Positions 1-64,000 of a DNA stretch of 64,000 bases are shown here, in pieces. Every line of letters begins with the position of its first letter. Within the stretch, counting starts at the first letter, position 1. The DNA comes from Mycolicibacterium gilvum. GTDB taxonomy: Bacteria; Actinomycetota; Actinomycetes; Mycobacteriales; Mycobacteriaceae. The position numbers and the translations under genes were made by a program. The notes under the pieces are model-generated. The model saw only the letters and a program-made list of their open reading frames with translations, was not told the DNA's origin and did no database searches. The stretch is from NCBI RefSeq assembly GCF_900454025.1, contig NZ_UGQM01000001.1, positions 1,984,001 through 2,048,000 of the forward strand, written 5' to 3'.

Positions 1-916
1 CGTGTGCGGCCATCATCAGGAAGATCATGTGACTGACGACGTCCTGGTCGGTGAAGCTCTGGCCGTCCTCGTCCTGCGCATGGCACAGCACGCTGAACAT
101 GTCGGTGCTCTCGGAGCGGCGCTTCTCGGCGATCCCGGCGTTGAAGTAGTCCTCCAGCGTCTTGCGCGCCCGGATACCCCGCCACCAGCTCAGCGGCGGC
201 ACCGGCTTGCGCACGATCGCGTTGCCCGCCCGGGTGGTGGTGGTGAACGCCTCGTTGACGGTGGTCACCAGTTGCTTGTCGGTACCGGCCTTGTGGCCCA
301 TGAACACGACCGACGCGATGTCGAGCGTCAGCTCTTTGACCGCGGGGTAGAACAGGAACCGACGGTCGTCGGCCACCCAGTCGTTCGCGATCACCGCAGA
401 GGCGACCTGATCGATGTGCTCGACGTACCCGGTCAGCCGGCTGCGGGTGAACGCCTCCTGCATGATCCGGCGGTGGTACATGTGGTCCTCGAAGTCGCGC
501 AGCATCAGGCCGCCTTCGAAGAACGGTCCGATCACCGGATCCCATGCGCGCTGTGAGAAGTCCTTGTTGCGGTTGGAGAACACCGCCTGGGTGGCGTCGG
601 GGCCGAGCGCGCCCACTGCGGGCAGCACCTGCGAGCCGGAGTAGTAGACAGGTCCGTACTTGCGGTACTGGTGCAGGATGAAGTCCGGTCCGCCGCGGAA
701 CATCTCGATCATGTGCGCGACGATCGGCAGCCCGTTGTCGCCCCTGACCGCTTTGAGGCCGCTTCCGGCAGGCGGCTCGGCCAGGATGATCTCGTCCCAC
801 TGCTTCTCCAGAAGGCGCTTTTCGATCGCGCCCATGCCCGGGATCGTCACCGGAGTCGGCTTCAGGCGTCGTTTCGCCTGATCAAGGAGGTATTCCGGGG
901 TTGAGATCGCAGTCAT
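1..916 (-). CDS. cyp136: Cytochrome P450, CYP136 family (3' end outside window)
   Basis: Heme-thiolate monooxygenase, natural substrate unknown. The visible 305 residues begin MTAISTPEYLLDQAKRRLKP and run to the I helix (HMIFLMMAAH), where the window ends, so the oxygen-activating Thr, the ExxR motif and the heme Cys loop are not visible. The sequence closely resembles M. tuberculosis CYP136 (Rv3059) as I remember it, including the GPFFEGGLMLRDFEDHM and LTLDIASVVFMGHKAGTD blocks. The ATG at 914-916 gives the start expected for that family. The gene is divergent from a TetR gene across 109 bp that hold a perfect inverted repeat, which points to control by that TetR. Family assignment is confident; the substrate is not inferable. 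Confidence 0.93.
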   Translation of the reverse strand, partial: MTAISTPEYLLDQAKRRLKPTPVTIPGMGAIEKRLLEKQWDEIILAEPPAGSGLKAVRGDNGLPIVAHMIEMFRGGPDFILHQYRKYGPVYYSGSQVLPAVGALGPDATQAVFSNRNKDFSQRAWDPVIGPFFEGGLMLRDFEDHMYHRRIMQEAFTRSRLTGYVEHIDQVASAVIANDWVADDRRFLFYPAVKELTLDIASVVFMGHKAGTDKQLVTTVNEAFTTTTRAGNAIVRKPVPPLSWWRGIRARKTLEDYFNAGIAEKRRSESTDMFSVLCHAQDEDGQSFTDQDVVSHMIFLMMAAH

Positions 917-978
917 TCAAGCACTCCTGGAAATGGGGGCTGTGGCCGATGTCACTGTGTGCCTATCCTGGTGTAGCG

Positions 979-996
979 ACTTGACGCCTGTCAAGT
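979..996. promoter_or_regulatory. Inverted repeat, probable TetR operator between cyp136 and tetR
   Basis: ACTTGAC-GCCT-GTCAAGT is a perfect 7-4-7 inverted repeat centred in the 109-bp divergent intergenic region. It lies 63 bp upstream of the cyp136 ATG and 30 bp upstream of the TetR ATG. The size and position are typical of TetR-family operators that regulate both divergent genes. Binding by the adjacent TetR is inferred. Confidence 0.7.
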
Positions 997-1025
997 TTCC
1001 GAAAGTTTGTATCTGAGGTGGTGCG

Positions 1026-1664
1026 ATGCCAAGGTCTAATTCCATGACGGCCGAACCCGCACCGACAGACCTGCGTCGCAGCAGAGGCGACAGGCAGCGG
1101 GACGCGATCGTGACGGCCGTGCGGGAACTCCTTCACGAGCGTCCATTCGCCGAGCTGTCGGTCAGCACGATCAGTGAGCGCGCCGGGGTGGCACGGTCGG
1201 GCTTCTACTTCTACTTCGACTCCAAGTACGCGGTGCTCGCGGTGATCATCGCCGAGGCGATGGCCGAACTGGACCAGCTCACCCACAGTTTCGCGCCGCG
1301 TGACGAGGCCGAGTCGCCGTCGGAGTTCGCCAAGCGGATGGTCGGATACGCAGCGATCGTCTTCGCGTCGAACGACCCGATCATGCGTGCCTGCAACCTC
1401 GCGCGGAGCACCGATGCCCAGATCCGCGAGATCATGGACGACTTCCAGAACACCGTCGTCGAGAAGATCGTCGGCCTGGTCGGCCGCGACGCGGGCGCCC
1501 GGCCGATCTCCGATGACCTGCCCGCGCTGGTGCGGGTGATGATCGCGGTGACGTCCTCGACGCTCGCACACGACAGCGCTTTCGTGGGCCGTGACGGGGA
1601 TCCGGCGCGCGCCCTCGCCGTCGTGGAACGGTTGTGGGAGAGCAGCCTGTGGGGCGGCCAGTAG
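1026..1664 (+). CDS. TetR/AcrR family regulator, divergent from cyp136
   Basis: Predicted cytoplasmic DNA-binding repressor of 212 residues. The N-terminal helix-turn-helix occupies about residues 44-66 (AELSVSTISERAGVARSGFY, then FYFDSKYAVLA), and the C-terminal all-helical part should bind a ligand and dimerise. The ATG at 1026 follows a GAGGTG-like ribosome site; a GTG at 1021 is in another frame. It occupies the position of Rv3058c next to cyp136 in M. tuberculosis. The palindrome at 979-996 is the obvious operator, so it probably controls itself and the P450. The ligand cannot be deduced. The SDR gene follows 69 bp downstream on the same strand. Confidence 0.9.
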   Translation: MPRSNSMTAEPAPTDLRRSRGDRQRDAIVTAVRELLHERPFAELSVSTISERAGVARSGFYFYFDSKYAVLAVIIAEAMAELDQLTHSFAPRDEAESPSEFAKRMVGYAAIVFASNDPIMRACNLARSTDAQIREIMDDFQNTVVEKIVGLVGRDAGARPISDDLPALVRVMIAVTSSTLAHDSAFVGRDGDPARALAVVERLWESSLWGGQ

Positions 1665-1733
1665 AGAGTCGCCGGTGCGGTTCCACCGCGCCGCCGGGAG
1701 GGCGGCCGTCGGCGCGCCGGTAGTGTCCCGCGT

Positions 1734-2606
1734 ATGGCGCAGCGGAGCGGATCTGACAGGTTCTCCGGTAAACGATGCTTCGTGACCGGCGCGGCCAGCG
1801 GCATCGGGCGGGCGACTGCCCTCAAACTCGCCGCGAGGGGTGCTGAGCTCTATCTCACCGACCGGGACGCCGACGGTCTGGCGCTGACGGTCGCCGACGC
1901 CCGCGCACTCGGCGGAGTCGTCGCTGAGCATCGCGCGCTCGACATCTCCGACCACGACGCCGTGGTCGCGTTCGCCGACGACATCCACTCCCGGCATCCC
2001 GCGATGGACGTGGTCATGAACATCGCCGGCATCTCGGCGTGGGGAACTGTCGACAAGCTGACCCACGACGACTGGACCTCGCTGATCAACATCAACCTGA
2101 TGGGCCCGATCCACGTCATCGAGACCTTCGTACCGCCGATGATGGAGGCTCGCCGTGGCGGGCACCTGGTCAACGTGTCGTCGGCGGCCGGCATCGTGGC
2201 GCTGCCCTGGCACGCCGCCTACAGTGCCAGCAAGTACGGGTTGCGGGGTCTGTCCGAGGTGCTGCGGTTCGACCTCGCCCGCTACCGCATCGGGGTCTCG
2301 GTGGTGGTGCCTGGTGCCGTGCGGACACCGCTCGTGGACACGGTGCGTATCGCCGGCGTCGACCGCGACGACCCGCGAGTCCAGAAGTGGACCAACAGAT
2401 TCTCCGGGCACGCCGTGTCACCGGACGTGGCCGCCGACAAGATCCTCGACGGTGTGGCCAGGAACCGCTATCTCATCTACACCTCACTCGACATCCGTGC
2501 GCTGTACCTGTTCAAACGCACCATGTGGCTGCCGTACAGCATCGCGATGAAGCAGGTGAATCCGTTGTTCACCCGGGCGCTGCGCCCGAAGACCAAGCAA
2601 CGCTGA
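1734..2606 (+). CDS. Short-chain dehydrogenase/reductase (SDR)
   Basis: Classical SDR of 290 residues, presumably an NAD(P)-dependent oxidoreductase acting on a lipid or xenobiotic alcohol/ketone. The dinucleotide motif TGAASGIG is at residues 18-25, NIAG at 96-99, the catalytic Ser in NVSS near 149-150, and the YSASK motif gives Tyr163 and Lys167. A C-terminal extension of about 60 residues beyond the core, rich in aromatic and basic residues, resembles other mycobacterial SDRs of this size. It corresponds by position to Rv3057c. It follows the TetR gene on the same strand and could share its transcript. It ends 3 bp before the convergent ATPase gene. Confidence 0.9.
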   Translation: MAQRSGSDRFSGKRCFVTGAASGIGRATALKLAARGAELYLTDRDADGLALTVADARALGGVVAEHRALDISDHDAVVAFADDIHSRHPAMDVVMNIAGISAWGTVDKLTHDDWTSLININLMGPIHVIETFVPPMMEARRGGHLVNVSSAAGIVALPWHAAYSASKYGLRGLSEVLRFDLARYRIGVSVVVPGAVRTPLVDTVRIAGVDRDDPRVQKWTNRFSGHAVSPDVAADKILDGVARNRYLIYTSLDIRALYLFKRTMWLPYSIAMKQVNPLFTRALRPKTKQR

Positions 2607-2609
2607 GCT

Positions 2610-3806
2610 TTACCGCCTGCCCCAGTCCCACGGGGGCATCGTCGACAGGTCCTGATCGCCGACCCTGGTCTCGCCCCAGTCCTTGTACAGTTCGATCTCC
2701 CACGCGTCGCCGTCCGTACCGATGGGCTCGGCGCCCAGGCATTCTCGCAGCATCGCCGAGTGGGTGACCACGACGAGCTGAGTCCGTGTCGCCGCCTCGC
2801 CGATGAGGCGGGCCAGGGGTGGCACCAGGTCGGGATGCAGTGAGGTCTCCGGCTCGTTGAGCACCATCAGTGACGGGGGTTGCGGGCTCAGCAACGCGGC
2901 CGCCCAGAGCAGGAAACGCAATGTGCCGTCGGATATCTCGGCGCTGCGCAGCGGTCTCAGCATGCCGCGCTGGTGCAACTGGAGATCGAACAGGCCGTCG
3001 GTGATCGCGACCGACACCGTCGCACCGTCGAAGGCGGCATCGACGGCGCGCGCGAGATCACCGTTCCCGGTCTCCAAGATCGTCTGGATCGCCGCGGCCA
3101 GGTCGGAGCCGTCGTCGGCCAGAACCGGTGTGCGGGTACCGACCTGGGGTCGACGTGCCGGGGCATCGGCGTCGGCGCGGAAGCCGTCATAGAAGCGCCA
3201 GTTGCGCAGCCGCTCACGGACCATGGCGAGCTCGGGCGACGCACCCGCCCAATCGGTCAGCACGCTGCGGTGTGCGGGAAGGTTGCGCGCGAGTTCGTCG
3301 AAACCACGGCCGGTGTCCGAGGCGACCTCGACCATGCCGCGCACCCGGCGCACCAGGGTGGTGGTGCTGCGGGCCACCGGGCCGGCGAACACGAGTTCCC
3401 GTTTGATCTCGGGGTCGCGTCCGAACGCGGTCTCGGTGGCCTGCGGCAGGCCGAGATCGATCAGGTAGCCGAAATCGTCACCGGCATAGCCGAGTTCGAT
3501 GGACACCGACCGGCTCCGGGGGCCGCCCTGCGCTGTTCCGGTGCGGCGCGCGCCACCGAGATGTTCGGGCCCGGCCCACAGTGCCGACGCGACTCCACCC
3601 TCGCGCGCGAACGATCCGATCACCTCGCCCCGGCCGCAGTCGGCGAGCAGCCGAAGGGCCCGGTACAGCGAAGACTTACCGGTGCCGTTGGCGCCGGTGA
3701 TGACGGTGAGCCGGCGCAGGGGCAGCACGAGGTCACGCAACGAGCGGTACCCACGGATGGCGACGGTCTCCAGCATGCCGTCGAGCGTATTGTCCGGCTC
3801 GGACAT
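2610..3806 (-). CDS. AAA ATPase, RecF/OLD-like (AAA_21, COG4637 type)
   Basis: Predicted soluble ATPase of 398 residues related to SMC/RecF/OLD-like ATPases. The N-terminus reads LETVAIRGYRSLRDLVLPLR, followed by Walker A GANGTGKS at residues 38-45. The C-terminal Walker B is LMVLNEPETSLHPDL, with Asn where most ABC-type ATPases have Asp, which I recall being common in this predicted-ATPase family. VVVTHS follows as the switch histidine. Start choice is uncertain: ATG 3806 gives MSEPDNTLDG before the core, and ATG 3776 would begin exactly at the conserved MLETVAIRGY; neither has a clear ribosome site. Role unknown; it is convergent with the SDR and lies just downstream of a GAF gene. Confidence 0.82.
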   Translation of the reverse strand: MSEPDNTLDGMLETVAIRGYRSLRDLVLPLRRLTVITGANGTGKSSLYRALRLLADCGRGEVIGSFAREGGVASALWAGPEHLGGARRTGTAQGGPRSRSVSIELGYAGDDFGYLIDLGLPQATETAFGRDPEIKRELVFAGPVARSTTTLVRRVRGMVEVASDTGRGFDELARNLPAHRSVLTDWAGASPELAMVRERLRNWRFYDGFRADADAPARRPQVGTRTPVLADDGSDLAAAIQTILETGNGDLARAVDAAFDGATVSVAITDGLFDLQLHQRGMLRPLRSAEISDGTLRFLLWAAALLSPQPPSLMVLNEPETSLHPDLVPPLARLIGEAATRTQLVVVTHSAMLRECLGAEPIGTDGDAWEIELYKDWGETRVGDQDLSTMPPWDWGRR

Positions 3807-3823
3807 CCGGCGGGCGGCGTGGG

Positions 3824-4540
3824 TCAGGCGGCGCCCCTGCCGAAGATGCGATCGCAGATGATCGCGGTGAAATCCTCCAGGATCTGGATGTGACCGTCGG
3901 TCCACCGCCGCGGCGTGGAATCCCAGACCGCCAACGTACCGATGGTGTGTCCGCCGGAGTTCGTGATCGGCATCGCGGCGAACCCGACGACGAAGCCGTC
4001 GAGGACCATCGGATGGTCGCGCAGCGCGGGATGAGACCGGGCGTCCTCGACGATCACCGGTTCGCCGGTCGCGACGATCGGCCGTGAGATCGACCGCTCC
4101 AGGGAGACCTGCCGGGCCGCGGCGAGGACACCTGGCATGCCGATCGCGCTGGGCAGATACACGCTGTCGCGGTCGACCAACGACACCACCGCCGTCGGCA
4201 CGGCGAGTGCCGCCACGGTCATCTCCACGATCCGGTCGAGGACCGGTCCCCGCCGCTCGTCGAGCAACCCGGTCTCGTAGAGGGCCTGCAGCCGTTCGGG
4301 ATCGGCGATGACGGATCCCGTGTCGGCGGGCAGACCCGGTCGCGGCGGGGACAGATCCATGAGCCGCAGCCGGCGCAGGATGCCGTCGAGGTCCGGGTCG
4401 CTTCGGCGCGCCATCTCGACGGCGATCCGCGCGGCGACGGCGCGGGCGATGAAGACGTCGACGGGCTCACCCGCCCGCGCGGCCTCGTCGACAAGTGCGT
4501 CATCGAGGCGCTCGTCGAAACCCGGGACCTGCGACGCCAT
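3824..4540 (-). CDS. GAF domain-containing protein
   Basis: A 238-residue cytoplasmic protein. An N-terminal helical part of about 80 residues leads into a single GAF domain (roughly 85-235), with the typical run of beta strands around TAVVSLVDRDSVYLPSAIGM and the FAAMPITNSGGHTIGTLAVW core. No kinase, cyclase, HD or HTH output domain is attached, so it is probably a stand-alone sensor or scaffold; related GAF proteins are often annotated as sensor-like proteins in mycobacteria. The ATG at 4540 was chosen because the reading frame upstream has no family resemblance. It ends 18 bp before the ATPase start, so the two minus-strand genes may be co-transcribed. Confidence 0.78.
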   Translation of the reverse strand: MASQVPGFDERLDDALVDEAARAGEPVDVFIARAVAARIAVEMARRSDPDLDGILRRLRLMDLSPPRPGLPADTGSVIADPERLQALYETGLLDERRGPVLDRIVEMTVAALAVPTAVVSLVDRDSVYLPSAIGMPGVLAAARQVSLERSISRPIVATGEPVIVEDARSHPALRDHPMVLDGFVVGFAAMPITNSGGHTIGTLAVWDSTPRRWTDGHIQILEDFTAIICDRIFGRGAA

Positions 4541-4593
4541 GACGGCCACGGTAGCGCGGCTTGCTGGGTGCGAGCCGGTTTCGGCTCCGGGGA

Positions 4594-5667
4594 TCAGCCT
4601 CGAGCGGCCGTCGCCGACGGCATCGCCAGTTCGAGGCGGACGCCGAGAAGGCGGACAGGCCGCTGGAGATCGAAGGCGTCGAGCAGAGTGGTCGCCGTCG
4701 AGATCACCGCGTCTGCGTCGATGGTCGGTTCCGGCAGTTTCCGGATCTTCGACCTGGTGTGGAAGCTGCTGGTCCGAAGGGTCACGGCGACGTGGGTGAC
4801 GATCCGCTGCTGCGCGATGACCTCGTCGAGGGTGCGTCGGGCGAGTTCGGTGACGGCTTCGTCCATCGCCGCCCGCTCGGTCAGATCCTGCGGAAAGGTG
4901 ATGACGTGGCTGCGGGACCGCGGCACCCACGGCTCGGCGCTGACCGTGGTATCGCCACCGCCCTTGGCCAGCAACAGGATCCAGAGTCCCGTTGTCGGTC
5001 CGAATGTCTTCGTGAGCTCTGCAGAGTCAGTGCCCGCCAGATCCGCGACCGTCGTGATGCCGATCGCCGCAAGCTTTTTCGCGGTCTTCGGACCGACACC
5101 CCACAGGGCGTCGACGGGCCGGTCGCCCATGACCGGCATCCAGTTCTCGTCGGTGAGCATGTGCACGCCGGCGGGCTTGCCGAAGCCCGTCGCGACCTTG
5201 GCGCGTTGCTTGTTGTCGCTGATCCCGACCGAACACGTCAGACCCGTCTGCGATGCGACGACAGTCTGGATGTGCCGGGCGAGCGCGAACGGATCCGACA
5301 CGCGCGCACCGACATATGCCTCGTCCCAGCCCCAGACCTCCACGGGATGGCCGAGATCGCGCAGGATTCCCATCACCCTGTCCGAGGCCGCGTCGTAGGC
5401 CTCCGGATCGGACGGCAGAAACGTCGCGTCGGGACAGCGGCGGGCCGCGGCGCGCAGCGGCATCCCCGCGTGCACACCGAAGGTCCTGGCCTCGTACGAG
5501 GCGCAGGTGACGACCTTGCGTGGCTCGGCCGGATCGCCGTTGCCGCCGACGATCACCGGGAGGCCGACCAGGTCGGGGCGGCGCTGTAGTTCCACCGAGG
5601 CGAGGAACTGATCCATGTCGACGTGAAGGACCCAGTCGCGCTCTCCGGCCGCCGGGGGGTCGCTCAT
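4594..5667 (-). CDS. dinB2: DNA polymerase IV, DinB2 type (Y-family)
   Basis: Error-prone translesion polymerase of 357 residues. The first catalytic motif is VDMDQFLASVE (Asp17 and Asp19 by this start) and the second is GWDEAYVGA, supplying the Asp-Glu pair. The little-finger region follows, and there is no obvious C-terminal beta-clamp peptide of the DinB1 type. The steric-gate position, normally the second aromatic of the FF pair in the MDxFF motif, is Leu22. The same substitution is reported for M. smegmatis DinB2, which uses ribonucleotides readily. The ATG at 5667 overlaps the stop of the upstream TetR gene as ATGA, so translation should be coupled. Orthologue by position of Rv3056. Confidence 0.93.
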   Translation of the reverse strand: MSDPPAAGERDWVLHVDMDQFLASVELQRRPDLVGLPVIVGGNGDPAEPRKVVTCASYEARTFGVHAGMPLRAAARRCPDATFLPSDPEAYDAASDRVMGILRDLGHPVEVWGWDEAYVGARVSDPFALARHIQTVVASQTGLTCSVGISDNKQRAKVATGFGKPAGVHMLTDENWMPVMGDRPVDALWGVGPKTAKKLAAIGITTVADLAGTDSAELTKTFGPTTGLWILLLAKGGGDTTVSAEPWVPRSRSHVITFPQDLTERAAMDEAVTELARRTLDEVIAQQRIVTHVAVTLRTSSFHTRSKIRKLPEPTIDADAVISTATTLLDAFDLQRPVRLLGVRLELAMPSATAARG

Positions 5668-6293
5668 GTGCCGCAGAGCTTGCGCGCCACCGTCTCCCAC
5701 GCATCAGCGATGCTCTCCAGGGAGCGTCCCAGGTCGGTCCGTTGATGGTGGACGTAGTCGGCGTCCAGCAGTGCGAGCAGAGCGGCGGCCTGGGCATCGA
5801 GATCGCCGGTCGTCTCCGCTTCGTCGAGCAGCAGGCGGACATGGCTGTGGTGCAGGGTCATCGGAGCGTTGAACCGCATCTGTGGGTCGCGGCCGACGTC
5901 GGAGAGCAGCGCATGGTGGGTGTCGACGAACTTCAGGCGGTGCCGGCCGTATGCCAGGAGGCGCTCCAGTGGCGGTGCGCCCGGTCCGAGCGGTGGTGGG
6001 CCGAACAGCAACGCGTGTTGCTGCGCCTTCTCGTCTTCGTCGAGGAGCACGATCATCAGGCCCGCACGGCTGCCGAAGCGGCGGAACAGCGTGCCCTTGC
6101 CGACGCCCGCCGCGTTGGCGATGTCGTCGGTGGTGACGCTGTCGGCGCCGCGTTCGTCGACCAGACGCCGCGCCGCGTCGAGCAGAAGCACCCGATTGCG
6201 TGCCGCGTCCCCACGTTCGGCGGCGCGCTCGGAGGGGCCGGATTCGGCCACCGACAGCACCGGCAGCCCGTTCCGGTTCTCGGGTGCGCTCAC
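5664..6293 (-). CDS. TetR family regulator coupled to dinB2
   Basis: Repressor of 209 residues. A 35-residue leader precedes the helix-turn-helix (about residues 50-75: ADSVTTDDIANAAGVGKGTL, then FRRFGSRAGLM). The C-terminal domain carries a His-rich stretch (FVDTHHALL, TLHHSHVRLLL). It overlaps dinB2 by four bases and is divergent from the FMN reductase gene, with a 14-bp palindrome between the two starts. Position and content match Rv3055. Known TetR proteins of this arrangement control the divergent reductase and themselves; a link to DinB2 expression would follow from the coupling, but that is inference. Confidence 0.88.
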   Translation of the reverse strand: MSAPENRNGLPVLSVAESGPSERAAERGDAARNRVLLLDAARRLVDERGADSVTTDDIANAAGVGKGTLFRRFGSRAGLMIVLLDEDEKAQQHALLFGPPPLGPGAPPLERLLAYGRHRLKFVDTHHALLSDVGRDPQMRFNAPMTLHHSHVRLLLDEAETTGDLDAQAAALLALLDADYVHHQRTDLGRSLESIADAWETVARKLCGT

Positions 6294-6322
6294 CTGGCAA
6301 CTTTAACTCAGCCGGAATAGAA

Positions 6323-6336
6323 CGGACCGCGGTCCG
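6323..6336. promoter_or_regulatory. Perfect 14-bp palindrome, probable operator of the TetR / FMN reductase pair
   Basis: CGGACCGCGGTCCG is a perfect palindrome, with a further matching A:T pair just outside one mismatch on each side. It lies 29 bp from the TetR ATG and 41 bp from the FMN reductase ATG. Location and symmetry fit a TetR-family operator controlling both genes. Which protein binds is inferred. Confidence 0.65.
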
Positions 6337-6377
6337 GTTAGTGTGTGTGACGATCGTCCACGACCTGAAGGAGAGCG

Positions 6378-6929
6378 ATGTCCGAGAACGGCAGCAGCAC
6401 GGTACTGGTTCTTGTCGGAAGTCTGCGCGAAGCGTCGGTGAACCGTCAGCTCGCCGAGCTCGCCGTGGAGTCCGCGCCGGCGGATGTCGACGTGGAGTGG
6501 TTCGACCGGCTCGGTGAACTTCCGTTCTACAACGAGGACATCGACACCGCCGACGTCCCGGAACCGGTCGCCGCACTGCGGACCGCCGCCGCCCGTGCCG
6601 ATGCCGCCCTGGTCGTCACGCCGGAGTACAACGGCACGATCCCCGGCGTGTTGAAGAACGCCATCGACTGGCTCTCCCGCCCCTACGGCGACAGTGCGTT
6701 GAAGGACAAGCCGCTCGCGGTCGTCGGTGCAGCGCTGGGTCAGTACGGCGGTGTGTGGGCCCACGATGAGACGCGCAAGTCTTTCGGTATCGCAGGTCCG
6801 CGGGTGGTCGACGGCCTCGAGCTCTCGATCCCCACCAAGACGCTCGACGGCAAGCACCCGCGGGAGAGCGACGACGTGGTGGCGCGCCTGCGCGACATCC
6901 TCGGCAAGCTGGTCGCCGAGATCGACTGA
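6378..6929 (+). CDS. NADPH-dependent FMN reductase family protein
   Basis: Flavodoxin-fold quinone/FMN reductase of 183 residues, expected to bind FMN and reduce quinones, azo compounds or FMN with NAD(P)H in the cytoplasm. The phosphate-binding loop is GSLREASVNRQL near the N-terminus, and the family signature PEYNGTIPGVLKNAIDWLSR is central. A GAAGGAGAG ribosome site sits just upstream of the ATG at 6378. It corresponds by position to Rv3054c. It is divergent from the TetR gene across a palindromic operator, which implies induction by a ligand of that TetR, plausibly an electrophile or quinone. Confidence 0.92.
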   Translation: MSENGSSTVLVLVGSLREASVNRQLAELAVESAPADVDVEWFDRLGELPFYNEDIDTADVPEPVAALRTAAARADAALVVTPEYNGTIPGVLKNAIDWLSRPYGDSALKDKPLAVVGAALGQYGGVWAHDETRKSFGIAGPRVVDGLELSIPTKTLDGKHPRESDDVVARLRDILGKLVAEID

Positions 6930-7263
6930 CGCGCCTTTGTCACGGGTGAATCCTTGCCGCGGACGCCGGCTGGGCGCCGTCGACCATCGCTGACGTCGAG
7001 CCCCTGCGCCCGGGCGCGGGGCCCCACGGCCGTCGATGGCGGACGCGGTGCTCGGTGACGGCTTTGCTGGCTCCGTGAAGAACCTTCCATCCTGTTTGCT
7101 GACGCGGCGTCGGCCGCCGAGGCGCGCGCCCGACGATGTCGGTGGGCTCTGGTAGACCGATCGGCGCACCAGGCGGCACCGCGGCGACACGCCGTGTGAC
7201 ACGCGACACGCCGACGAGGGAGGGCTCGAAGCGCTTACGACCAGGGAATTTCAAGAATGTCAT

Positions 7264-7279
7264 TCAGAACATCTTGTAT
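7264..7279. promoter_or_regulatory. NrdR box 1 upstream of nrdHIE
   Basis: TCAGAACATCTTGTAT is the weaker of two NrdR-type half sites. It sits exactly 32 bp (start to start) upstream of box 2, leaving a 16-bp spacer. The nrdF2 promoter has a site of the same phase and similar sequence. NrdR boxes typically occur as such pairs. Confidence 0.7.
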
Positions 7280-7295
7280 CTCTTCGGATTGTCGG

Positions 7296-7311
7296 ACACT
7301 AGGTGTAGTGT
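7296..7311. promoter_or_regulatory. NrdR box 2 upstream of nrdHIE
   Basis: ACACTAGGTGTAGTGT is a good match to the palindromic NrdR box (ACACwATATATwGTGT type), with outer arms ACAC and GTGT intact. Together with box 1 it predicts repression of the ribonucleotide reductase operon by the zinc/nucleotide-responsive NrdR repressor. Confidence 0.82.
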
Positions 7312-7509
7312 TTCGAACACCGACAGACCCCCGATATCCAGGGGCCGGCCGGGGCCAGAACTTCCGGTGAAGTCGGGGTCACCACCCACCGACTCGCTAC
7401 CCGGACGGCCTGGAATTTCGGTGACCTCGCGGTCGCTGATACTTAGCGACCCGCACGACCGCAGCAGTTGCCAGCTCACCCAGCCTTCTTGATAGGAGCC
7501 GTACCGCAG

Positions 7510-7764
7510 ATGACTCAGCCAGCACCCGTCACCGTGTACACCAAGCCGGCCTGCGTGCAGTGCAACGCGACCTACAAGGCGCTCGACAAGCAGGGCATCG
7601 CCTACGAGGTCGTGGACATCAGCGTCGACACCGAGGCGCGGGATTACGTGATGGCCCTGGGCTACCTGCAGGCCCCCGTCGTGGTGGCGGGCAGCGACCA
7701 CTGGTCGGGCTTCCGCCCCGACCGGATCAAGGCGCTCGCCGGCGCGGTCACGGCCACCGCATAG
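7510..7764 (+). CDS. nrdH: Glutaredoxin-like protein NrdH
   Basis: Small redox protein of 84 residues that donates electrons to the class Ib ribonucleotide reductase NrdEF and is itself reduced by thioredoxin reductase. The redox centre is CVQC (Cys15, Cys18) within [20 protein letters not shown], and the NrdH signature WSGFRPD is near the C-terminus. The start ATG at 7510 follows an AGGAG at about 7494-7498; an in-frame ATG at 7468 lies upstream of the ribosome site and would add an unconserved leader. First gene of nrdH-nrdI-nrdE, under the twin NrdR boxes. Confidence 0.96.
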
Positions 7765-7814
7765 CGCGTGGCCTGACGGTCACCGACAAGTATCGATTCG
7801 TGGGAGGAGTGGCC

Positions 7815-8261
7815 GTGGCCAACATCGTCTACTTCTCCAGCGTCTCGGAGAACACCCACCGATTCGTCCAGAAGCTGGAACTCCCCGCCATCCGGATCCC
7901 GTTGAAGGACCGGATCCGGGTGGAGGAGCCCTACGTGCTCATCCTTCCGACGTACGGCGGCGGGCACGCCAACGGTCCCGATCCCGATCGCGGGGGCTAT
8001 GTCCCCAAGCAGGTGATCGCGTTCCTCAACGACGAGCACAACCGATCGTTGATCCGCGGCGTCATCGCCGCGGGCAACACCAACTTCGGCGCCGAATTCG
8101 GCTACGCGGGGGTCGTCGTCTCCCGAAAGTGTGACGTCCCTTTTCTCTACCGCTTCGAACTCATGGGAACGACGGACGACGTGTTCGCCGTCCGCGCAGG
8201 ATTACAAGACTTCTGGAAGGACCAGTCGTGCCCCCAACCGTCACAGCTGCAGAACCGTTGA
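7815..8261 (+). CDS. nrdI: Flavodoxin-like protein NrdI
   Basis: FMN protein of 148 residues that activates the dimanganese cofactor of the class Ib radical subunit NrdF. The FMN loop is [16 protein letters not shown] near the N-terminus; the LPTYGGG block and GNTNFGAEF follow. Start is GTG at 7815, which has GGGAGG at 7802-7807 at ideal distance; GTG 7809 overlaps that site and is less likely. The gene lies 50 bp after nrdH, and its last 34 bases overlap the start of nrdE, so translation is probably coupled. Confidence 0.95.
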
Positions 8262-10396
8262 CCACCGGCGCGCACGCGCTTCCGGGTGAGATGGACTACC
8301 ACGCGCTGAACGCGATGCTGAATCTGTATGACGCAGACGGCAAGATCCAGTTCGAGAAGGACGTGCAGGCGGCGCGGGAGTACTTCCTGCAGCACGTCAA
8401 CCAGAACACGGTGTTCTTCCACAGCCAGGACGAGAAGCTCGATTACCTGATCGAGAAGAACTACTACGAGCGCGAGGTGCTCGACCAGTATTCGCGCAAC
8501 TTCGTCAAGGGGCTGCTCGACCGCGCGTACGCAAAGAAGTTCCGCTTCCCGACGTTCGTCGGCGCGTTCAAGTACTACACGTCCTACACGCTGAAGACCT
8601 TCGACGGGAAGCGTTACCTGGAGCGGTTCGAGGACCGCGTGGTGATGGTCGCGCTGACGCTGGCCTCCGGTGACACCGTGCTCGCCGAGAAGCTGGTCGA
8701 CGAGATCATGGACGGCCGGTTCCAGCCGGCCACGCCGACCTTCCTCAACTCGGGCAAGAAGCAGCGCGGCGAACCGGTGTCGTGCTTCCTGCTGCGCATC
8801 GAGGACAACATGGAGTCCATCGGGCGCTCCATCAACTCGGCGCTGCAGCTGTCCAAGCGCGGCGGCGGAGTCGCGTTGCTGCTGACCAATATTCGCGAGC
8901 ACGGCGCCCCGATCAAGAACATCGAGAACCAGAGTTCCGGTGTCATCCCGATCATGAAGCTGCTGGAGGACTCGTTCTCCTACGCCAACCAGCTCGGCGC
9001 GCGTCAGGGCGCCGGCGCGGTGTACCTGCATGCGCACCACCCCGACATCTTCCGGTTCCTCGACACCAAGCGCGAGAACGCCGACGAGAAGATCCGCATC
9101 AAGACGCTCTCGCTGGGCGTCGTCATCCCGGACATCACCTTCGAGCTCGCGAAGAAGAACGAGGACATGTACCTGTTCTCGCCGTACGACGTCGAGCGCG
9201 TGTACGGGCTCCCGTTCGCCGACATCTCGGTCACCGAGAAGTACTACGAGATGGTCGACGACGCGCGGATCCGCAAGACCAAGATCAAGGCCCGCGAGTT
9301 CTTCCAGACGCTGGCCGAGTTGCAGTTCGAGTCGGGTTACCCGTACATCATGTACGAGGACACGGTGAACCGGGCCAATCCCATCGACGGCAAGATCACC
9401 CACTCGAACCTGTGCTCGGAGATCCTGCAGGTCTCCACGCCGTCGCTGTTCAACGAGGATTTGTCGTATGCCAAGGTGGGCAAGGACATCTCGTGCAACC
9501 TCGGCTCGCTCAACATCGCGAAGGCGATGGATTCGCCGGACTTCGCGCAGACCATCGAGGTGTCCATCCGCGCGCTCACCGCGGTGAGCGATCAGACCCA
9601 CATCTGGTCGGTGCCGTCGATCGAGCAGGGCAACAACAGCTCCCACGCGATCGGTCTCGGCCAGATGAACCTGCACGGTTACCTGGCGCGTGAGCGGATC
9701 TTCTACGGCTCCGACGAGGGCGTCGACTTCACCAACATCTACTTCTACTGCGTGCTCTACCACGCGCTGCGCGCGTCGAATCGCATTGCGATCGAACGGG
9801 GTACGGCGTTCGGTGGATTCGAGAAGTCGAAGTACAAGTCGGGGGAGTTCTTCGACAAGTACACCGATCAGGTGTGGGAACCCAAGACCGAGAAGGTACG
9901 CGGGCTCTTCGCCGATGCCGGCATCCGGATTCCCGACCAGGAGGACTGGAAGCAGCTCAAGGCCTCGGTGCAGGAGCACGGCATCTACAACCAGAACCTG
10001 CAGGCCGTGCCGCCGACGGGCTCGATCTCCTACATCAACCACTCGACGAGCTCGATCCACCCGATCGCCAGCAAGGTCGAGATCCGCAAGGAAGGCAAGA
10101 TCGGTCGGGTCTACTACCCGGCGCCCTACATGACCAACGAGAACCTGGAGTACTACCAGGACGCCTACGAGATCGGCTACGAGAAGGTCATCGACACCTA
10201 CGCCGCCGCCACCCAGCACGTCGACCAAGGGTTGAGCCTGACACTGTTCTTCAAGGACACCGCCACCACCCGCGACGTGAACAAGGCGCAGATCTACGCG
10301 TGGCGTAAGGGCATCAAGACGCTGTACTACATCCGGCTGCGTCAAATGGCCCTGGAGGGCACCGAGGTCGAGGGCTGCGTCAGCTGCATGCTGTAG
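8228..10396 (+). CDS. nrdE: Class Ib ribonucleoside-diphosphate reductase, alpha subunit NrdE
   Basis: Catalytic subunit of 722 residues reducing ribonucleoside diphosphates to deoxyribonucleotides in complex with NrdF. Visible landmarks are the [20 protein letters not shown] block holding one active-site Cys, SNLCSEILQ with the central Cys region, the NLGSLNIAK and [19 protein letters not shown] stretches, and the C-terminal redox pair CVSC (Cys717, Cys720) that exchanges electrons with NrdH. Start GTG 8228 lies inside the 3' end of nrdI. Near identity to M. tuberculosis NrdE as recalled. Regulated with nrdH through NrdR. Confidence 0.97.
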
Positions 10397-10400
10397 CGCC

Positions 10401-10565
10401 ATGAGCCCGGTAGCCGAGGTACTCGGTGTCTCCGCGCTGGTCTTCGGCATCGTCGCGCTATTGTTCGCGCTGATCTACATATGGGATAGGTGGGTAAAGG
10501 GCACGGTGCTCGAGCGGAGCATCGATGCGTTCTTTGACCGCCTCGGGAAGCTGTTCGACCGCTAG
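10401..10565 (+). CDS. Small single-span membrane protein, 54 residues, directly after nrdE
   Basis: ATG at 10401 lies four bases after the nrdE stop and opens a 54-codon frame ending TAG at 10565. The product begins MSPVAEVLGVSALVFGIVAL, continuing with a hydrophobic run to about residue 28 that forms one transmembrane helix. A tryptophan and basic stretch (WDRWVK) and an amphipathic tail ending FFDRLGKLFDR follow. No family is recognised. Tight spacing to nrdE and a membrane-peptide-like composition argue for a real gene, possibly translated by reinitiation, but no strong ribosome site is visible. It could instead be a chance frame at the edge of the accessory block. Confidence 0.5.
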   Translation: MSPVAEVLGVSALVFGIVALLFALIYIWDRWVKGTVLERSIDAFFDRLGKLFDR

Positions 10566-10732
10566 CTGCCGCGAGTGTGGGCCTTATGTACGTGATTTGG
10601 CGATTTCGCGTGCACAGGGCCCACGGTCGTCGGGGCCGAGTCAGTGGCCCTGAGCGTTGCCTGTTTGAGTGTGTCAGTTCGGGGCAAGCTGCTCAGGATT
10701 CAACCGGGGCTGACACTCGTGGCGCGTGACCG

Positions 10733-11665
10733 TCAGTTGCGGTTGAGACCGAATTCGCGGGTCAGCAGCGACTTCTTGTAGTGCGACTCGGCAGCGTCGA
10801 TCTCCGAAGACGACGTGCTTGGTCCGAATACCCGCAAGATGCTAAACACGAAATGTCGAGCGTGGTCGGTCTTAGCGCCTCCGGCGCCGATACTGGCTTG
10901 GGCGAGTTCCCGCAGCGCTCGGTTCCCGCCGTGGCCGTCGCTGGCATACGCGCGCCAACGCCCCAGGATCCGTTCGGCGCCATCGGCTTTCCCGATGTAC
11001 TGCTTGCCGTTCGAGGCGTCAGTGATCAGGTAGATACCCTGTACCTGCGACAGTGCGACCTGCCAGTCCGCGTAACGATGGTCGGACACCATTTCGCCCA
11101 GCTCGTGGAAGGTGAGCAGCACGTTATCAAACCCTGGGAAGGGCTCTTTGTCTCGATCGGAGATCTCGAGGACGGGCATATGCGCCGCGCTGGCTGCGCG
11201 TCGGTGCCAGGCGCGTGGCGTGTCCCACTCCACCACGAGTCGGTTCACGAGTGGTGCCAAGAAGTCGTGGGGGCGGAGATTGAAGTAGCGAGCCGACTCC
11301 GTGCGCTCCGACGCGACCTCACCGTGGTTTTCAAACGTCCCCCATAAGCGAGAGCGCCGTCGTCCGTCGGCGATGAGTACTACCCAATACCGCTCAGGCT
11401 GTGCGGGGAATTGCCGGCGTGAGATGCCTTGGAAGCGGGTGTATTCCCGAACCCGATCCTCAGTTAGGTCCTCTTTGCCGCGCAAGCTCGCTTCGTCGCC
11501 GGTGTTGAAGCTGTGCCGGATCACCCGAATATCCTCCAATCCGATGGGAGGATCGTGCTCGGCGCCAATGGCGGTCAGTAGGTGGCCGAACGTGAGGAAA
11601 GCACTCGTATCGGGGGCGTCACCGTGGATATGTCCAGAGCTGACATCGGGGCGATGGTCGTCCAC
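10733..11665 (-). CDS. GIY-YIG nuclease domain protein with uncharacterised N-terminal half
   Basis: A 310-residue protein. The C-terminal third is a GIY-YIG endonuclease domain: GIY at residues 210-212, YIG at 223-225, the conserved Arg region RILGRWRAY (about 232-240), and Glu293 in IDAAESHYKKSL as the likely metal ligand. The first 200 residues contain no domain I recognise. They include RYWVVLIADGRRRSRLWGTF and LLTFHELGEMVSD, and resemble the uncharacterised N-terminal halves of other stand-alone bacterial GIY-YIG proteins. It lies nine bases downstream of the DUF5997 gene in the same direction. It could act in DNA processing or as a nuclease effector; no restriction partner is present. 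Confidence 0.75.
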   Translation of the reverse strand: MDDHRPDVSSGHIHGDAPDTSAFLTFGHLLTAIGAEHDPPIGLEDIRVIRHSFNTGDEASLRGKEDLTEDRVREYTRFQGISRRQFPAQPERYWVVLIADGRRRSRLWGTFENHGEVASERTESARYFNLRPHDFLAPLVNRLVVEWDTPRAWHRRAASAAHMPVLEISDRDKEPFPGFDNVLLTFHELGEMVSDHRYADWQVALSQVQGIYLITDASNGKQYIGKADGAERILGRWRAYASDGHGGNRALRELAQASIGAGGAKTDHARHFVFSILRVFGPSTSSSEIDAAESHYKKSLLTREFGLNRN

Positions 11666-11674
11666 GGGGCTGGC

Positions 11675-12061
11675 TCAGCTGTCGCCGGCTTGGTCCGCTC
11701 GCAACGATTTCAGCCGTCGCTCCTCGCGAAGCACCTGTTGATAGCCCTCGCGCTCGACGGCCAACCACTCAGGGTTTTCCTCGACCAGCTCGTTGATCTC
11801 CTCGGTGGTGAGCGCAGTCCCGACGCCGTTGCGGGCCAACGCCGCGATCGAGACACCGAGCTTGGCGGCGACGAGGTTCTTCGGGTGCGGCCCGTTCTTA
11901 CGGAGATCGATCAGCCACTGCGGCGGGTCGGCCTGCAGCGCGGCGAGTTCGTCGCGGGTGATCGGGTTCTGCTGGAAGTCCGCAGGCGTCGCGGGCAGGT
12001 ACACGTCCAGCTTCTTGGCCGCCGTGGCGGGTTTCATGGACTGCGCATTCGGCCTGCTCAT
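11675..12061 (-). CDS. DUF5997 family protein
   Basis: A 128-residue protein of the actinobacterial DUF5997 family, recognised from the block QSMKPATAAKKLDVYLPATP, TRDELAALQADPPQWL, and LRKNGPHPKNLVAAKLGVSI. The central part looks like a small helix-turn-helix fold (AAKLGVSIAALARNG), so it may bind DNA, but its function is unknown. ATG 12061 gives MSRPNAQ before the conserved core; the inner Met at MKPATAAKK is possible. It is divergent from a LysR-type substrate-binding domain gene, an arrangement I recall as common for this family, and is followed by the GIY-YIG gene. Confidence 0.75.
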   Translation of the reverse strand: MSRPNAQSMKPATAAKKLDVYLPATPADFQQNPITRDELAALQADPPQWLIDLRKNGPHPKNLVAAKLGVSIAALARNGVGTALTTEEINELVEENPEWLAVEREGYQQVLREERRLKSLRADQAGDS

Positions 12062-12120
12062 GGCTAGAGCTTAACGACTGGCTTGAGATTAACGACGATG
12101 CCCGCCGGTAGCCTGATGCG

Positions 12121-12825
12121 GTGACCCGGCCCTCGTTGACCCTCGGATACGTCCCTGGTGCGACGCCGGCGAAGTGGGCGCGACACTGGGCGGACCGCCA
12201 TCCGGAGGCGCCGCTGCGTTTGCACGGCGTCACTGCGGCCAACGCTGCCGCCGCGGTCCGCGACGGCAGCGTCGACGTCGCGCTGCTGCGATTGCCCACC
12301 GAGACGTCGGGGCTCGCGGTCATCCCGCTGTATGAGGAGATGACCGTCGCGGTGGTGACCGCCGAGCACGTGCTGACCGCGGCGGACAACGTCGATGCGA
12401 CGGAGTTGCACGATGAGGCGATCCTGATTCCCGCCGATACGGTCGTCGACTGGCCGGACGCTCCCGGCACTCCGGTCGAGCATCGTCCCGAAACCACCGA
12501 AGCGGCAGTAGAACTCGTCGCGGCGGGGGTCGGGGTTCTCCTCGTCCCGCAGTCACTGGCCCGGCTCCATCACCGCAAGGACCTCACCTATCGTCCGATT
12601 GTCGACGCGCCTACGTGCCCGGTGGCGCTCGCTTTCCCGGAGGGGCCGCAGTCGGAGCTTCTCGAGGAGTTCATCGGCATCGTGCGCGGCCGCAGACCCG
12701 GCTCGTCTCGCGGGCAGACGCAACCGGAACGCAAGCGGACGGCGCGGGAGAAAACCCTCGCCAAACAGGCGGCGCGCGCCGCCGCGGGGAAAGTCGCGCG
12801 CAAGCCCGGCCGCGGCCGTCGCTGA
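12121..12825 (+). CDS. LysR-type substrate-binding domain protein lacking the DNA-binding domain
   Basis: A 234-residue protein matching the periplasmic-binding-like effector domain of LysR regulators: LTLGYVPGATPAKWARHWAD, DGSVDVALLRLP, IPLYEEMTVAVV, and LVAAGVGVLLVPQSLARLHH. The LysR N-terminal winged helix-turn-helix is absent. The C-terminal 45 residues are a strongly basic tail rich in Arg, Lys and Ala (from about residue 190), which might contact nucleic acid. Start is GTG at 12121. It shares a 59-bp divergent intergenic region with the DUF5997 gene, so the two may work together. Ligand unknown. Confidence 0.85.
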   Translation: MTRPSLTLGYVPGATPAKWARHWADRHPEAPLRLHGVTAANAAAAVRDGSVDVALLRLPTETSGLAVIPLYEEMTVAVVTAEHVLTAADNVDATELHDEAILIPADTVVDWPDAPGTPVEHRPETTEAAVELVAAGVGVLLVPQSLARLHHRKDLTYRPIVDAPTCPVALAFPEGPQSELLEEFIGIVRGRRPGSSRGQTQPERKRTAREKTLAKQAARAAAGKVARKPGRGRR

Positions 12826-12834
12826 CCCATCGCC

Positions 12835-12853
12835 AAAGGTAAGGCTTGCCTAT
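12835..12853. promoter_or_regulatory. Possible IdeR/DtxR-type iron box
   Basis: AAAGGTAAGGCTTGCCTAT matches about 13 of 19 positions of the mycobacterial IdeR box (TTAGGTTAGGCTAACCTAA), with the AGGT and CCTA arms intact. It lies 57 bp upstream of the MTB12-like gene. The match is partial, so iron regulation is tentative. Confidence 0.35.
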
Positions 12854-12871
12854 ATCGCTGCGTGCTCCTAC

Positions 12872-12897
12872 ATTAAGCGGAAAGCTTTCCGGTTAAT
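12872..12897. promoter_or_regulatory. 26-bp near-perfect palindrome upstream of the MTB12-like/ABC operon
   Basis: The core CGGAAAGCTTTCCG is a perfect 14-bp palindrome. Beyond a single G/G mismatch on each side, the flanks ATTAA and TTAAT are again complementary, giving 24 of 26 paired positions. It ends 12 bp before the ATG at 12910, overlapping the expected promoter or leader. This is a strong candidate repressor operator; the cognate regulator is not identified. Confidence 0.65.
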
Positions 12898-12909
12898 AAG
12901 GGGTGAGGC

Positions 12910-13410
12910 ATGGTCCGACGACATCGCATGACATCGGCAGCGGTGATGGCCTCGGCCGCCGTGACGTTGTCGATGGTGATCGCGCCGGTGGCAATCGCCG
13001 ATCCCGCGGTTCACGCCGACCCCGCTGCCGCCGGCGAGTTCGCGATCACCTCCGAGGTGCCGACGCTGGCCGAACTCGACGCCCAGATCCGGCTTCTGGT
13101 CGCCTCGCCCGCCCCGGACGACGTCAAGGCCGCGCAACTCGAAGGCGGTGTGCGCGCCGTCGTGGTGCCGAAGATGATCTACCGCGTCGGCTTCTTCCGG
13201 CCGCCCAAAGGGTCGAGCGTGGTCACCGGCCCCGAGACCCACGAGCCCGACCGGCACACCGCGGTGATCAACGCGAGTCGGCAAGGGGCTCCGACGGTGC
13301 AGGTCGTCGCCGAGTGGCGGCGTATCGACGGCCGGTGGAAGCTGGCGAGCAAGTCATTGTGCAACGGCATCAAGACGATCGGCCTGCCGATCCCGTGCAA
13401 CTTCGAATGA
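12910..13410 (+). CDS. Secreted protein, MTB12/CFP-2-like
   Basis: A 166-residue exported protein. Residues 1-30 are a signal peptide with basic start (MVRRHRMTS), hydrophobic core and an AIA cleavage site before DPAV. The mature part contains VPTLAELDAQIRLLV and LEGGVRAVVVPK, recalling the low-molecular-weight antigen MTB12 (Rv2376c) fold, which is NTF2-like; it ends with a Cys-containing tail (SLCNGIKTIGLPIPCNFE). A GGGGTGAGG ribosome site precedes ATG 12910. The stop overlaps the ABC ATPase start as ATGA, an unusual coupling of a secreted antigen-like protein to an ABC exporter. Function of the family is unknown. Confidence 0.75.
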   Translation: MVRRHRMTSAAVMASAAVTLSMVIAPVAIADPAVHADPAAAGEFAITSEVPTLAELDAQIRLLVASPAPDDVKAAQLEGGVRAVVVPKMIYRVGFFRPPKGSSVVTGPETHEPDRHTAVINASRQGAPTVQVVAEWRRIDGRWKLASKSLCNGIKTIGLPIPCNFE

Positions 13411-14108
13411 TCGAAACATCCGGCCTCACCAAGAGTTTCGGGCCCAAGAAGGTGCTCGACGATGTCTCCGTCTGCTTCCCCGGAGGTACGGTGACGGCGC
13501 TGCTGGGCCTCAACGGCGCGGGCAAGACCACGCTTCTGCGGCTCATCGCGGGACTCGACCGCCCCGACGGTGGGACGGTCGCGGTGGACGGTCGCGCACC
13601 CGGCGGTGATCCGAATCAGGTGGGTGTCCACCTGGGGCCGGGCGCACTCGATCCGCGTCACACGGTCGGGCGACACCTCAGATGGCTCGCTGCGCTGGCC
13701 GGGACCGAAGTGGGACGGGTCGATGACGTTCTCGACGAGACCGGGCTGCATGCGCAGCGCCCGGAACGGATCGGTGCGCTGTCGCTGGGGGCCAGGCAGC
13801 GGCTGTCCATCGCGGGAGCGCTGTTGTGCAGCCCGCGTGCGTTGTTGTTCGACGAACCGCTCAACGGGCTCGACGTCCCCGGAATCGTCTGGTTCCGAGG
13901 ACTTCTCCGAAAGCTCGCCGACGACGGGTGTGCTGTCGTCGTGGCGACACATCTGCTCGCCGAGGTCGTGCTGTCGGCCGATCGTGTGCTGCTGCTGGAC
14001 TGCGGACGACCGCGAGTGCACGGGCCCCTCGGCAACGTCATACCCGCGGGCGACCAGCCGCGGGACTGGCTGGAATCCGCTCTCCTCGATGGGGCGAGGT
14101 GCGCATGA
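13407..14108 (+). CDS. ABC transporter ATP-binding protein
   Basis: ATPase of 233 residues for an export-type ABC transporter with the membrane subunit encoded next. Walker A GLNGAGKTT (about residues 33-41), a weakly conserved Q loop (VGVHLGPGALDPR), signature LSLGARQRLSIAGAL, Walker B ALLFDEPLNGLD and the switch His in THLL are all present. ATG 13407 overlaps the preceding stop as ATGA; the frame stays open further upstream but without homology. The gene ends in a second ATGA overlap with the permease. The substrate is unknown; DrrA-like or bacteriocin-immunity-type exporters are the nearest resemblance. Confidence 0.9.
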   Translation: MIETSGLTKSFGPKKVLDDVSVCFPGGTVTALLGLNGAGKTTLLRLIAGLDRPDGGTVAVDGRAPGGDPNQVGVHLGPGALDPRHTVGRHLRWLAALAGTEVGRVDDVLDETGLHAQRPERIGALSLGARQRLSIAGALLCSPRALLFDEPLNGLDVPGIVWFRGLLRKLADDGCAVVVATHLLAEVVLSADRVLLLDCGRPRVHGPLGNVIPAGDQPRDWLESALLDGARCA

Positions 14109-14887
14109 GTGTCGCGCTGGCGGTGCGCGGTGCGCGCGCCGAGATGGTCCGGACGGGCGGGCGGAGCCGGCTGTGGACCGTGCTGATCCCCGCTGCGGTG
14201 ATGCTGCCGGCGGGGATCACCGTCGCGATCGCGATCGCCGCCGAGACGTTCGCGCGCATACCCGGGCAGATCTCGGTCCTGCAGGTGCCGACGTCCAACG
14301 CGGCCTACTGGGTCATCACCGTCACCACCGTGGTGGTGGCGTTGGCCGCTTCTGACGGCCAGGCCTGCGAAAACCGTTATCATGCAGGGGAATACGTGCG
14401 CCTGGCCGCGCCGCGCCAATGGCCTGTGCTGACAGGCCGGTGGTTGTTCTACGGCGCGCTCGGCGCGGCCGCCGCCGCCGTTGCGCTTCTCACGGTGCTC
14501 GTTCTCCTGCCGGTCGTCTCACCGCTCGTGTACGGGTCGGTGTCGGTGACCGATCCGGTGGCACTGCGGCTGCTGTGGACGGTGCCGCTGCTGAGCTTCT
14601 TTGCCGCCGGCGCAGGCATCGGTATCGGTTCGCTGATCCGTTCGCCGCTCGGCGCCGCGGCGGTGATCCTGCTGTGGGTCTACGCCGCCGAGTCCGCCGC
14701 GGGATACCTGCCCAGTGGTGCGTACCTGCAGCGCTTCATGCCGGTTCTCAACGGGGTCTACGCCACCGGCCAGGACGCTGTGCTCATTCCTCCGTGGAGC
14801 CAGAACGTCGCCCTGCTGTACGTGTGTTCGTTGTTCACGGCGATCTTCGTCATCGCCGCCGTCGAAAGGACTGTCCGCCATGGCTGA
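14105..14887 (+). CDS. ABC transporter permease (export type)
   Basis: Integral membrane protein of 260 residues with about six predicted helices: near residues 23-45, 65-80, 110-135, 150-175, 180-200 and 235-255. It pairs with the preceding ATPase through an ATGA overlap and, like other ABC-2-type exporters, has no soluble ATPase domain of its own. It overlaps the methyltransferase start by eight bases, so the four genes 12910-15680 appear to be a single translationally coupled unit. What it exports is not deducible from sequence. Confidence 0.83.
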   Translation: MSVALAVRGARAEMVRTGGRSRLWTVLIPAAVMLPAGITVAIAIAAETFARIPGQISVLQVPTSNAAYWVITVTTVVVALAASDGQACENRYHAGEYVRLAAPRQWPVLTGRWLFYGALGAAAAAVALLTVLVLLPVVSPLVYGSVSVTDPVALRLLWTVPLLSFFAAGAGIGIGSLIRSPLGAAAVILLWVYAAESAAGYLPSGAYLQRFMPVLNGVYATGQDAVLIPPWSQNVALLYVCSLFTAIFVIAAVERTVRHG

Positions 14888-15680
14888 TTCGCCACTTCCG
14901 CTCGCCGAGCGATCCGACGCCGACCTTCCCGGCCATTGGTTGCTGGCCCGGCTCGGCAAGCGGGTTCTACGACCCGGCGGGCTGGAGCTGACCACCCGTC
15001 TGCTCACGGCCGCACGCATCCAGGGCGCGGACGTGGTCGAGCTGGGGCCCGGGCTGGGCCGTACCGCCACCGACATCGTCGCCGAGCGACCGCGTTCCTA
15101 CGTCGGAGTCGACGACACCGCCGCGGCGACCGAGCAGGTGCGCTCCATCGTCGCGCCGGTGGGCGGCAAAGTCGTCGTCGCCGACGCGGCGTCGACCGGA
15201 TTGCCCGACGGCAGCGCCGACGTGGTCGTCGGCGAGGCCATGCTGACGATGCAGGGTGAGAAGGCCAAACGGGCCATCATCGGTGAGGCGTTCCGCGTGT
15301 TGCGCCCGGGCGGCCGCTACGCGATCCACGAGCTGGGGCTCAGTCCCGACGATCTGTCCCAGGGCATCAAGGACGACATCCGTCGCGACATGTCGCGTGC
15401 CATCAAGGTCAACGCCCGCCCGCTGACCAGCGCCGAATGGACCGCGCTGCTCACCGATGCGGGCTTCGAAATCGAGAGCGTCGACCATGCGCCGATGGCA
15501 CTGCTCAACCCGGCGCGCGTGCTCGCCGACGAAGGTCCGCTGGGTGCGCTGCGAATTGTCGGCAATCTCATCCGGCGTCCCGCCGCACGCAAGCGGGTCA
15601 TCGGCATGCGCAAGACCTTCCAGCGGTACCGCCGCTCGCTGACCGCCGTTGCGGTCGTCGGTGTCGTACCCGGTCAGTGA
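14880..15680 (+). CDS. Class I SAM-dependent methyltransferase
   Basis: A 266-residue methyltransferase with the Rossmann SAM-binding motif I VVELGPGLGRTATDI (about residues 50-65), the acidic motif YVGVDD, motif II DGSADVVVGEAML and RVLRPGGRYAIHELGL as the post-III segment. This layout is that of UbiE/ArsM-like small-molecule methyltransferases. ATG at 14880 overlaps the ABC permease end by eight bases. It is the last gene of the coupled secreted-protein/ABC/methyltransferase unit and is followed after 12 bp by a Cys-containing ArsR-like regulator. Substrate unknown; the neighbourhood would allow metalloid or lipid methylation. Confidence 0.83.
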   Translation: MADSPLPLAERSDADLPGHWLLARLGKRVLRPGGLELTTRLLTAARIQGADVVELGPGLGRTATDIVAERPRSYVGVDDTAAATEQVRSIVAPVGGKVVVADAASTGLPDGSADVVVGEAMLTMQGEKAKRAIIGEAFRVLRPGGRYAIHELGLSPDDLSQGIKDDIRRDMSRAIKVNARPLTSAEWTALLTDAGFEIESVDHAPMALLNPARVLADEGPLGALRIVGNLIRRPAARKRVIGMRKTFQRYRRSLTAVAVVGVVPGQ

Positions 15681-15692
15681 CACACTTGACCC

Positions 15693-16391
15693 ATGGCAGT
15701 GTTGAGCAGCGAGGCCGGCCAGAAGCCGGACCGCGCAGCGGGCCGCCAGCGCCACAGGGTGCTGGACCTGCTACGGGAGGCCAACGGCCCGGTCGACGCC
15801 CAGGGCGTCGCCGACCTGCTCAAGATCCACATCACCACCGCCCGGTTCCATCTGTCGACGCTGGAGACCCAGGGTTTCGTGCGGCGGGCCGGCGTCCGCA
15901 AGTCAGGAGCCGGCCGGCCCAAGCTGACCTACGAGCCGGCACCGCGACTCGACTACGCCGACATCGTGGCGTTGTTCGCGACGCACCTCGGTGGCACTGC
16001 GCAGGAGCGGGAAGCGCGAGCGCAACTCATCGGAGCGGACCTCGCGCACCGGGTGCGGTTGGCGCGGCCCCGCGCCGAGTCGTCGATCGGCGACCTCGTC
16101 GTCGCGACCCTGACCGAGCTGGGTTTCCAGGTGCGTTCGGTGCTGTCGTCCTTCGGTGAGGTGACGGTGCAGCTGTGCACCTGTCCGCTCGCCGAGGTGG
16201 CGCAGAGCGCACCCGAGGTGGTCCGCGGTATCCAGCAGGGGCTGATTCAGGAGGTGATCGACCTCAACGTCGACGTGATCGGCGGCAGCTACGGTGTGTC
16301 GGTGACGCCGGATCCCCGCGGGGGTTCGTGTGAGGTCGGGTTGGTGCTACGCCCCACGCGGGTGGCGGCGAGCGAACGAGAAGGAGTGTGA
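15693..16391 (+). CDS. ArsR/SufR-like transcriptional regulator with C-terminal cysteines
   Basis: A 232-residue regulator. The N-terminal winged helix-turn-helix spans about residues 18-80 (RHRVLDLLREANGPVDAQGV, then HITTARFHLSTLETQGFV and GAGRPKLTY), the same layout as SufR. The C-terminal half carries Cys162-Thr-Cys164-Pro and Cys213. This pattern, in SufR-type and related metalloregulators, ligates an iron-sulfur cluster or metal. It is followed two bases later by a cupin gene, and the pair may form an autoregulated metal- or redox-responsive unit. The start ATG at 15693 is 12 bp after the methyltransferase stop. Ligand identity is inference. Confidence 0.78.
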   Translation: MAVLSSEAGQKPDRAAGRQRHRVLDLLREANGPVDAQGVADLLKIHITTARFHLSTLETQGFVRRAGVRKSGAGRPKLTYEPAPRLDYADIVALFATHLGGTAQEREARAQLIGADLAHRVRLARPRAESSIGDLVVATLTELGFQVRSVLSSFGEVTVQLCTCPLAEVAQSAPEVVRGIQQGLIQEVIDLNVDVIGGSYGVSVTPDPRGGSCEVGLVLRPTRVAASEREGV

Positions 16392-16393
16392 AC

Positions 16394-16726
16394 ATGGACG
16401 TGGTGTCACTGAAGGCGACGGCAGCCGAACAACTCGAGGCGGCCCGCAACGCGCACGCCGGCAGGGCCGCGCACACCGTGTACGGCGGACACGAACACAA
16501 GTTGCGGCAGACCGCTATCGCGCTGCTGGCCGATCATCGGCTCGATGATCACGAAAGCCCCGGCGAGGCATCGCTTCTGGTGCTGCACGGCCGGGTCCGG
16601 CTCAGTACATCGAGCGAATCGGCCGAACTCGGCGAAGGTGAGTACCTGATCATCCCGGCCGAACGGCACAACCTTGCCGCGCTGGAGGACTCCGTCGTCC
16701 TCCTGACGGTCGTCACCGGGATCTGA
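16394..16726 (+). CDS. Cupin-fold protein
   Basis: Small cytoplasmic cupin of 110 residues. Motif 1 is DHESPGEASLLVLHGRVRL and motif 2 is GEYLIIPAERHNLAALED, preserving the His and Glu positions typical of metal-binding cupins, although motif 1 has fewer histidines than enzymatic members. AAGGAG at 16380-16385 lies eight bases before ATG 16394, so this start is preferred to GTG 16388. It is immediately downstream of the Cys-containing regulator. Likely a small sensor or metal-binding protein; no enzymatic role can be assigned. Confidence 0.8.
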   Translation: MDVVSLKATAAEQLEAARNAHAGRAAHTVYGGHEHKLRQTAIALLADHRLDDHESPGEASLLVLHGRVRLSTSSESAELGEGEYLIIPAERHNLAALEDSVVLLTVVTGI

Positions 16727-16730
16727 CACC

Positions 16731-17147
16731 TCAGATCGACACGGTGCCGTCGTCGTTGATGGTCCACTGCGGGTTCATGGCGACTTCCCAGACGTGGCCG
16801 TCGGGATCGGCGAAGTAGCCCGAGTAGCCGCCCCAGAACACCCGCTCGGCGGGTTTGAGGATGGTCGCCCCGGATGCCTCGGCCTGCGCGAGGACGGCAT
16901 CGACGTCGGCTTCGGTGCGCTGGTTGATCGCGATGGTGATTCCGCTGAAGCGGCCGTCGACGGGATGGTGGGCGTCCTCGGCGAGATCACCGCGTCCGAA
17001 CAACGCCATCGCGATGCCGGGAAGCTGGTAGAACACGACGCCGTCCGGAGAGGACTTCGGTACCCAGCCCAGGCCCTGTTCGTAGAACTCGCGTGCGCGG
17101 GCCAGGTCGTCGACGCCGAGGGTGATCAGGCTGATGCGTTGGTCCAT
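16731..17147 (-). CDS. VOC (glyoxalase/bleomycin resistance) family protein
   Basis: A 138-residue single-module VOC protein: SLITLGVDDLARAREFYEQG at the N-terminus, GIAMALFGRGDL, and the C-terminal GYSGYFADPDGHVWEVAMNP, which is the typical metal-ligand Glu region. Such proteins dimerise and may be dioxygenases, isomerases or small-molecule binders; the specific role is unknown. It is convergent with the cupin gene, leaving only four bases, and divergent from the large TIR-STAND gene. Confidence 0.88.
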   Translation of the reverse strand: MDQRISLITLGVDDLARAREFYEQGLGWVPKSSPDGVVFYQLPGIAMALFGRGDLAEDAHHPVDGRFSGITIAINQRTEADVDAVLAQAEASGATILKPAERVFWGGYSGYFADPDGHVWEVAMNPQWTINDDGTVSI

Positions 17148-17255
17148 GAGCGCACGGTAGCCCTCGGCGGCGACATGGCACTCGGTTCGTCACTCACAGC
17201 AACGGGATGTGGATTAGCCTGACTGCGTCGTAAAAATGATTCGCGGGGGCTACGC

Positions 17256-20200
17256 ATGTCACGGATTTTTCTCAGCCATTCCAGCCGTGACACGCGCCAG
17301 GCGATAGCCCTCAAACAATGGTTGATCGAGCAGACGCCGCCGCTGGCAAACGAGATATTCCTCGACGTAGACCCCGGTTCAGGCCTACGGGCAGGTACAC
17401 GGTGGAAGGATGCGCTACGCCAGGCAAATGCGCGCTGCGAAGCGGTCATTTGTTTGCTTTCGAAAAATTGGGAAGCGTCACACGAATGCAAAGTCGAATA
17501 CCGAACTGCTGAGAATCTCAACAAGCAGATATTCGTCGCACGGCTCGAACCGTCCACCGGCGACGATCTGACGTCCGAATGGCAACGCTGCGACCTCTTC
17601 GGCGAGGGGCCGACGACGGCGATCGACACCGGACAGGGCGACCCTGTCGAATTCGCGACAGCGGGCCTCTACCGCCTACGCGACGGCATTCGGGGAGCCG
17701 GCATCGGTGCGGCGTCGTTCGTCTGGCCGCCACCTCGTGATCCCGACCGTGCCCCGTACCGCGGGTGGGAACCTCTCGACGAAGCAGACGCCGCGGTGTT
17801 CTTCGGACGCGATGCGCAGATCGTGCGCGCACTCGACACTGTGCGCGGTATGCGCCTGTCCGGTGTCACGTCGATGTTCGTCGTACTGGGTCCTTCAGGA
17901 ACCGGAAAGTCATCGTTCCTACGGGCCGGTCTGCTCCCTCGGCTACGGCGGGAGGACCGTCGTTTCGTCGTCATGAACATCGTGCGACCCGAGCGAAACG
18001 TGCTCAGCGGAGACGCGGGCTTCGCGGCGGCCCTGTGTGCCACCCGGTCTGAGTTCGGGCTGTCCGAACCGAGTCTGGGAGAAGTCAAGGCAGCGTGCCT
18101 CGCAGGCGACGCGGACCGGGTGATCTCGATGCTGGCCGAGTTGCGGCAGGTGGCCGCCGACCGCTTACTGCAACGGGGCGGCGACGGCGATGAGCTGGTG
18201 GCGCCGACGGTGATCCTCCCTCTCGATCAGGCGGAGGAGCTGTTCAACGCGGAGCACGCCGAGAGCTCGGAGCGATTCCTGGATCTGCTTCGGCAGATCC
18301 TCGACGCCGCCAATGGCTCTGATCTGGGACTCGCTGTGGCGGCGACGATTCGCACCGATCGCTTCGAGATCATGCAGACACACCCGCGACTGGCGGGGCT
18401 GGGAACTGCGCTGTTCGACGACCTCAAGCCGATGCCGGCCACACAGTTCAAGGAAGTGATCGTCGGCCCGGCGCAACGCTCGACGGAGGGTGGCCGGCCC
18501 CTGCAGATCGCTGTGGACCTGGTGGATCGCCTTCTGGCCGATGCCGGTAGCGGCGCCGATACGTTGCCGATGCTGGCGCTGACGTTGGCACGGCTGTACA
18601 CCGATTACGGCAGCACCGGCGAGCTCACCTTGCGTCAGTACGAGGGCATGGGCGGGATGAACCGCGTGGTGCAGTCGGAAATCGACGAGGTGCTCTCACG
18701 CGACGCCGTGCAGCGCACGCGACAATTGCAGGCGCTGCGAAGCGCTTTCATCCCATGGCTCGCGACGATCAACCCGGACAACGGCCAGCCGATGCGCAGA
18801 GTGGCGCGTCTGTCGGACCTGCCGCAGGACAGCCGCGGCCTCATCGACGCTCTTGTCGCCAAGCGCCTGATGGTCAGTGACGTCCGCGGCGGAACCACCG
18901 TCGTCGAGGTGGCGCTGGAGAGTCTCCTGCGGCAGTGGAGCGAGCTGGCAGGTTGGCTGCGCGACGAGCGCAAGGACCTGCGTGACGCCGACGACCTGAT
19001 CCGTGGTGCGGCGGCCTGGCGTGGGAGCAACCGCAATCCCGCGTGGCTGTTGGAGGGTACGCGTCTGTCCGAAGCCGCCGCACTGGTCAACCGGCCCGGG
19101 TTCCGCGAGCGTCTGCGGGAGGTCCACGACTATCTGGATGCATCACATCGGCGCCAACAACAGGAGCGCGATGACGAGGAGAAGCGCCGGCGCGGCGAGC
19201 TGATCGCGGCGCAGGAGCGTGAGCAGGCGGCTCAGGAACGTGCGCGGTACGCCCAGGAGCAGCAGCTGACCGCCGAGCGGCATGCGACGACCTTGCGCAA
19301 GCGCGGACGGGTGTTGCGCTCTGTGCTGGCGCTCACCGCGGTCGTCGCCGTCGTCGCGGTGGCAGGTCTGGCCTGGGCGGTCTCGGCCAACAGCAGGGCT
19401 GCTGAACGGTTCAGACAGGCAACCAGTTTGCGGCTGACATCCGACAGCCTGGCCATGATGAGGGGCACCCGCCCCGGTGGCGACATCCAGGCGATTCAGC
19501 AGATGGTCGCGGCGAGAGCATTGACCTCCTCGCCGGACGACTACGCGTTGTCGACCATCGTGGAGCAGGACAACAACACCACGAAAATCATTCCGGCACA
19601 GGGCGTCATGGCCGGAGTCTCCTACAGTCCCGACGGCAGCCGGCTCGCGGCCTCGGGGGCAGACGGATACGTGCGCGTCTGGGACGCCGAATCCGGCCAG
19701 CCGGTCGTCGATCCGATTCCCGATCACCAGGGGGTATCCGAGATCGCCTTCAGCCCCGACGGCCAGGCGCTGGTGACTGCCGACCGAGACGGCGTACTCC
19801 GGATCTTCGACGCCGGCGACTTCAGCGTGGATCACGAGATCGACACCGGCACAGAGAATCTCAGCTCCATAGCGTTCACCTCCGATGGTTCCCGATTCGC
19901 GACGATCGGCAACGATCGCGTCATCCAGGTGGTCGACACCGACACCGGTGACCCGGTACGTGAATTCCCCTCCGGACATCAGGGATACGTCAGCGAGCTG
20001 GCTTTCAGTCCCGACGGAGCCCTGCTGCTGTCGGGAAGTGAGGACGGGACACTCCAGATGTGGGACGCCGAGGCCGGGACGGCGATCGGTCCTCGGATCG
20101 AAACCGGGGGGATGGTCGCAGATGTCGCATTCCGGCCGGACGGACGAAGGTTCGTCAGTAGTGGAAACTCGGTCATCTTGTGGGACACACAGACTCGCAA

Positions 20201-21455
20201 ACCCATCGGAGATCCGTTGCAAGGCCACGTCAACGCGGTGACAACGGTATCCTTCAGTCCCGACAGTCAAGTCCTGGCGACCGGCAGCGCGGATGCGACC
20301 GTCAGGGTCTGGGACGCGGACACGGGTGCTTTCCTGTGGAACGTCATGTACGGCCACGAGGGCCGGATCTGGGGTCTCGTCTACAGTCCCGACGGGCGGC
20401 ACATCGCCAGCGCCAGCAGTGACGGCACGGTGCGGATCTGGAACCCGCTGGGGAGTCAGCCGCTGCTCGGACACACCGCCGCCGTTCGTGACCTGAGCTA
20501 CAGCCCCGACGGCGAGTTCATGGCGAGCGCCGGCGAGGACGGCACCGTGCGTCTGTGGGATCCGGACACCCATCAGTTGCTGGGCAGGCCGCTGGATGCC
20601 GGGGTTCCGCTGTACGCACTAGATTTCAGTGAGGACAGCTCGACTCTGGTTGCCGGCGGCGACGGAGGAACCGTCGTTCTGTGGAACATGGGATCCCGCC
20701 AAGTCGCCGGCAGGTACGAGACCGGGCGCGCAGGTGCCATCCGAACGCTGGAGTTCGAGGACAAGGGCGAACGGTTGAGCGTTCTGGACTGGGACGGCGT
20801 GGCCAGCGTCATGGACATCGACGGGCAGCAGGTCGGTGAAGAGGTCCCTGATGTCGAAGCGATAACTTTGTCGCCCGCATGGAATCTCGCGGCCACGAGC
20901 AGGATGAGCGAGAACAACGTCTACGTGCTTCCGATCGGTGGGGATTCGCAGGGGTCGGAAGTGACCTTGGAAGGCCATACGAACCGGGTGGGCCGATTGG
21001 TGTTCAATCCGGACGGCAGCCTGCTGGTCTCGGCGAGCGACGACACCACGGTGCGCAGGTGGAACCCCGCGACAGGTGAGTCTGTCGGCGGACCGTTGGC
21101 TGGACACACCGACGAGGTCCTCGACCTCGCCTTCAGCCCCGACGGTACGCGCCTGGTCACCGGCAGCGCGGACACTACGGCCAGGCTCTGGGACGTCGCG
21201 ACCGGCCGCCAGATTGCCGACCCCTACGTGGGACATACCGAACACGTGACGAGCGTCGCGTTCGACCCCGACGGTGGGAGCTTCGCGACCGGCAGCCGGG
21301 ACGGTACGGTGCGCGTGCGATCCGTGACGGCCAGCCCGGAAATGTTGTGCGCCAAGTTGACCGCGAACATGAGCCACAAGCAGTGGGACGTATGGGTATC
21401 TCCCGACATCGATTACGTCCAGGCGTGTCCAGGCCTCCCGATCGCTCCGGACTGA
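17256..21455 (+). CDS. TIR - nSTAND NTPase - transmembrane - WD40 protein (putative conflict/defence sensor)
   Basis: A 1399-residue multidomain protein. Residues 1-115 are a TIR domain (RIFLSHSSRD start; Glu81 in ECKVEYRTAE aligns with the NADase catalytic Glu). Residues 180-560 are an nSTAND-type ATPase with FFGRD, Walker A GPSGTGKSS (212-220) and Walker B VILPLDQAEELF (319-330). A charged coiled coil (632-680) and a transmembrane helix (about 688-708) follow, then 14 WD40 blades (about 777-1385), enough for two seven-bladed propellers. By analogy with STAND proteins, the propellers would sense a trigger, the ATPase oligomerise and the TIR consume NAD or make a signal. The 5' end is AT-richer than its surroundings. 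The patatin gene follows after nine bases. Confidence 0.9.
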   Translation: MSRIFLSHSSRDTRQAIALKQWLIEQTPPLANEIFLDVDPGSGLRAGTRWKDALRQANARCEAVICLLSKNWEASHECKVEYRTAENLNKQIFVARLEPSTGDDLTSEWQRCDLFGEGPTTAIDTGQGDPVEFATAGLYRLRDGIRGAGIGAASFVWPPPRDPDRAPYRGWEPLDEADAAVFFGRDAQIVRALDTVRGMRLSGVTSMFVVLGPSGTGKSSFLRAGLLPRLRREDRRFVVMNIVRPERNVLSGDAGFAAALCATRSEFGLSEPSLGEVKAACLAGDADRVISMLAELRQVAADRLLQRGGDGDELVAPTVILPLDQAEELFNAEHAESSERFLDLLRQILDAANGSDLGLAVAATIRTDRFEIMQTHPRLAGLGTALFDDLKPMPATQFKEVIVGPAQRSTEGGRPLQIAVDLVDRLLADAGSGADTLPMLALTLARLYTDYGSTGELTLRQYEGMGGMNRVVQSEIDEVLSRDAVQRTRQLQALRSAFIPWLATINPDNGQPMRRVARLSDLPQDSRGLIDALVAKRLMVSDVRGGTTVVEVALESLLRQWSELAGWLRDERKDLRDADDLIRGAAAWRGSNRNPAWLLEGTRLSEAAALVNRPGFRERLREVHDYLDASHRRQQQERDDEEKRRRGELIAAQEREQAAQERARYAQEQQLTAERHATTLRKRGRVLRSVLALTAVVAVVAVAGLAWAVSANSRAAERFRQATSLRLTSDSLAMMRGTRPGGDIQAIQQMVAARALTSSPDDYALSTIVEQDNNTTKIIPAQGVMAGVSYSPDGSRLAASGADGYVRVWDAESGQPVVDPIPDHQGVSEIAFSPDGQALVTADRDGVLRIFDAGDFSVDHEIDTGTENLSSIAFTSDGSRFATIGNDRVIQVVDTDTGDPVREFPSGHQGYVSELAFSPDGALLLSGSEDGTLQMWDAEAGTAIGPRIETGGMVADVAFRPDGRRFVSSGNSVILWDTQTRKPIGDPLQGHVNAVTTVSFSPDSQVLATGSADATVRVWDADTGAFLWNVMYGHEGRIWGLVYSPDGRHIASASSDGTVRIWNPLGSQPLLGHTAAVRDLSYSPDGEFMASAGEDGTVRLWDPDTHQLLGRPLDAGVPLYALDFSEDSSTLVAGGDGGTVVLWNMGSRQVAGRYETGRAGAIRTLEFEDKGERLSVLDWDGVASVMDIDGQQVGEEVPDVEAITLSPAWNLAATSRMSENNVYVLPIGGDSQGSEVTLEGHTNRVGRLVFNPDGSLLVSASDDTTVRRWNPATGESVGGPLAGHTDEVLDLAFSPDGTRLVTGSADTTARLWDVATGRQIADPYVGHTEHVTSVAFDPDGGSFATGSRDGTVRVRSVTASPEMLCAKLTANMSHKQWDVWVSPDIDYVQACPGLPIAPD
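19584..21400 (+). repeat. Fourteen WD40 coding repeats
   Basis: Roughly 120-130 bp units, each encoding a blade of the form (V/I)xxxxFSPDGxxLxxxSxDGTVRxWDxxTG. Blades 7, 8, 12 and 13 are closest to consensus. The second and third (about 19735-19960) and the tenth and eleventh (about 20730-20940) are degenerate. The copy number of 14 suits two seven-bladed propellers. Not a CRISPR or intergenic repeat. Confidence 0.85.
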
Positions 21456-21464
21456 GGGGCTGTC

Positions 21465-22613
21465 GTGTCCGCGAAGACCCGTGACGATCACCTGTTCGGT
21501 GCCGGTCCCAAACGCATCCTTGCCCTCGACGGCGGGGGTATCCGGGGCGCGCTCACGCTGGGCTACCTCGGCCGGATGGAGGACATCCTGCGGGACCGGC
21601 ACGGGGGCGACCCCGAGTTCCGGCTCTGCGACTACTTCGATCTCATCGGCGGCACCTCCACCGGTTCGATCATCGCCACCGGGTTGGCGCTCGGCTTCGC
21701 GGTGGACGAGCTGGTGGATCTGTACCGATCGCTGGGGGAGAAGGTTTTTGACAAGAGCAGGCTGCGTCTCGGCCTGTTCGGCGCCAAGTTCCCGAAGGAG
21801 CCGCTGCTGCGCGCCCTCGACACCCACTTCGGAGACATGACACTCGGCGGCGACGAACTACGCACCGGTCTGATGATCATGACGAAGCGACTGGATACCG
21901 GGAGCCCCTGGCTGCTGCACAACAATCCTCGCGGCAAGTACTTCGACGGCGACGGTGGCAGCTATCCGAATCGGGATCTGTTGCTGCGCAATATAGTCCG
22001 TGCAAGCACCGCGGCGCCGCACTATTTCGAGCTGGAGACGCTGCGCATCGCACCCGGTGTCACCGGGGCATTCGTCGACGGCGGTGTGAGCCCGTACAAC
22101 AATCCGGCGCTTCAAATGCTGATGCTGGCGACGTGCAGCGGCTACGGACTGAACTGGCGGTTCGGTGCAGAGAACCTGATGCTGGTGTCAGCGGGCACCG
22201 GACACCGTCCGCTGCGGATGACGGCGGCGCAGGTGACGGATATGCCCGCGGTTGTCCTTGCGGCACAGTCGATGTTGTCGATCATGGCCGATGCGAACTG
22301 GCTGGGGCAAGCGGTGCTGCAATGGCTCGCGTCGAGTCCGACATCGTGGCAGATCGACAGCGAGATCGGTGATCTGCGGGACGATCGGCTGGGGCCCGGT
22401 CCTGATCTGATCACGTATCAGCGGTACGAGGTCTCACTCGAACCGAACTGGTTGCGTGACACGCTCGACGTGCACATCGATGACGAGCAGTGCGACGCGC
22501 TCTACGCGATGGACAACCCCAAGAATCTGACCCGGCTCGCGTCACTCGGTGTGACCGCGGGCGCTGTCCAGGTGCAGCCTGATCATTTCCCGCCGGGGTT
22601 CGACCTGTTGTGA
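21465..22613 (+). CDS. Patatin-like phospholipase
   Basis: A 382-residue patatin-family lipase, CapV-like in overall layout. The oxyanion loop is LDGGGIRG (residues 21-28), the nucleophile elbow is GTSTG with Ser65, and the dyad Asp205 is in FVDGGVSPYNNP. These are the complete Ser-Asp catalytic residues, so membrane phospholipid hydrolysis is expected. No signal peptide or transmembrane helix, so the enzyme acts from the cytoplasm. Start is GTG 21465, with GAGGGG nine bases upstream in the gap after the TIR-STAND gene, indicating one operon. Patatins are common effectors of abortive-infection systems; here it may be the effector or a second effector of the TIR-STAND sensor. The 3' end overlaps the convergent RyR gene by 31 bp. 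Confidence 0.92.
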   Translation: MSAKTRDDHLFGAGPKRILALDGGGIRGALTLGYLGRMEDILRDRHGGDPEFRLCDYFDLIGGTSTGSIIATGLALGFAVDELVDLYRSLGEKVFDKSRLRLGLFGAKFPKEPLLRALDTHFGDMTLGGDELRTGLMIMTKRLDTGSPWLLHNNPRGKYFDGDGGSYPNRDLLLRNIVRASTAAPHYFELETLRIAPGVTGAFVDGGVSPYNNPALQMLMLATCSGYGLNWRFGAENLMLVSAGTGHRPLRMTAAQVTDMPAVVLAAQSMLSIMADANWLGQAVLQWLASSPTSWQIDSEIGDLRDDRLGPGPDLITYQRYEVSLEPNWLRDTLDVHIDDEQCDALYAMDNPKNLTRLASLGVTAGAVQVQPDHFPPGFDLL

Positions 22614-24952
22614 TCCGCGAGGGCATAGCGTCGTGTGAATTCGTCACCCGGCACCGCCCAGACGTCCCCGTGGTCCCCTTGCACGATCCATGACCCCGGT
22701 GGGGCGGTGATCGTTCCCTCGAGGGTGCGTACGCTCTCACCGTCGTTGGCCGGCCGGGCCAGGACGGTGCCGAGCCTGCGCCATCGATTCCCGCCGATAT
22801 GCCGGTGGGTAGCGCGGAAGATGTCGTCGCGCACCGACCACGAATCGGTCCCGCTCTCCTCGCGCACCTCCCAGTCGCCGGCGGCCGCGTGCATGGTGGA
22901 ACCGTCGTGCGCGGTCCACGTCCATGCAGTCGCACGCTGTTCGGCGATGACCGCCCCGGCGCGGCGGAACCGCTCCCAATGCGTACTCGCGTCGGAATGC
23001 GAGCGGTACCCGAGCTCGCGTAACTTCGTCAGCGTCGCAGCCAGACTCCTGAGAGCGGCAGCCACCATCGCCGGATCGGATTCGAGCTGCGTCCAATCGA
23101 TCAACTTGTCGTGCACCTTGGCCCGATCGTCGCGCCGGGGGCCGTGACGCCAACCGTGCCGGCGGTAGTAGCGACACCAGTCCTCATGCTCGGCGCGAGC
23201 CATGGCGGTGGCTGTGGTCAGGTCAAACCCCAACTGGCGCAGTTGTTCCTGAGGCTGAAGCCCGCGCAGGGCGACGGTGCTCACGCCGTCAGGCGGCTTG
23301 CCCCATGTGTTCCAGGTGTGGCCCCCGATCTTCTCGACCATCCACAAGGCGTTGCGGACCTGACGGCGGTTCGATTCGCGGTAGAACTCGCCAAGCTCTT
23401 CCCACGGCTCGGCCGCGGGTCCCGTGGCGCCGGATTCGGCGACATACCGACGGTGTATCAGGATGGCTGCGCGCTCCCACGCGTCGTGGGCCTGGCCGCC
23501 GGGAAGGTCGAGGCTGAGGCGATATGTGTACAGGCGGCCCACCACCGAAACCCTCTCCCGAGTGGCGTCTGCCCGGTGGTCGTGGACGTGGATCGTGGTG
23601 TCGGGCAGGCGCGCCGCGATCCTCGTCGCGGTGCTGCCATAATCGGTCGAGTCGGCGAAGATCAGCGCAGTCGATTGCGCATCGCCCTCGCCGACGAGCC
23701 GCAGAAGTGTTGCCACTGAGGGGGCTTCGTCCACCGCGACGATGTCTGCTTCTCGATCGGCGTGCCCCATCTGCGTAGCTGTGAATGCATAATCTCGCTG
23801 GTACTGCGTCGCGTCGGGCGCGAGGACGTGCAGCACAGGAAGTTCGTCGTCGCCGAGGTATTCGGCTTCGAGGCGACGCGTGAGCATATCCGCGCACAAA
23901 GCGGTTGTCAGCTGCGATGATCCGCAGACGAACAACCGGTCGACTCGTGGCCCCGTCAGCGTCCGATCGAGAAGGCGTCGTGCGGTCACCTCGTACAACC
24001 CGACGGTATCGGCCGCCCAACGGTTGTGCGCCCCTCCGAAATGCTGGGCGCGCCACGCAGCGGCCTGCCACGGGTCGTCGATCCGAACGACCAGTGGTAT
24101 CCGGAGCCGCTCATCCCCGCCACGCGCGGTGACAGCGCGGAGCCGCAGCAGGTTGGTCGATGGATCGGGGGCGAGTAGATAGAGCCGGTCCAGCTTGTCC
24201 CATACCGGCACTGCGAGAAGTTGTTCCGCGTCGTCGAGGTCGACGGCGACGATGCAGGCACCGGCGGTGCGGGCCCGCCGCGCATAGTCGGTTTCCGCAG
24301 AGCCGACGACGACGACCAGGGTGCCGGTACGGCCCATGGTGTGGGCGATCGCGGCCACCAGTGAGGAGGCGTCGTCATCCCCGCCGACCGCGACTGTCAC
24401 CGATCGGGACAACCGAAGGCGCAGCCGATCGAACTGAGAACGAAAAAGTGCCAGCGCAACGCCTGCTACTGAGGTGAACAGCGCGGCAAGGGCTGACAAT
24501 TGGGCGATGTTGAGCGCGACCGGCATGGGGGAGGGACATGAGCCGTCGGCGAGCGAGCGCGCCGGATCGCCGCCTTTCAGCAATGCGGCGGTCCAGAGCA
24601 GAGGCGTGAAGAAATCGGGATGGGTCTCGTCCTGACAGCGCCAGTAGGACGCGACGCCGAGAAGTGTGGTCGCGATCGCCAAGATCAGGACAATGGCGAC
24701 CGGAGTTCCGCCGCGCCGACCGCCGCTGGCCCGGACCAATACGACGGCCAGTGCGATATAGGCGATCACGACGATGCCCATCGTGACGGCCGAGTTCGGG
24801 GCGCCGAACCACCGCAGTTGCTCGGGCACGAGGTCGTGCACCTGCGGCCAGGCGGCGACTGCTGCCAGATAGCCCGTCAGACCGGCGACGATCATTGCCA
24901 GCACGTTGCGGATCACGACGGTGCGCGTCGATGACAGACTCGCAGTGCGCAC
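22583..24952 (-). CDS. Membrane protein with TrkA-N-like and RyR domains
   Basis: A 789-residue protein. Four hydrophobic helices lie at about residues 13-35, 55-75, 83-103 and 148-170. Two TrkA/RCK-like Rossmann regions follow (about 184-330 and 335-480; TGTLVVVVGSAETDYARRAR, then RLFVCGSSQLTTALCADML). A RyR domain at about 580-625 shows the hallmark spacing MARAEHEDWCRYYRRHGW, HGPRRDDRAKVHDKLIDW. The C-terminus has two PGxW/V modules near 690-780. RyR and TrkA-N domains are reported in nucleotide-dependent conflict systems, where RyR is proposed to bind a nucleotide-derived signal. It could be the signal receiver for the TIR enzyme, acting at the membrane. Start is GTG 24952. Convergent overlap with the patatin gene. 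Confidence 0.8.
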   Translation of the reverse strand: MRTASLSSTRTVVIRNVLAMIVAGLTGYLAAVAAWPQVHDLVPEQLRWFGAPNSAVTMGIVVIAYIALAVVLVRASGGRRGGTPVAIVLILAIATTLLGVASYWRCQDETHPDFFTPLLWTAALLKGGDPARSLADGSCPSPMPVALNIAQLSALAALFTSVAGVALALFRSQFDRLRLRLSRSVTVAVGGDDDASSLVAAIAHTMGRTGTLVVVVGSAETDYARRARTAGACIVAVDLDDAEQLLAVPVWDKLDRLYLLAPDPSTNLLRLRAVTARGGDERLRIPLVVRIDDPWQAAAWRAQHFGGAHNRWAADTVGLYEVTARRLLDRTLTGPRVDRLFVCGSSQLTTALCADMLTRRLEAEYLGDDELPVLHVLAPDATQYQRDYAFTATQMGHADREADIVAVDEAPSVATLLRLVGEGDAQSTALIFADSTDYGSTATRIAARLPDTTIHVHDHRADATRERVSVVGRLYTYRLSLDLPGGQAHDAWERAAILIHRRYVAESGATGPAAEPWEELGEFYRESNRRQVRNALWMVEKIGGHTWNTWGKPPDGVSTVALRGLQPQEQLRQLGFDLTTATAMARAEHEDWCRYYRRHGWRHGPRRDDRAKVHDKLIDWTQLESDPAMVAAALRSLAATLTKLRELGYRSHSDASTHWERFRRAGAVIAEQRATAWTWTAHDGSTMHAAAGDWEVREESGTDSWSVRDDIFRATHRHIGGNRWRRLGTVLARPANDGESVRTLEGTITAPPGSWIVQGDHGDVWAVPGDEFTRRYALADHNRSNPGGK

Positions 24953-24991
24953 GGTCGGATTCTATTGGCCGGGTTTGCCCCGTGTGCGGAC

Positions 24992-25567
24992 TCAGCAGCG
25001 ATAGTCACCCGACAGCGTCGACCAGAACTCGACGGTCGCAACCGCGTCGACGGCGGCGGGCCCACCCGCGCCGAACTCGGACGTCACGTAGTCGGCAAGA
25101 TCGGCGCCGCGGACGACGACATCGGTGCGCACCACCGACAGCACCGGATGTCCGAACGATCCGCGACCGGCCGGCAGGTAGTGGTGTGAGCAGATCGGCA
25201 GCAGCATCGGCACACGCTCCAGCTGGTAGCGCGCGGTGCGCAGCGCGTGCTTCATCTGCGCGGGCCGCCGACCCCAGCTGTCATGCCAGAACCGGTTCCA
25301 CTCGACCGCGAACAGAATGCCCTCGGCGGGCAGGTGCAGCCGTTTGGTCAGGCTCCGGCGTCCCTCGTCGCGCCAATTCGGCCACGACCCGCCCGTGGGC
25401 AGGCCGGCCGCCAGGAACGCGCGATGGTCGTCGGCGAACTCGATGCCCAGGTCGGTCTCGGCACGGTCCAACTCGTCGTCGGACATGCCCCGCTCGATCG
25501 TCACCGCACCCAGCGCGGCGAGGCGCTGCGCGGCGTCGGCTCCGAGGGTGGCCCCGGCGTCGTGCAT
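24992..25567 (-). CDS. SMI1/KNR4 (SUKH) family protein
   Basis: A 191-residue protein with the SUKH pattern: RGMSDDELDRAETDLGIEFA, DHRAFLAAGLPTGGSWPNW, and ILFAVEWNRFWHDSWGRRP. SUKH proteins include immunity proteins of toxin systems as well as housekeeping scaffolds. The chosen start ATG 25567 lies 13 bp after the flavoprotein stop; the longer frame would overlap that gene. It is 39 bp upstream of the RyR gene on the same strand, so it may belong to that module or be an independent cargo gene. No toxin gene is adjacent. Confidence 0.75.
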   Translation of the reverse strand: MHDAGATLGADAAQRLAALGAVTIERGMSDDELDRAETDLGIEFADDHRAFLAAGLPTGGSWPNWRDEGRRSLTKRLHLPAEGILFAVEWNRFWHDSWGRRPAQMKHALRTARYQLERVPMLLPICSHHYLPAGRGSFGHPVLSVVRTDVVVRGADLADYVTSEFGAGGPAAVDAVATVEFWSTLSGDYRC

Positions 25568-25580
25568 CGGAGGTGCCAGA

Positions 25581-26762
25581 TCAGAAGCTGTGCTGCGGAC
25601 CCTGGGCCTTCTTGTACAGCGCCTTGAGCATCCGGTCACGGAACGCGGCGTTGTCGATCAGCTTCACCCCGGCCTCGGCCAGCTTCGGCTGCCCGATCAG
25701 CTTGTGCATGATGCGACCGCGGCGGTACTCCCGTCCCCACGCGGCCTCCATACGCAGCGCGTAGTTGGTGAAGTCGTCGGGACCGCCGTTCGTCAGGGCG
25801 GCGACGGCGCATTCGCCTGCGGCCAAACCGGATTCGAGCGCCTTGGAGATACCCGCTCCCGAGGCCGGCTTGCCCGCACCCAGCGAGTCGCCGGTGAACA
25901 GCACGCCTGGACGCCAGGGCGGCCATGCGGTGAAGCCCATGGGCAGGCGCCACGCGCGCACACTCTTGTTCTTCTTCAGCTCCTCGATGGGCGGAAGCTC
26001 CCATTCGCGCGGGAGCGTGCGCAGGAACTCGCCGAGGAACTGGGTGGCGTTGATGGACTGCCAGTTCTTGTAGCTGTTGACGTAGCCGAGTCCGATGTTG
26101 AAGATGCCGTCGCCCATCGGGAACACCCACCCGTAGCCGGGCAGCTGATCGCCTTCGAACAACAACTTCAGGTAGATGTCCAGCGAATCGGTGTCCGGAC
26201 GATTGGCCGGCATCTCCGAGCGGATCGCGATGGCCGAGTAGCCGTTGTATTCCGAGTCGATCTTGAGGGCCCGCTTGATAGGGGAGTACGCGCCGTCGGC
26301 GGCGATCACGGCGTCGCCGAGCACCTTCTCGCCACTCTTGAGGATCACGCCGACGACGCGTCCACTGGCGTCGAACTCCGGCCCGGCCACCTCGGCGCCC
26401 TGGCGGATTTCGGCCCCGGCGGACTCTGCGTGCTTGAGCAGCACCGTGTCGAGATGCTCGCGGCTGACGGTGTGGCCGTGGTCGGGCATCCCCGGACGCT
26501 TCGGGAACGACAGCTCCCACCGGCTGGGGCTGAACACCGTGACCCGGTTCACCCGGTGGTAGGTGGCCACCTCGTCGGCCAGGCCCATCTTCTGCAGGTA
26601 GCTGACGGCACGCGCCGTCAGGCCGTCGCCGCAGGGTTTGGCACGGGGGAACTGAGCTTTGTCCAGCACCACCACTTTGGCGCCGGTCTGTGCGGCCTGC
26701 CATGCGGCGGCCGACCCCGAGGGCCCTCCACCTGCGATGACCACGTCGTATCGCTGCGTCAT
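25581..26762 (-). CDS. Geranylgeranyl reductase family FAD-dependent oxidoreductase
   Basis: A 393-residue flavoprotein. The N-terminal FAD Rossmann motif is DVVIAGGGPSGSAAAW (residues 5-20), followed by the family block FPRAKPCGDGLTARAVSYL, the second nucleotide motif DAVIAADGAYSPIKRAL, and GVLFTGDSLGAGKPASGAGI near residue 290, a variant of the usual GDAAG motif. Members reduce isoprenoid double bonds, for example MenJ on menaquinone, but this protein is clearly distinct from MenJ (Rv0561c) as I recall it. The start ATG 26762 has an AGAGAG ribosome site. It heads a minus-strand run with the SUKH and RyR genes and is divergent from the TetR gene at 26917. Confidence 0.87.
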   Translation of the reverse strand: MTQRYDVVIAGGGPSGSAAAWQAAQTGAKVVVLDKAQFPRAKPCGDGLTARAVSYLQKMGLADEVATYHRVNRVTVFSPSRWELSFPKRPGMPDHGHTVSREHLDTVLLKHAESAGAEIRQGAEVAGPEFDASGRVVGVILKSGEKVLGDAVIAADGAYSPIKRALKIDSEYNGYSAIAIRSEMPANRPDTDSLDIYLKLLFEGDQLPGYGWVFPMGDGIFNIGLGYVNSYKNWQSINATQFLGEFLRTLPREWELPPIEELKKNKSVRAWRLPMGFTAWPPWRPGVLFTGDSLGAGKPASGAGISKALESGLAAGECAVAALTNGGPDDFTNYALRMEAAWGREYRRGRIMHKLIGQPKLAEAGVKLIDNAAFRDRMLKALYKKAQGPQHSF

Positions 26763-26916
26763 AAATCTCTCTCGTTGAGCCGCGCTGTCGCAGGAGATAG
26801 TACCCAAACTCCCTGTACGCGCGCGGCGAGCGGATTTTGCCGGTCGTGGCCCTGCGGTGGCGCGCCCCGCCGCGGTCTGGGCAGGTCAGCGATGCACCGA
26901 CGGGTACAGTGAGCGG

Positions 26917-27657
26917 GTGCGACGAGGGTCGAGGGCACGCGCTGCCGAAGAAACGGGCGTCAAGGTGGACGCCCGTAGTGAGCGCTGGCGCGAGCACCGT
27001 AAGAAGGTGCGCTCCGAGATCGTCGACGCGGCGTTCCGGGCGATCGACCGGTTGGGTCCGGAGGTTTCCCTGCGGGAGATCGCCGAGGAGGCCGGCACCG
27101 CCAAACCCAAGATCTACCGACACTTCACCGACAAGGCCGATCTCTTCCAGGCGATCGGTCAGCGGATGCGAGACATGTTGTGGGCGGCGATCTTTCCGTC
27201 GATCGACATCTCCACCGATCCGGCGCGCACCGTCGTCTTCCGCGCGGTCGAGCAGTACGTCCGGTTGGTCGACGAACACCCCAACGTCGTGCGGTTCCTG
27301 ATGCAGGGGCGATTCGCCGAGCAGACGGAATCAGCGATGCGGGCGCTCAACGAAGGCCGCGACATCACCCTGGCGATGGCCGACATGTTCAACAACGAGC
27401 TCAAGGACATGCAGCTCGACTACGCGGCGTTCGAGCTGGCCGGCTTCGCGACGTTCGGTGCTGCCGCGTCGGCGACGGACTGGTGGCTCGGCGCGGAGCG
27501 GGACAGCCCCCGCCGGCTGCCGTCGGAGAAGTTCGTCGACTACCTGACCAAGATCATGGTCGGCTCCATCAACGGCACCTGTGAGGTGCTCGGCGTCAAG
27601 ATCGACCCGGACGTCCCGCTGCACGAGGGCGTCACGCGCCGCGAACAGGTCGCCTGA
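26917..27657 (+). CDS. TetR/AcrR family regulator (Rv3050c-like)
   Basis: A 246-residue regulator. A basic leader (RRGSRARAAEETGVKVDARS) precedes the helix-turn-helix at about residues 50-75 (PEVSLREIAEEAGTAKPKIY, RHFTDKADLF). The ligand domain ends with residues PLHEGVTRREQVA. GTG 26917 is taken as the start because the frame upstream is unconserved; GTG is common in this species. In M. tuberculosis the corresponding gene Rv3050c sits directly beside nrdE, whereas here 16 kb intervene. It is divergent from the flavoprotein gene and probably regulates it or the downstream monooxygenase. Confidence 0.85.
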   Translation: MRRGSRARAAEETGVKVDARSERWREHRKKVRSEIVDAAFRAIDRLGPEVSLREIAEEAGTAKPKIYRHFTDKADLFQAIGQRMRDMLWAAIFPSIDISTDPARTVVFRAVEQYVRLVDEHPNVVRFLMQGRFAEQTESAMRALNEGRDITLAMADMFNNELKDMQLDYAAFELAGFATFGAAASATDWWLGAERDSPRRLPSEKFVDYLTKIMVGSINGTCEVLGVKIDPDVPLHEGVTRREQVA

Positions 27658-27674
27658 CCTCCTGCGGCCGGCGA

Positions 27675-27747
27675 CGCCGAGATTGCGTCCACGCAGCGGA
27701 AGTGCGAGAGCTGACCTGCTGGAATGCAAGTTCGGCGGGTGGAGAAG
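27675..27747. repeat. ~73-bp intergenic repeat, left copy
   Basis: Begins CGCCGAGATTGCGTCCACGC and ends near GGGTGGAGAAG. It aligns over its whole length, roughly three-quarters identical by eye, with the copy at 29824-29895; blocks GAAGTGCGAG, GGAATGC and AGTTCGGC are shared exactly. The two copies are in direct orientation and flank the HD-GYP/LuxR gene. Confidence 0.6.
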
Positions 27748-27763
27748 TTGAGGCAGATGCCTC

Positions 27764-29818
27764 ATGTCGGCGGCCCTGGCGCAGCCGACGATCAGTGGCA
27801 TGAACACTCACAGCACACCCCGGGCCGCCGCGGCGGCCGTCACCGCCCATCCCGTCCTGCCCGACGGCGACGACGAACGGTTCGTCGGCTTCGGCATCAT
27901 GGGCCTGCCGTTCGCCAGCGGCCACTATCTGGCGCTGCGCCAGTTCCCGGCGACCACCTTCGCGCCCGCCTACACCTCGGTCTGGCATCGCGATCCGTCA
28001 TGCACGTGGACCTTCTACGCGACGACCCCCGGACAGCAGAGTTGCGCGAGGTACTTCAGCTCGGCCACGCCGAACGATCCGGTGCAATGCGACATCCGTG
28101 TCACCTGGGACTCGGAGTGGGACGTCCGGATCGAGATCCCGGACCTGCTGCGCTGGGACGTCCAGCTGGAGAACACCTTGGCGACAAGGACGATGACGTC
28201 TCTCGGCGGACGGCTGCCGCAGGCGGCCTGGACCAGCAAGTCGGTGCTGTCGTTGATCAGCAGAGTTGCCGGGCCCGTGCTCGGCGCCGGCGACATCCGC
28301 CTCACCGGCACCGCGGCCAACGGACAGCACTACATGGTCGCCCCGACGACCGTGTGGGCCGTCGGCGCGTCGCGCGCGACCGTCGACGGCAAGGACCTCG
28401 GGCCGACGGGCCCGCTGATGCGCCAGCGGGACTGCACCTATTACACGGCGCTGATCATGTGGATCGGCTGTCACGCCGACTCCCACGAATACGCCCGCTG
28501 GTTCGGAGACGACATCGCCGTGCGCCGCGACTCGTATCTGGTCGACTGGTCGGGCCTGCCGTACCTGCGCTTCCTGATGGCCAACACCGGACGCGGCCAG
28601 CCGGTGCTGCGCCGATTGAGTGTGCTGGCAACGCTTCTCGCTGACGCGCGCGGCCAGATCGCCGAACTCATCCACTCACACTGTTCCTCGGCGGGGATAC
28701 TGGCCGACCGGCTCGGGCTGAGCGCCGACGTGCAGACCGTGCTCGGTTACACCTTCGAGCGGTTCGACGGTGGCGGACTGCCCGGTGGCGTCGGTGGGGA
28801 CGCGATCCCGATACCCATGCGGGTCGCCCAACTCGCCGACACCGCAGAAGTCCACCATCGGACCTTCGGCGTCGACGGTGCGGTGGCGATGGCGCGCAGC
28901 CGCAGCGGCGGACAGTTCGACCCGCGTGTCGTCGACGCGTTCCTCGCCGATGCCGACGCGATCCTGGACCCGCCCGAGGACGCGTGGTCGGCGGCACTGC
29001 GCGAAGCACCCGACTACGAGACGGCACTGGCAGACGGTGAGCTCGACGAGCTGCTCGTGGCGCTCGGCGACTTCGTGGACCTCAAATGCCCTTTCACCCT
29101 TGGGCATTCGCGCGCTGTCGCCGAACTCGCGGCAGGCGCGGCGGCGCTGATGGGGATGGACACCGGGGGCGTGGACCTCGTGCGCCGTGCCGGACACGTG
29201 CACGACGTCGGCCGCATCGGCGTCTCCAACCAGGTGTGGTCGAAGCCGTCGACGCTGACAACGGGGGAGATGGAACGCGTGCGGCTGCATCCGTATCTGA
29301 CCGTGCGGATCCTGAGCCAGGTCGGCGGCCTCGACGCGGTCGCCCGCGTCGCGGGGAACCATCACGAGTGCCTGGACGGCTCCGGGTACCCGCGTGGTCT
29401 GACTGCCGCGGCGCTCAGCGTGCCCGACCGCGTGCTGGCGGCCGCGGTCGCCTACCGGTCGGCCGTCGAGCCCCGGCCCTACCGCGTCGCGCTGTCCCCG
29501 GCGGCGGCCGCGACGAGGCTGCGGGACCGCGTGCGCGAAGGGCACCTCGACGAGCTCGCGGTCGACGCCGTCCTGTCCGCGGCGGGGCATGCGGCCCGGC
29601 GCGTCAGCGCGCGGCCCGGCGGGCTCACTCCCCGCGAGATCGAAGTGCTGTGCCTGGTCGCCCGCGGCGCGTCGAACAAGGAGATCGCCGCAACGCTCGG
29701 GATCTCGGGCAAGACTGCGCGCAACCACGTCGAGCGGACCTACGCCAAGATCGGCGCCACTAACCGCATCGGTGCCAGCATGTTCGCGCTAGGCCACGGT
29801 CTGATCACCCCGGCCTGA
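27764..29818 (+). CDS. Chimeric protein: uncharacterised N-terminal domain fused to HD-GYP and LuxR-type HTH
   Basis: A 684-residue protein. Residues about 35-220 (FVGFGIMGLPFASGHYLALR to LGPTGPLMRQR) match a free-standing actinobacterial family of unknown function that normally continues for some 20-30 residues more. From about residue 223 the sequence switches to the degenerate first half of an HD-domain protein (CTYYTALIMWIGCHADSHEY). A second, intact HD-GYP-type domain follows (HVHDVGRIG, HHECLDGSGYPRG at about 485-545) and then a C-terminal LuxR helix-turn-helix (LTPREIEVLCLVARGASNKE). The join at about 28420-28440 has no intervening linker and looks like the product of an in-frame deletion. 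Possible role: c-di-GMP- or nucleotide-responsive regulator. Start at ATG 27764 or 27800 is uncertain. Confidence 0.72.
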   Translation: MSAALAQPTISGMNTHSTPRAAAAAVTAHPVLPDGDDERFVGFGIMGLPFASGHYLALRQFPATTFAPAYTSVWHRDPSCTWTFYATTPGQQSCARYFSSATPNDPVQCDIRVTWDSEWDVRIEIPDLLRWDVQLENTLATRTMTSLGGRLPQAAWTSKSVLSLISRVAGPVLGAGDIRLTGTAANGQHYMVAPTTVWAVGASRATVDGKDLGPTGPLMRQRDCTYYTALIMWIGCHADSHEYARWFGDDIAVRRDSYLVDWSGLPYLRFLMANTGRGQPVLRRLSVLATLLADARGQIAELIHSHCSSAGILADRLGLSADVQTVLGYTFERFDGGGLPGGVGGDAIPIPMRVAQLADTAEVHHRTFGVDGAVAMARSRSGGQFDPRVVDAFLADADAILDPPEDAWSAALREAPDYETALADGELDELLVALGDFVDLKCPFTLGHSRAVAELAAGAAALMGMDTGGVDLVRRAGHVHDVGRIGVSNQVWSKPSTLTTGEMERVRLHPYLTVRILSQVGGLDAVARVAGNHHECLDGSGYPRGLTAAALSVPDRVLAAAVAYRSAVEPRPYRVALSPAAAATRLRDRVREGHLDELAVDAVLSAAGHAARRVSARPGGLTPREIEVLCLVARGASNKEIAATLGISGKTARNHVERTYAKIGATNRIGASMFALGHGLITPA

Positions 29819-29823
29819 CATGC

Positions 29824-29895
29824 CGCCGAGAATGCGTACAGGCAGACGAAGTGCGAGTACAGGCCTGCCGGAATGCGAGTTCGGCAGGAGCGAAG
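29824..29895. repeat. ~72-bp intergenic repeat, right copy
   Basis: Begins CGCCGAGAATGCGTACAGGC and ends near CAGGAGCGAAG. Direct-orientation partner of 27675-27747. It lies between the HD-GYP/LuxR stop and the Baeyer-Villiger monooxygenase start and may include leader sequence of the latter. Confidence 0.6.
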
Positions 29896-29926
29896 CGGTA
29901 CCGGCGTTCCCAGGTACAGTCGGTTC

Positions 29927-31447
29927 ATGACCGTGGCGGAATCAGCGGATACGACCGCACCCCCTCAGACGCCCGTCCGGACCCGCACGTTGATCATCGG
30001 GTCGGGGTTCTCCGGGCTCGGCATGGCCATCGAGCTCCAACGGCGCGGTGTCGACTTCCTGATTCTGGAGAAGGCCGACGAGATCGGTGGCACCTGGCGG
30101 GACAACACCTACCCGGGATGCGCCTGCGACATCCCGTCGCACATGTACTCGTTCTCGTTCGAGCCGAAGGCCGACTGGTCGCACATGTGGTCCTTCCAGC
30201 CCGAGATCCAGGAGTACCTGCTCGGCGTCACCGCCAAGTACGGCCTGCGCCGCTACATCGAGTTCGGCGCACACGTCGACCGTGCCCACTGGGATGACTT
30301 CGAGATGCGCTGGCACGTGTTCAGCAAGGACGGTCGCGAGTTCATCGCGCAGTTCCTGGTCTCCGGGGCCGGAGGACTGCACATCCCGCTGATCCCGGAG
30401 TTCGAGGGCTATGACGACTTCCTCGCCTCGGGCCGTGCGGCATTCCACTCCGCGCAGTGGGACCACCGCGTCGACATCGCCGGCAAGAAGGTCGCGGTGA
30501 TCGGCACGGGCGCCAGCGCGATCCAGATCGTCCCGGAGATCGTCGAGGACGTCGCGGAACTCCAGCTCTACCAGCGCACGCCGGCGTGGGTGATGCCCAG
30601 ACCGAACAATCCGATCCCGGAGAGAATGCAGCGCGCGTTCGCCACGGTGCCGGGTACCAGGGTCGCGATGCGCGCCGGCATCTACTGGATCCACGAGACC
30701 GTCGGGTTCGCGATGACCAAGCAGCCCAAACTGCTGAAAATCGGTGAGCTGCTGGGGAAGTGGAACATCCGCAGATCCGTCAAAGACCCTGTGCTGCGCC
30801 GCAAGCTCACGCCGGACTATCGCGCCGGCTGCAAACGCATCCTCAACTCCGACACGTACTACCGCGGGATCGCGGACCCCAGGACCGAGGTCATCACCGA
30901 CCGCATCGCCCGCTTCACGGCGCGCGGCATCGTCACCGCCGACGAGCACGGCCGGGAAACCGAAAGGGACGCGGACGTGGTGGTGTTCGCGACCGGCTTC
31001 CACGTCACCGACTCCTACACCTACGTCGACATCAAAGGTCCGGGCGGGGAGGATCTCGTCGACCGCTGGAACCGCGAGGGCATCAGCGCTCTGCGCGGCA
31101 TCACGGTCGCCGGCATGCCGAATCTGTTCTTCCTGCTCGGGCCGAACACCGCCCTCGGGCACAACTCGGTGGTGTTCATGATCGAATCGCAGATCCGGTA
31201 CGCGGCGAAGGCGATCGCCGCGGTCGAGAAGAAGGGTGTCCAGTGCATCACCCCGACGCGGGAGGCGCAGGACGCCTACAACGACGAATTGCAGGACGAT
31301 CTGCGCGGCACCGTTTGGAGCACCGGCGGCTGCCGTAGCTGGTACCTCGACGAGCACGGTGTCAACAGGACGTTGTGGAGTGGCATGACGTGGCAGTACT
31401 GGCTGGCGACGCGGCGTTTCAAAGAGTCGGAGTACACCTTCGGCTGA
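29927..31447 (+). CDS. Flavin-containing Baeyer-Villiger-type monooxygenase (Rv3049c-like)
   Basis: A 506-residue FAD/NADPH monooxygenase expected to oxygenate ketones. The FAD motif is GSGFSGLG (residues 25-32), the NADPH motif GTGASAIQ near residue 188, and DVVVFATGFHVTD marks the ATG motif. The BVMO fingerprint FxGxxxHxxxW is only partly kept: ASGRAAFHSAQWD has the His and Trp, but the Gly is displaced by one. Start ATG 29927 gives the expected N-terminus. It lies just upstream of nrdF2, as Rv3049c does in M. tuberculosis. Substrate unknown; candidates are long-chain or cyclic ketones. Confidence 0.92.
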   Translation: MTVAESADTTAPPQTPVRTRTLIIGSGFSGLGMAIELQRRGVDFLILEKADEIGGTWRDNTYPGCACDIPSHMYSFSFEPKADWSHMWSFQPEIQEYLLGVTAKYGLRRYIEFGAHVDRAHWDDFEMRWHVFSKDGREFIAQFLVSGAGGLHIPLIPEFEGYDDFLASGRAAFHSAQWDHRVDIAGKKVAVIGTGASAIQIVPEIVEDVAELQLYQRTPAWVMPRPNNPIPERMQRAFATVPGTRVAMRAGIYWIHETVGFAMTKQPKLLKIGELLGKWNIRRSVKDPVLRRKLTPDYRAGCKRILNSDTYYRGIADPRTEVITDRIARFTARGIVTADEHGRETERDADVVVFATGFHVTDSYTYVDIKGPGGEDLVDRWNREGISALRGITVAGMPNLFFLLGPNTALGHNSVVFMIESQIRYAAKAIAAVEKKGVQCITPTREAQDAYNDELQDDLRGTVWSTGGCRSWYLDEHGVNRTLWSGMTWQYWLATRRFKESEYTFG

Positions 31448-31481
31448 AGCGTGCGCACGGGTCGGTGTAGCGACACGCCAG

Positions 31482-31497
31482 ACACAACATCTCGTAT
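31482..31497. promoter_or_regulatory. NrdR box 1 upstream of nrdF2
   Basis: ACACAACATCTCGTAT keeps the ACAC arm and aligns base for base in phase with the box at 7264-7279. It precedes box 2 by a 16-bp spacer, as in the nrdH promoter. Confidence 0.72.
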
Positions 31498-31513
31498 AGC
31501 GCAGGGATGTCGC

Positions 31514-31529
31514 ACACCAGTTGTAGTGT
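31514..31529. promoter_or_regulatory. NrdR box 2 upstream of nrdF2
   Basis: ACACCAGTTGTAGTGT has both outer arms of the NrdR palindrome and lies 61 bp upstream of the nrdF2 start. The pair duplicates the arrangement before nrdHIE, predicting co-repression of both ribonucleotide reductase subunits. Confidence 0.82.
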
Positions 31530-31578
31530 TGACCTCGTTGCGGGAGATTCCGCGGCGACAGCACAAACAGCCAGGTGA

Positions 31579-32565
<987 letters not shown>

Positions 32566-32649
32566 AGGTCCTGTTCAGGACGTCCGGTAAGCCCCTTCCT
32601 GCCACGTTCGGGCTGTGATCGTTCGGCAATCGCCACAAGGTGTTGGGAC

Positions 32650-32670
32650 GACGGGCTGAATCCGCCCGTC
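32650..32670. terminator. Hairpin between convergent nrdF2 and mmr operon
   Basis: GACGGGC-TGAATCC-GCCCGTC forms a perfect 7-bp GC-rich stem with a 7-nt loop in the 177-bp convergent gap. No T-run follows, as is usual in mycobacteria. It may terminate transcription from either side. Confidence 0.45.
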
Positions 32671-32742
32671 AAGCCAACTCAGATTCGACCGTTCGATTAC
32701 CGTACCGGTACGTCGCCGTCCCACGACCGCCCGCGATTCCGG

Positions 32743-33072
32743 TCAGCTCGCAGCGATGTTAAGGATCACCACACCGGCGACCACCAACGCGACTCCGATG
32801 ATCTTGATCATCGAAATGGGCTCACCGAGGAATGCCACTCCCACCGCGACGATTGCCGTGGTGCCGATAGCAGACCAGAGGGCGTAGGCGATGCCGACCT
32901 GCATCCCGTGGGCGGTCGACTGGGCGAGAAACAGGAACGCGATGCCGTAGAGGAGCAGGCAGACGAGCGTCGGCCACAGTCTGGTGAAGCCCTCGGTGAA
33001 CTTGAGCAGGCTGGTGGCGATCACCTCCGCCACGATGGCGCCGCCGAGCAGCAGCCACACCACACCTGGCAC
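32743..33072 (-). CDS. mmr: Small multidrug resistance (SMR) efflux protein Mmr
   Basis: A 109-residue four-helix inner-membrane transporter that exchanges protons for cationic drugs. The membrane Glu (Glu16 in GAIVAEVIATSLLKFTEGFT) is the proton/drug site, and YALWSAIGTTAIV and LGEPISMIKIIGVALVVAGV are typical SMR helices. Closely similar to M. tuberculosis Mmr (Rv3065). The start is GTG at 33072, which abuts the stop of the enoyl-CoA hydratase gene. Its place as last gene of a catabolic acyl-CoA operon is unusual and may protect against a toxic terpenoid-like substrate. Confidence 0.93.
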   Translation of the reverse strand: MPGVVWLLLGGAIVAEVIATSLLKFTEGFTRLWPTLVCLLLYGIAFLFLAQSTAHGMQVGIAYALWSAIGTTAIVAVGVAFLGEPISMIKIIGVALVVAGVVILNIAAS

Positions 33073-33837
33073 TTAGCGCGCCTTGGCCGTCCGGGCGGCG
33101 GTGAAGTCGGCGAGCGCTCTGGTGTTGGCCGGACCGCCGACGAGCTCGTCAAGGAGCGCGCTCTCCCGGGCGAGCGCGGCCCGAATGTTGTCGACGTGTG
33201 GCGCACTCATCGCAGCCTTGACGGCGACGAGGCTCTCGATGGGCTGCGCGGCAAGCCGTTCCGCATATCCGACCGCCACCGGCAGCAGATCATCGGGCTC
33301 GCACACCTTCCACACCAATCCCATCGCCAGTGCTTCCTCGGCTGTGATCCACTCAGAGGACATCAGGATCCACGCGGCGTTCTGCCGGCCGACGAGTTCG
33401 GGCAGCAGGTATGTCGATGCTGCTTCCGGTGAGATTCCGAGGCTGGTGAACGGGCATCTCAGTCGGGCACCGGTCGACATGAACACCAGGTCGGCGAATG
33501 CGAGCACTGTGGCGCCCAGACCGACCCCGATCCCATTGACTGCGCACACCAGCGGCTTCGGGAAATCGATGAGGGTGCCCATCAGACGCTGAAAGCCGTG
33601 CGCCCCTTCGGTGAACGGGACCGTCGGATCTCTATCCAGCATCTCTTGCAGGTCGGTACCCGCGCAGAACGCGCGGCCGCTTCCGGTGAGCAGGACGACG
33701 GCGACGTCGCCGTCGTCCGCGGCATCGCGGAGCGCGTCGGAGGTGGCGTGATAAAGCGCTTCATTGAAGGCGTTCATCGCTTCCGCGCGGTCGAATGTGA
33801 TGGTGCGGACGCGGCTTGCGGTGGTGATGGTGAGCAT
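33073..33837 (-). CDS. Enoyl-CoA hydratase/isomerase family protein (first of two in the operon)
   Basis: A 254-residue crotonase-fold enzyme. The CoA/oxyanion segment is FCAGTDLQEML, the second is VNGIGVGLGATVLAFADL, and GISPEAASTYLLPELVG holds the Glu usually involved in hydration or isomerisation. It sits 15 bp downstream of the acyl-CoA dehydrogenase gene and immediately before mmr. Within the operon it probably hydrates an enoyl-CoA formed by the dehydrogenase or by the carboxylase branch. Exact reaction unassigned. Confidence 0.9.
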   Translation of the reverse strand: MLTITTASRVRTITFDRAEAMNAFNEALYHATSDALRDAADDGDVAVVLLTGSGRAFCAGTDLQEMLDRDPTVPFTEGAHGFQRLMGTLIDFPKPLVCAVNGIGVGLGATVLAFADLVFMSTGARLRCPFTSLGISPEAASTYLLPELVGRQNAAWILMSSEWITAEEALAMGLVWKVCEPDDLLPVAVGYAERLAAQPIESLVAVKAAMSAPHVDNIRAALARESALLDELVGGPANTRALADFTAARTAKAR

Positions 33838-33852
33838 CTGTACCTTTGGCGA

Positions 33853-34989
33853 TCAGTAGGACCTGGGGAGTGAGAGGCTGTGCTGGGCCACGTAATTCAG
33901 GATCATCTCGCGGCTGACCGGGGCGATTCGCAGCAATCGCGCCAGCCCCCACTGCGGGAGGAGGCCGAAGTCCGCGGAAAGCCCGTTTCCGCCATGGGTC
34001 TGAATGGCGTGGTCGACAGCTCCTACCGCTGCTTCGGCGGCGGCGTACTTCGCCATGTTCGACGCTTCGCCCGCGGGAAGGCCGTTATCGTAGAGCCAGG
34101 CCGCCTTCGCGGTCATCATCGCCGCGAGGTCGACTTCGATCTTGGCCTTGGCCAGCGGATGCGAGATGGCTTGGTAGGAACCTATCGCCGGTCCCCACAC
34201 CGAGCGGGCGCGCGCGTAGTCGGCCGCCTGCTCGATAGCGTGGCGTCCGACGCCGATGCACACCGCGGCGCCGGTGATCCGCTCCGGATTCAAACCGTCG
34301 AACACCTGGCGGAATCCTTCGTGCTCGGTACCGACGAGGCCTGCCGCCGGAAGCCGGACGTCGTCGAAGTGCAGCGTGAACTGCTTCTCAGGCACGCTGA
34401 TCCCGACCGGAAGACGTTGTGCGACAAGGCCAGGTGCGTCTGTCGGTACCAGGAAGAGTGACAGCTTGTCGGCGCCGGTGCGTGCCACGACGATCAGCGC
34501 GTCGGCTTCGTCGACACCGGAGATGTAGTACTTGGTGCCGTTGAGGACGAAATCGTCACCATCCCGCACCGCGGTGGTGGCGATCTTGTGGGTGTTGGAG
34601 CCGGCGTCCGGCTCGGTGATCGCAAAAACGACCTTCGTCTCACCGGTCGCCATGCGAGGCAGCCATTCTCGGCGCTGATCAGAGGTGCCGTACCGGGCGA
34701 TCAGCTCGCCGGAGATCGCAGACGACACCAGCAGCAACAGGAGGGGACAGCCGTGTGCTGCGGTCTCTTCGCACACGATGGCCAGTTCGGTCATGCCGGC
34801 CCCTCCGCCACCGAACTCCTCCGGAAAGTTGATTCCGATGAATCCGTGCGCAGCGAGGTCCCGCCACAGGTCGGTGGTCGGATCGCCGGCCGTGGCGCAT
34901 TCGGCGAAATAGCAAGACCCGTACTTGGCCGTCACGGCGCCGATGGCGTCGCGAAGTTCACGGTGCTCGGGAGGTTCCAGGAAGTCCAT
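33853..34989 (-). CDS. Acyl-CoA dehydrogenase family protein with unusual active-site tail
   Basis: A 378-residue FAD-dependent acyl-CoA dehydrogenase: GFIGINFPEEFGGGGAGMTE, the FAD-binding FAITEPDAGSNTHKI, and QTHGGNGLSADFGLLPQW near the C-terminus. The segment that normally reads YEGT and supplies the catalytic Glu is IAPVSREM here, so the base must lie elsewhere (as in isovaleryl-CoA-type enzymes) or the activity differs. ATG 34989 overlaps the AtuA-like stop by one base (TGATG). In this operon it may act like citronellyl-CoA dehydrogenase (AtuD), which is inference. Confidence 0.88.
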   Translation of the reverse strand: MDFLEPPEHRELRDAIGAVTAKYGSCYFAECATAGDPTTDLWRDLAAHGFIGINFPEEFGGGGAGMTELAIVCEETAAHGCPLLLLLVSSAISGELIARYGTSDQRREWLPRMATGETKVVFAITEPDAGSNTHKIATTAVRDGDDFVLNGTKYYISGVDEADALIVVARTGADKLSLFLVPTDAPGLVAQRLPVGISVPEKQFTLHFDDVRLPAAGLVGTEHEGFRQVFDGLNPERITGAAVCIGVGRHAIEQAADYARARSVWGPAIGSYQAISHPLAKAKIEVDLAAMMTAKAAWLYDNGLPAGEASNMAKYAAAEAAVGAVDHAIQTHGGNGLSADFGLLPQWGLARLLRIAPVSREMILNYVAQHSLSLPRSY

Positions 34990-36752
34990 CAGTTCACCAG
35001 CTTGTCGGGGATGTCGGTGTAGACCGCGCGCAAGTATTCGCCGAGACCCTTTGCCTGTGGATCGGTCTTCGTGCACGACGCGACACCCTGACCCAGATAG
35101 CCGACGATCACGAAGTTGAGGGCCTTGAGGTTCGGCAGCTCGTAGCGCAGCACGGGCAACCCGGCGGCTTCGGGGATCAGTGCCTTCAGGCGTTGGACAT
35201 CGAGATGGGAACACAACCAATCCCACCGTTCGGGAGTGTCGGTCCAGACGCCGACGTTCGCGTTTCCGCCTTTGTCGCCCGAGCGCGTCGCGACCACAGC
35301 ACCGAGCGGCCGGCGGGTGGTCGGCCCGAAATCGGCCTCTTGTGAGAGGAATTCACGCTGTGCGGGGGCGGTCGCGGAGTGTTCGTGGTCGCCGTGCGAA
35401 ATGGTCTCCCGGTTGCCGTCGGCGTGGACGACGATGTGGTCGACTGCGGATGCCGGTACCAGCGTCGGCCAGTACACGCCGAACTCGCCCGCCGACGTCG
35501 GCGGCGTCGTGGTGTGAAACCCTGGGTAGCCTGCGACTGCGAGTTCGACGACACCGTTGGAGAATGCGCGGTCCACCTTGGTCCTGTCGCGATCCTTTAC
35601 GGTCACCCGCAGGTGCGCCGTCGCGTCGACCATGGACTTGGGATCAGCTCTGTCGTACCTCAGTAGCTGCACGTCGACGGAATCGAATTGGTCGCGGCCG
35701 CCGAGCAATTCGAACAGCTCGTCGACTGCCCAGGCGGCCTTGTCTTCGATGTCGAGTCCGGTGAGCACCATCGTCATCGTGTTGCGGTATCCGCCGATGG
35801 AGTTCATCGACACCTTCAGTGTCGGAGGTGGCGGACTTCCGATGGTGCCGGTGACGAGGACGCGGTCAGGGCCTTCCTGCGTGACCGACATCGTGTCGAA
35901 ATGGGCCACCACGTCGGGGTTGACGTATGCCGGCGAGGCGATCTCATAGAGCAATTGTGCGGTCACCGTTCCCACTGAGACCAGGCCGCCGGTACCGGCG
36001 TGTTTGGTGATGATGAAGCTGCCGTCGGCTGCGAGTTCGGCGACCGGGGAGCCGGGATAGCGCCGGTCGGTGATCTCACTGAATTGCGAGTAATTACCTC
36101 CCGTCGCCTGCGGACCACATTCGATGATGTGTCCGGCGGCGACCGCGCCGGCCAAGGCGTCGTAGTCCGTGCGCTTCCAGTCGTGCCACCAGGCGCCGAC
36201 CCCGACGACGAGGGCGGCGTCGGTGACCCTACCGGTGATCACGACATCGGCTCCGCCGCGGAGGGCGGCGGCGATACCCCAACCGCCGAGATACGCGTTC
36301 GCGGTGACCGGCGAAAGGTCCGAATCCGCCAACGGCGCTCCGGTGTCCAGGTTTTCGAAGGCGATTCCACTGTCGAGCAGGGAATGCAGCTTTGGCATGA
36401 GGTCGTCACCCTCGACGTGGGAGATCCTAAGATCGGCTCCGGCCTCAGCCGCGACGGCGCGGATCTGCCGGGCCATCCCGGCTGGGTTGAGTCCACCGGC
36501 GTTGACGACGATCTTGATGTTGCGCTGCGCGCAGTCAGTGACGATCTCGGAGAACTGACTGAGGAAGGTTCGCACGTACCCAGTTTCAGGGTTCTTCTGG
36601 AGGGCTTTCCACAAGATCAGCATCGTCAGCTCGGCCAGGTAGTCGCCGGTGATCACGTCGATCTCACCGCCGCTGACCAAGTCGCGCATCGCGGTGAGAC
36701 GGTCACCGTAAAAACCCGACGCATTGCCGATCCGAACCGGTCGTTTGGTCAT
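34989..36752 (-). CDS. AtuA family protein (acyclic terpene utilisation)
   Basis: A 587-residue protein of the AtuA/DUF1446 family: IGNASGFYGDRLTAMRDLV at the start, then IDVITGDYLAELTMLILWKA, VVNAGGLNPAGMARQIRAVA, and VVITGRVTDAALVVG. A separate C-terminal module (LGAVVATRSGDKGGNANVGV, then YLRAVYTDIPDKLV) is fused in the same chain. AtuA is needed for citronellol/geraniol degradation in Pseudomonas, but its reaction is not established. It overlaps both neighbours by start-stop contacts, so it is part of a tightly coupled operon with a carboxylase, hydratases and a dehydrogenase. Confidence 0.9.
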   Translation of the reverse strand: MTKRPVRIGNASGFYGDRLTAMRDLVSGGEIDVITGDYLAELTMLILWKALQKNPETGYVRTFLSQFSEIVTDCAQRNIKIVVNAGGLNPAGMARQIRAVAAEAGADLRISHVEGDDLMPKLHSLLDSGIAFENLDTGAPLADSDLSPVTANAYLGGWGIAAALRGGADVVITGRVTDAALVVGVGAWWHDWKRTDYDALAGAVAAGHIIECGPQATGGNYSQFSEITDRRYPGSPVAELAADGSFIITKHAGTGGLVSVGTVTAQLLYEIASPAYVNPDVVAHFDTMSVTQEGPDRVLVTGTIGSPPPPTLKVSMNSIGGYRNTMTMVLTGLDIEDKAAWAVDELFELLGGRDQFDSVDVQLLRYDRADPKSMVDATAHLRVTVKDRDRTKVDRAFSNGVVELAVAGYPGFHTTTPPTSAGEFGVYWPTLVPASAVDHIVVHADGNRETISHGDHEHSATAPAQREFLSQEADFGPTTRRPLGAVVATRSGDKGGNANVGVWTDTPERWDWLCSHLDVQRLKALIPEAAGLPVLRYELPNLKALNFVIVGYLGQGVASCTKTDPQAKGLGEYLRAVYTDIPDKLVN

Positions 36753-37543
36753 GGAGTCACCTTCGGTGGACGGCGGCTGGGCGCCCCGGCGAAAGCCTGC
36801 GCGACATCGAGCCAGCGGCTGGCGATGCCGCCCTCGGCAACGAGATCAGTCTCGGTCCAGTGCCGACGTTGTGTCACGACCAGGACGAACTCCTCTGCCG
36901 AACCGCGCACTTTCTCCGGGCTGTCGACCGTCCCCCACGTCCAGAGGCCACCATCGGGCGCATCCAGCGCGACGTACACATCTTCGGTGGGGACGTCGAG
37001 ACCATGAAGCCGGTGGGTGAACGCGAAGGTGGCGACCCCGAGGTGGGCGATGCTTCGCAGACCAGGACTGGGTGGATGCTCGACGCCGAGGGCATCATAG
37101 ATGTCCTGGCCGTGCGCCCAGGTCTCCATCAGCCTGGCGGTCGCCGCCGACGCTGCGCTCATGTCGGGTCCGAACCACGGCATCCGGTCCTTGGGCTCAT
37201 GCGCCGACAGCACGTCGAGCAGATCGGCCCGCGAATCCCTGAACCAGTTGAAAATGCTCTCGGGGGAGAGGATTCGGTGGTTCTCCGCGATACGGTCGGG
37301 AAAGTCCATCCCGTCCGCCATCAGCGCGTCGGCGAATGACCGGAACTCGTCGGGCCGTTGCAGGGCCATTGCCGTCGCGTCGTCGAAGAACGCCAGGTGT
37401 GTCACCTGATCCTGGATGCCCCAGCCAACGGCCGGAGTGTCGTGCCCCCACTGCTCGAATGACAGCGTGCGCAGGCAATCGGTCAGCTGATCCGATTCGG
37501 CCTTCAGGTCATCCAGAAGTTGCTTGTACCCGTCGTGATCCAC
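36749..37543 (-). CDS. TIGR03084 family protein (DinB/mycothiol-dependent maleylpyruvate isomerase fold)
   Basis: A 264-residue protein with the metal-binding DinB-like four-helix fold: an N-terminal ELxxL-type helix (LLDDLKAESDQLTDCL), GIQDQVTHLAFFDDATAMAL with the first His, and RLMETWAHGQDIYDALG with the second His-Asp pair. TIGR03084 members are actinobacterial and uncharacterised; the related mycothiol-dependent isomerases use the same metal site. ATGA overlap with the AtuA-like gene and a three-base gap to the enoyl-CoA hydratase place it within the operon. A role in thiol-dependent chemistry on an acyl intermediate is conceivable. Confidence 0.85.
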   Translation of the reverse strand: MDHDGYKQLLDDLKAESDQLTDCLRTLSFEQWGHDTPAVGWGIQDQVTHLAFFDDATAMALQRPDEFRSFADALMADGMDFPDRIAENHRILSPESIFNWFRDSRADLLDVLSAHEPKDRMPWFGPDMSAASAATARLMETWAHGQDIYDALGVEHPPSPGLRSIAHLGVATFAFTHRLHGLDVPTEDVYVALDAPDGGLWTWGTVDSPEKVRGSAEEFVLVVTQRRHWTETDLVAEGGIASRWLDVAQAFAGAPSRRPPKVTP

Positions 37544-37546
37544 AGC

Positions 37547-38305
37547 TCAGATACCTTTCCAGGCGGGTTTCCGCTTCTCTTTGAACGCTTGCATGCCCTC
37601 TTGGGCGTCGGCGCTGAGATAGACGTCTCGCCAAAGGCTCTCGGCACGTTCGAAGGCCTCGCTGAGCGGATACTCGGCCGTCAATGTGGCCGTGGCCTTT
37701 CCGGCGGTGACCGAGAGCGGTGCGTTGGCGGCGATCTGTTCAGCGAGGTCCTGAGCGGCTTCCACGAGTTCGTCCGGCTCGGCGAGTTGGTTGACGAATC
37801 CGATCTCGTATGCGCGCTGCGCAGTCAACGGGGCACCGGTCAATACGAGTTCCATCACGACCCGGCGCGGGATCATCAACGGTAATGGCGCCGCCCACGG
37901 AGAACCACGGCCCACCTTGACCTCGGTGATGCCGAAGGACGCGGTGGTACTTGCCACGCACAGATCGCAGGTCTGTGCCAGCAGGAAGCCGCCGGCGAAC
38001 GCGACACCGTTGACCGCGGCGATGGTGGGTTTGTCGACCTCGATGTTGCGCCCGAATTGGGGCACGTAATCGACCGGCGGAATGGTGAGGCCCTCGGCGG
38101 ACATTTCCTTCAAATCACCTCCGGCGCAGAAGGCCTTGTCACCGGACCCGGTCAGCACGAGCACTTTGGCCGTGTCGTCGTCGTTGTATCGGCGCACACC
38201 CTCGAACAGCCCCTGGCGGACCGCGTTGCTCAGGCTGTTGCGCGCCTCCGGTCGGTCGATGGTCAGCCAGGCGACACCGTTGCGGACTCCATAGGTGACG
38301 CTCAT
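37547..38305 (-). CDS. Enoyl-CoA hydratase/isomerase family protein (second of two in the operon)
   Basis: A 252-residue crotonase-fold enzyme: TIDRPEARNSLSNAVR, FCAGGDLKEMSAEGL, NGVAFAGGFLLAQTCDLCVA, and TEVKVGRGSPWAAPLPLM. The usual hydratase Glu pair is not obvious in the last segment, so isomerase or another crotonase reaction is possible. It would fit the isohexenylglutaconyl-CoA hydratase (AtuE) or methylglutaconyl-CoA hydratase step after the carboxylase. ATG 38305 overlaps the carboxylase alpha stop as ATGA. The frame continues upstream without homology. Confidence 0.9.
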   Translation of the reverse strand: MSVTYGVRNGVAWLTIDRPEARNSLSNAVRQGLFEGVRRYNDDDTAKVLVLTGSGDKAFCAGGDLKEMSAEGLTIPPVDYVPQFGRNIEVDKPTIAAVNGVAFAGGFLLAQTCDLCVASTTASFGITEVKVGRGSPWAAPLPLMIPRRVVMELVLTGAPLTAQRAYEIGFVNQLAEPDELVEAAQDLAEQIAANAPLSVTAGKATATLTAEYPLSEAFERAESLWRDVYLSADAQEGMQAFKEKRKPAWKGI

Positions 38306-40296
38306 GACGAACCGTCGGACACCACGGCGAGCACCTGACCGGAGTCGACCTGGTCGCCCACGGTCACCGACAGAGTCGTCACGATTCCGTCGGACGGTGC
38401 ACGCACGGCGTGCTCCATCTTCATGGCCTCCAGGACGACGACCGTGGTGCCCGCTGTAACGTCTGCCCCCTCGTTGACCTCGATGCGCACCACCGAACCC
38501 GGCATCGGCGCCAACAGCGAGCCGGCTTCCTGCAAACTGGTGGGATCCGGGAACCGTGGGACCTCGGCCAGGGCCGCGGAGCCCAGCGAGCTGTCCACGT
38601 AATGCATTGCACCGCACCGGGTCACGTGATAGCGGCGCCGTACCCCGGCGATCTCGGCGTCCACCAGCCCATCGCTGGCGGAGAGGACACGCATCTGGGG
38701 CTGCCAGTCGCCGACGGAGGCCGACAGCTCGCCACGGGTGAACCGGTAGTCGACGTCGAAGGTGTCTTCGCCGCAGTGGAACGATACGCGCTGGTCTTGG
38801 CTGGCAAGGGTCCGCCAGCCCGACGGCAGTCCGGGCAGCACCGGTGAGGCGGTGCGTCGATCGGCCTGCGCGGCAACGGCGGCCACCAAGGCGTGCACCC
38901 GGGCGGTCTCGCTGTGGGTACCGGTGGCCATCAGGTCCGCTGGATCGTGGCGCTCGAGGTATCCGGTGTCGATCGACCCGGTCCGGAACTCGTGCTCGCG
39001 CAGGATGCCGACGAGCAGATCGCGGTTGGTGGTGACGCCGTGGATGCGGGTCTCGGTCAACGCCCGCGCCACCCGGGCGCAGGCCTCGTCACGGGTGGCG
39101 CCATAGCCGATGACCTTGGCCAGCATCGGGTCGTAGAAGGTGCTGATCCGCGATCCGGACGTGAAACCGGCGTCGACGCGGATCCCGTCGAACTGCGGGA
39201 ACTCCAGACTCGCCAGCGTGCCGGACACCGGGATGAACCCGGCCGCAACGTCTTCGGCGTAAAGCCGGACCTCGACGGCGTGTCCGCGGGGCGTGCTGTC
39301 GAGCATCTCCGGGGGCAGCGGCTGGCCGGCCGCCACCAGCAGTTGTGCCCGAACCAGGTCGATGCCGGTGACGAGTTCGGTGACCGGGTGCTCGACCTGC
39401 AGACGGGTGTTGACCTCCAGGAAGTAGAACGAACCGTCCTGCGCCATAACGAATTCGACGGTTCCGGCGCCTTCGTAGGCGAGTGCCTTGCCGGCCGCGA
39501 CCGCGGCGCGGCCCAATTCGTCGCGCAGCGTCTCGTCGACGGCGACCGAGGGGGCTTCCTCGATGATCTTCTGGTAGCGGCGCTGAATCGAGCACTCCCG
39601 TTCGCCGAGGTGAACCAGGGTGCCGTGGCGATCGCCGAAGATCTGCACCTCGATGTGCCGGGGCTGCTCGACGAACTTCTCCAGGAACACCGTGCCGTCG
39701 CCGAAGGCCGAGGCCGCCTCCCGGCGGGCGGAAGCCACCGCCTCGACGAGTTCGTCCTCGGTGCGCACAATCCGCATGCCTCGTCCACCGCCGCCGAACG
39801 CGGCCTTCACCAGGATCGGAAACCCGATGTCGGCAGCCGCGGAGCGCAACCGCTCGGGATCTTCGTCACTCGCGGAATCGACAGTGGCGCCCGGCAAGAC
39901 CGGTACCCCGGCGGCGTGCATCATCTCTTTGGCCGCGATCTTGGAACCCATCGCGGTGATCGCCTCGGGGCTCGGACCGACGAAGATGACACCCGCTTCG
40001 CCGCAGGCACGTGCGAATTCTGCGTTCTCCGAGAGGAATCCATACCCCGGGTGGATGGCGTCGGCGCCAGTGGTGGCGGCGGCGGCAAGCACCAGATCGG
40101 CACGCAGATAGGTGTCTGCCGGCGCGGTGCCCGGCAGGTGGACCGACTGGTCGGCCTGCCCGACGTAGGGTGCGTCGCGGTCGGCGTCGGAGTAGAGCGC
40201 CACGGTCGCGATGTCCATCGCGCGGGCGGTCCTGACGATGCGGGAGGCGATTTCGCCGCGGTTGGCGATCAGCAGTGTGGTGATCGGGCTGCTCAT
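38302..40296 (-). CDS. Acyl-CoA carboxylase alpha subunit (biotin carboxylase and biotin carrier)
   Basis: About 664 residues. The biotin carboxylase begins TLLIANRGEIASRIVRTARA; FGGGGRGMRIV is the ATP-grasp glycine loop and VNTRLQVEHPVTELVTGIDL the active-site block. The C-terminal carrier domain has the biotinylated Lys in EAMKMEHAV. It works with the beta subunit encoded just upstream to carboxylate an acyl-CoA, with overall similarity to methylcrotonyl-/geranyl-CoA carboxylase alpha. ATG 40296 starts at the conserved domain; GTG 40308, which overlaps the beta stop as GTGA, would add four residues and is an equally plausible coupled start. Confidence 0.93.
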   Translation of the reverse strand: MSSPITTLLIANRGEIASRIVRTARAMDIATVALYSDADRDAPYVGQADQSVHLPGTAPADTYLRADLVLAAAATTGADAIHPGYGFLSENAEFARACGEAGVIFVGPSPEAITAMGSKIAAKEMMHAAGVPVLPGATVDSASDEDPERLRSAAADIGFPILVKAAFGGGGRGMRIVRTEDELVEAVASARREAASAFGDGTVFLEKFVEQPRHIEVQIFGDRHGTLVHLGERECSIQRRYQKIIEEAPSVAVDETLRDELGRAAVAAGKALAYEGAGTVEFVMAQDGSFYFLEVNTRLQVEHPVTELVTGIDLVRAQLLVAAGQPLPPEMLDSTPRGHAVEVRLYAEDVAAGFIPVSGTLASLEFPQFDGIRVDAGFTSGSRISTFYDPMLAKVIGYGATRDEACARVARALTETRIHGVTTNRDLLVGILREHEFRTGSIDTGYLERHDPADLMATGTHSETARVHALVAAVAAQADRRTASPVLPGLPSGWRTLASQDQRVSFHCGEDTFDVDYRFTRGELSASVGDWQPQMRVLSASDGLVDAEIAGVRRRYHVTRCGAMHYVDSSLGSAALAEVPRFPDPTSLQEAGSLLAPMPGSVVRIEVNEGADVTAGTTVVVLEAMKMEHAVRAPSDGIVTTLSVTVGDQVDSGQVLAVVSDGSS

Positions 40297-40304
40297 GGTG
40301 GGTC

Positions 40305-41903
40305 TCACATCCTGAATACGCCGAAGCCGCGACGGCCGGCGACGACATTGGAATGGGCTGCCGACAGTGCCATGCCGAGTACCGAGCGGGTGTCGCGCGG
40401 GTCGATGACGCCGTCGTCGTAGATGCGCGCGGACACGAAGAACGAGTGGGACTCGCGCTCGATCTGCGCCTCGATCTCGGCGGTGCGTTTGGCATCGGCC
40501 TCGACGTCGAATTCCCGGCCGGCAGCTTCGGCGGAAGCCTTGCCGACGATGGACATCACCCCGGCCAGTTGCGCCGCGCCCATCACGGCAAGTTTGGCGT
40601 TGACCCAGCTGAACATGAATCGCGGGTCGTAGGCACGCCCCGACATCCCGTAGTTTCCGGCGCCGAAGGAGCCGCCCATGTTGATGGTGATGTGCGGGAC
40701 GGTGCTGTTGGTGACGGCGTTGATCATCTTGGCGCCGTCCTTGATGATTCCGCCCTGTTCGTATTCGGTGCCCACCATGTAGCCGGTGACGTTCTGCAGG
40801 AAGATCAGCGGAGTGTCCGTCTGGTTGGCCAGCAGGATGAATTCCGTTGCCTTCTTGGACTCCTCGCTGAACAACACGCCGCGGGTGTTGGCCAGGATCC
40901 CCACCGGGAAACCGTGGATGGACGCCCAGCCGGTGGCCAGGCTGGTGCCCCAGCGGGGCTTGTACTCCGAGAAGCGCGATCCGTCGGCGATGCGGGCGAT
41001 CACTTCACGGGGATCGAAGGGAATCCGGGAGTCGCCGGAGGCGATTCCCAGCAGTTCCTCGCTGTCATAGAGCGGTGCGTCGGCGGGTTGGGTCGGCCCG
41101 GGACCGAGCTTGCGCCAGTTGAGATGGGCCACGATGTCGCGGCCGATCCGGATGGCATCGATTTCATCGACGGCGAAGTAGTCGCCCAACCCGGAGACGC
41201 GGGTGTGCATGTCAGCCCCGCCGAGGGCTTCGTCGTCGGCGTCCTCCCCGGTGGCCATCTTGACCAGCGGCGGGCCGCCCAGGAACACCTTGGCCTGATT
41301 GTCGACGAGTACGGCGTAGTCGCACATGCCCGGCACGTAGGCGCCGCCGGCGGTGGAGTTGCCGAAGACCAGTGCGACGCTGGGAATTCCCATCGCCGAG
41401 AGCTCGGTGAGATCGTGGAAGATCTTGCCGGCGTGCACGAAGAGCTCGGACTGAGTTGGCAGGTCCGCACCACCGGATTCCACCAGATAGACCACCGGCA
41501 GGCGGTTGACCCGGGCGATCTCCAACGCGCGCAGATTCTTTCGCAGTGTGAACGGGTTCATCGTGCCGCCGCGCACCGTCGGGTCGTGCGCGATGATCGT
41601 GCACTCGACACCCGAGACCACCCCGACTCCGGTCACGATGGCCGCACCGACGTTGAACTCCGTGCCCCACGCCGCCAGTGCCGACAGTTCCATGAACGGG
41701 GCGTCGCGGTCCACGAGAAGTTCGATGCGTTCCCGGGCCAGCAGTCGACCACGGTCGTGGTGGCGCTTGACGTAACGCTCGCCGCCGCCGGCAGCCACGA
41801 GTCTGAGCTGTTCGTCGAGCGCGGCGACGGCGCCGACCTGCATCTCACGGTTGGACAGGAAGGTTTCGGAGGTGGTGTCCACCTCCGATGTCAGGACTGT
41901 CAT
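40305..41903 (-). CDS. Acyl-CoA carboxylase beta subunit (carboxyltransferase), MCC/geranyl-CoA type
   Basis: A 532-residue carboxyltransferase. Hallmarks are VVYLVESGGADLPTQ and GNSTAGGAYVPGMCDYAVLV in the N domain, and FLQNVTGYMVGTEYEQGGII, then GGSFGAGNYGMSGRAYDPRF in the C domain, the pattern of methylcrotonyl-CoA and geranyl-CoA carboxylase beta subunits. ATG 41903 has an AGTAGGT-like ribosome site; longer starts are unsupported. It is the first gene of the eight-gene operon running to mmr. The substrate is probably a 3-methyl-branched enoyl-CoA such as geranyl-, isohexenyl- or methylcrotonyl-CoA. Confidence 0.93.
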   Translation of the reverse strand: MTVLTSEVDTTSETFLSNREMQVGAVAALDEQLRLVAAGGGERYVKRHHDRGRLLARERIELLVDRDAPFMELSALAAWGTEFNVGAAIVTGVGVVSGVECTIIAHDPTVRGGTMNPFTLRKNLRALEIARVNRLPVVYLVESGGADLPTQSELFVHAGKIFHDLTELSAMGIPSVALVFGNSTAGGAYVPGMCDYAVLVDNQAKVFLGGPPLVKMATGEDADDEALGGADMHTRVSGLGDYFAVDEIDAIRIGRDIVAHLNWRKLGPGPTQPADAPLYDSEELLGIASGDSRIPFDPREVIARIADGSRFSEYKPRWGTSLATGWASIHGFPVGILANTRGVLFSEESKKATEFILLANQTDTPLIFLQNVTGYMVGTEYEQGGIIKDGAKMINAVTNSTVPHITINMGGSFGAGNYGMSGRAYDPRFMFSWVNAKLAVMGAAQLAGVMSIVGKASAEAAGREFDVEADAKRTAEIEAQIERESHSFFVSARIYDDGVIDPRDTRSVLGMALSAAHSNVVAGRRGFGVFRM

Positions 41904-42069
41904 CGGTGACCTACTCGACGGGTGATCAGTGGTGTCAGAACAAGAGTGAATGTCCATACGCTAAAGGAGCGCGAGTGCCGGACAAAGGGCATGCCGAGAA
42001 ACACCTCCAACTGGTGATATGAATGGCTCGCCGGGGATAGGCAGGGCGCCAGGCACCGTCGATAGCTAG

Positions 42070-42996
42070 TCATCGATCACTTTCTTTCCGTTGATTTTGG
42101 GCTGCGCGATATCCGGCCCGCAGTTCCCGGACCAACCCCTCGACATCGGTGACCTCGTGCACACCGGACACGCTGTGGCCGGCGCTCCAGGCGTCGCGGT
42201 TGGCCAACAACTGGTCCTGACCGAAACCGACCCCGGACGCCCCGGTAGCGGGGTGGGCATCGAGCCAACACGACAACAGGCTCGCCGGTATCCCGCCGAC
42301 CCGATCGGACAAGCGGACATCGTCGAGCGTGGCCGATACAAGTGCCCGGCGGTACTCGTCATCGGCACCGCTCTCCTGGGTGGCGATGAACCGGGTGCCG
42401 AGGTACACGAGATCGGCGCCGAGCATCTGGGCGGCGAGAATGGATCGGCCGTCGCTGATACCCCCGGCCAGTACCACCGGCCCGTCGTACCGCTGCCGGA
42501 TCGCGCGCACGAACGCGAACGGATTCGCCCATCCAGTCTGTCCGCCCGCGCCGGCGGTCAGCAGCACCAGCCCGTCGGCACCGGCGTCGAGTGCCCGCCA
42601 GGCATGCTCCAAACTCGCGACGTCGGCATACACCGCGGCGCCCGCGTCATGCAACGGGTCGATGACCGGCGCGGGAGACCCGACACTGGTGATGACGAGT
42701 TCGACGCCGTGGCGCACGAGCACGGTCAGGTCGGCATCGCGCCGGGTGTTGCTCCGGTGTACGACGAGATTGGGGGCCGGCGGTGCTGCCGTCGTGTCCA
42801 GTTCCGCCTGCATCCGGTACAGCCAGTCGTCGAGCTCTTGCGGGTTCCGGGCGTTGTGGGTGGGAAAGGCGCCGATCACGCCGCTCCGGCATGCGGCCAG
42901 GACCATCTCGGGCGTCGACACGCTGGTCATCGGTGCGGCGATCACCGGCAACTCGAGCCGGGCTTCCCACGGGATGGTCCGGGCGGGATAGGGCAC
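42070..42996 (-). CDS. Nitronate monooxygenase-like flavoprotein (NPD family)
   Basis: A 308-residue FMN TIM-barrel enzyme. LELPVIAAPMTSVSTPEMVL opens the barrel, HGVELVITSVGSPAPVIDPL and ALDAGADGLVLLTAGAGGQT give the substrate and FMN phosphate regions, and PVVLAGGISDGRSILAAQML and GADLVYLGTRFIATQES complete it. GTG 42996 is preferred because GAGG lies five bases before it and it starts just ahead of the conserved barrel; the frame extends upstream without homology. It oxidises nitronates, or may serve as an enoyl reductase in related families. It lies alone between the carboxylase operon and the divergent LuxR genes. Confidence 0.85.
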   Translation of the reverse strand: MPYPARTIPWEARLELPVIAAPMTSVSTPEMVLAACRSGVIGAFPTHNARNPQELDDWLYRMQAELDTTAAPPAPNLVVHRSNTRRDADLTVLVRHGVELVITSVGSPAPVIDPLHDAGAAVYADVASLEHAWRALDAGADGLVLLTAGAGGQTGWANPFAFVRAIRQRYDGPVVLAGGISDGRSILAAQMLGADLVYLGTRFIATQESGADDEYRRALVSATLDDVRLSDRVGGIPASLLSCWLDAHPATGASGVGFGQDQLLANRDAWSAGHSVSGVHEVTDVEGLVRELRAGYRAAQNQRKESDR

Positions 42997-43131
42997 GTGA
43001 ACCTCGGGATCGGCGAATGAATTAGTGAATTCAAAATAACTAAGTGTGCCGCGTTCGTCAACCGGCGGGACGGCTCCGCATGGGCCTCTTGTCCCGAAGT
43101 TATCCAGGTCATCGCTCGATAATCGGCGGCG

Positions 43132-43190
43132 TTGACAAAGTGACACACGTCACCAATGATGGGTGACGTTAGTTAATCGTTAACCGCATC
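43132..43190 (+). promoter_or_regulatory. Candidate promoter and operator region of the GAF-LuxR pair
   Basis: A TTGACA at 43132-43137 with AATGAT 17 bp downstream could be a -35/-10 pair. It overlaps two inverted repeats: GTGAC-ACAC-GTCAC at 43140-43153 and GTTAA-TCG-TTAAC at 43172-43184, the latter just before the annotated GTG start. Either could be an autoregulatory LuxR site. This is a reading of symmetry only. Confidence 0.4.
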
Positions 43191-44249
43191 GTGTCGTTCC
43201 GGAAGGAGTCACCCATCGACATCTGCGTGCCTTCCCCCTCCCTCGCGGCATCGGCCGGTTTTGCGGAACTGGCGGACCGGCTGGCCGAAGCGAGCGCGGC
43301 GCAGCACCGCACCCTGGCGGCATCCGGCGATGAAGCCGGCCGTGACCTCGCGCGAATACTGGACGCGCTTGCGCGGGTGCGCGAGAATCCGCGGTTGGCG
43401 GACACTCTTGAGCGCGCCGGTCGCGAACTGGTGGCCGCGGGTGTCTTCGGTCGGGTGATGGTGTCGCGCGTCAGAGGTTCGACCTGGCTGCCTGTGGTTC
43501 TCTACGTGTCAGGTGAAGACGGCCGGGTTTCGGTCGATCTCGACGAATGCGGCTGCGACGTCGACGTCATGGAGATTGCGTTGGCCTCCCCCCTGATTGA
43601 GGCCGAGGTGGTGCGTCGACGGCTGCCGGCGCTGGTGCTCGACGCCGACCATGAGTCCCGCATCCATCGACCGCTCCTGGAACGCACCGGCACGCGTGAA
43701 TACGCCGTCGCCCCGGTGGTCGCCGACGGTTCGGTGATCGGGCTGCTGCACGTCGACAGCCCGTCGAGCGGGCGGATGCTCAACGAGATCGACCGTGACC
43801 TGCTGCGTATGTTCGCCGATGGCATCGGGCTGGTCTACGAGCGGGCCGACCTCGCAGAGCGCACCGAGCTACAACGTCGCGCGGTCGCCGACGTGTGTGA
43901 TGCCGCGCTGCGCAACCTCGAGAACATCGACGGATCAGCGCCTTTCGGACTCCGGCGCGGTGTGACCGCACCCGATCATGGGCCAGGCGTACGCGGCCGG
44001 GATACGGTGTCGGGAGCTGGCCGGGACGGTTCCCGGTTGAGCCGGCTGACCGCACGGGAACGTGAAGTCCTGGCGCTGCTCGCCAGTGGCGTGACCAACG
44101 CGCAACTCGCCGATCGGCTGACCGTGGCCGAGAGCACGGTGAAGTCCCATGTCAAGCACATCCTGCACAAATTGGGCGTCGGCAACCGCGCCGCGGCGAT
44201 CGCCTGCTATCTGAAAGAATCCCGAGACAACGAAAGACGGCCGCGATGA
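43191..44249 (+). CDS. GAF domain LuxR-type transcriptional regulator 1
   Basis: A 352-residue regulator: a GAF-like sensor domain in the middle (about 75-220; [20 protein letters not shown]) and a C-terminal LuxR helix-turn-helix ([40 protein letters not shown]). The start is uncertain. GTG 43191 has no ribosome site, while a strong GAAGGAG at 43202-43208 is spaced six bases from an in-frame ATC at 43215, raising the possibility of a rare ATC start. It overlaps the second regulator as ATGA. The pair probably controls neighbouring catabolic genes in response to a small molecule. Confidence 0.85.
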
Positions 44250-45424
44250 GTGTCTCTATGGTCAGCGACAGCGCGCGGACAGCGGCGGTGGCCCGTCCCG
44301 GTGGGGACTGGTGGTCACGCGAGATTGAATTGGTCGACCACCTGCGCAGCCTGCGGGAAACGGCCGCCAGGGAGTTGTGCGGGTCGGTCACATTGCCCGC
44401 CGTCGAGTGGGACGTCCCCTGGCGTGCGGCGGAAACGATCTCCGCCCTGACCCACCTGTGCATCGATGCGCTGCGCCGGGTGCCCGGCAGCGAGGACGAC
44501 CGGGGGGAGAGACTGTGCGGTCTCATCCTCGATCTGCAACGGCTCGCGATGGACTGGTATCTGCACGACACCGCGATGCGCGGTCAACGGCTCGCCGACT
44601 GCGCCGCGGGTCTGAGCAGGTTGCGCGGAGTCCCGGATTCGGCGGCGCTCTTGGACAACGCCTGCCAAGAGTTGGTGTTGCGGTGTGGCTTTCATCGTGC
44701 GGTGCTGTCCAAGGTGGAGAACCGCAGCTGGACGCCGCTGATGTTGCACGACAGGTCCGCACCGGCAGGCGGATCCTGGTTCAGCGACTGGATCAACCAG
44801 ACCGTCCCGCTGGTCGGCGACGCCCCGGAAGCGGAGATGCTCTCCCGGCGCCGGCCGTCGCTGGTGTACGACACCGACAACGCCCCGGTGTACCGGCCGT
44901 TGATAGTGCAGGCCGGCCAGTCGCGGTCCTATGTGGTGGCCCCACTGGTGCTCGGCCAGGACGTCGTCGGCTTCCTGCACACCGACCACCATCCGCTGGC
45001 CCGCAGGGTCGACCAGGCGGATCGAGATGTGGCGTGGGCCTTCGCCGATGGCATCAGCCACCTCTACGAGCGCGCTGTCCTGGTGGAACGTCTGCAGACC
45101 CATCGCGACAGTGTCCGTGAGTTGTTCTTCGGGGCGGTCGACCGTATTGACCAGCTGTGTGAGTCCGGACGGGACGCGACGCGGTGGAGCGAGACCGCCC
45201 GCACCGAGGATGCCGGCGGGCCCGTGGGAAATGTTCCGGTGGGGTTGACCGAGCGGGAATCCGATGTGTTCGATCTGATGGTGACGGGGGCGAGTAATCA
45301 GGAGATCGCCGACCGGCTCGTCATCACCGAGGGCACGGTGAAATCGCATGTCAAGCACATCCTGCGCAAGTACGGCGCGGTCAACCGGGCACAGGCGATC
45401 GCTTGGGCGCTCAACGGTAGCTGA
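44246..45424 (+). CDS. GAF domain LuxR-type transcriptional regulator 2
   Basis: A 392-residue paralogue of the preceding gene, longer at the N-terminus (about 120 residues of helical leader), with the same middle GAF-like region ([20 protein letters not shown]) and C-terminal LuxR helix-turn-helix ([40 protein letters not shown]). ATG 44246 overlaps the first gene's stop by four bases. The paralogues share about the same architecture but differ strongly in the sensor part, suggesting heterodimers or distinct ligands. It is convergent with the flavin reductase operon. Confidence 0.88.
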
Positions 45425-45433
45425 TACACCGCG

Positions 45434-45943
45434 TCAGGTGCTGACCGCCGGCAGCGGGCTGGTCGCCAGAAAGGCGCCGTCGTGGTACACCAGAGGGGCC
45501 GGCGTGACACCGTCGCGGTCATCGCAGTGGATAAGGGTCACCTCGGCGATCGCCAGGGTGGAGTCACCCGCCGGAATCAATTGCTGCACTTCGGCTCTCA
45601 ACCAGGTGGGGGTGCCTGCCAGTACCGGCTCGCCGGACTCCAGCAGGGACCAGGAGCCCTGATCGCTGAACCGATGTTCGGCGCTTCGGGAGAAGCGCTG
45701 GGCCAGCTCGAGCTGATGTTCACCGACGATGTGCACCACCACCGATGCCGCCCGTCGCAGCGCCGCGATGCTCGATGAGGTGTGGGTGATGTTGAAACAC
45801 ACCAGCGGGGGGTCCAGCGAGAGCGAGGCCAGCGATGTCGCGGTGAACCCGACGGGTCCGGCCTGCGACATCAGCGTCACGATGGCGACCCCGGCCGGGT
45901 GACGGCGCAGCGCTGCGCGGTAGGACTGCGGGGAGACGGTCAT
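45434..45943 (-). CDS. Flavin reductase family protein
   Basis: A 169-residue flavin reductase domain protein: HPAGVAIVTLMSQAGPVGFT, TATSLASLSLDPPLVCFNI, and the C-terminal PLVYHDGAFLATSPL. It reduces FMN or FAD with NAD(P)H and usually supplies reduced flavin to a monooxygenase partner. ATG 45943 overlaps the stop of the luciferase-like gene as ATGA. It is the last gene of the operon that starts at the NTF2-like genes. The oxygenase partner could be the adjacent luciferase-like protein or the LLM gene at 52126. Confidence 0.88.
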   Translation of the reverse strand: MTVSPQSYRAALRRHPAGVAIVTLMSQAGPVGFTATSLASLSLDPPLVCFNITHTSSSIAALRRAASVVVHIVGEHQLELAQRFSRSAEHRFSDQGSWSLLESGEPVLAGTPTWLRAEVQQLIPAGDSTLAIAEVTLIHCDDRDGVTPAPLVYHDGAFLATSPLPAVST

Positions 45944-46428
45944 GCGGTCTGCGATTCGTGAGAAGCGAAACCGTTGATGCTCAAGGAGTTCAGATGTGGG
46001 AGGGTGACTTTCTCGATGAGTTCGACGACCTCCGGCAGCATGGGGAGAAGCACAGCACCGTCGGCGATCCCCAAGGCGTGGAGATCGCTGACCAGTCCCG
46101 CGAGGCCTATCGGTGTCCCGACGTACCGAACCGTGTCGGACCTGTCGCAGGAGGTTATGCCGGCAAGCAGCTCGCGAGCCGCCGGCGCCGTCGCGGCGAT
46201 CATAACGTCGATGTCGACGAGGACATCGACGCCGGGGTGCTGTTCGCGGGCCGTGGCGGCGCGCTGTGCCAGCTCGCGCAAATCCCGTCCACGAACGCGA
46301 ACAAACCCCGGCGCTGAGCACGAGCTGACGTCGCCCAAGGCTGTGACGATGCGTGGCGGCTTGCGCACCGCGATGTCGTAATCCGCTTGGGCCGCTGGGG
46401 TCAGAGCCGGTGTTGTCGGCAAAGTCAC
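45940..46428 (-). CDS. Small protein resembling the C-terminal part of luciferase-like monooxygenases
   Basis: A 162-residue product from GTG 46428. The C-terminal 65 residues (DTVRYVGTPIGLAGLVSDLH, ADGAVLLPMLPEVVELIEKV, then TLPHLNSL) look like the end of the luciferase/alkanesulfonate monooxygenase barrel, where a GTPxxVAD-like motif is followed by a GxADGxxLxP stretch. The N-terminal part (LTPAAQADYDIAVRKPPRIV, VDVLVDIDVMIAATAPAARE) may be the preceding barrel strands. It is far too short for a full barrel of about 330 residues, so it is either a truncated LLM protein or a dedicated small subunit. It is coupled to the flavin reductase. Function uncertain. Confidence 0.65.
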   Translation of the reverse strand: MTLPTTPALTPAAQADYDIAVRKPPRIVTALGDVSSCSAPGFVRVRGRDLRELAQRAATAREQHPGVDVLVDIDVMIAATAPAARELLAGITSCDRSDTVRYVGTPIGLAGLVSDLHALGIADGAVLLPMLPEVVELIEKVTLPHLNSLSINGFASHESQTA

Positions 46429-46444
46429 TGTTTCACCGCAGCTT

Positions 46445-47944
46445 TCACGTCGCCGGATCGATGACGATGGCGAACGCCTTGTTCTCGATGCCGCCGGACC
46501 GGTCGATCGAGATGAACTTCTCCTCGACGTACTCGTCGATCGCGTTCGGCCCGCCCTCCCGGCCCAGGCCGCTCTCCTTGTAACCACCGAACGGGTAGGC
46601 GGGGTGGATGACATGCCAGTTGTTGACCCACACCATCCCGGCGTCCAGCCGGCGGGCCACCTCCACGGCGCGGGATTCGGTGCCCCACACGCCGGCCGAC
46701 AGGCCGTAGTTGGTGTCGTTGGCGATCTTGACCGCCTCGTCCACCGATTCGTAGGTCAGCACGACCAGGACGGGTCCGAAGACTTCCTCGCGGGCGATGC
46801 GCATGTCGTTGGTGACGTCGACGAAGATCGTCGGCTCGATCCAGTAGCCCTTCTCGAAACCGGGTCCGGTGGGGGCTTGCCCGCCCAGGGCGACGGAGGC
46901 GCCCTCGGCCTTGGCGATACCGAAGTAGTCCAGGATCCGGTCGCGTTGGTGGGCCGAGATGATCGGGCCCACATGGGTGGTCGGTTGCAACGGATCACCA
47001 AGTTGTAGCGTGGACGCGCGAGTCACCAGCTTGTCGACGATCTCGTCGCGCCGGGTGGCGGGAATCAACAGGCGGGTACCTGCTTCGCATGCCTCGCCGT
47101 TGTTGGCCATGCATGCGAACAGTGCGCCGTCGACGGCCATGTCGATGTCGGCGTCATCGAGGATCACATTGGCGCCCTTGCCGCCGAGTTCCAGGGTGAC
47201 CCGGCGGATCGAGTCTGCAGACTGGCGCAGGATGCTCTTGCCCACCGCCGTCGAGCCGGTGAACGCGACCTTGCGCACCCCGGGATGCCCGGACAGGTGC
47301 GCACCGACTGGCTCACCGTCACCGGTGACGACGTTCAACACACCGGGCGGCAGGCCGGCGGCCTCGAATTCGCGCGCCAGTTCCAGGGACAGCAGCGGGG
47401 CGTGCTCGTCGGGCTTCAACACCACCGAGTTGCCGGCCACCAGGGCCGGCCCGATCTTCCACACCGTGGTCAGCAGCGGGATGTTCCACGGCACGATCGC
47501 CGCGACGACTCCGATCGGTTCCCGTACGACGATGCCGTCGGCCGGGATGGGTTCGATGGCGGGGCCTTCGGTCTCCCACTCGTATTCCGCTGCGATGGCG
47601 GCCACATATTGCAGTTGGGCCGCCGACAAGCCGACGTGCAGGGCGCCGGTGATGCGGATGGTCGCGCCGTTTTCCCGCGACTGCAGTGCCGCGAGTTCGT
47701 CGGTGCGTGCGGCCAGGCGTTCGGCGACGGTGTTGATCAGCGCCGCTCGTTCGGCGGGCGGGGTGCGGCGCCAGGTGCCCTCGTCGAAGGCGGCCTGCGC
47801 AGCGGATACCGCGGCCTCGACGTGGGTGACGTCGCCTTTGGCTACCGTGGCGACGACTTCTTGGGTGGCCGGGCTGCGGATCTCGTAGCTGTCGTCGGTG
47901 TCGATCCACTTGCCGTCGATGTAAAGCGAATAGTGATTGGTCAT
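46445..47944 (-). CDS. Aldehyde dehydrogenase
   Basis: NAD(P)-dependent aldehyde dehydrogenase of 499 residues. The N-terminus is SLYIDGKWIDTDDSYEIRSP, VPWNIPLLTTVWKIGPALVA and GNSVVLKPDEHAPL form the cofactor site, the catalytic Glu is in LELGGKGANVIL and the catalytic Cys in NNGEACEAGTRLLIP. The C-terminal block is NWHVIHPAYPFGGYKESGLG. GAGGAG lies a few bases before ATG 47944. It follows the acyl-CoA ligase by 14 bp. In the operon it probably oxidises an aldehyde to an acid that the ligase activates. Confidence 0.95.
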   Translation of the reverse strand: MTNHYSLYIDGKWIDTDDSYEIRSPATQEVVATVAKGDVTHVEAAVSAAQAAFDEGTWRRTPPAERAALINTVAERLAARTDELAALQSRENGATIRITGALHVGLSAAQLQYVAAIAAEYEWETEGPAIEPIPADGIVVREPIGVVAAIVPWNIPLLTTVWKIGPALVAGNSVVLKPDEHAPLLSLELAREFEAAGLPPGVLNVVTGDGEPVGAHLSGHPGVRKVAFTGSTAVGKSILRQSADSIRRVTLELGGKGANVILDDADIDMAVDGALFACMANNGEACEAGTRLLIPATRRDEIVDKLVTRASTLQLGDPLQPTTHVGPIISAHQRDRILDYFGIAKAEGASVALGGQAPTGPGFEKGYWIEPTIFVDVTNDMRIAREEVFGPVLVVLTYESVDEAVKIANDTNYGLSAGVWGTESRAVEVARRLDAGMVWVNNWHVIHPAYPFGGYKESGLGREGGPNAIDEYVEEKFISIDRSGGIENKAFAIVIDPAT

Positions 47945-47958
47945 TGCAGGTCTCCTCG

Positions 47959-49563
47959 TCACCCGATCTGTCGGGTTCTGTTCTGCCAATAGGGTTTACG
48001 GATCGCCTTCTTGTCGACCTTGCCCGCCGGGTTGAGCGGGAACTCGTCGGTGAACAGGATCTTCTTGGGTGCCGGGACGCTGCCGAGGAGCGTCTTGACA
48101 TGGCCGATCAGTTCACGCTCGAGGTCGAACCCGCCGATTTCGCCGGGGCGGGTCACCACCATGGCCAGCACCGCTTCACCCCACTTGTCGTCCGGGACCC
48201 CGATGACGGCGGCCTGCGCGACGGTGGGATGGGCGCACAACGCGTCCTCGACCTGTCGGGGGAACACATTGAAGCCGCCGCTGACCACCATGTCCTTCTT
48301 GCGGTCGACCAGGTAGAGGTAGCCGTCGTCATCGACGCGGCCGATGTCGCCGGTGTGCACCCAGCCGTCGCGGACCGTCTCGGCGTTGCGCTCGGGATCG
48401 AGATACCCCAGCATCTGACCGAGCTGACGGGAGCAGATCTCGCCGACCTCCCCCGTCGGCAGCACGTTGTCGTCGTCGTCTCGGATGCTGACCGCAACCG
48501 CGAACATCGGCCGGCCGGCCGACGCGAGCCGGGCAACCCAGTCGTCCGACGATTCCCTCTCCCCGGCAACGTGTTCGTGCTTGCGCAGGCAGGACACGTA
48601 TCCCTGTTCGGTGCCCGCGTAGGTCTGGATGAAGATCGGGCCGAAGGTGTCCAGCGCCTGCCGCAGACGCTCGGGTGCCATAGGTGCACCGGCATAGATC
48701 ACGGTGGCGAGGCTGCTGAGGTCGAAGGCGTCACGGCCGGCATGGTCGAGTAGTAGATAGATGATCGTCGGCACCACGGCGGTCGCGGTGACTCGGTGGC
48801 GCTCGATGTTCGTCAGCAATGTTTCGACATCGAGGCCGGGCAGCATCACGTTGGTGCCGCCCCGGACGAAGGTGGGCATGGCGAAGATCTGGGTGAAATG
48901 CGTCAGCGGCGCCCCGTGGGCGAAGACTTCGCCGAACCTGATGTCACCGATCTCCAAGCCGGCGGAGATGGCGTAGTAGCTCCACGTGAAATGCGAATTG
49001 ACAACGCCTTTGGGTTCGCCCGTGCTACCGGAGGTGAACAGTACGTAGGCCTCGTCGTGCTCGTCGATGACGACGTCGGGACGGTTGTCCGCGGCCGCGG
49101 AGACCACTGCGGCGAAGTCCACGGCGTCCACCACGGGCTGATCGACTTCGCCGACACGGATCACCGTCTGCAGCTTGGGCAGTTCTTCGCGGATCGAGGC
49201 GACGGCGTCTTCGAACTTGGCGTGGTAGAGCAACGTGGTGGCGTCGGTCTGGGCCAGGTTGGATCGGAAGCCGTCGGCGGCGGCGCGGGTCGGCATCTGC
49301 ACCAACACCGCGCCGGCTGCCCATACCGCCTGCTGAATGGGAATGAACTCCAGGCAATTGGGCATCAGCAACCCGACCCGGTCGCCCTTCTGCACACCGG
49401 CGGCGATCAGCGCGTTCGCGATCCGGTTTCGCCACAACCACATCTGCTGATAGGTGATGCTGCGATCATCGTCGACGATGGCAACCCGGTCGCGGTAGTA
49501 GGTGCAGGCCCGGTCGAGAACATCGGGCAACACACCCCACATGCCGGTATCAGAACGCTTCAC
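47959..49563 (-). CDS. AMP-dependent acyl-CoA synthetase/ligase (FadD type)
   Basis: A 534-residue adenylate-forming ligase: the P-loop YVLFTSGSTGEPKGVVNSH, the A5-like motif TYAGTEQG, the A7/A8 hinge YLYLVDRKKDMVVSGGFNVF, and the C-terminal Lys in NPAGKVDKKAIRKPYW. It would activate a carboxylic acid to its CoA thioester. GTG 49563 begins five bases after the preceding stop; ATG 49542 (MWGVLPDVLDRA) is the alternative. Substrate range is not deducible; the context suggests an acid derived from a Mce-imported lipid or from the adjacent aldehyde dehydrogenase. Confidence 0.93.
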   Translation of the reverse strand: MKRSDTGMWGVLPDVLDRACTYYRDRVAIVDDDRSITYQQMWLWRNRIANALIAAGVQKGDRVGLLMPNCLEFIPIQQAVWAAGAVLVQMPTRAAADGFRSNLAQTDATTLLYHAKFEDAVASIREELPKLQTVIRVGEVDQPVVDAVDFAAVVSAAADNRPDVVIDEHDEAYVLFTSGSTGEPKGVVNSHFTWSYYAISAGLEIGDIRFGEVFAHGAPLTHFTQIFAMPTFVRGGTNVMLPGLDVETLLTNIERHRVTATAVVPTIIYLLLDHAGRDAFDLSSLATVIYAGAPMAPERLRQALDTFGPIFIQTYAGTEQGYVSCLRKHEHVAGERESSDDWVARLASAGRPMFAVAVSIRDDDDNVLPTGEVGEICSRQLGQMLGYLDPERNAETVRDGWVHTGDIGRVDDDGYLYLVDRKKDMVVSGGFNVFPRQVEDALCAHPTVAQAAVIGVPDDKWGEAVLAMVVTRPGEIGGFDLERELIGHVKTLLGSVPAPKKILFTDEFPLNPAGKVDKKAIRKPYWQNRTRQIG

Positions 49564-49568
49564 GGGAG

Positions 49569-50081
49569 CTACTGCGCCAGCGCCGCTGGGTCGAATCCTT
49601 CGACCCAGTACTCCGGTGTGATGATCGGCAGTCCGAGTTCCTGCAGCACCGAGGTGTCGTTCCAGTAGGTGGTCTCCCGGGCGATCTTGCCGTTGGAATC
49701 CAACTGGTGCCAGGTGATTCCGCGAGTGCTCAGGGTCTTGCCGCCGGTCGGCACGCCCCGGAAGGTGTCCAGTCCCGCGCCCGTCCAGCCCCACAGGATG
49801 ACCACGGCGGGGTCGCCGTCGATACCGGCGAGCTGGAACGCCTCGTTGGCGGTGAAGGTGTGAACGCCCACGCCGTTGCCGGGGTCGGTGTTGGCGAACG
49901 GGGCCAGGCGCGGCCGCAGTTCGTCCTTGGTGATCGCGGTGTCGATCACGTGATCGGAGTCGGCATGATCGTCGTAGACCATGTCGTCGGCGTAAAGGTC
50001 GACGGCGGCATCTGTGTCGGTCGTCAGCGCGTTCGCCCAGCGGGCAGCGTGCTGGGCGGCCAGGGTGGTGTCGAGGCTCAT
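49569..50081 (-). CDS. NTF2-like (SnoaL-type) protein, downstream paralogue
   Basis: A 170-residue NTF2-fold protein: WANALTTDTDAAVDLYADDM, DHVIDTAITKDELRPRLAPF, VVILWGWTGAGLDTFRGVPT, and GITWHQLDSNGKIARETTYW. The cone-shaped fold serves as ketosteroid isomerase, SnoaL cyclase or hydratase; the active-site residues are not clearly assignable here. AAGGAAACCA lies directly before ATG 50081. It is ten bases after the paralogue gene at 50092 and five bases before the ligase start, within one operon. Confidence 0.85.
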   Translation of the reverse strand: MSLDTTLAAQHAARWANALTTDTDAAVDLYADDMVYDDHADSDHVIDTAITKDELRPRLAPFANTDPGNGVGVHTFTANEAFQLAGIDGDPAVVILWGWTGAGLDTFRGVPTGGKTLSTRGITWHQLDSNGKIARETTYWNDTSVLQELGLPIITPEYWVEGFDPAALAQ

Positions 50082-50091
50082 TGGTTTCCTT

Positions 50092-50544
50092 TCAGGCCAG
50101 AGCGGGGGCTTTGGCCACGGCGGTGGGGTCGACGGGCAGACCGAGATCCCGGACGGCGGTGGAGACGTCCCAGAAGCTCTCCTCACGCTTGATGCGGCCG
50201 TCGGTGTCGTAGATGTGGAACGTGAGGCCGCGGGCGCCGGCGACCTTGCCGTTGGTCGGCACACCGACGAAAGCGGCGGCGGTGGGGGCCTGCCAGGTCC
50301 AGCGGTAGATCGCCGCCCGATGGTCGCCGACCACCTCGTCGATGCGGAAGTTGTTGATTCCGATGCCGTTCTCAACGTCGGCGTTCGCGTACGGCGCAAA
50401 GACGCGCAGAAGCTCCTCCTTGGAGGTGATGGACTGCCCGAGCATGGGGTCCTCGAACAGGAAGTCGTCGGCGTAGAGGGCGACGACGGCTTCGGGGCTC
50501 TCCCGGAAGGCCTTCAGCCATTTGACGGCGAATGTGTGGCTCAT
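50092..50544 (-). CDS. NTF2-like (SnoaL-type) protein, upstream paralogue
   Basis: A 150-residue NTF2-fold protein similar to its neighbour: KAFRESPEAVVALYADDFLF, SITSKEELLRVFAPYANADV, IYRWTWQAPTAAAFVGVPTN, and GLTFHIYDTDGRIKREESFW. GAGGAG at nine bases favours ATG 50544; ATG 50568, with its own GAGAGG site, would add eight residues. It is the first gene of the six-gene minus-strand operon and faces the acyl-CoA dehydrogenase across about 220-245 bp containing the shared dyad motif. The tandem pair might form a heterodimeric isomerase or hydratase; no reaction is assigned. Confidence 0.84.
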   Translation of the reverse strand: MSHTFAVKWLKAFRESPEAVVALYADDFLFEDPMLGQSITSKEELLRVFAPYANADVENGIGINNFRIDEVVGDHRAAIYRWTWQAPTAAAFVGVPTNGKVAGARGLTFHIYDTDGRIKREESFWDVSTAVRDLGLPVDPTAVAKAPALA

Positions 50545-50616
50545 GGATGTTTTCTCCTCGCTGGTCATGCAAGACCTCTCCGACGCTAGGCATCAGGGGC
50601 CCGGCCCACGACTACC

Positions 50617-50651
50617 GCGGGGAGGAAAGGACCTGCCCCATGGGGGTAGAG
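50617..50651. promoter_or_regulatory. Composite dyad motif, copy A (NTF2 operon / acyl-CoA dehydrogenase)
   Basis: GCGGGGAGGAAAGG is followed by the palindrome CCCCATGGGG (50636-50645) and GTAGAG. The order of a G-rich arm, an A-rich centre and a CC-ATGG-GG dyad parallels copies B and C, although the spacer is a few bases longer. A second dyad, ACCCC-CTGTGA-GGGGT (50715-50730), lies nearer the dehydrogenase start. Confidence 0.5.
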
Positions 50652-50714
50652 CGCCCGTCCACGGCTGCGCAGCGGCGTCACCAGTGCCGATCTCCTCCGA
50701 CGTTGGACCGAGTT

Positions 50715-50730
50715 ACCCCCTGTGAGGGGT
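50715..50730. promoter_or_regulatory. Inverted repeat upstream of the acyl-CoA dehydrogenase gene
   Basis: ACCCC-CTGTGA-GGGGT, arms of five bases with a six-base spacer, 60 bp before the ATG at 50790. Similar base content to the composite dyads B and C, and plausibly bound by the same regulator. Confidence 0.45.
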
Positions 50731-50789
50731 GTGGAGCAGACGTGTCCTGGGCAGCATCGGGGGCACCACAGCACAACCGAGGAGTGATA

Positions 50790-52031
50790 ATGCTGGAACA
50801 GGACCTGACGGACGAGGAGTTCGAGCCGTATTTCGCCAAGGCACAGGAGGTCTCGCAGTTCTTCCGCGAGATCGGCCCCAAGCACGACGCGGAGAACACC
50901 TTCGCCTATCCGTCGATCGAGGTGTTCAAGAAGTCCGGCCTGGGTGCGCTGCCGGTGCCCAAGGCCTTCGGTGGACCTGGAGGCAACATCCTGCAGGTAT
51001 CCAAGGTGGTCTCGGAGCTTTCGAGGGGTGACTCGGCGATCACACTGGCTTACAACATGCACTACATCATGGTTGGCATCGCCGGCAGCCTGATGAGCGA
51101 CGAGCAGAACAAGTACTGGCTCGGCCGGGTCGCCGACGGTGACTTGATGTTCGGACCCTTCTCCGAACAGCGCGCGGGTTTCTCCGGGCTGGCCGACATG
51201 CAGGCCGTGCCGCAGCCCGGCGGCGGCTGGAAACTTTACGGCAAGAAGACGTGGGGCACGCTGTGCGAGGCAGCCGACATCATCACCACCAACGCCACCG
51301 AGACCGACGCCGGCGGCAACCTGCCGGACACCTTCGACGGCCGAGTGGCCGCCGAGAAGCTGTTCATCGGGGACTTCACGGTCGATGAGAACGGGGTCGG
51401 CGACGGCATCCGCATCGAGAAGACCTGGAACGCACTGGGCATGCACGCGACCGGCACCCAGACCATCGTGTTCGACGGCTACTTCGTGCCCGAGGACGGC
51501 TTCGTCTCACCATGGCGCGCAGGCGCTTTCGGCGTGCTGGAGTGGGCGTCGCTGATGTTCGCGAGTATCTACCTGGGCATGCAACAGCGCATCCTCGAGG
51601 AGTCGATCAACGCACTGTCCAAGAAGCATCTCGGCGCCACCTTCGGCGCGATCGTGGCCGCCGACACCGAGGTCAAGAGCATCGGGCACATCATCGACGG
51701 CATCGGCGACATGGCCTCGCGGGTCGAATACAGCCGGCGAGTCCTGTACCAGACCTGTCAGGACCTGCTCGACGGCAAGGACAAGCTGTGGGCGCCGGAG
51801 CTGCGGTTCCCCTACCTCGGTCTGGCCAAGACCTTCATCGCCGACAACGTGACGCACATGTCGAAGCACGCGATGAGCATGGTGGGCGGCCAGTCGTTCC
51901 GCAAGGGCAGCATCTTCGAGCGGCTCTACCGAGATTCGGCGGCTTCGATGTTCCAGCCGCTCAACGCCGACCAGACCCGCACCTATATCGGCCAGTTCAT
52001 GCTGGAAACCGCTGCCGCACAAGGCAAATAG
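50790..52031 (+). CDS. Acyl-CoA dehydrogenase family protein
   Basis: A 413-residue FAD enzyme. The N-terminus is LEQDLTDEEFEPYFAKAQEV; the flavin/substrate segments are LGALPVPKAFGGPGGNILQV, ELSRGDSAITLAYNMHYIM and DLMFGPFSEQRAGFSG; WNALGMHATGTQTIVFDGYF follows, and the C-terminal helices include MSMVGGQSFRKGSIFERLYR. ATG 50790 has GAGGAG five bases upstream. It is transcribed away from the NTF2/ligase operon from a shared control region and ends in a strong hairpin. The canonical FADS-type SxR loop is diverged, so the precise reaction is uncertain, but an alpha,beta-dehydrogenation of the ligase product is likely. Confidence 0.88.
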   Translation: MLEQDLTDEEFEPYFAKAQEVSQFFREIGPKHDAENTFAYPSIEVFKKSGLGALPVPKAFGGPGGNILQVSKVVSELSRGDSAITLAYNMHYIMVGIAGSLMSDEQNKYWLGRVADGDLMFGPFSEQRAGFSGLADMQAVPQPGGGWKLYGKKTWGTLCEAADIITTNATETDAGGNLPDTFDGRVAAEKLFIGDFTVDENGVGDGIRIEKTWNALGMHATGTQTIVFDGYFVPEDGFVSPWRAGAFGVLEWASLMFASIYLGMQQRILEESINALSKKHLGATFGAIVAADTEVKSIGHIIDGIGDMASRVEYSRRVLYQTCQDLLDGKDKLWAPELRFPYLGLAKTFIADNVTHMSKHAMSMVGGQSFRKGSIFERLYRDSAASMFQPLNADQTRTYIGQFMLETAAAQGK

Positions 52032-52037
52032 TTCTTC

Positions 52038-52079
52038 ACCGCAAGGGGCGTGTCTGCACGCAGACACGCCCCTTGCGGT
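52038..52079. terminator. Strong hairpin terminator after the acyl-CoA dehydrogenase gene
   Basis: A perfect 20-bp stem: left arm 52038-52057 (ACCGCAAGGGGCGTGTCTGC), two-base loop AC, right arm 52060-52079. It starts seven bases after the stop codon. There is no T-run, but stem length and GC content make it a likely terminator, and its symmetry would serve the convergent LLM gene as well. Confidence 0.85.
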
Positions 52080-52125
52080 TGTCCGACGCTGGGCGGCAGC
52101 GCTGCTGCACAGAAGATCGCCGCGT

Positions 52126-53160
52126 TCAGCCGGTCTTGATCCCGCCGACGATCGTGACCCGGGTGGCCTCGTCGAGGGGATAGGGCGTATAGAGGGTGAA
52201 CCGGTCGACGAGTCCGTCGAAGCGCCGAATGACCTCAGCGCCGATGTCTTTCGGCTCGCCGAGCACCGCGAATGTACCCAGCACCTCGTCGTCGACCAGA
52301 CCCGTCATGGTGGCCCAGTCGCCGGTCTTGGACAGCCGGTGCAACTCGGTGTGCAACTCGCTCCACCCGTGCAGATCGAGCACCGCGCGGTAGGCGGGAG
52401 TTGCGCCGTAGAAGGCGATCTGGTGGCGCACCCGCTCCAAGGCCTCGGTGAAGCCCCGCTCGTCTGCCCCGGTGACCACCAGGCCCGGATACGACGTGGT
52501 GAACTCGCCGCGGCTGCGCCCGGAGACGGCCAGCCCCGCCTCGACAGCCGGCATCGTCACCTCGCGCAGGTACCGCGCCGTGGTGAACCCGTGCACCAAC
52601 AGGCCGTCGGAGGATTCGGCGGCGACCGCGGTCATCTTCGGGCCCACCGCCGCCACCATCACCCGCGGCCGCCCGAACGGACACGGTTGCGGACTGAACA
52701 TCGGCGTCATCAGCGTGTGCTGATAGTGCTCGCCCCGGAAGTCGAGCTTCTCGCCGGTCTGCCAGCTCTGCCAGATCGCCTGCAGCGCCGCGATGTACTC
52801 GCGCATCCGGTCCGCCGGCGCTGACCACGGCATGCTGAATCGCCGGGTGATGTGCGGCTGGATCTGCGAGCCCAATCCGAGGACGAACCGGCCGCGGCTG
52901 AAGGTGTTCAGATCGTTGGCCACCGTCGCCATGGTCATCGGACTGCGGGCGAACGCCACCGCGACCGCCGTGCCGAGCTGCAGCGATTCCGATCTGTCGG
53001 CGGCCAGCAGCAGCGGCAGAAACGGGTCGCGGCTCACCTCCGTCGACCAGATCCCGTCGAAGCCGACCCGCTCGGCGCTCGCGATCTGTTCGGCCAGTAT
53101 CGCCAAGTCCGCCCCGCCGGTACCGTCGATCGAACCGCCGAAGTTACCGTCCACATGCAT
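52126..53160 (-). CDS. Luciferase-family (F420-type, TIGR03617-like) oxidoreductase
   Basis: A 344-residue LLM barrel protein: IASAERVGFDGIWSTEVSRD, LQLGTAVAVAFARSPMTMAT, VANDLNTFSRGRFVLGLGSQ, FGRPRVMVAAVGPKMTAVAA, and GLLVHGFTTARYLREVTMPA. It strongly resembles the TIGR03617 group of actinobacterial F420-dependent oxidoreductases. ATG 53160 (MHVDGNFGG) begins at the conserved N-terminus. It is convergent with the acyl-CoA dehydrogenase, separated by the hairpin, and divergent from a membrane protein gene across a region with the shared dyad motif. Substrate unknown. Confidence 0.9.
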   Translation of the reverse strand: MHVDGNFGGSIDGTGGADLAILAEQIASAERVGFDGIWSTEVSRDPFLPLLLAADRSESLQLGTAVAVAFARSPMTMATVANDLNTFSRGRFVLGLGSQIQPHITRRFSMPWSAPADRMREYIAALQAIWQSWQTGEKLDFRGEHYQHTLMTPMFSPQPCPFGRPRVMVAAVGPKMTAVAAESSDGLLVHGFTTARYLREVTMPAVEAGLAVSGRSRGEFTTSYPGLVVTGADERGFTEALERVRHQIAFYGATPAYRAVLDLHGWSELHTELHRLSKTGDWATMTGLVDDEVLGTFAVLGEPKDIGAEVIRRFDGLVDRFTLYTPYPLDEATRVTIVGGIKTG

Positions 53161-53202
53161 CCGGTCAGCTTGGCATGACGAAGGGCAGCCACCGGACTGT
53201 TC

Positions 53203-53242
53203 ACCCCTTCGGGGGGAGGGAAATCCACCATGGTGGAGCGGT
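53203..53242. promoter_or_regulatory. Composite dyad motif, copy B (LLM / membrane protein)
   Basis: ACCCCTTCGGGGGGAG is followed by GGAAATCC and the perfect 14-bp palindrome TCCACCATGGTGGA (53224-53237). The two dyad centres are about 21 bp apart, two helical turns. It aligns in phase with copy C through the GGAG-xG-AAATCC core. Located between two divergent gene starts. Confidence 0.65.
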
Positions 53243-53317
53243 GTCGACGTGACGAGGCTCATAGTCTTGCCGCCACAACCGCCAGCTGTGGCGAGCGAAG
53301 TCGCGGAGGAGTGCCGA

Positions 53318-54211
53318 ATGGGCCGGATGTCCGATGAAGTGATGCGCCATGAGCTGAGCCTGATGTGGCAGCAGATATTCACCTGGGCCAGTTGGGGAAT
53401 CGTCGCGGTCATGCTCGTCATCGCCGTGCGCATGGGGCTGCGACAGCGGACGCCGTTCTACCTGTTCGCCATCCTGGCGGCGGGCGTCGCCGCCTACGCT
53501 GAGCCGCTCTACGACGTCGCTTTCGACCTGTGGTTCTACGATGCGCACGCCGACGGCAGCCCGGGTGCCGGCTGGTCTCACTTCTCGGCTTTCGTTGTGG
53601 TGCAGCCGAACTGGACGCACAGCGGGTACATCATCCTGTATGCGGCCGCCTGCCTGTACGCGGGGCGGTGGATCTACGACGGACGGCTGAGTAGACGGGG
53701 ACTGTTCACCATCTGGGGCGCGGAGATCGCGGCCTCCTGCGTTTTCGAGATGGTCGGGACGGGGACGAACGTTTATACCTACTACGGACCTTACGTCGGG
53801 CGGATCTGGAACTACCCGATCGTCATCGGAGTACTCGAGGGCACCCAGGTGGTGCTGTTCACCGTTGTCGCGGTGCTCGTCTGGCGAAAGGTGTCGACGA
53901 ACTGGGGTCTGTTGAGCCTGTTCATCGTGTTCCCGATGACGTTCTTCGCCGCCAACTTCGGTCTCGGCTTCCCGGTCATCATCGCCCTGCACCTGGACAA
54001 CGGCCTGGCCACTCCTACGCTGATCGGTCTTGCCACGGTCACCGCGATAGCGTTGTGTGCCATCGTCGTCAACGGTCTGACCAGGTTCCTGCCGGACGCG
54101 CCGCCGTCCGCTGTTCGGTCAGGTGACGATGCCGAGGACCGCGCGGGCGGCCTCGGTCAGCAGCGCCCGCAGGCGATCTTCGGCCAGGCCGGTGTTGTGA
54201 AACAGCGGTGA
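53318..54211 (+). CDS. Polytopic membrane protein, uncharacterised (possibly AveC-like)
   Basis: A 297-residue protein with about seven hydrophobic helices starting near residues 18, 42, 100, 128, 165, 195 and 225. The conserved-looking segments are PNWTHSGYIILYAAACLYAG and VYTYYGPYVGRIWNYPIVIG. The latter recalls AveC-type spirocyclase-like membrane proteins of actinobacteria, but the similarity is weak. GGAGGAG lies seven bases before ATG 53318. The last 31 residues are read antisense over the convergent TetR gene, so the C-terminus may not be conserved. It is likely linked to the catabolic regulon by the divergent motif region. Confidence 0.75.
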   Translation: MGRMSDEVMRHELSLMWQQIFTWASWGIVAVMLVIAVRMGLRQRTPFYLFAILAAGVAAYAEPLYDVAFDLWFYDAHADGSPGAGWSHFSAFVVVQPNWTHSGYIILYAAACLYAGRWIYDGRLSRRGLFTIWGAEIAASCVFEMVGTGTNVYTYYGPYVGRIWNYPIVIGVLEGTQVVLFTVVAVLVWRKVSTNWGLLSLFIVFPMTFFAANFGLGFPVIIALHLDNGLATPTLIGLATVTAIALCAIVVNGLTRFLPDAPPSAVRSGDDAEDRAGGLGQQRPQAIFGQAGVVKQR

Positions 54212-54721
54212 CTGGATAGCCCCGATCACCGCGTGCACCACCGTGCGCGCCTCGGTGTCGCTGAGGTCCTCGCGTAGTTCGTTGACCAGATGGACCCACT
54301 CCTCGAGGTACAGCCGCTGCTTACGGCGTAAGCGGCGGCTGTCCTCGTCAGGCAGGTTGTTGATCTCGTTGTAGTAGACCTGCGCCAGTTCGCGGTCGGC
54401 GACGACGAACTCCACCTGGCCGGCGATCAGCAGATCGAGGGCGCGGGCCAGGTCGTCGGTGGTGTCCAGGATCTGCTGCTCGTCGTGCAGCAGGTCGTCG
54501 ATCACCCGGTCGAACAACGCCACCAGGACCGCCGACTTGCTGTCGAAATGGCGGTAGATACCCGAGCCGGTGATGCCGGCCGCGGCGCCGATCTCGGCGA
54601 TGGAGACCGCATGAAAACCTTTGCGGGCCACCAGGTCTGCGGCGGCGGCGAGAATCCGGTTCTTGCGCTCGGGATCACGGGTACGCGTCGACGCGGGCGC
54701 ACCGGCCGGGGATGCAGGCAT
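54119..54721 (-). CDS. TetR/AcrR family regulator, divergent from yrbE/mce
   Basis: A 200-residue repressor: helix-turn-helix at about residues 38-62 (FHAVSIAEIGAAAGITGSGI, YRHFDSKSAVLVALFD) and a C-terminal ligand domain with ELAQVYYNEINNLPDEDSRR. It is divergent from the yrbE-mce operon across 201 bp containing composite dyad motif C, and convergent with the membrane protein gene, which it overlaps by 93 bp. By analogy with KstR/Mce3R-type control of mce operons, it is a good candidate regulator of this operon, perhaps with the GAF-LuxR pair; which binds motif C is open. Confidence 0.88.
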   Translation of the reverse strand: MPASPAGAPASTRTRDPERKNRILAAAADLVARKGFHAVSIAEIGAAAGITGSGIYRHFDSKSAVLVALFDRVIDDLLHDEQQILDTTDDLARALDLLIAGQVEFVVADRELAQVYYNEINNLPDEDSRRLRRKQRLYLEEWVHLVNELREDLSDTEARTVVHAVIGAIQSPLFHNTGLAEDRLRALLTEAARAVLGIVT

Positions 54722-54810
54722 GGTTCACCTCCAAGTGAATCGTGATCAGCATTATGCACGAATCCAACTGGTACTTCGACCTTGCCCTTGTGAACTGCGG
54801 GTGACAAGGC

Positions 54811-54849
54811 CTCCCAATGGGGGAGCGAAATCCCTCCTATTGGAGCAGT
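54811..54849. promoter_or_regulatory. Composite dyad motif, copy C (TetR / yrbE-mce)
   Basis: CTCCC-AATGG-GGGAG (54811-54825), then CGAAATCC and CTCC-TATT-GGAG (54834-54845). The two dyad centres are about 21 bp apart. It aligns with copy B in spacing, in the AAATCC core and in the GGAGC end. It lies 74 bp before the yrbE start and 90 bp before the TetR start. Confidence 0.65.
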
Positions 54850-54922
54850 CTCCCGCTCGGTGGTGGCGATACCTTTCGGCAATGCAGTCGGCCGAAGAGG
54901 ACCAGGCACCGGGGCGAGCGCC

Positions 54923-55690
54923 ATGGCGATGACCCTGGCCACCAAACCGCTGGGATCACTCGGTGGATTCTTCGCGATGTCCATCGACACCTTGGTCTCG
55001 ATGTTCCGACCGCCCTTCGCGTTTCGCGAGTATGTGTTGCAGAGCTGGTTCGTCGCCAGGGTTTCCGTGCTGCCCGCGCTCATGCTGACGCTGCCCTATT
55101 CGGTGCTGCTGGTCTTCACGTTCAACATCCTGCTGACCGAGTTCGGTGCGTCCGACTTCGCCGGCACCGGTGCCGCCATCGGCACCGTCAACCAGATCGG
55201 TCCGATCGTCACGGTGCTGGTGGTGTCCGGCGCGGGTGCCACGGCGATGTGCGCTGACCTCGGGGCTCGCACGATCCGCGAAGAACTCGACGCGATGAAG
55301 GTCATGGGCATCAACCCGATCCAAGCGCTCGTGGTGCCGCGGGTGTTGGCAGCCACGACGGTGGCGTTGGCGTTGTCGGCGACGGTGATCATCGCGGGAT
55401 TGGCGGGTGCTTTCTTCTTCTGCGTGTACATCCAGCACGTGTCGGCGGGAGCGTTCATCGCCGGGATGACCTTGCTCACCGGCGCCGCCGACGTCTTCGT
55501 GGCGTTGACGAAGGCCGCACTCTTCGGTCTGGCTGCAGGGCTGATCGCCTGCTACAAAGGCATTTCCGTGGGTGGCGGGCCTGCCGGCGTGGGCAATGCC
55601 GTCAATGAGACGGTGGTCTTCACCTTCATGGTGTTGTTCGCCATCAACGTCATCGTGACCGCCGTCGGCATCCAGTTCACGGTGCAGTGA
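54923..55690 (+). CDS. YrbEA-type Mce transporter permease
   Basis: Integral membrane permease of 255 residues, MlaE/YrbE family, first gene of a Mce lipid-import operon. About five helices; hallmarks are FVARVSVLPALMLTLPYSVL, EFGASDFAGTGAAIGTVNQI, the cytoplasmic coupling loop TIREELDAMKVMGINPIQAL and the C-terminal YKGISVGGGPAGVGNAVNET. ATG 54923 starts at the conserved region; the longer frame upstream is not family-like. With YrbEB it forms the ABC-type permease energised by an Mkl-type ATPase encoded elsewhere. Confidence 0.94.
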   Translation: MAMTLATKPLGSLGGFFAMSIDTLVSMFRPPFAFREYVLQSWFVARVSVLPALMLTLPYSVLLVFTFNILLTEFGASDFAGTGAAIGTVNQIGPIVTVLVVSGAGATAMCADLGARTIREELDAMKVMGINPIQALVVPRVLAATTVALALSATVIIAGLAGAFFFCVYIQHVSAGAFIAGMTLLTGAADVFVALTKAALFGLAAGLIACYKGISVGGGPAGVGNAVNETVVFTFMVLFAINVIVTAVGIQFTVQ

Positions 55691-55697
55691 GGTTCTC

Positions 55698-56555
55698 ATG
55701 ACAACCCGAGCGGCTCCCAGTAGACCTCACCCCGTGCTGCGTCGAGCGGTGGGCGGTGTCGCGGGCAGCTGGAACCGGCTGGGAGACCAGGCCCGCTTCT
55801 ACGCTTCCACTCTGGGAGCCATCCCCGACTCGATACGGCGTTATCCGGGGGAGGTGCTGCGCCTGATTGCCCAGATGGGCTTGGGCACCGGTGCTCTCGC
55901 GGTTGTCGGCGGTACCGTCGCGATCGTCGGCTTCCTCACCATCACCACCGGCGCGCTGGTCGCCGTCCAGGGCTACAACCAGTTCGCCTCGGTGGGAGTC
56001 GAAGCACTTACCGGTTTCGCGTCGGCATTCTTCAATGTGCGACTGATCGTGCCGGGCACCACCGCAGTGGCACTGTCAGCCACGATCGGGGCCGGCGCCA
56101 CCGCCCAGTTGGGTGCGATGCGGATCAACGAGGAGATTGATGCGCTGGAGGTGATCGGCATCCGCAGCGTCACCTACCTGGCCGCCACCCGGGTACTGGC
56201 CGGCGTCGTCGTGGTGATTCCGCTGTACTGCATCGCGGTGATGATGGCCTTCCTGGCCGCGCGGACGGGAACCACCGTCATCTACGGCCAGGGATCCGGC
56301 GTGTACGACCACTATTTCAACACGTTCCTCAACCCCACCGATCTGGTGTGGTCGTTTCTCCAGTCGGTCGCGATCACCGTCGTGATCATGCTGGTGCACA
56401 CCTATTACGGCTATACCGCCAGTGGCGGTCCCGCTGGTGTCGGCGAGGCGGTTGGTCGGGCGGTACGGACGTCCATGGTTGTCGCGGCGGTGGAGATCGT
56501 GCTCATTTCCTTGGCGATTTACGGCCAATCCGGCAACTTCAACCTGGCTGGCTGA
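55698..56555 (+). CDS. YrbEB-type Mce transporter permease
   Basis: Second YrbE permease, 285 residues. Hallmarks are MGLGTGALAVVGGTVAIVGF, AFFNVRLIVPGTTAVALSAT, the coupling loop RINEEIDALEVIGIRSVTYL and the C-terminal YYGYTASGGPAGVGEAVGRA. It begins seven bases after yrbEA and ends three bases before mceA, consistent with one transcript. Expected to pair with YrbEA in the inner membrane as the conduit for lipids delivered by the Mce hexamer. Confidence 0.94.
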   Translation: MTTRAAPSRPHPVLRRAVGGVAGSWNRLGDQARFYASTLGAIPDSIRRYPGEVLRLIAQMGLGTGALAVVGGTVAIVGFLTITTGALVAVQGYNQFASVGVEALTGFASAFFNVRLIVPGTTAVALSATIGAGATAQLGAMRINEEIDALEVIGIRSVTYLAATRVLAGVVVVIPLYCIAVMMAFLAARTGTTVIYGQGSGVYDHYFNTFLNPTDLVWSFLQSVAITVVIMLVHTYYGYTASGGPAGVGEAVGRAVRTSMVVAAVEIVLISLAIYGQSGNFNLAG

Positions 56556-56557
56556 CT

Positions 56558-57925
56558 GTGAGCACGAGAGCGGGTCAGCACCGCCTGCACAGCGCCTGGT
56601 GGGCGCTCATCCTCGTCTCGATGCTCGGCGTTTTCCTGGCCACAACAGGTTTCGCGTTCACCGGAACGTTCAGCTCCTATGTCCCGGTGACGCTCACCGC
56701 GGAGCGCGCCGGATTGGTGATGGAGGACGGCGCCCGCGTCAAGATGCGGGGTGTGCAGGTCGGGCGGGTCGGCGGGATCGCCGCTGGCAAAGGTCTGGTC
56801 GAACTCCAGTTGGAGATCGACCCCGAGCAGATCGACTACATCCCCGCCAACGTGGAGGCGCAGATCTCGGTCACCACCGCGTTCGGCTCGAAGTTCGTCG
56901 ATCTCGTTCCCCCCGAACAGCCCAGCGCCGAACGCCTCGCGGCCGGAGCCGTCCTGATGTCGAAGAACACCAGCGTCGAGGTGAACACCGTCTTCGAGAA
57001 CATCGTCGACCTGCTCGACATGGTCGACCCGGCCAAGCTCAACGCTGTGCTGTCCGCGGTCGCCGACGCGGTTCGCGGGCAGGGGCCGCGGATGGGGGAG
57101 GCCACCACCGCGCTCAACACGGTGCTGACCGAACTGAACTCGCGCAGCGACACCATCCGCGACGACTGGCGCTCCTTCAAGGGATTCAACGACACCTATG
57201 CCGCCGTCGCCGACGACGTCGTCGACATCCTCGACGCGGCCAGCACTACCAGCAGCACCGTCGTAGCGCACAGTGCCCAACTGGACACTCTGCTGCTCAA
57301 CGTGACCGGGTTCGCCGAATCGGGCACCACTCTGCTGGCCACCAGCAAGGACAGCTTGATCGGGGCCGTCAACACGCTGGCGCCGACCACTGCGCTGCTA
57401 CACAAGTACAACCCCGTCTACACCTGCTGGCTGCAGGGCGCCACCTGGTTCCTGGAGAACGGCGGCTGGGACATCTGGGGCGGAGCCAACGGCAAGTCGA
57501 TCCAGCTCGACATCGCGCTGCTGGGCGGCAACGACCCGTACCAGCACCCGCAGAACCTTCCGATCATCGGCGCCAAGGGCGGGCCAGGCGGTCAGCCCGG
57601 ATGCGGATCTCTGCCGGATGCCACCAAGAATTTCCCGGTGCGCCAACTGGTGACGAACACCGGATGGGGCCGGGGGCTGGACTTCCGACCCAACCCGGGA
57701 ATCGGCCACCCCTGCTGGGCCAATTACTTCCCGGTCACCCGCGCGGTTCCGGAGAAGCCCAGCATCCGGCAGTGCCTGCCCGGTCCTGCGATCGGTCCCG
57801 TTCCTTATCCCGGTGCCCCGCCGTATGGCGCAGCCCTGTACGGGCCGGGCGGCACGCCGCTGTGGCCTGGCATTCCGCCGGCCACCCCGGCCCCGCAGAC
57901 CCAGGAAGGACCGCCGGCACCATGA
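56558..57925 (+). CDS. Mce family protein A
   Basis: A 455-residue Mce protein. One N-terminal transmembrane helix (about 16-36) anchors it, the MCE domain follows (ERAGLVMEDGARVKMRGVQV, EAQISVTTAFGSKFVDLVPP), then a long alpha-helical tail (about 145-300) that would form the needle-like hexameric channel. The C-terminal region has DLVTNTGWGRG-like and Pro-rich stretches. Start is GTG 56558, three bases after yrbEB. The ATGA overlap with mceB indicates coupled translation. The lipid substrate cannot be predicted; the neighbouring catabolic genes argue for a degradable lipid or terpenoid. Confidence 0.92.
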   Translation: MSTRAGQHRLHSAWWALILVSMLGVFLATTGFAFTGTFSSYVPVTLTAERAGLVMEDGARVKMRGVQVGRVGGIAAGKGLVELQLEIDPEQIDYIPANVEAQISVTTAFGSKFVDLVPPEQPSAERLAAGAVLMSKNTSVEVNTVFENIVDLLDMVDPAKLNAVLSAVADAVRGQGPRMGEATTALNTVLTELNSRSDTIRDDWRSFKGFNDTYAAVADDVVDILDAASTTSSTVVAHSAQLDTLLLNVTGFAESGTTLLATSKDSLIGAVNTLAPTTALLHKYNPVYTCWLQGATWFLENGGWDIWGGANGKSIQLDIALLGGNDPYQHPQNLPIIGAKGGPGGQPGCGSLPDATKNFPVRQLVTNTGWGRGLDFRPNPGIGHPCWANYFPVTRAVPEKPSIRQCLPGPAIGPVPYPGAPPYGAALYGPGGTPLWPGIPPATPAPQTQEGPPAP

Positions 57926-58950
57926 GAGGCAATTTCGCCGCCGCGGCGTGGCGCCTCAGCATCTTCCTGGCCGTCTGCTCGCTCGGAACGTTCGTCCTGC
58001 TCAGTGTTTTCGCCCAGTTCCGGTTCGGAGAGGGCAAGACCTACAACGCCGAATTCGGCAACGTATCGGGTCTCAAGGACGGCGACCTGGTGCGCATTGC
58101 CGGTGTCGAGGTCGGCAAGGTGCAGAGCATCACCGTGAAGTCCGATGCCACCGTCGCTGTCAGCTTCGATACCGACGACACCGTGGTCCTCACCGACGGC
58201 ACACGGGCGGCGATCCGCTACGACAACCTGTTCGGCGGCCGCTACCTCGCGCTGGAGGAAGGTGCCGGAGGCGTCACGACGTTGCCGCCCGGCGACACGA
58301 TCCCGCTGACGCGTACCGAGCCTGCGCTGGATCTCGATGCGCTCATCGGCGGATTCCGGCCGCTGTTCCGCGCGCTGAACCCCGAACAGGTCAACGAACT
58401 CAGCGGCCAGCTCATGGGCGCGCTGCAGGGCCAGGGCCCGACGATCGGTTCCTTCCTCGACCAGGCCGCCGCGGTGACCAATACGCTGGCCGACCGGGAC
58501 CAACTCATCGGGGAGGTGGTCGTCAATCTCAACACGGTGCTCTCCTCGATCGGCGATCAGAGTGACCGCTTCGACACCGCGGTCACGTCGTTGTCCGAAC
58601 TGGTCAACGGGTTGGCCGAACGCCGCACCGATATCTCCGACGCTGTCGCGCACACGAACGCGGCCACCGCGTCGCTGGCCGACCTGCTGGCGGCAGCGCG
58701 CCCGCCACTGCAGAAGGTCGTGCATGAAACCGACCGCGCCGCAGCGATTGCCGTCGCCGACCACGAGTACCTCGACAACTTGCTCAACACACTGCCCGAC
58801 AAGTATCAGGCGTTGGGCCGGCAAGGCGTGTACGGCGATTTCTTCAGCTTCTACCTCTGCGAGATCGTGCTCAAGCTCAACGGCAAGGGAGGCCAGCCGG
58901 TCTACGTCAAGGTCGCGGGCCAGGACAGTGGGCGGTGCACACCCCGATGA
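57922..58950 (+). CDS. Mce family protein B
   Basis: A 342-residue Mce protein: N-terminal membrane helix (about 9-30), MCE domain (YNAEFGNVSGLKDGDLVRIA, RYDNLFGGRYLALEEG) and helical tail with repeated Asn/Gln-rich heptads, ending in GRCTPR. ATG 57922 overlaps the mceA stop as ATGA; the frame is open upstream inside mceA but has no Mce features there. It ends in another ATGA overlap with mceC. Expected to form part of the heterohexameric MceABCDEF periplasmic complex. Confidence 0.92.
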   Translation: MRGNFAAAAWRLSIFLAVCSLGTFVLLSVFAQFRFGEGKTYNAEFGNVSGLKDGDLVRIAGVEVGKVQSITVKSDATVAVSFDTDDTVVLTDGTRAAIRYDNLFGGRYLALEEGAGGVTTLPPGDTIPLTRTEPALDLDALIGGFRPLFRALNPEQVNELSGQLMGALQGQGPTIGSFLDQAAAVTNTLADRDQLIGEVVVNLNTVLSSIGDQSDRFDTAVTSLSELVNGLAERRTDISDAVAHTNAATASLADLLAAARPPLQKVVHETDRAAAIAVADHEYLDNLLNTLPDKYQALGRQGVYGDFFSFYLCEIVLKLNGKGGQPVYVKVAGQDSGRCTPR

Positions 58951-60257
58951 AAACGTTCAGCGAACGCAACCCGGTCACCATCGGCGCCATCGGCGTCACG
59001 ATCGTCGCGGTCATCGTCACCGCGGCGCTGCAGTACCAGAAGCTGCCCTTCCTCAACCAGGGCAAGGAGTACTCGGCCTATTTCGCCGACGCCGGAGGCC
59101 TGTTCACCGGCGCGGGCGTAGAAGTGTCCGGATATCCGGTGGGCAAGGTCTCCGACATCGGCTTGGACGGTCCGCGGGTTCTCGTCACCTTCAAGATCGC
59201 GGAGAACATCACGTTGGGCGAGCAGACCGAGGCGGCCATCAGGACCAAGAGCCTATTGGGTACGAAGGTCCTCAACGTCACTCCCCGGGGCGCCGGTCAG
59301 CTAGACGGTCCAATCCCGATGGAGCGGACGTTCTCGCCCTATCAGTTGCCTGATGCCCTCGGGGACCTCGCCCGGACCGTCAGCGGGATCAACACCAACC
59401 AACTGTCGGACTCGCTGTCGACGTTGGCGCAGACGTTCGCTGACACCCCACCTCATCTGAAAACCGCCGTCGAGGGCGTGGCCCGATTCGCCGACACGAT
59501 CAACAAGCACGACGACCAGATGCGCTCGCTGCTGGGTAACGCCGCCAAGGTGACCGCCGTGCTCGCCAAGCGAACCGACCAAGTGGTCCGATTGGTGCAC
59601 GACACCAATGCACTGTTGGCCCAATTGCGCACGCAGAGTGAAGCTCTCGACAGCATTTGGTTCAACATCTCCGCAGTTTCCGAGCAGTTGAGGGGTTTCA
59701 TCGCCGAGAACCGTGATGAACTGAAACCCGCCCTGGAGAAGCTCAACGGCGTGCTCACCATCGTCGACAACCGCAAGGACCGGCTACAGAAGGCGATCAA
59801 ACTGCTGAACTCCTATGCCATGTCGCTGGGTGAGTCGGTGTCCTCGGGCCCGTTCTTCAAGGCCTATGTGGCGAACCTGTTGCCCGGCCAGTTCGTCCAG
59901 CCTTTCATCGACGCTGCCTTTTCCGATCTCGGGCTGGACCCGAATGTGCTTGCGCCGAGCGAACTCACCGATCCGCAGGTCGGCCAGCCCGGCACTCCGG
60001 CTCTGCCGTCGCCGTTCCCGCGCACAGGTCAGGGCGGCGCGCCGGCGCTGACCCTGCCCGATGCGATCACCGGGAAACCCGGCGACCCCCGCTACCCGTA
60101 CCGCCAACCGCTGCCCGCGCCGCCGCCCGGAGGGCCGCCGCCCGGTCCCCCGGCGGTCGCTCCGCCGGGCATCGCCTCCACACCCGACCCGGACCCGTCC
60201 GCGGTCTTCGTCCCGGCGCCCGGCGAGTCGCCTACGGTTACCGCGGGGCAACCATGA
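58947..60257 (+). CDS. Mce family protein C
   Basis: A 436-residue Mce protein: membrane helix (about 13-33), MCE domain (YFADAGGLFTGAGVEVSGYP, RTKSLLGTKVLNVTPRGA), helical tail to about residue 320, then a Pro-rich C-terminal extension (PLPAPPPGGPPPGPPAVAPP) that may span or contact the cell wall. The start ATG 58947 overlaps the mceB stop as ATGA; GTG 58935, four codons earlier, is less likely. Overlaps mceD by ATGA. Confidence 0.92.
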   Translation: MKTFSERNPVTIGAIGVTIVAVIVTAALQYQKLPFLNQGKEYSAYFADAGGLFTGAGVEVSGYPVGKVSDIGLDGPRVLVTFKIAENITLGEQTEAAIRTKSLLGTKVLNVTPRGAGQLDGPIPMERTFSPYQLPDALGDLARTVSGINTNQLSDSLSTLAQTFADTPPHLKTAVEGVARFADTINKHDDQMRSLLGNAAKVTAVLAKRTDQVVRLVHDTNALLAQLRTQSEALDSIWFNISAVSEQLRGFIAENRDELKPALEKLNGVLTIVDNRKDRLQKAIKLLNSYAMSLGESVSSGPFFKAYVANLLPGQFVQPFIDAAFSDLGLDPNVLAPSELTDPQVGQPGTPALPSPFPRTGQGGAPALTLPDAITGKPGDPRYPYRQPLPAPPPGGPPPGPPAVAPPGIASTPDPDPSAVFVPAPGESPTVTAGQP

Positions 60258-61567
60258 ACCGACTGTGGCGCAATAGATCTGTGCTCGCGGTACTGCTCAC
60301 CGCGATCTTGGTCGGTGGACTGGTGGCGGTGGTGCGGATCACCGACCGCATTGCCCAGAACGTCGTCGTCGCATACTTCGAGAACAGCAACGGATTGTTC
60401 CCCGGCGATGACGTCCGGGTGCTCGGGGTTCCGGTGGGACGGGTCCTGGCCATCGAGCCCCAACCCGAACGCGCCAAGGTGACATTCTCCTATGACAGTG
60501 CGGTTCAGGTACCCGCTGACGTCAAGGCCGCCATCCTGTCCCCGCAACTGGTGACCGGACGTGCCATTCAGCTCACCCCGGCCTATACCGGCGGGCCGGT
60601 GATGGCCGACGGAGCCACCATCAGCCAGGGCCGCACCGTGGTCCCCGTCGAGTGGGACGACTTCCGTGACCAGCTGCAAAGGCTGACCGAACTTCTCGAG
60701 CCGACCGAGCCCGGCGGAGTCAGCACGCTGGGCGGGTTCGTCGACACCGCCGCGGACAACATGCGCGGGCAGGGCGGAGCTATCCGCGACACCGTCATCA
60801 AGCTTTCCCAGACACTGTCTACGCTCGGTGATCACAGCGACGACATCTTTGCGACGTTCACGAACCTGTCCACCGTCGTGACGGCGCTGCATGACAGCGC
60901 CGGAGCGCTGGAAGCACTCAACGGAAACCTCGCCGAGGTCAGCAGGCTGATCGCGGACAACCCAGACAAAGTCGCCATCGCCGTCGAGGCGCTCAACACC
61001 GCCGCCATCGATGTGAAAGCCTTCGCCGAGGAGAACCGCGACGTTGTCGGCACGACGGCCGACAAGCTGACGTCGATCTCGAACACGTTGGTGGGCAGCC
61101 TCGACGACATCAAGCAGACCCTGCACATCGCGCCCACGACCATCGGCAACTTCGACAACATCTACGAGCCGGCCAACGGGGCGCTGACCGGCGCGCTCGC
61201 GGTCAACAATTTCTCCAACCCGATCGAATTCCTCTGCGGCGCAGTGCAGGCGGCGTCCCGGCTGAACGGCGAACAGTCGGCGAAGCTGTGCGCGCAGTAT
61301 ATGGCGCCGATCTTCAAGAACCGCCAGTTCAACTTCCCGCCGCTGGGTTTCAACTTCTTGGTCGGCGCGCAGGCCCGTCCCAACGAGATCACCTACAGCG
61401 AGCCGTGGCTGCGTCCCGACTTCGTTCCACCGGCACCGGGGACAGCACCAGCCACCGTCCCGGTCGGGCCCCTGCCCGCTGAGGCAGCAGCGGCTCCTGC
61501 GGCGGTCCCGACCGACCCTGCCGCCGGACTGCCCGGGCTGATGATTCCGGACGGCGGCGGATCGTGA
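60254..61567 (+). CDS. Mce family protein D
   Basis: A 437-residue Mce protein: membrane helix (about 10-30), MCE domain (YFENSNGLFPGDDVRVLGVP, AILSPQLVTGRAIQLTPAYT), long helical tail, and a C-terminal part with QFNFPPLGFNFLVGAQARPN followed by an Ala/Pro-rich end. ATG 60254 overlaps mceC by four bases, and the 3' end overlaps mceE as GTGA. Confidence 0.92.
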   Translation: MNRLWRNRSVLAVLLTAILVGGLVAVVRITDRIAQNVVVAYFENSNGLFPGDDVRVLGVPVGRVLAIEPQPERAKVTFSYDSAVQVPADVKAAILSPQLVTGRAIQLTPAYTGGPVMADGATISQGRTVVPVEWDDFRDQLQRLTELLEPTEPGGVSTLGGFVDTAADNMRGQGGAIRDTVIKLSQTLSTLGDHSDDIFATFTNLSTVVTALHDSAGALEALNGNLAEVSRLIADNPDKVAIAVEALNTAAIDVKAFAEENRDVVGTTADKLTSISNTLVGSLDDIKQTLHIAPTTIGNFDNIYEPANGALTGALAVNNFSNPIEFLCGAVQAASRLNGEQSAKLCAQYMAPIFKNRQFNFPPLGFNFLVGAQARPNEITYSEPWLRPDFVPPAPGTAPATVPVGPLPAEAAAAPAAVPTDPAAGLPGLMIPDGGGS

Positions 61568-62694
61568 GAAGGCGCATACCCGCAGTGGTCATGATGCTTG
61601 CCGCCGTGCTGATGACCACGGGGTGCTCTCAGTGGCGCGGGTTGAACTCGCTGCCGATGCCCGGAACACAGGGCCGTGGCGAGGGGTCGTTTCTGGTCCA
61701 GGTGCAGATGCCCGACGTGAACAACATCGAGCCGAACTCCCGGGTGCGGGTCGCCGACGTGTCGGTGGGCACGGTTACCAGGATCGAACGGCAGAACTGG
61801 CACGCCCTACTCACGTTGACGCTCGACGGCGACGTCGACCTGCCTGCGAACTCGACCGCCAGGCTGGGCCAGACGAGCCTGCTCGGGTCACTGCACCTCG
61901 AGCTTGCCCCGCCGACCGACGAAGCCCCGCAGGGTCGGCTGCAGCAAGGTTCGCTGATTCCATTGTCGCGCACCGGGTCCTACCCAAGCACCGAGGAGAC
62001 GCTGGCCGCGCTGTCGTCTGTGCTCAACGGCGGCGGACTGGGTCACGTGCAGGACATCACCGAGGCGTTTTCCACCGCGTTCCGCGGCCGCGAACACGAT
62101 CTGCGCAACCTGATCGGCCAGCTGGACACCTTCACCACGGATCTCGACGACCAGACACCAGAGATCATCGCCGCCACCGAAAGTCTCAACCAGCTGGCCG
62201 CCAAGTTCGCCGCGCGCCAACCCGTCCTGGACCGGGCACTGCAGACCATCCCGGATGCGCTGGCCGAGTTGAACCGACAAAAGGACGACCTGATCAACGC
62301 GGCCGACCAGTTCGCGAAGTTCAGCGCACTGACCGTCGACACCGTCAACCAGACCAAGGAGAACCTGGTTCTCCAGCTGCAGCAGATCGGCCCGGTGCTG
62401 GAGAGCCTGGCCAACGCCGGGCCCAGCCTCACCCGGTCACTGAGCCTCATCCCGACCTTCCCGTTCCCGAACGAGACGATCGAGAAGTGGCAGCGCGGCG
62501 ACTACGCGAACCTGACCGCGATCGTCGACCTCACGCTGAGCCGCATCGACGCCGGACTGTTCACCGGCACGCGCTGGGAGGGTGACCTCACCGAACTCGA
62601 ATTGCAGTGGGGCAGAACGATCGGCCAGTTCCCCAGTCCGTATACGGCTGGCAATCCGCTTGTGGCACCATACCGTTGGGATCAGGGGCCCTGA
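61564..62694 (+). CDS. Mce family lipoprotein E (LprN-like)
   Basis: A 376-residue Mce protein with a lipoprotein signal: basic start MRRR, hydrophobic stretch and lipobox MTTGC, giving acylated Cys21. The MCE domain follows (VQVQMPDVNNIEPNSRVRVA, ARLGQTSLLGSLHLELAPP), then a helical tail. This is the fifth gene of a standard mce cluster, where the E subunit is the lipoprotein. Start GTG 61564 overlaps mceD. The stop overlaps the mceF ATG by one base (TGATG). Confidence 0.93.
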   Translation: MRRRIPAVVMMLAAVLMTTGCSQWRGLNSLPMPGTQGRGEGSFLVQVQMPDVNNIEPNSRVRVADVSVGTVTRIERQNWHALLTLTLDGDVDLPANSTARLGQTSLLGSLHLELAPPTDEAPQGRLQQGSLIPLSRTGSYPSTEETLAALSSVLNGGGLGHVQDITEAFSTAFRGREHDLRNLIGQLDTFTTDLDDQTPEIIAATESLNQLAAKFAARQPVLDRALQTIPDALAELNRQKDDLINAADQFAKFSALTVDTVNQTKENLVLQLQQIGPVLESLANAGPSLTRSLSLIPTFPFPNETIEKWQRGDYANLTAIVDLTLSRIDAGLFTGTRWEGDLTELELQWGRTIGQFPSPYTAGNPLVAPYRWDQGP

Positions 62695-64000
62695 TGCATC
62701 TGCACCGAAAGATCAAAATTCAGCTGGCGGTCTTTACCGTGATCGCGCTTTTTGCGGTTGCCGTCATGATCTTCCACTTCATGAAGCTGCCCGCCCAGCT
62801 GTTCGGAGTCGGACGGTACACCGTGACCGTCGAGCTTCCCAAAGCCGGTGGTCTGTACAACACCGGCAACGTCACCTATCGCGGCACGGAGGTGGGACGT
62901 GTGCAGTCGGTCCGTCTCACCAACGACGGAGTCGAGGCCGTTCTGTCGCTCAAGTCCGGCATCGACATTCCCTCCGATCTGCAGGCGCAGGTGCACAGCC
63001 AGTCGGCCATCGGCGAGCAGTACGTTGCGCTGTTGCCCAGGGACGGATCGTCGCGACCGCTGCGTGACGGTGACGTCATCACCATGGCGAATACGACCGT
63101 GCCACCCGACATCAACACGCTGCTCTCGGCGGCAAACACCGGACTTCAAGCCATCCCGGCGGACAGCCTGAAGACGCTGATCGACGAGTCCTACACCGCG
63201 GTGGGCGGACTCGGGCCCGAGCTGTCCCGTATTGTGCGCGGGTCCACCGATCTCTCGATCGCCGCGCGTGACAACCTGGATCCGCTTCTCGCGCTGATCG
63301 ATCAGGCGCAGCCGGTGCTCGACTCCCAAACCGGTACGGCGAACGAGATACAGACGTGGGCAACACATATCGCCGGGGCCACGGCCTCGCTCGAGGAGCG
63401 GGACGAGGCGGTCGCGGGCTTCATCGACAACGGAGGCCCGGCCGCCGACGAGGCCCGCCAGATCCTCGATCGCCTGCAGCCCACCTTGCCGATCCTGATG
63501 GCGAACCTGGTCAGTGTCGGCCAGGTCGCGCTGACCTACGCCGACAACATCGAACAACTGTTGGTGCTGCTGCCTCATGCCGTCGCCGCGGGCCATGCGG
63601 GCATCCTCGCGAACATGAACACCAAGCAGGCCTATCGAGGCCAGTACCTGAGCTTCAACCTCAACATCAACCTGCCGCCGCCGTGTACGACGGGGTTCCT
63701 GCCGGCCCAACAGCGCCGACCCCCCACCGAGGTGGACTATCCAGACCGCCCGCCCGGGGATCTGTACTGCCGGACACCGCAGGACGCGACGTTCAACGTG
63801 CGCGGGGTGCGCAACACCCCGTGCGCACAGAACCCCGCCAAACGTGCCCCGTCGGCCAGGCTGTGTGAAAGCGACGAACAGTTCGTACCGCTCAACGACG
63901 GCATGAACTGGAAGGGCGACCCGAATGCCACGCTGTCCGGGCAGCCGATCCCCGACCTCGGCCCCGCCGACCCACCGCCACCACCTGCTCCCGCGCCCGA
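62694..64000 (+). CDS. Mce family protein F (3' end outside window)
   Basis: At least 435 residues are visible and the frame is still open at the window end. ATG 62694 (MHLHRKIKIQLAVFTVIAL) opens an N-terminal membrane helix (about 8-29). The MCE domain is YTVTVELPKAGGLYNTGNVT, with VHSQSAIGEQYVALLPRDG. The helical tail is followed by a Cys-containing region (PPPCTTGFLPAQQRRPP, DLYCRTPQDATFNVRGVRNT, PCAQNP) typical of MceF, then a Pro-rich end. It is the last mce gene; Mas-type accessory genes would be expected beyond the window. Confidence 0.92.
   Translation, partial: MHLHRKIKIQLAVFTVIALFAVAVMIFHFMKLPAQLFGVGRYTVTVELPKAGGLYNTGNVTYRGTEVGRVQSVRLTNDGVEAVLSLKSGIDIPSDLQAQVHSQSAIGEQYVALLPRDGSSRPLRDGDVITMANTTVPPDINTLLSAANTGLQAIPADSLKTLIDESYTAVGGLGPELSRIVRGSTDLSIAARDNLDPLLALIDQAQPVLDSQTGTANEIQTWATHIAGATASLEERDEAVAGFIDNGGPAADEARQILDRLQPTLPILMANLVSVGQVALTYADNIEQLLVLLPHAVAAGHAGILANMNTKQAYRGQYLSFNLNINLPPPCTTGFLPAQQRRPPTEVDYPDRPPGDLYCRTPQDATFNVRGVRNTPCAQNPAKRAPSARLCESDEQFVPLNDGMNWKGDPNATLSGQPIPDLGPADPPPPPAPAP

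What the first reader, a model, noticed from the sequence alone, without database searches (positions are those of the whole stretch)
17256..24952. Putative conflict module: TIR-nSTAND-TM-WD40 sensor, patatin phospholipase and TrkA/RyR membrane receiver
Three adjacent genes carry domains each associated with nucleotide-signalled immunity: a TIR domain with an apparent catalytic Glu81 on a STAND ATPase with two WD40 propellers, a catalytically complete patatin, and a membrane protein combining TrkA-like Rossmann modules with a RyR domain. A working model is that the propellers detect a trigger, the STAND ATPase oligomerises, TIR makes or consumes a nucleotide, and the patatin and RyR/TrkA proteins attack or depolarise the membrane. 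The layout matches none of the named systems I know: there is no CD-NTase, so not CBASS, and no ThsA-like SLOG protein, so not Thoeris. Domain calls are read from sequence; the model is inference.
Basis: partly seen in the sequence, partly recalled or inferred. Interest (0 to 1): 0.9.

Follow-up and report, generated by a model that had tools for sequence, protein, structure and literature searches.

The report
TIR receptor paired with RyR-domain membrane protein
In this mycobacterium, a membrane-anchored TIR protein sits beside a membrane protein that joins a channel-type control ring to a domain found in animal calcium-release channels; the same pairing recurs in relatives with different TIR partners, suggesting an undescribed NAD-signal-to-membrane switch, perhaps used against phages.

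Summary
In detail: TIR-nSTAND1-TM-WD40 (17256-21455 +), patatin (21465-22613 +) and a four-TM, tandem-RCK/TrkA-fold, RyR-domain protein (22583-24952 -). They are not one operon: the RyR gene is convergent and overlaps the patatin gene by 31 bp. Comparative genomics changes the picture. The core is TIR plus RyR protein; the patatin is optional. In 70 of 80 RyR loci a TIR gene lies within 2.7 kb (3 more are cut by contig ends); a Pfam-based check finds TIR within 8 kb of RyR in 37 of 42 genomes (0.25 expected). TIR partner type (TIR-PknH_C, TIR-nSTAND-WD40, TIR-WD40) changes at least 9 times on the RyR tree, 5 without long-branch rows. The linkage recurs outside the genus. 69 of 71 linked TIR proteins carry a TM helix, so most sensors probably lie outside. 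The TIR glutamate is kept, as are three RyR residues that hold cADPR in a phage relative; that relative's catalytic aspartate is not conserved. Best model (inferred): a membrane TIR receptor makes an ADPR-type signal that the RyR domain binds to gate the RCK/TM protein. Ion conduction, ligand and phage defence are untested. Ten literature searches found no description.

The parts
17256..21455 (+). TIR-nSTAND1-TM-WD40 protein (1399 aa), proposed membrane receptor and signal-making enzyme
17265..17606 (+). TIR domain (residues 4-117); Glu81 conserved in 118 of 119 aligned rows, window included (1 gap)
17754..19040 (+). nSTAND1 NTPase (residues 167-595), Walker A GPSGTGKS at residue 212, Walker B-like stretch at 320
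19323..19379 (+). predicted single TM helix (residues 690-708), net charge +6 on its N side, +2 on its C side
   Evidence: Kyte-Doolittle, own script
19578..21350 (+). WD40 repeats (about residues 775-1365), probably extracytoplasmic sensor
   Evidence: topology inferred
21465..22613 (+). patatin-like phospholipase (382 aa; Ser65 in GTSTG, DGGGIRG, DGG), optional second effector
   Evidence: linkage
22583..24952 (-). RyR-domain membrane protein (789 aa): 4 TM + tandem RCK + RyR + C-terminal beta repeats, proposed signal-gated effector
24410..24952 (-). membrane part (residues 1-181): helices 6-34, 55-75, 83-103, short helix 115-125 between invariant Cys106 and Cys139, long helix 145-181 running into the RCK
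   Evidence: no clear PDB match alone
23513..24403 (-). tandem RCK/TrkA-type Rossmann domains (residues 184-480)
23069..23212 (-). RyR (Repeat12, PF02026) core (residues 581-628) with invariant His589, Trp592, His614
22619..22975 (-). C-terminal tandem beta repeats (residues 660-778; weak, sub-threshold PGDYG similarity), a separate ORF in some relatives

Best explanation
This is a two-component signalling module with an optional third gene. A membrane-anchored receptor (cytosolic TIR and STAND ATPase, TM helix, probably external WD40 propellers) is triggered by a signal at the envelope; the STAND/TIR part assembles and TIR converts NAD+ into an ADP-ribose-type messenger. The RyR domain of the neighbouring membrane protein binds that messenger and, through its tandem RCK ring, changes the state of a four-TM membrane part, most simply opening an ion path and halting the cell. 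The patatin, where present, is a second membrane-damaging effector. Shown by computation: domains, linkage, partner exchange, conserved residues, fold of the RCK and RyR parts. Inferred: messenger, gating, ion flow, the trigger, and defence as the purpose.
Against: The membrane part alone has no clear PDB match, is modelled with moderate confidence, and no GYG-type potassium filter is seen in residues 104-145. 7 of 80 RyR loci have no TIR gene nearby (one of them cut upstream by its contig end), and G236 has 11 TIR matches but none beside its RyR gene. G339 has a TIR-STAND gene with a patatin fragment but its RyR gene is on another contig; TIR-STAND relatives also occur in genomes without RyR (G224, G130). 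Outside the genus, in 3 of the 5 loci scanned by Pfam (L216, L225, L213) the RyR partner has no TrkA_N match, and no TM was found in the L216 and L225 RyR proteins; the L213 TIR protein has no TM next to its TIR. Rows are related by descent and the 80-locus and 42-genome sets overlap (several share contig lengths), so the binomial figure is not a real probability. The TIR HMM used on the 80 loci was seeded from RyR loci (the Pfam check was not). In the window the RyR gene is convergent, not co-transcribed with the TIR gene. RyDEP is a phage protein; in the papers seen nobody has shown that this host family binds anything.
Confidence: 0.6

Rival explanations
1. Envelope or osmotic stress signalling rather than immunity: the same biochemistry, but the module adjusts ion flow when cell-wall sensors (PknH_C, propellers) detect damage.
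For: The commonest partner is TIR-PknH_C, mostly at one conserved chromosomal site in many species, not in an island; sensors appear to be outside the cell.
Against: Patchy presence (72 of 198 genomes), repeated partner exchange, association with STAND, patatin and, in one genome, LSDAT, presence on a plasmid: typical of conflict systems.
Confidence: 0.3
2. The RyR protein is the off-switch: it destroys or sponges the TIR product to protect the host, like phage RyDEP, and the patatin (or NAD+ loss) is the effector.
For: RyDEP and two tested phage relatives do this to Thoeris signals (PMC13232231).
Against: No conserved acid at the RyDEP D117 position in any of three registers: D or E at residue 631 in 22 of 58, at 632 in 1, at 633 in 0; a sponge needs neither TM helices nor an RCK ring; 70 of 80 RyR loci lack a full-length patatin.
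Confidence: 0.12
3. The TIR protein kills by emptying NAD+; RyR protein and patatin respond to loss of NAD+ or to ADP-ribose as by-standers.
For: Some bacterial TIR defence proteins are NADases (SpbK, start of the abstract of PMC12847820); GsuK, an RCK channel among the fold matches, has been solved bound to NAD and to ADP (titles).
Against: A plain NADase would not need a constant adjacent RyR partner through 5 to 9 changes of TIR architecture.
Confidence: 0.12
4. The genes are neighbours only because they share a hot spot or island.
For: Eleven mapped loci (window included) share one ancestral site beside the same FAD-reductase-like gene, so many rows are one event.
Against: Several unrelated sites, orientations and partner types, other genera and a plasmid keep the pairing.
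Confidence: 0.04

Closest known systems
Thoeris (types I and II)
   Same: TIR enzyme with kept Glu beside an effector predicted to read an ADPR-type signal
   Different: No SIR2-SLOG or macro-domain ThsA; the receiver is RyR-RCK-TM; the TIR is a membrane receptor with STAND/WD40 or PknH_C. SIR2-SLOG and macro ThsA are from the title and start of the abstract of PMC11204291; the TM part of type II is recalled.
Phage RyDEP and other RyR-domain sponges (PMC13232231, main text parts 1-3 of 6 and passages read)
   Same: PF02026 domain; H75, W78 and H100 equivalents kept
   Different: Host gene next to TIR; fused to TM and RCK; catalytic D117 equivalent not conserved. The parts read do not describe bacterial TIR-linked RyR receptors.
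RCK-gated channels and transporters (TrkA/TrkH, KtrAB, GsuK, MthK, Slo1, CASTOR)
   Same: Tandem RCK ring, long helix joining the last TM to the RCK, a short helix between the last two TMs
   Different: No potassium filter motif seen; RyR domain added after the RCKs; the membrane part alone is unmatched
CBASS phospholipase CapV
   Same: Among the closest solved patatins (CapV 8zr9 E 3.8e-18; best hits named Patatin 2.3e-19), PADLOC phospholipase effectors
   Different: Below the NCBIfam CBASS_lipase cut-off (112 against 200 bits); no CD-NTase in the tested genes
Toll-like receptors (recalled, no call)
   Same: Single-pass protein with a TIR inside and a sensor outside
   Different: TIR at the N end, propeller or PknH_C sensor, predicted enzyme; no homology claimed beyond TIR

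Membership tests
Thoeris | TIR protein with catalytic Glu | tested here: met
   Glu81 in the SxxCxxE motif; E in 118 of 119 aligned rows, 1 gap; enzyme activity itself not testable here
Thoeris | ThsA effector (SIR2-SLOG or macro type) | tested here: not met
   No such Pfam/NCBIfam/PADLOC domain in the three genes
Thoeris | TIR gene next to an effector gene | tested here: met
   TIR near RyR in 70 of 80 loci; 37 of 42 genomes by Pfam
Thoeris | ADPR-type messenger activates the effector | not testable with these tools
   RyR ligand residues kept, binding not measured
CBASS | CD-NTase beside the effector | tested here: not met
   None among the genes scanned between 15693 and 25639 (7 proteins; 4 proteins)
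CBASS | CapV-type phospholipase | tested here: inconclusive
   Patatin core similar; 112.2 bits against a cut-off of 200
RyR/Repeat12 domain (PF02026) | Profile match over the curated cut-off | tested here: met
RyR/Repeat12 domain (PF02026) | Ligand residues H75, W78, H100 of RyDEP | tested here: met
   H589, W592, H614 in 58 of 58
RyDEP-type glycosidase | Catalytic dyad H75 and D117 | tested here: not met
   H kept; no conserved acid at the D117 position in three possible registers
RCK/TrkA-gated channels | Tandem RCK fold | tested here: met
RCK/TrkA-gated channels | Pore domain fold | tested here: inconclusive
   Whole-model alignments to GsuK from residue 82 have rmsd 12-13 A; the membrane part alone has no clear match
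Potassium channels | GYG/GFG-type selectivity filter | tested here: not met
   Conserved segment 104-145 lacks it
STAND NTPases (nSTAND1) | Profile and Walker motifs | tested here: met
   224 bits against 27.1; Walker A at 212, Walker B-like at 320

The most novel reading that the evidence does not exclude
Bacteria use single-pass TIR receptors with external sensors that, like a minimal Toll receptor, make a cyclic ADP-ribose messenger which opens a membrane channel through an RyR domain: a bacterial version of the cADPR-to-ryanodine-receptor axis. It would also be a natural host target for mycobacteriophage RyDEP.
Probability: 0.35. Interest if true: 0.95.

Novelty: new variant of a known kind. 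Interest (0 to 1): 0.8.

Why it matters
TIR enzymes that send ADPR-type signals are known, but receivers are few. A host family that joins an RyR domain to an RCK ring and TM helices, usually near a TIR gene and with exchangeable sensors, would be a new receiver class. It would place the animal RyR domain in a bacterial cADPR pathway, a link that PMC13232231 raises as a question for animal RyRs, and would give a candidate for the mycobacterial pathway that phage RyDEP counters.

Tried and rejected

A count of mine was corrected: the 15 label changes include changes to and from 'no TIR'; among TIR partner types alone the least is 9, or 5 with nine long-branch rows not counted. The patatin of L116 proved to be a 32-aa remnant.

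Rows dropped or added: the 80 loci gave 78 predicted RyR genes plus L161 and L184 added from six-frame ORFs, plus the window, L107, L095 and L023 (84 rows); the L184 row had its first 150 residues cut off and the L023 row was limited to 700 residues. In one search the 42 RyR-positive genomes include three with fragments or pseudogenes (G258, G265, G277) and one whose partner is split over contigs (G227), all counted as misses. For A1, 58 of the 120 listed proteins were aligned (523 were found). For the unlinked-TIR control, 20 of 61 unlinked TIR matches were taken, mostly the better-scoring ones, not at random. The 71 TIR hits include one doubtful 546-aa hit in L163 (E 1.8e-5, 5 TM segments) and leave out L161, L184 and L107.

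Full report
What is there. The window lies in a 6.43 Mb genome whose close relatives by protein bear names of the Mycobacterium group (Mycobacterium, Mycolicibacterium, Mycobacteroides). One search gives the three ORFs at the stated places: 17256-21455 (+, 1399 aa), 21465-22613 (+, 382 aa) and 22583-24952 (-, 789 aa). The first two are 9 bp apart on one strand; the third is convergent and overlaps the second by 31 bp. Neighbours look ordinary: VOC, cupin and HTH genes upstream, and on the other side a FAD-reductase-like gene, a TetR-like gene and an nrdF-like gene (names from inspection of translations, not profile-tested).

Domains. TIR_2, nSTAND1, WD40, Patatin and RyR are all over their Pfam cut-offs. 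Among solved proteins the patatin is nearest to entries named Patatin (2.3e-19), CBASS phospholipase (1.4e-18) and CapV (3.8e-18), but it is below the NCBIfam CBASS_lipase cut-off. Motif checks: Glu81, Walker A 212, Ser65. The TIR glutamate column reads E in 118 of 119 TIR-STAND rows, window included (one gap), 16 of 16 STAND neighbours in the 80 loci, 48 of 48 TIR-PknH_C and 6 of 6 other linked TIR proteins that aligned.

Ligand residues. PMC13232231 (preprint, May 2026; [quoted passage not shown] The chain 35tm aligned fits that numbering with one extra residue (my inference that 35tm is RyDEP). The window's H589, W592 and H614 align with H75, W78 and H100 and are invariant in 58 of 58 rows; at the D117 position the three possible columns hold D or E in 22, 1 and 0 of 58. 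The prediction is a binder without that enzyme activity.

Linkage. RyR relatives occur in 72 of 198 genomes of the genus, TIR-STAND relatives in 33 of 198, and patatin relatives in 12 of 198. All six other genomes with a full-size close patatin (66-82% identity: G273, G374, G214, G269, G238, G007) have it beside a convergent RyR gene; in G007 a transposase gene lies between. G339 has a patatin fragment after a TIR-STAND gene, with its RyR gene on another contig. A scan of named genome contigs gave 80 RyR loci, the best 80 of 108. With a TIR HMM seeded on nine sequences from RyR loci, 70 of 80 have a TIR gene within 2.7 kb (L161 and L184 needed six-frame ORFs; in L163, L169 and L188 it is three or four genes away); three (L117, L118, L164) have a STAND partner cut off by the contig end; seven (L119, L136, L140, L174, L181, L183, L185) have none, L174 being cut upstream. 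Because that HMM came from these loci, I repeated the test with Pfam TIR_2 over whole genomes: 54 of 98 genomes have TIR; of 42 RyR-positive ones, 39 have TIR somewhere and 37 within 8 kb of RyR, against 0.25 expected from density. The five misses are G227 (partner split over contigs), G236 (11 TIR matches, none near) and three fragments or pseudogenes. 15 of the 56 RyR-negative genomes have TIR. The two sets share species, so they are not independent tests.

Partner exchange. Linked TIR proteins are TIR-PknH_C (same strand or divergent), TIR-nSTAND1-WD40 (convergent, divergent or co-directional, with a full-length patatin in 10 of 80 loci and a remnant in one) and TIR-WD40. On a quick tree of 84 RyR proteins all labels together change at least 15 times, but this counts loci without TIR as a label; among TIR partner types alone the least is 9, and 5 when nine long-branch rows are also left out. 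Partners are thus clustered by descent but have been exchanged repeatedly. The window's nearest rows are a STAND locus and then a Mycobacteroides TIR-WD40 locus. Several joins of long branches in that tree are unsafe.

Outside the genus. In 396 genomes of the phylum, 20 have PF02026, 14 of them outside the genus. TIR_2 occurs in 10 of these 14, and within 10 kb of RyR in 6: G738, G740, G692 (both copies), G544, G015 and G390. Pfam confirms TIR next to TrkA_N-RyR in G738 (TIR-PKD-PD40) and G740 (overlapping genes, TIR-Septum_form), and TIR-PNP next to a 100-aa RyR protein in G015; in G692 and G544 the RyR protein has no TrkA_N match and no TM was found, so the membrane effector is not universal. 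Four of the 14 have no TIR match at all. A Rhodococcus plasmid carries a 37% relative with WD40 and TIR genes downstream.

Topology. By hydrophobicity, 69 of 71 TIR hits in the 80 loci have at least one TM helix (46 of 48 PknH type, 16 of 16 STAND, 7 of 7 other, one of those a doubtful hit), against 9 of 20 unlinked mycobacterial TIR proteins, one of those weak. In the window the N-side flank is +6, so TIR and STAND should be inside and WD40 outside. PknH_C is an extracellular domain by its Pfam title. The Fisher value ignores relatedness.

Mechanism. The data fit a membrane TIR receptor feeding an RyR-gated membrane protein. Steps shown: genes, domains, residues, linkage, exchange. Steps inferred: messenger identity, binding, gating, ion flow, purpose. 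Immunity is favoured over envelope homeostasis because of patchiness, exchange, STAND, patatin and plasmid carriage, but the conserved TIR-PknH_C locus argues for a broader role.

Known or new. It works like Thoeris but fails its ThsA criterion. Ten literature searches found no description of the pair (calls listed under Tried and rejected). I rate it a new variant of a known kind, with a more novel reading open.

Noticed in passing
L165-L168, L172 (L094 and L093 appear to be the same contigs as L165 and L172): The RyR gene is interrupted between its RyR domain and C-terminal beta repeats (about residue 651): the STAND-patatin pair lies there on the other strand. In L094 a separate ORF for the missing end lies beyond it, and one search shows the same for the genome of L093; in L165-L168 and L172 the match stops at residue 651 or 657.
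   Followed up: partly
L103 (7188-9305 and 9305-9721): The RyR protein's C-terminal beta repeats are a separate downstream ORF, suggesting they can act as a separate subunit.
   Followed up: no
L023 (G102 C110): A dense locus: 924-aa RyR protein in which part of the RyR region is repeated, a stand-alone 160-aa RyR gene, a kinase-like gene (weak match), patatin (about 40%), LSDAT_prok (SLOG of TRPM), an unmatched 522-aa gene and two TIR-STAND genes.
   Followed up: partly
L017 9366-10652: A DDE transposase gene lies between patatin and RyR in a relative of the window locus.
   Followed up: no
L114: The FAD-reductase-like site is empty of RyR/STAND, while an RyR plus TIR-WD40 pair sits about 4 kb away before an nrdE-like gene: an apparent empty-site and moved-cassette example.
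   Followed up: no
L253 (Rhodococcus qingshengii plasmid NZ_CP054208.1): RyR relative on a plasmid typed as mobilizable, beside DUF4062, WD40 and TIR genes.
   Followed up: partly
window 2613-3806 (-): AAA_21 (putative AbiEii-type) ATPase gene elsewhere in the window; no link to the module was looked for.
   Followed up: no
window 24992-25639 (-): Small gene directly upstream of the RyR gene on the same strand with no Pfam, PADLOC or NCBIfam match; similar genes lie in two other sampled loci (cluster of 3).
   Followed up: no
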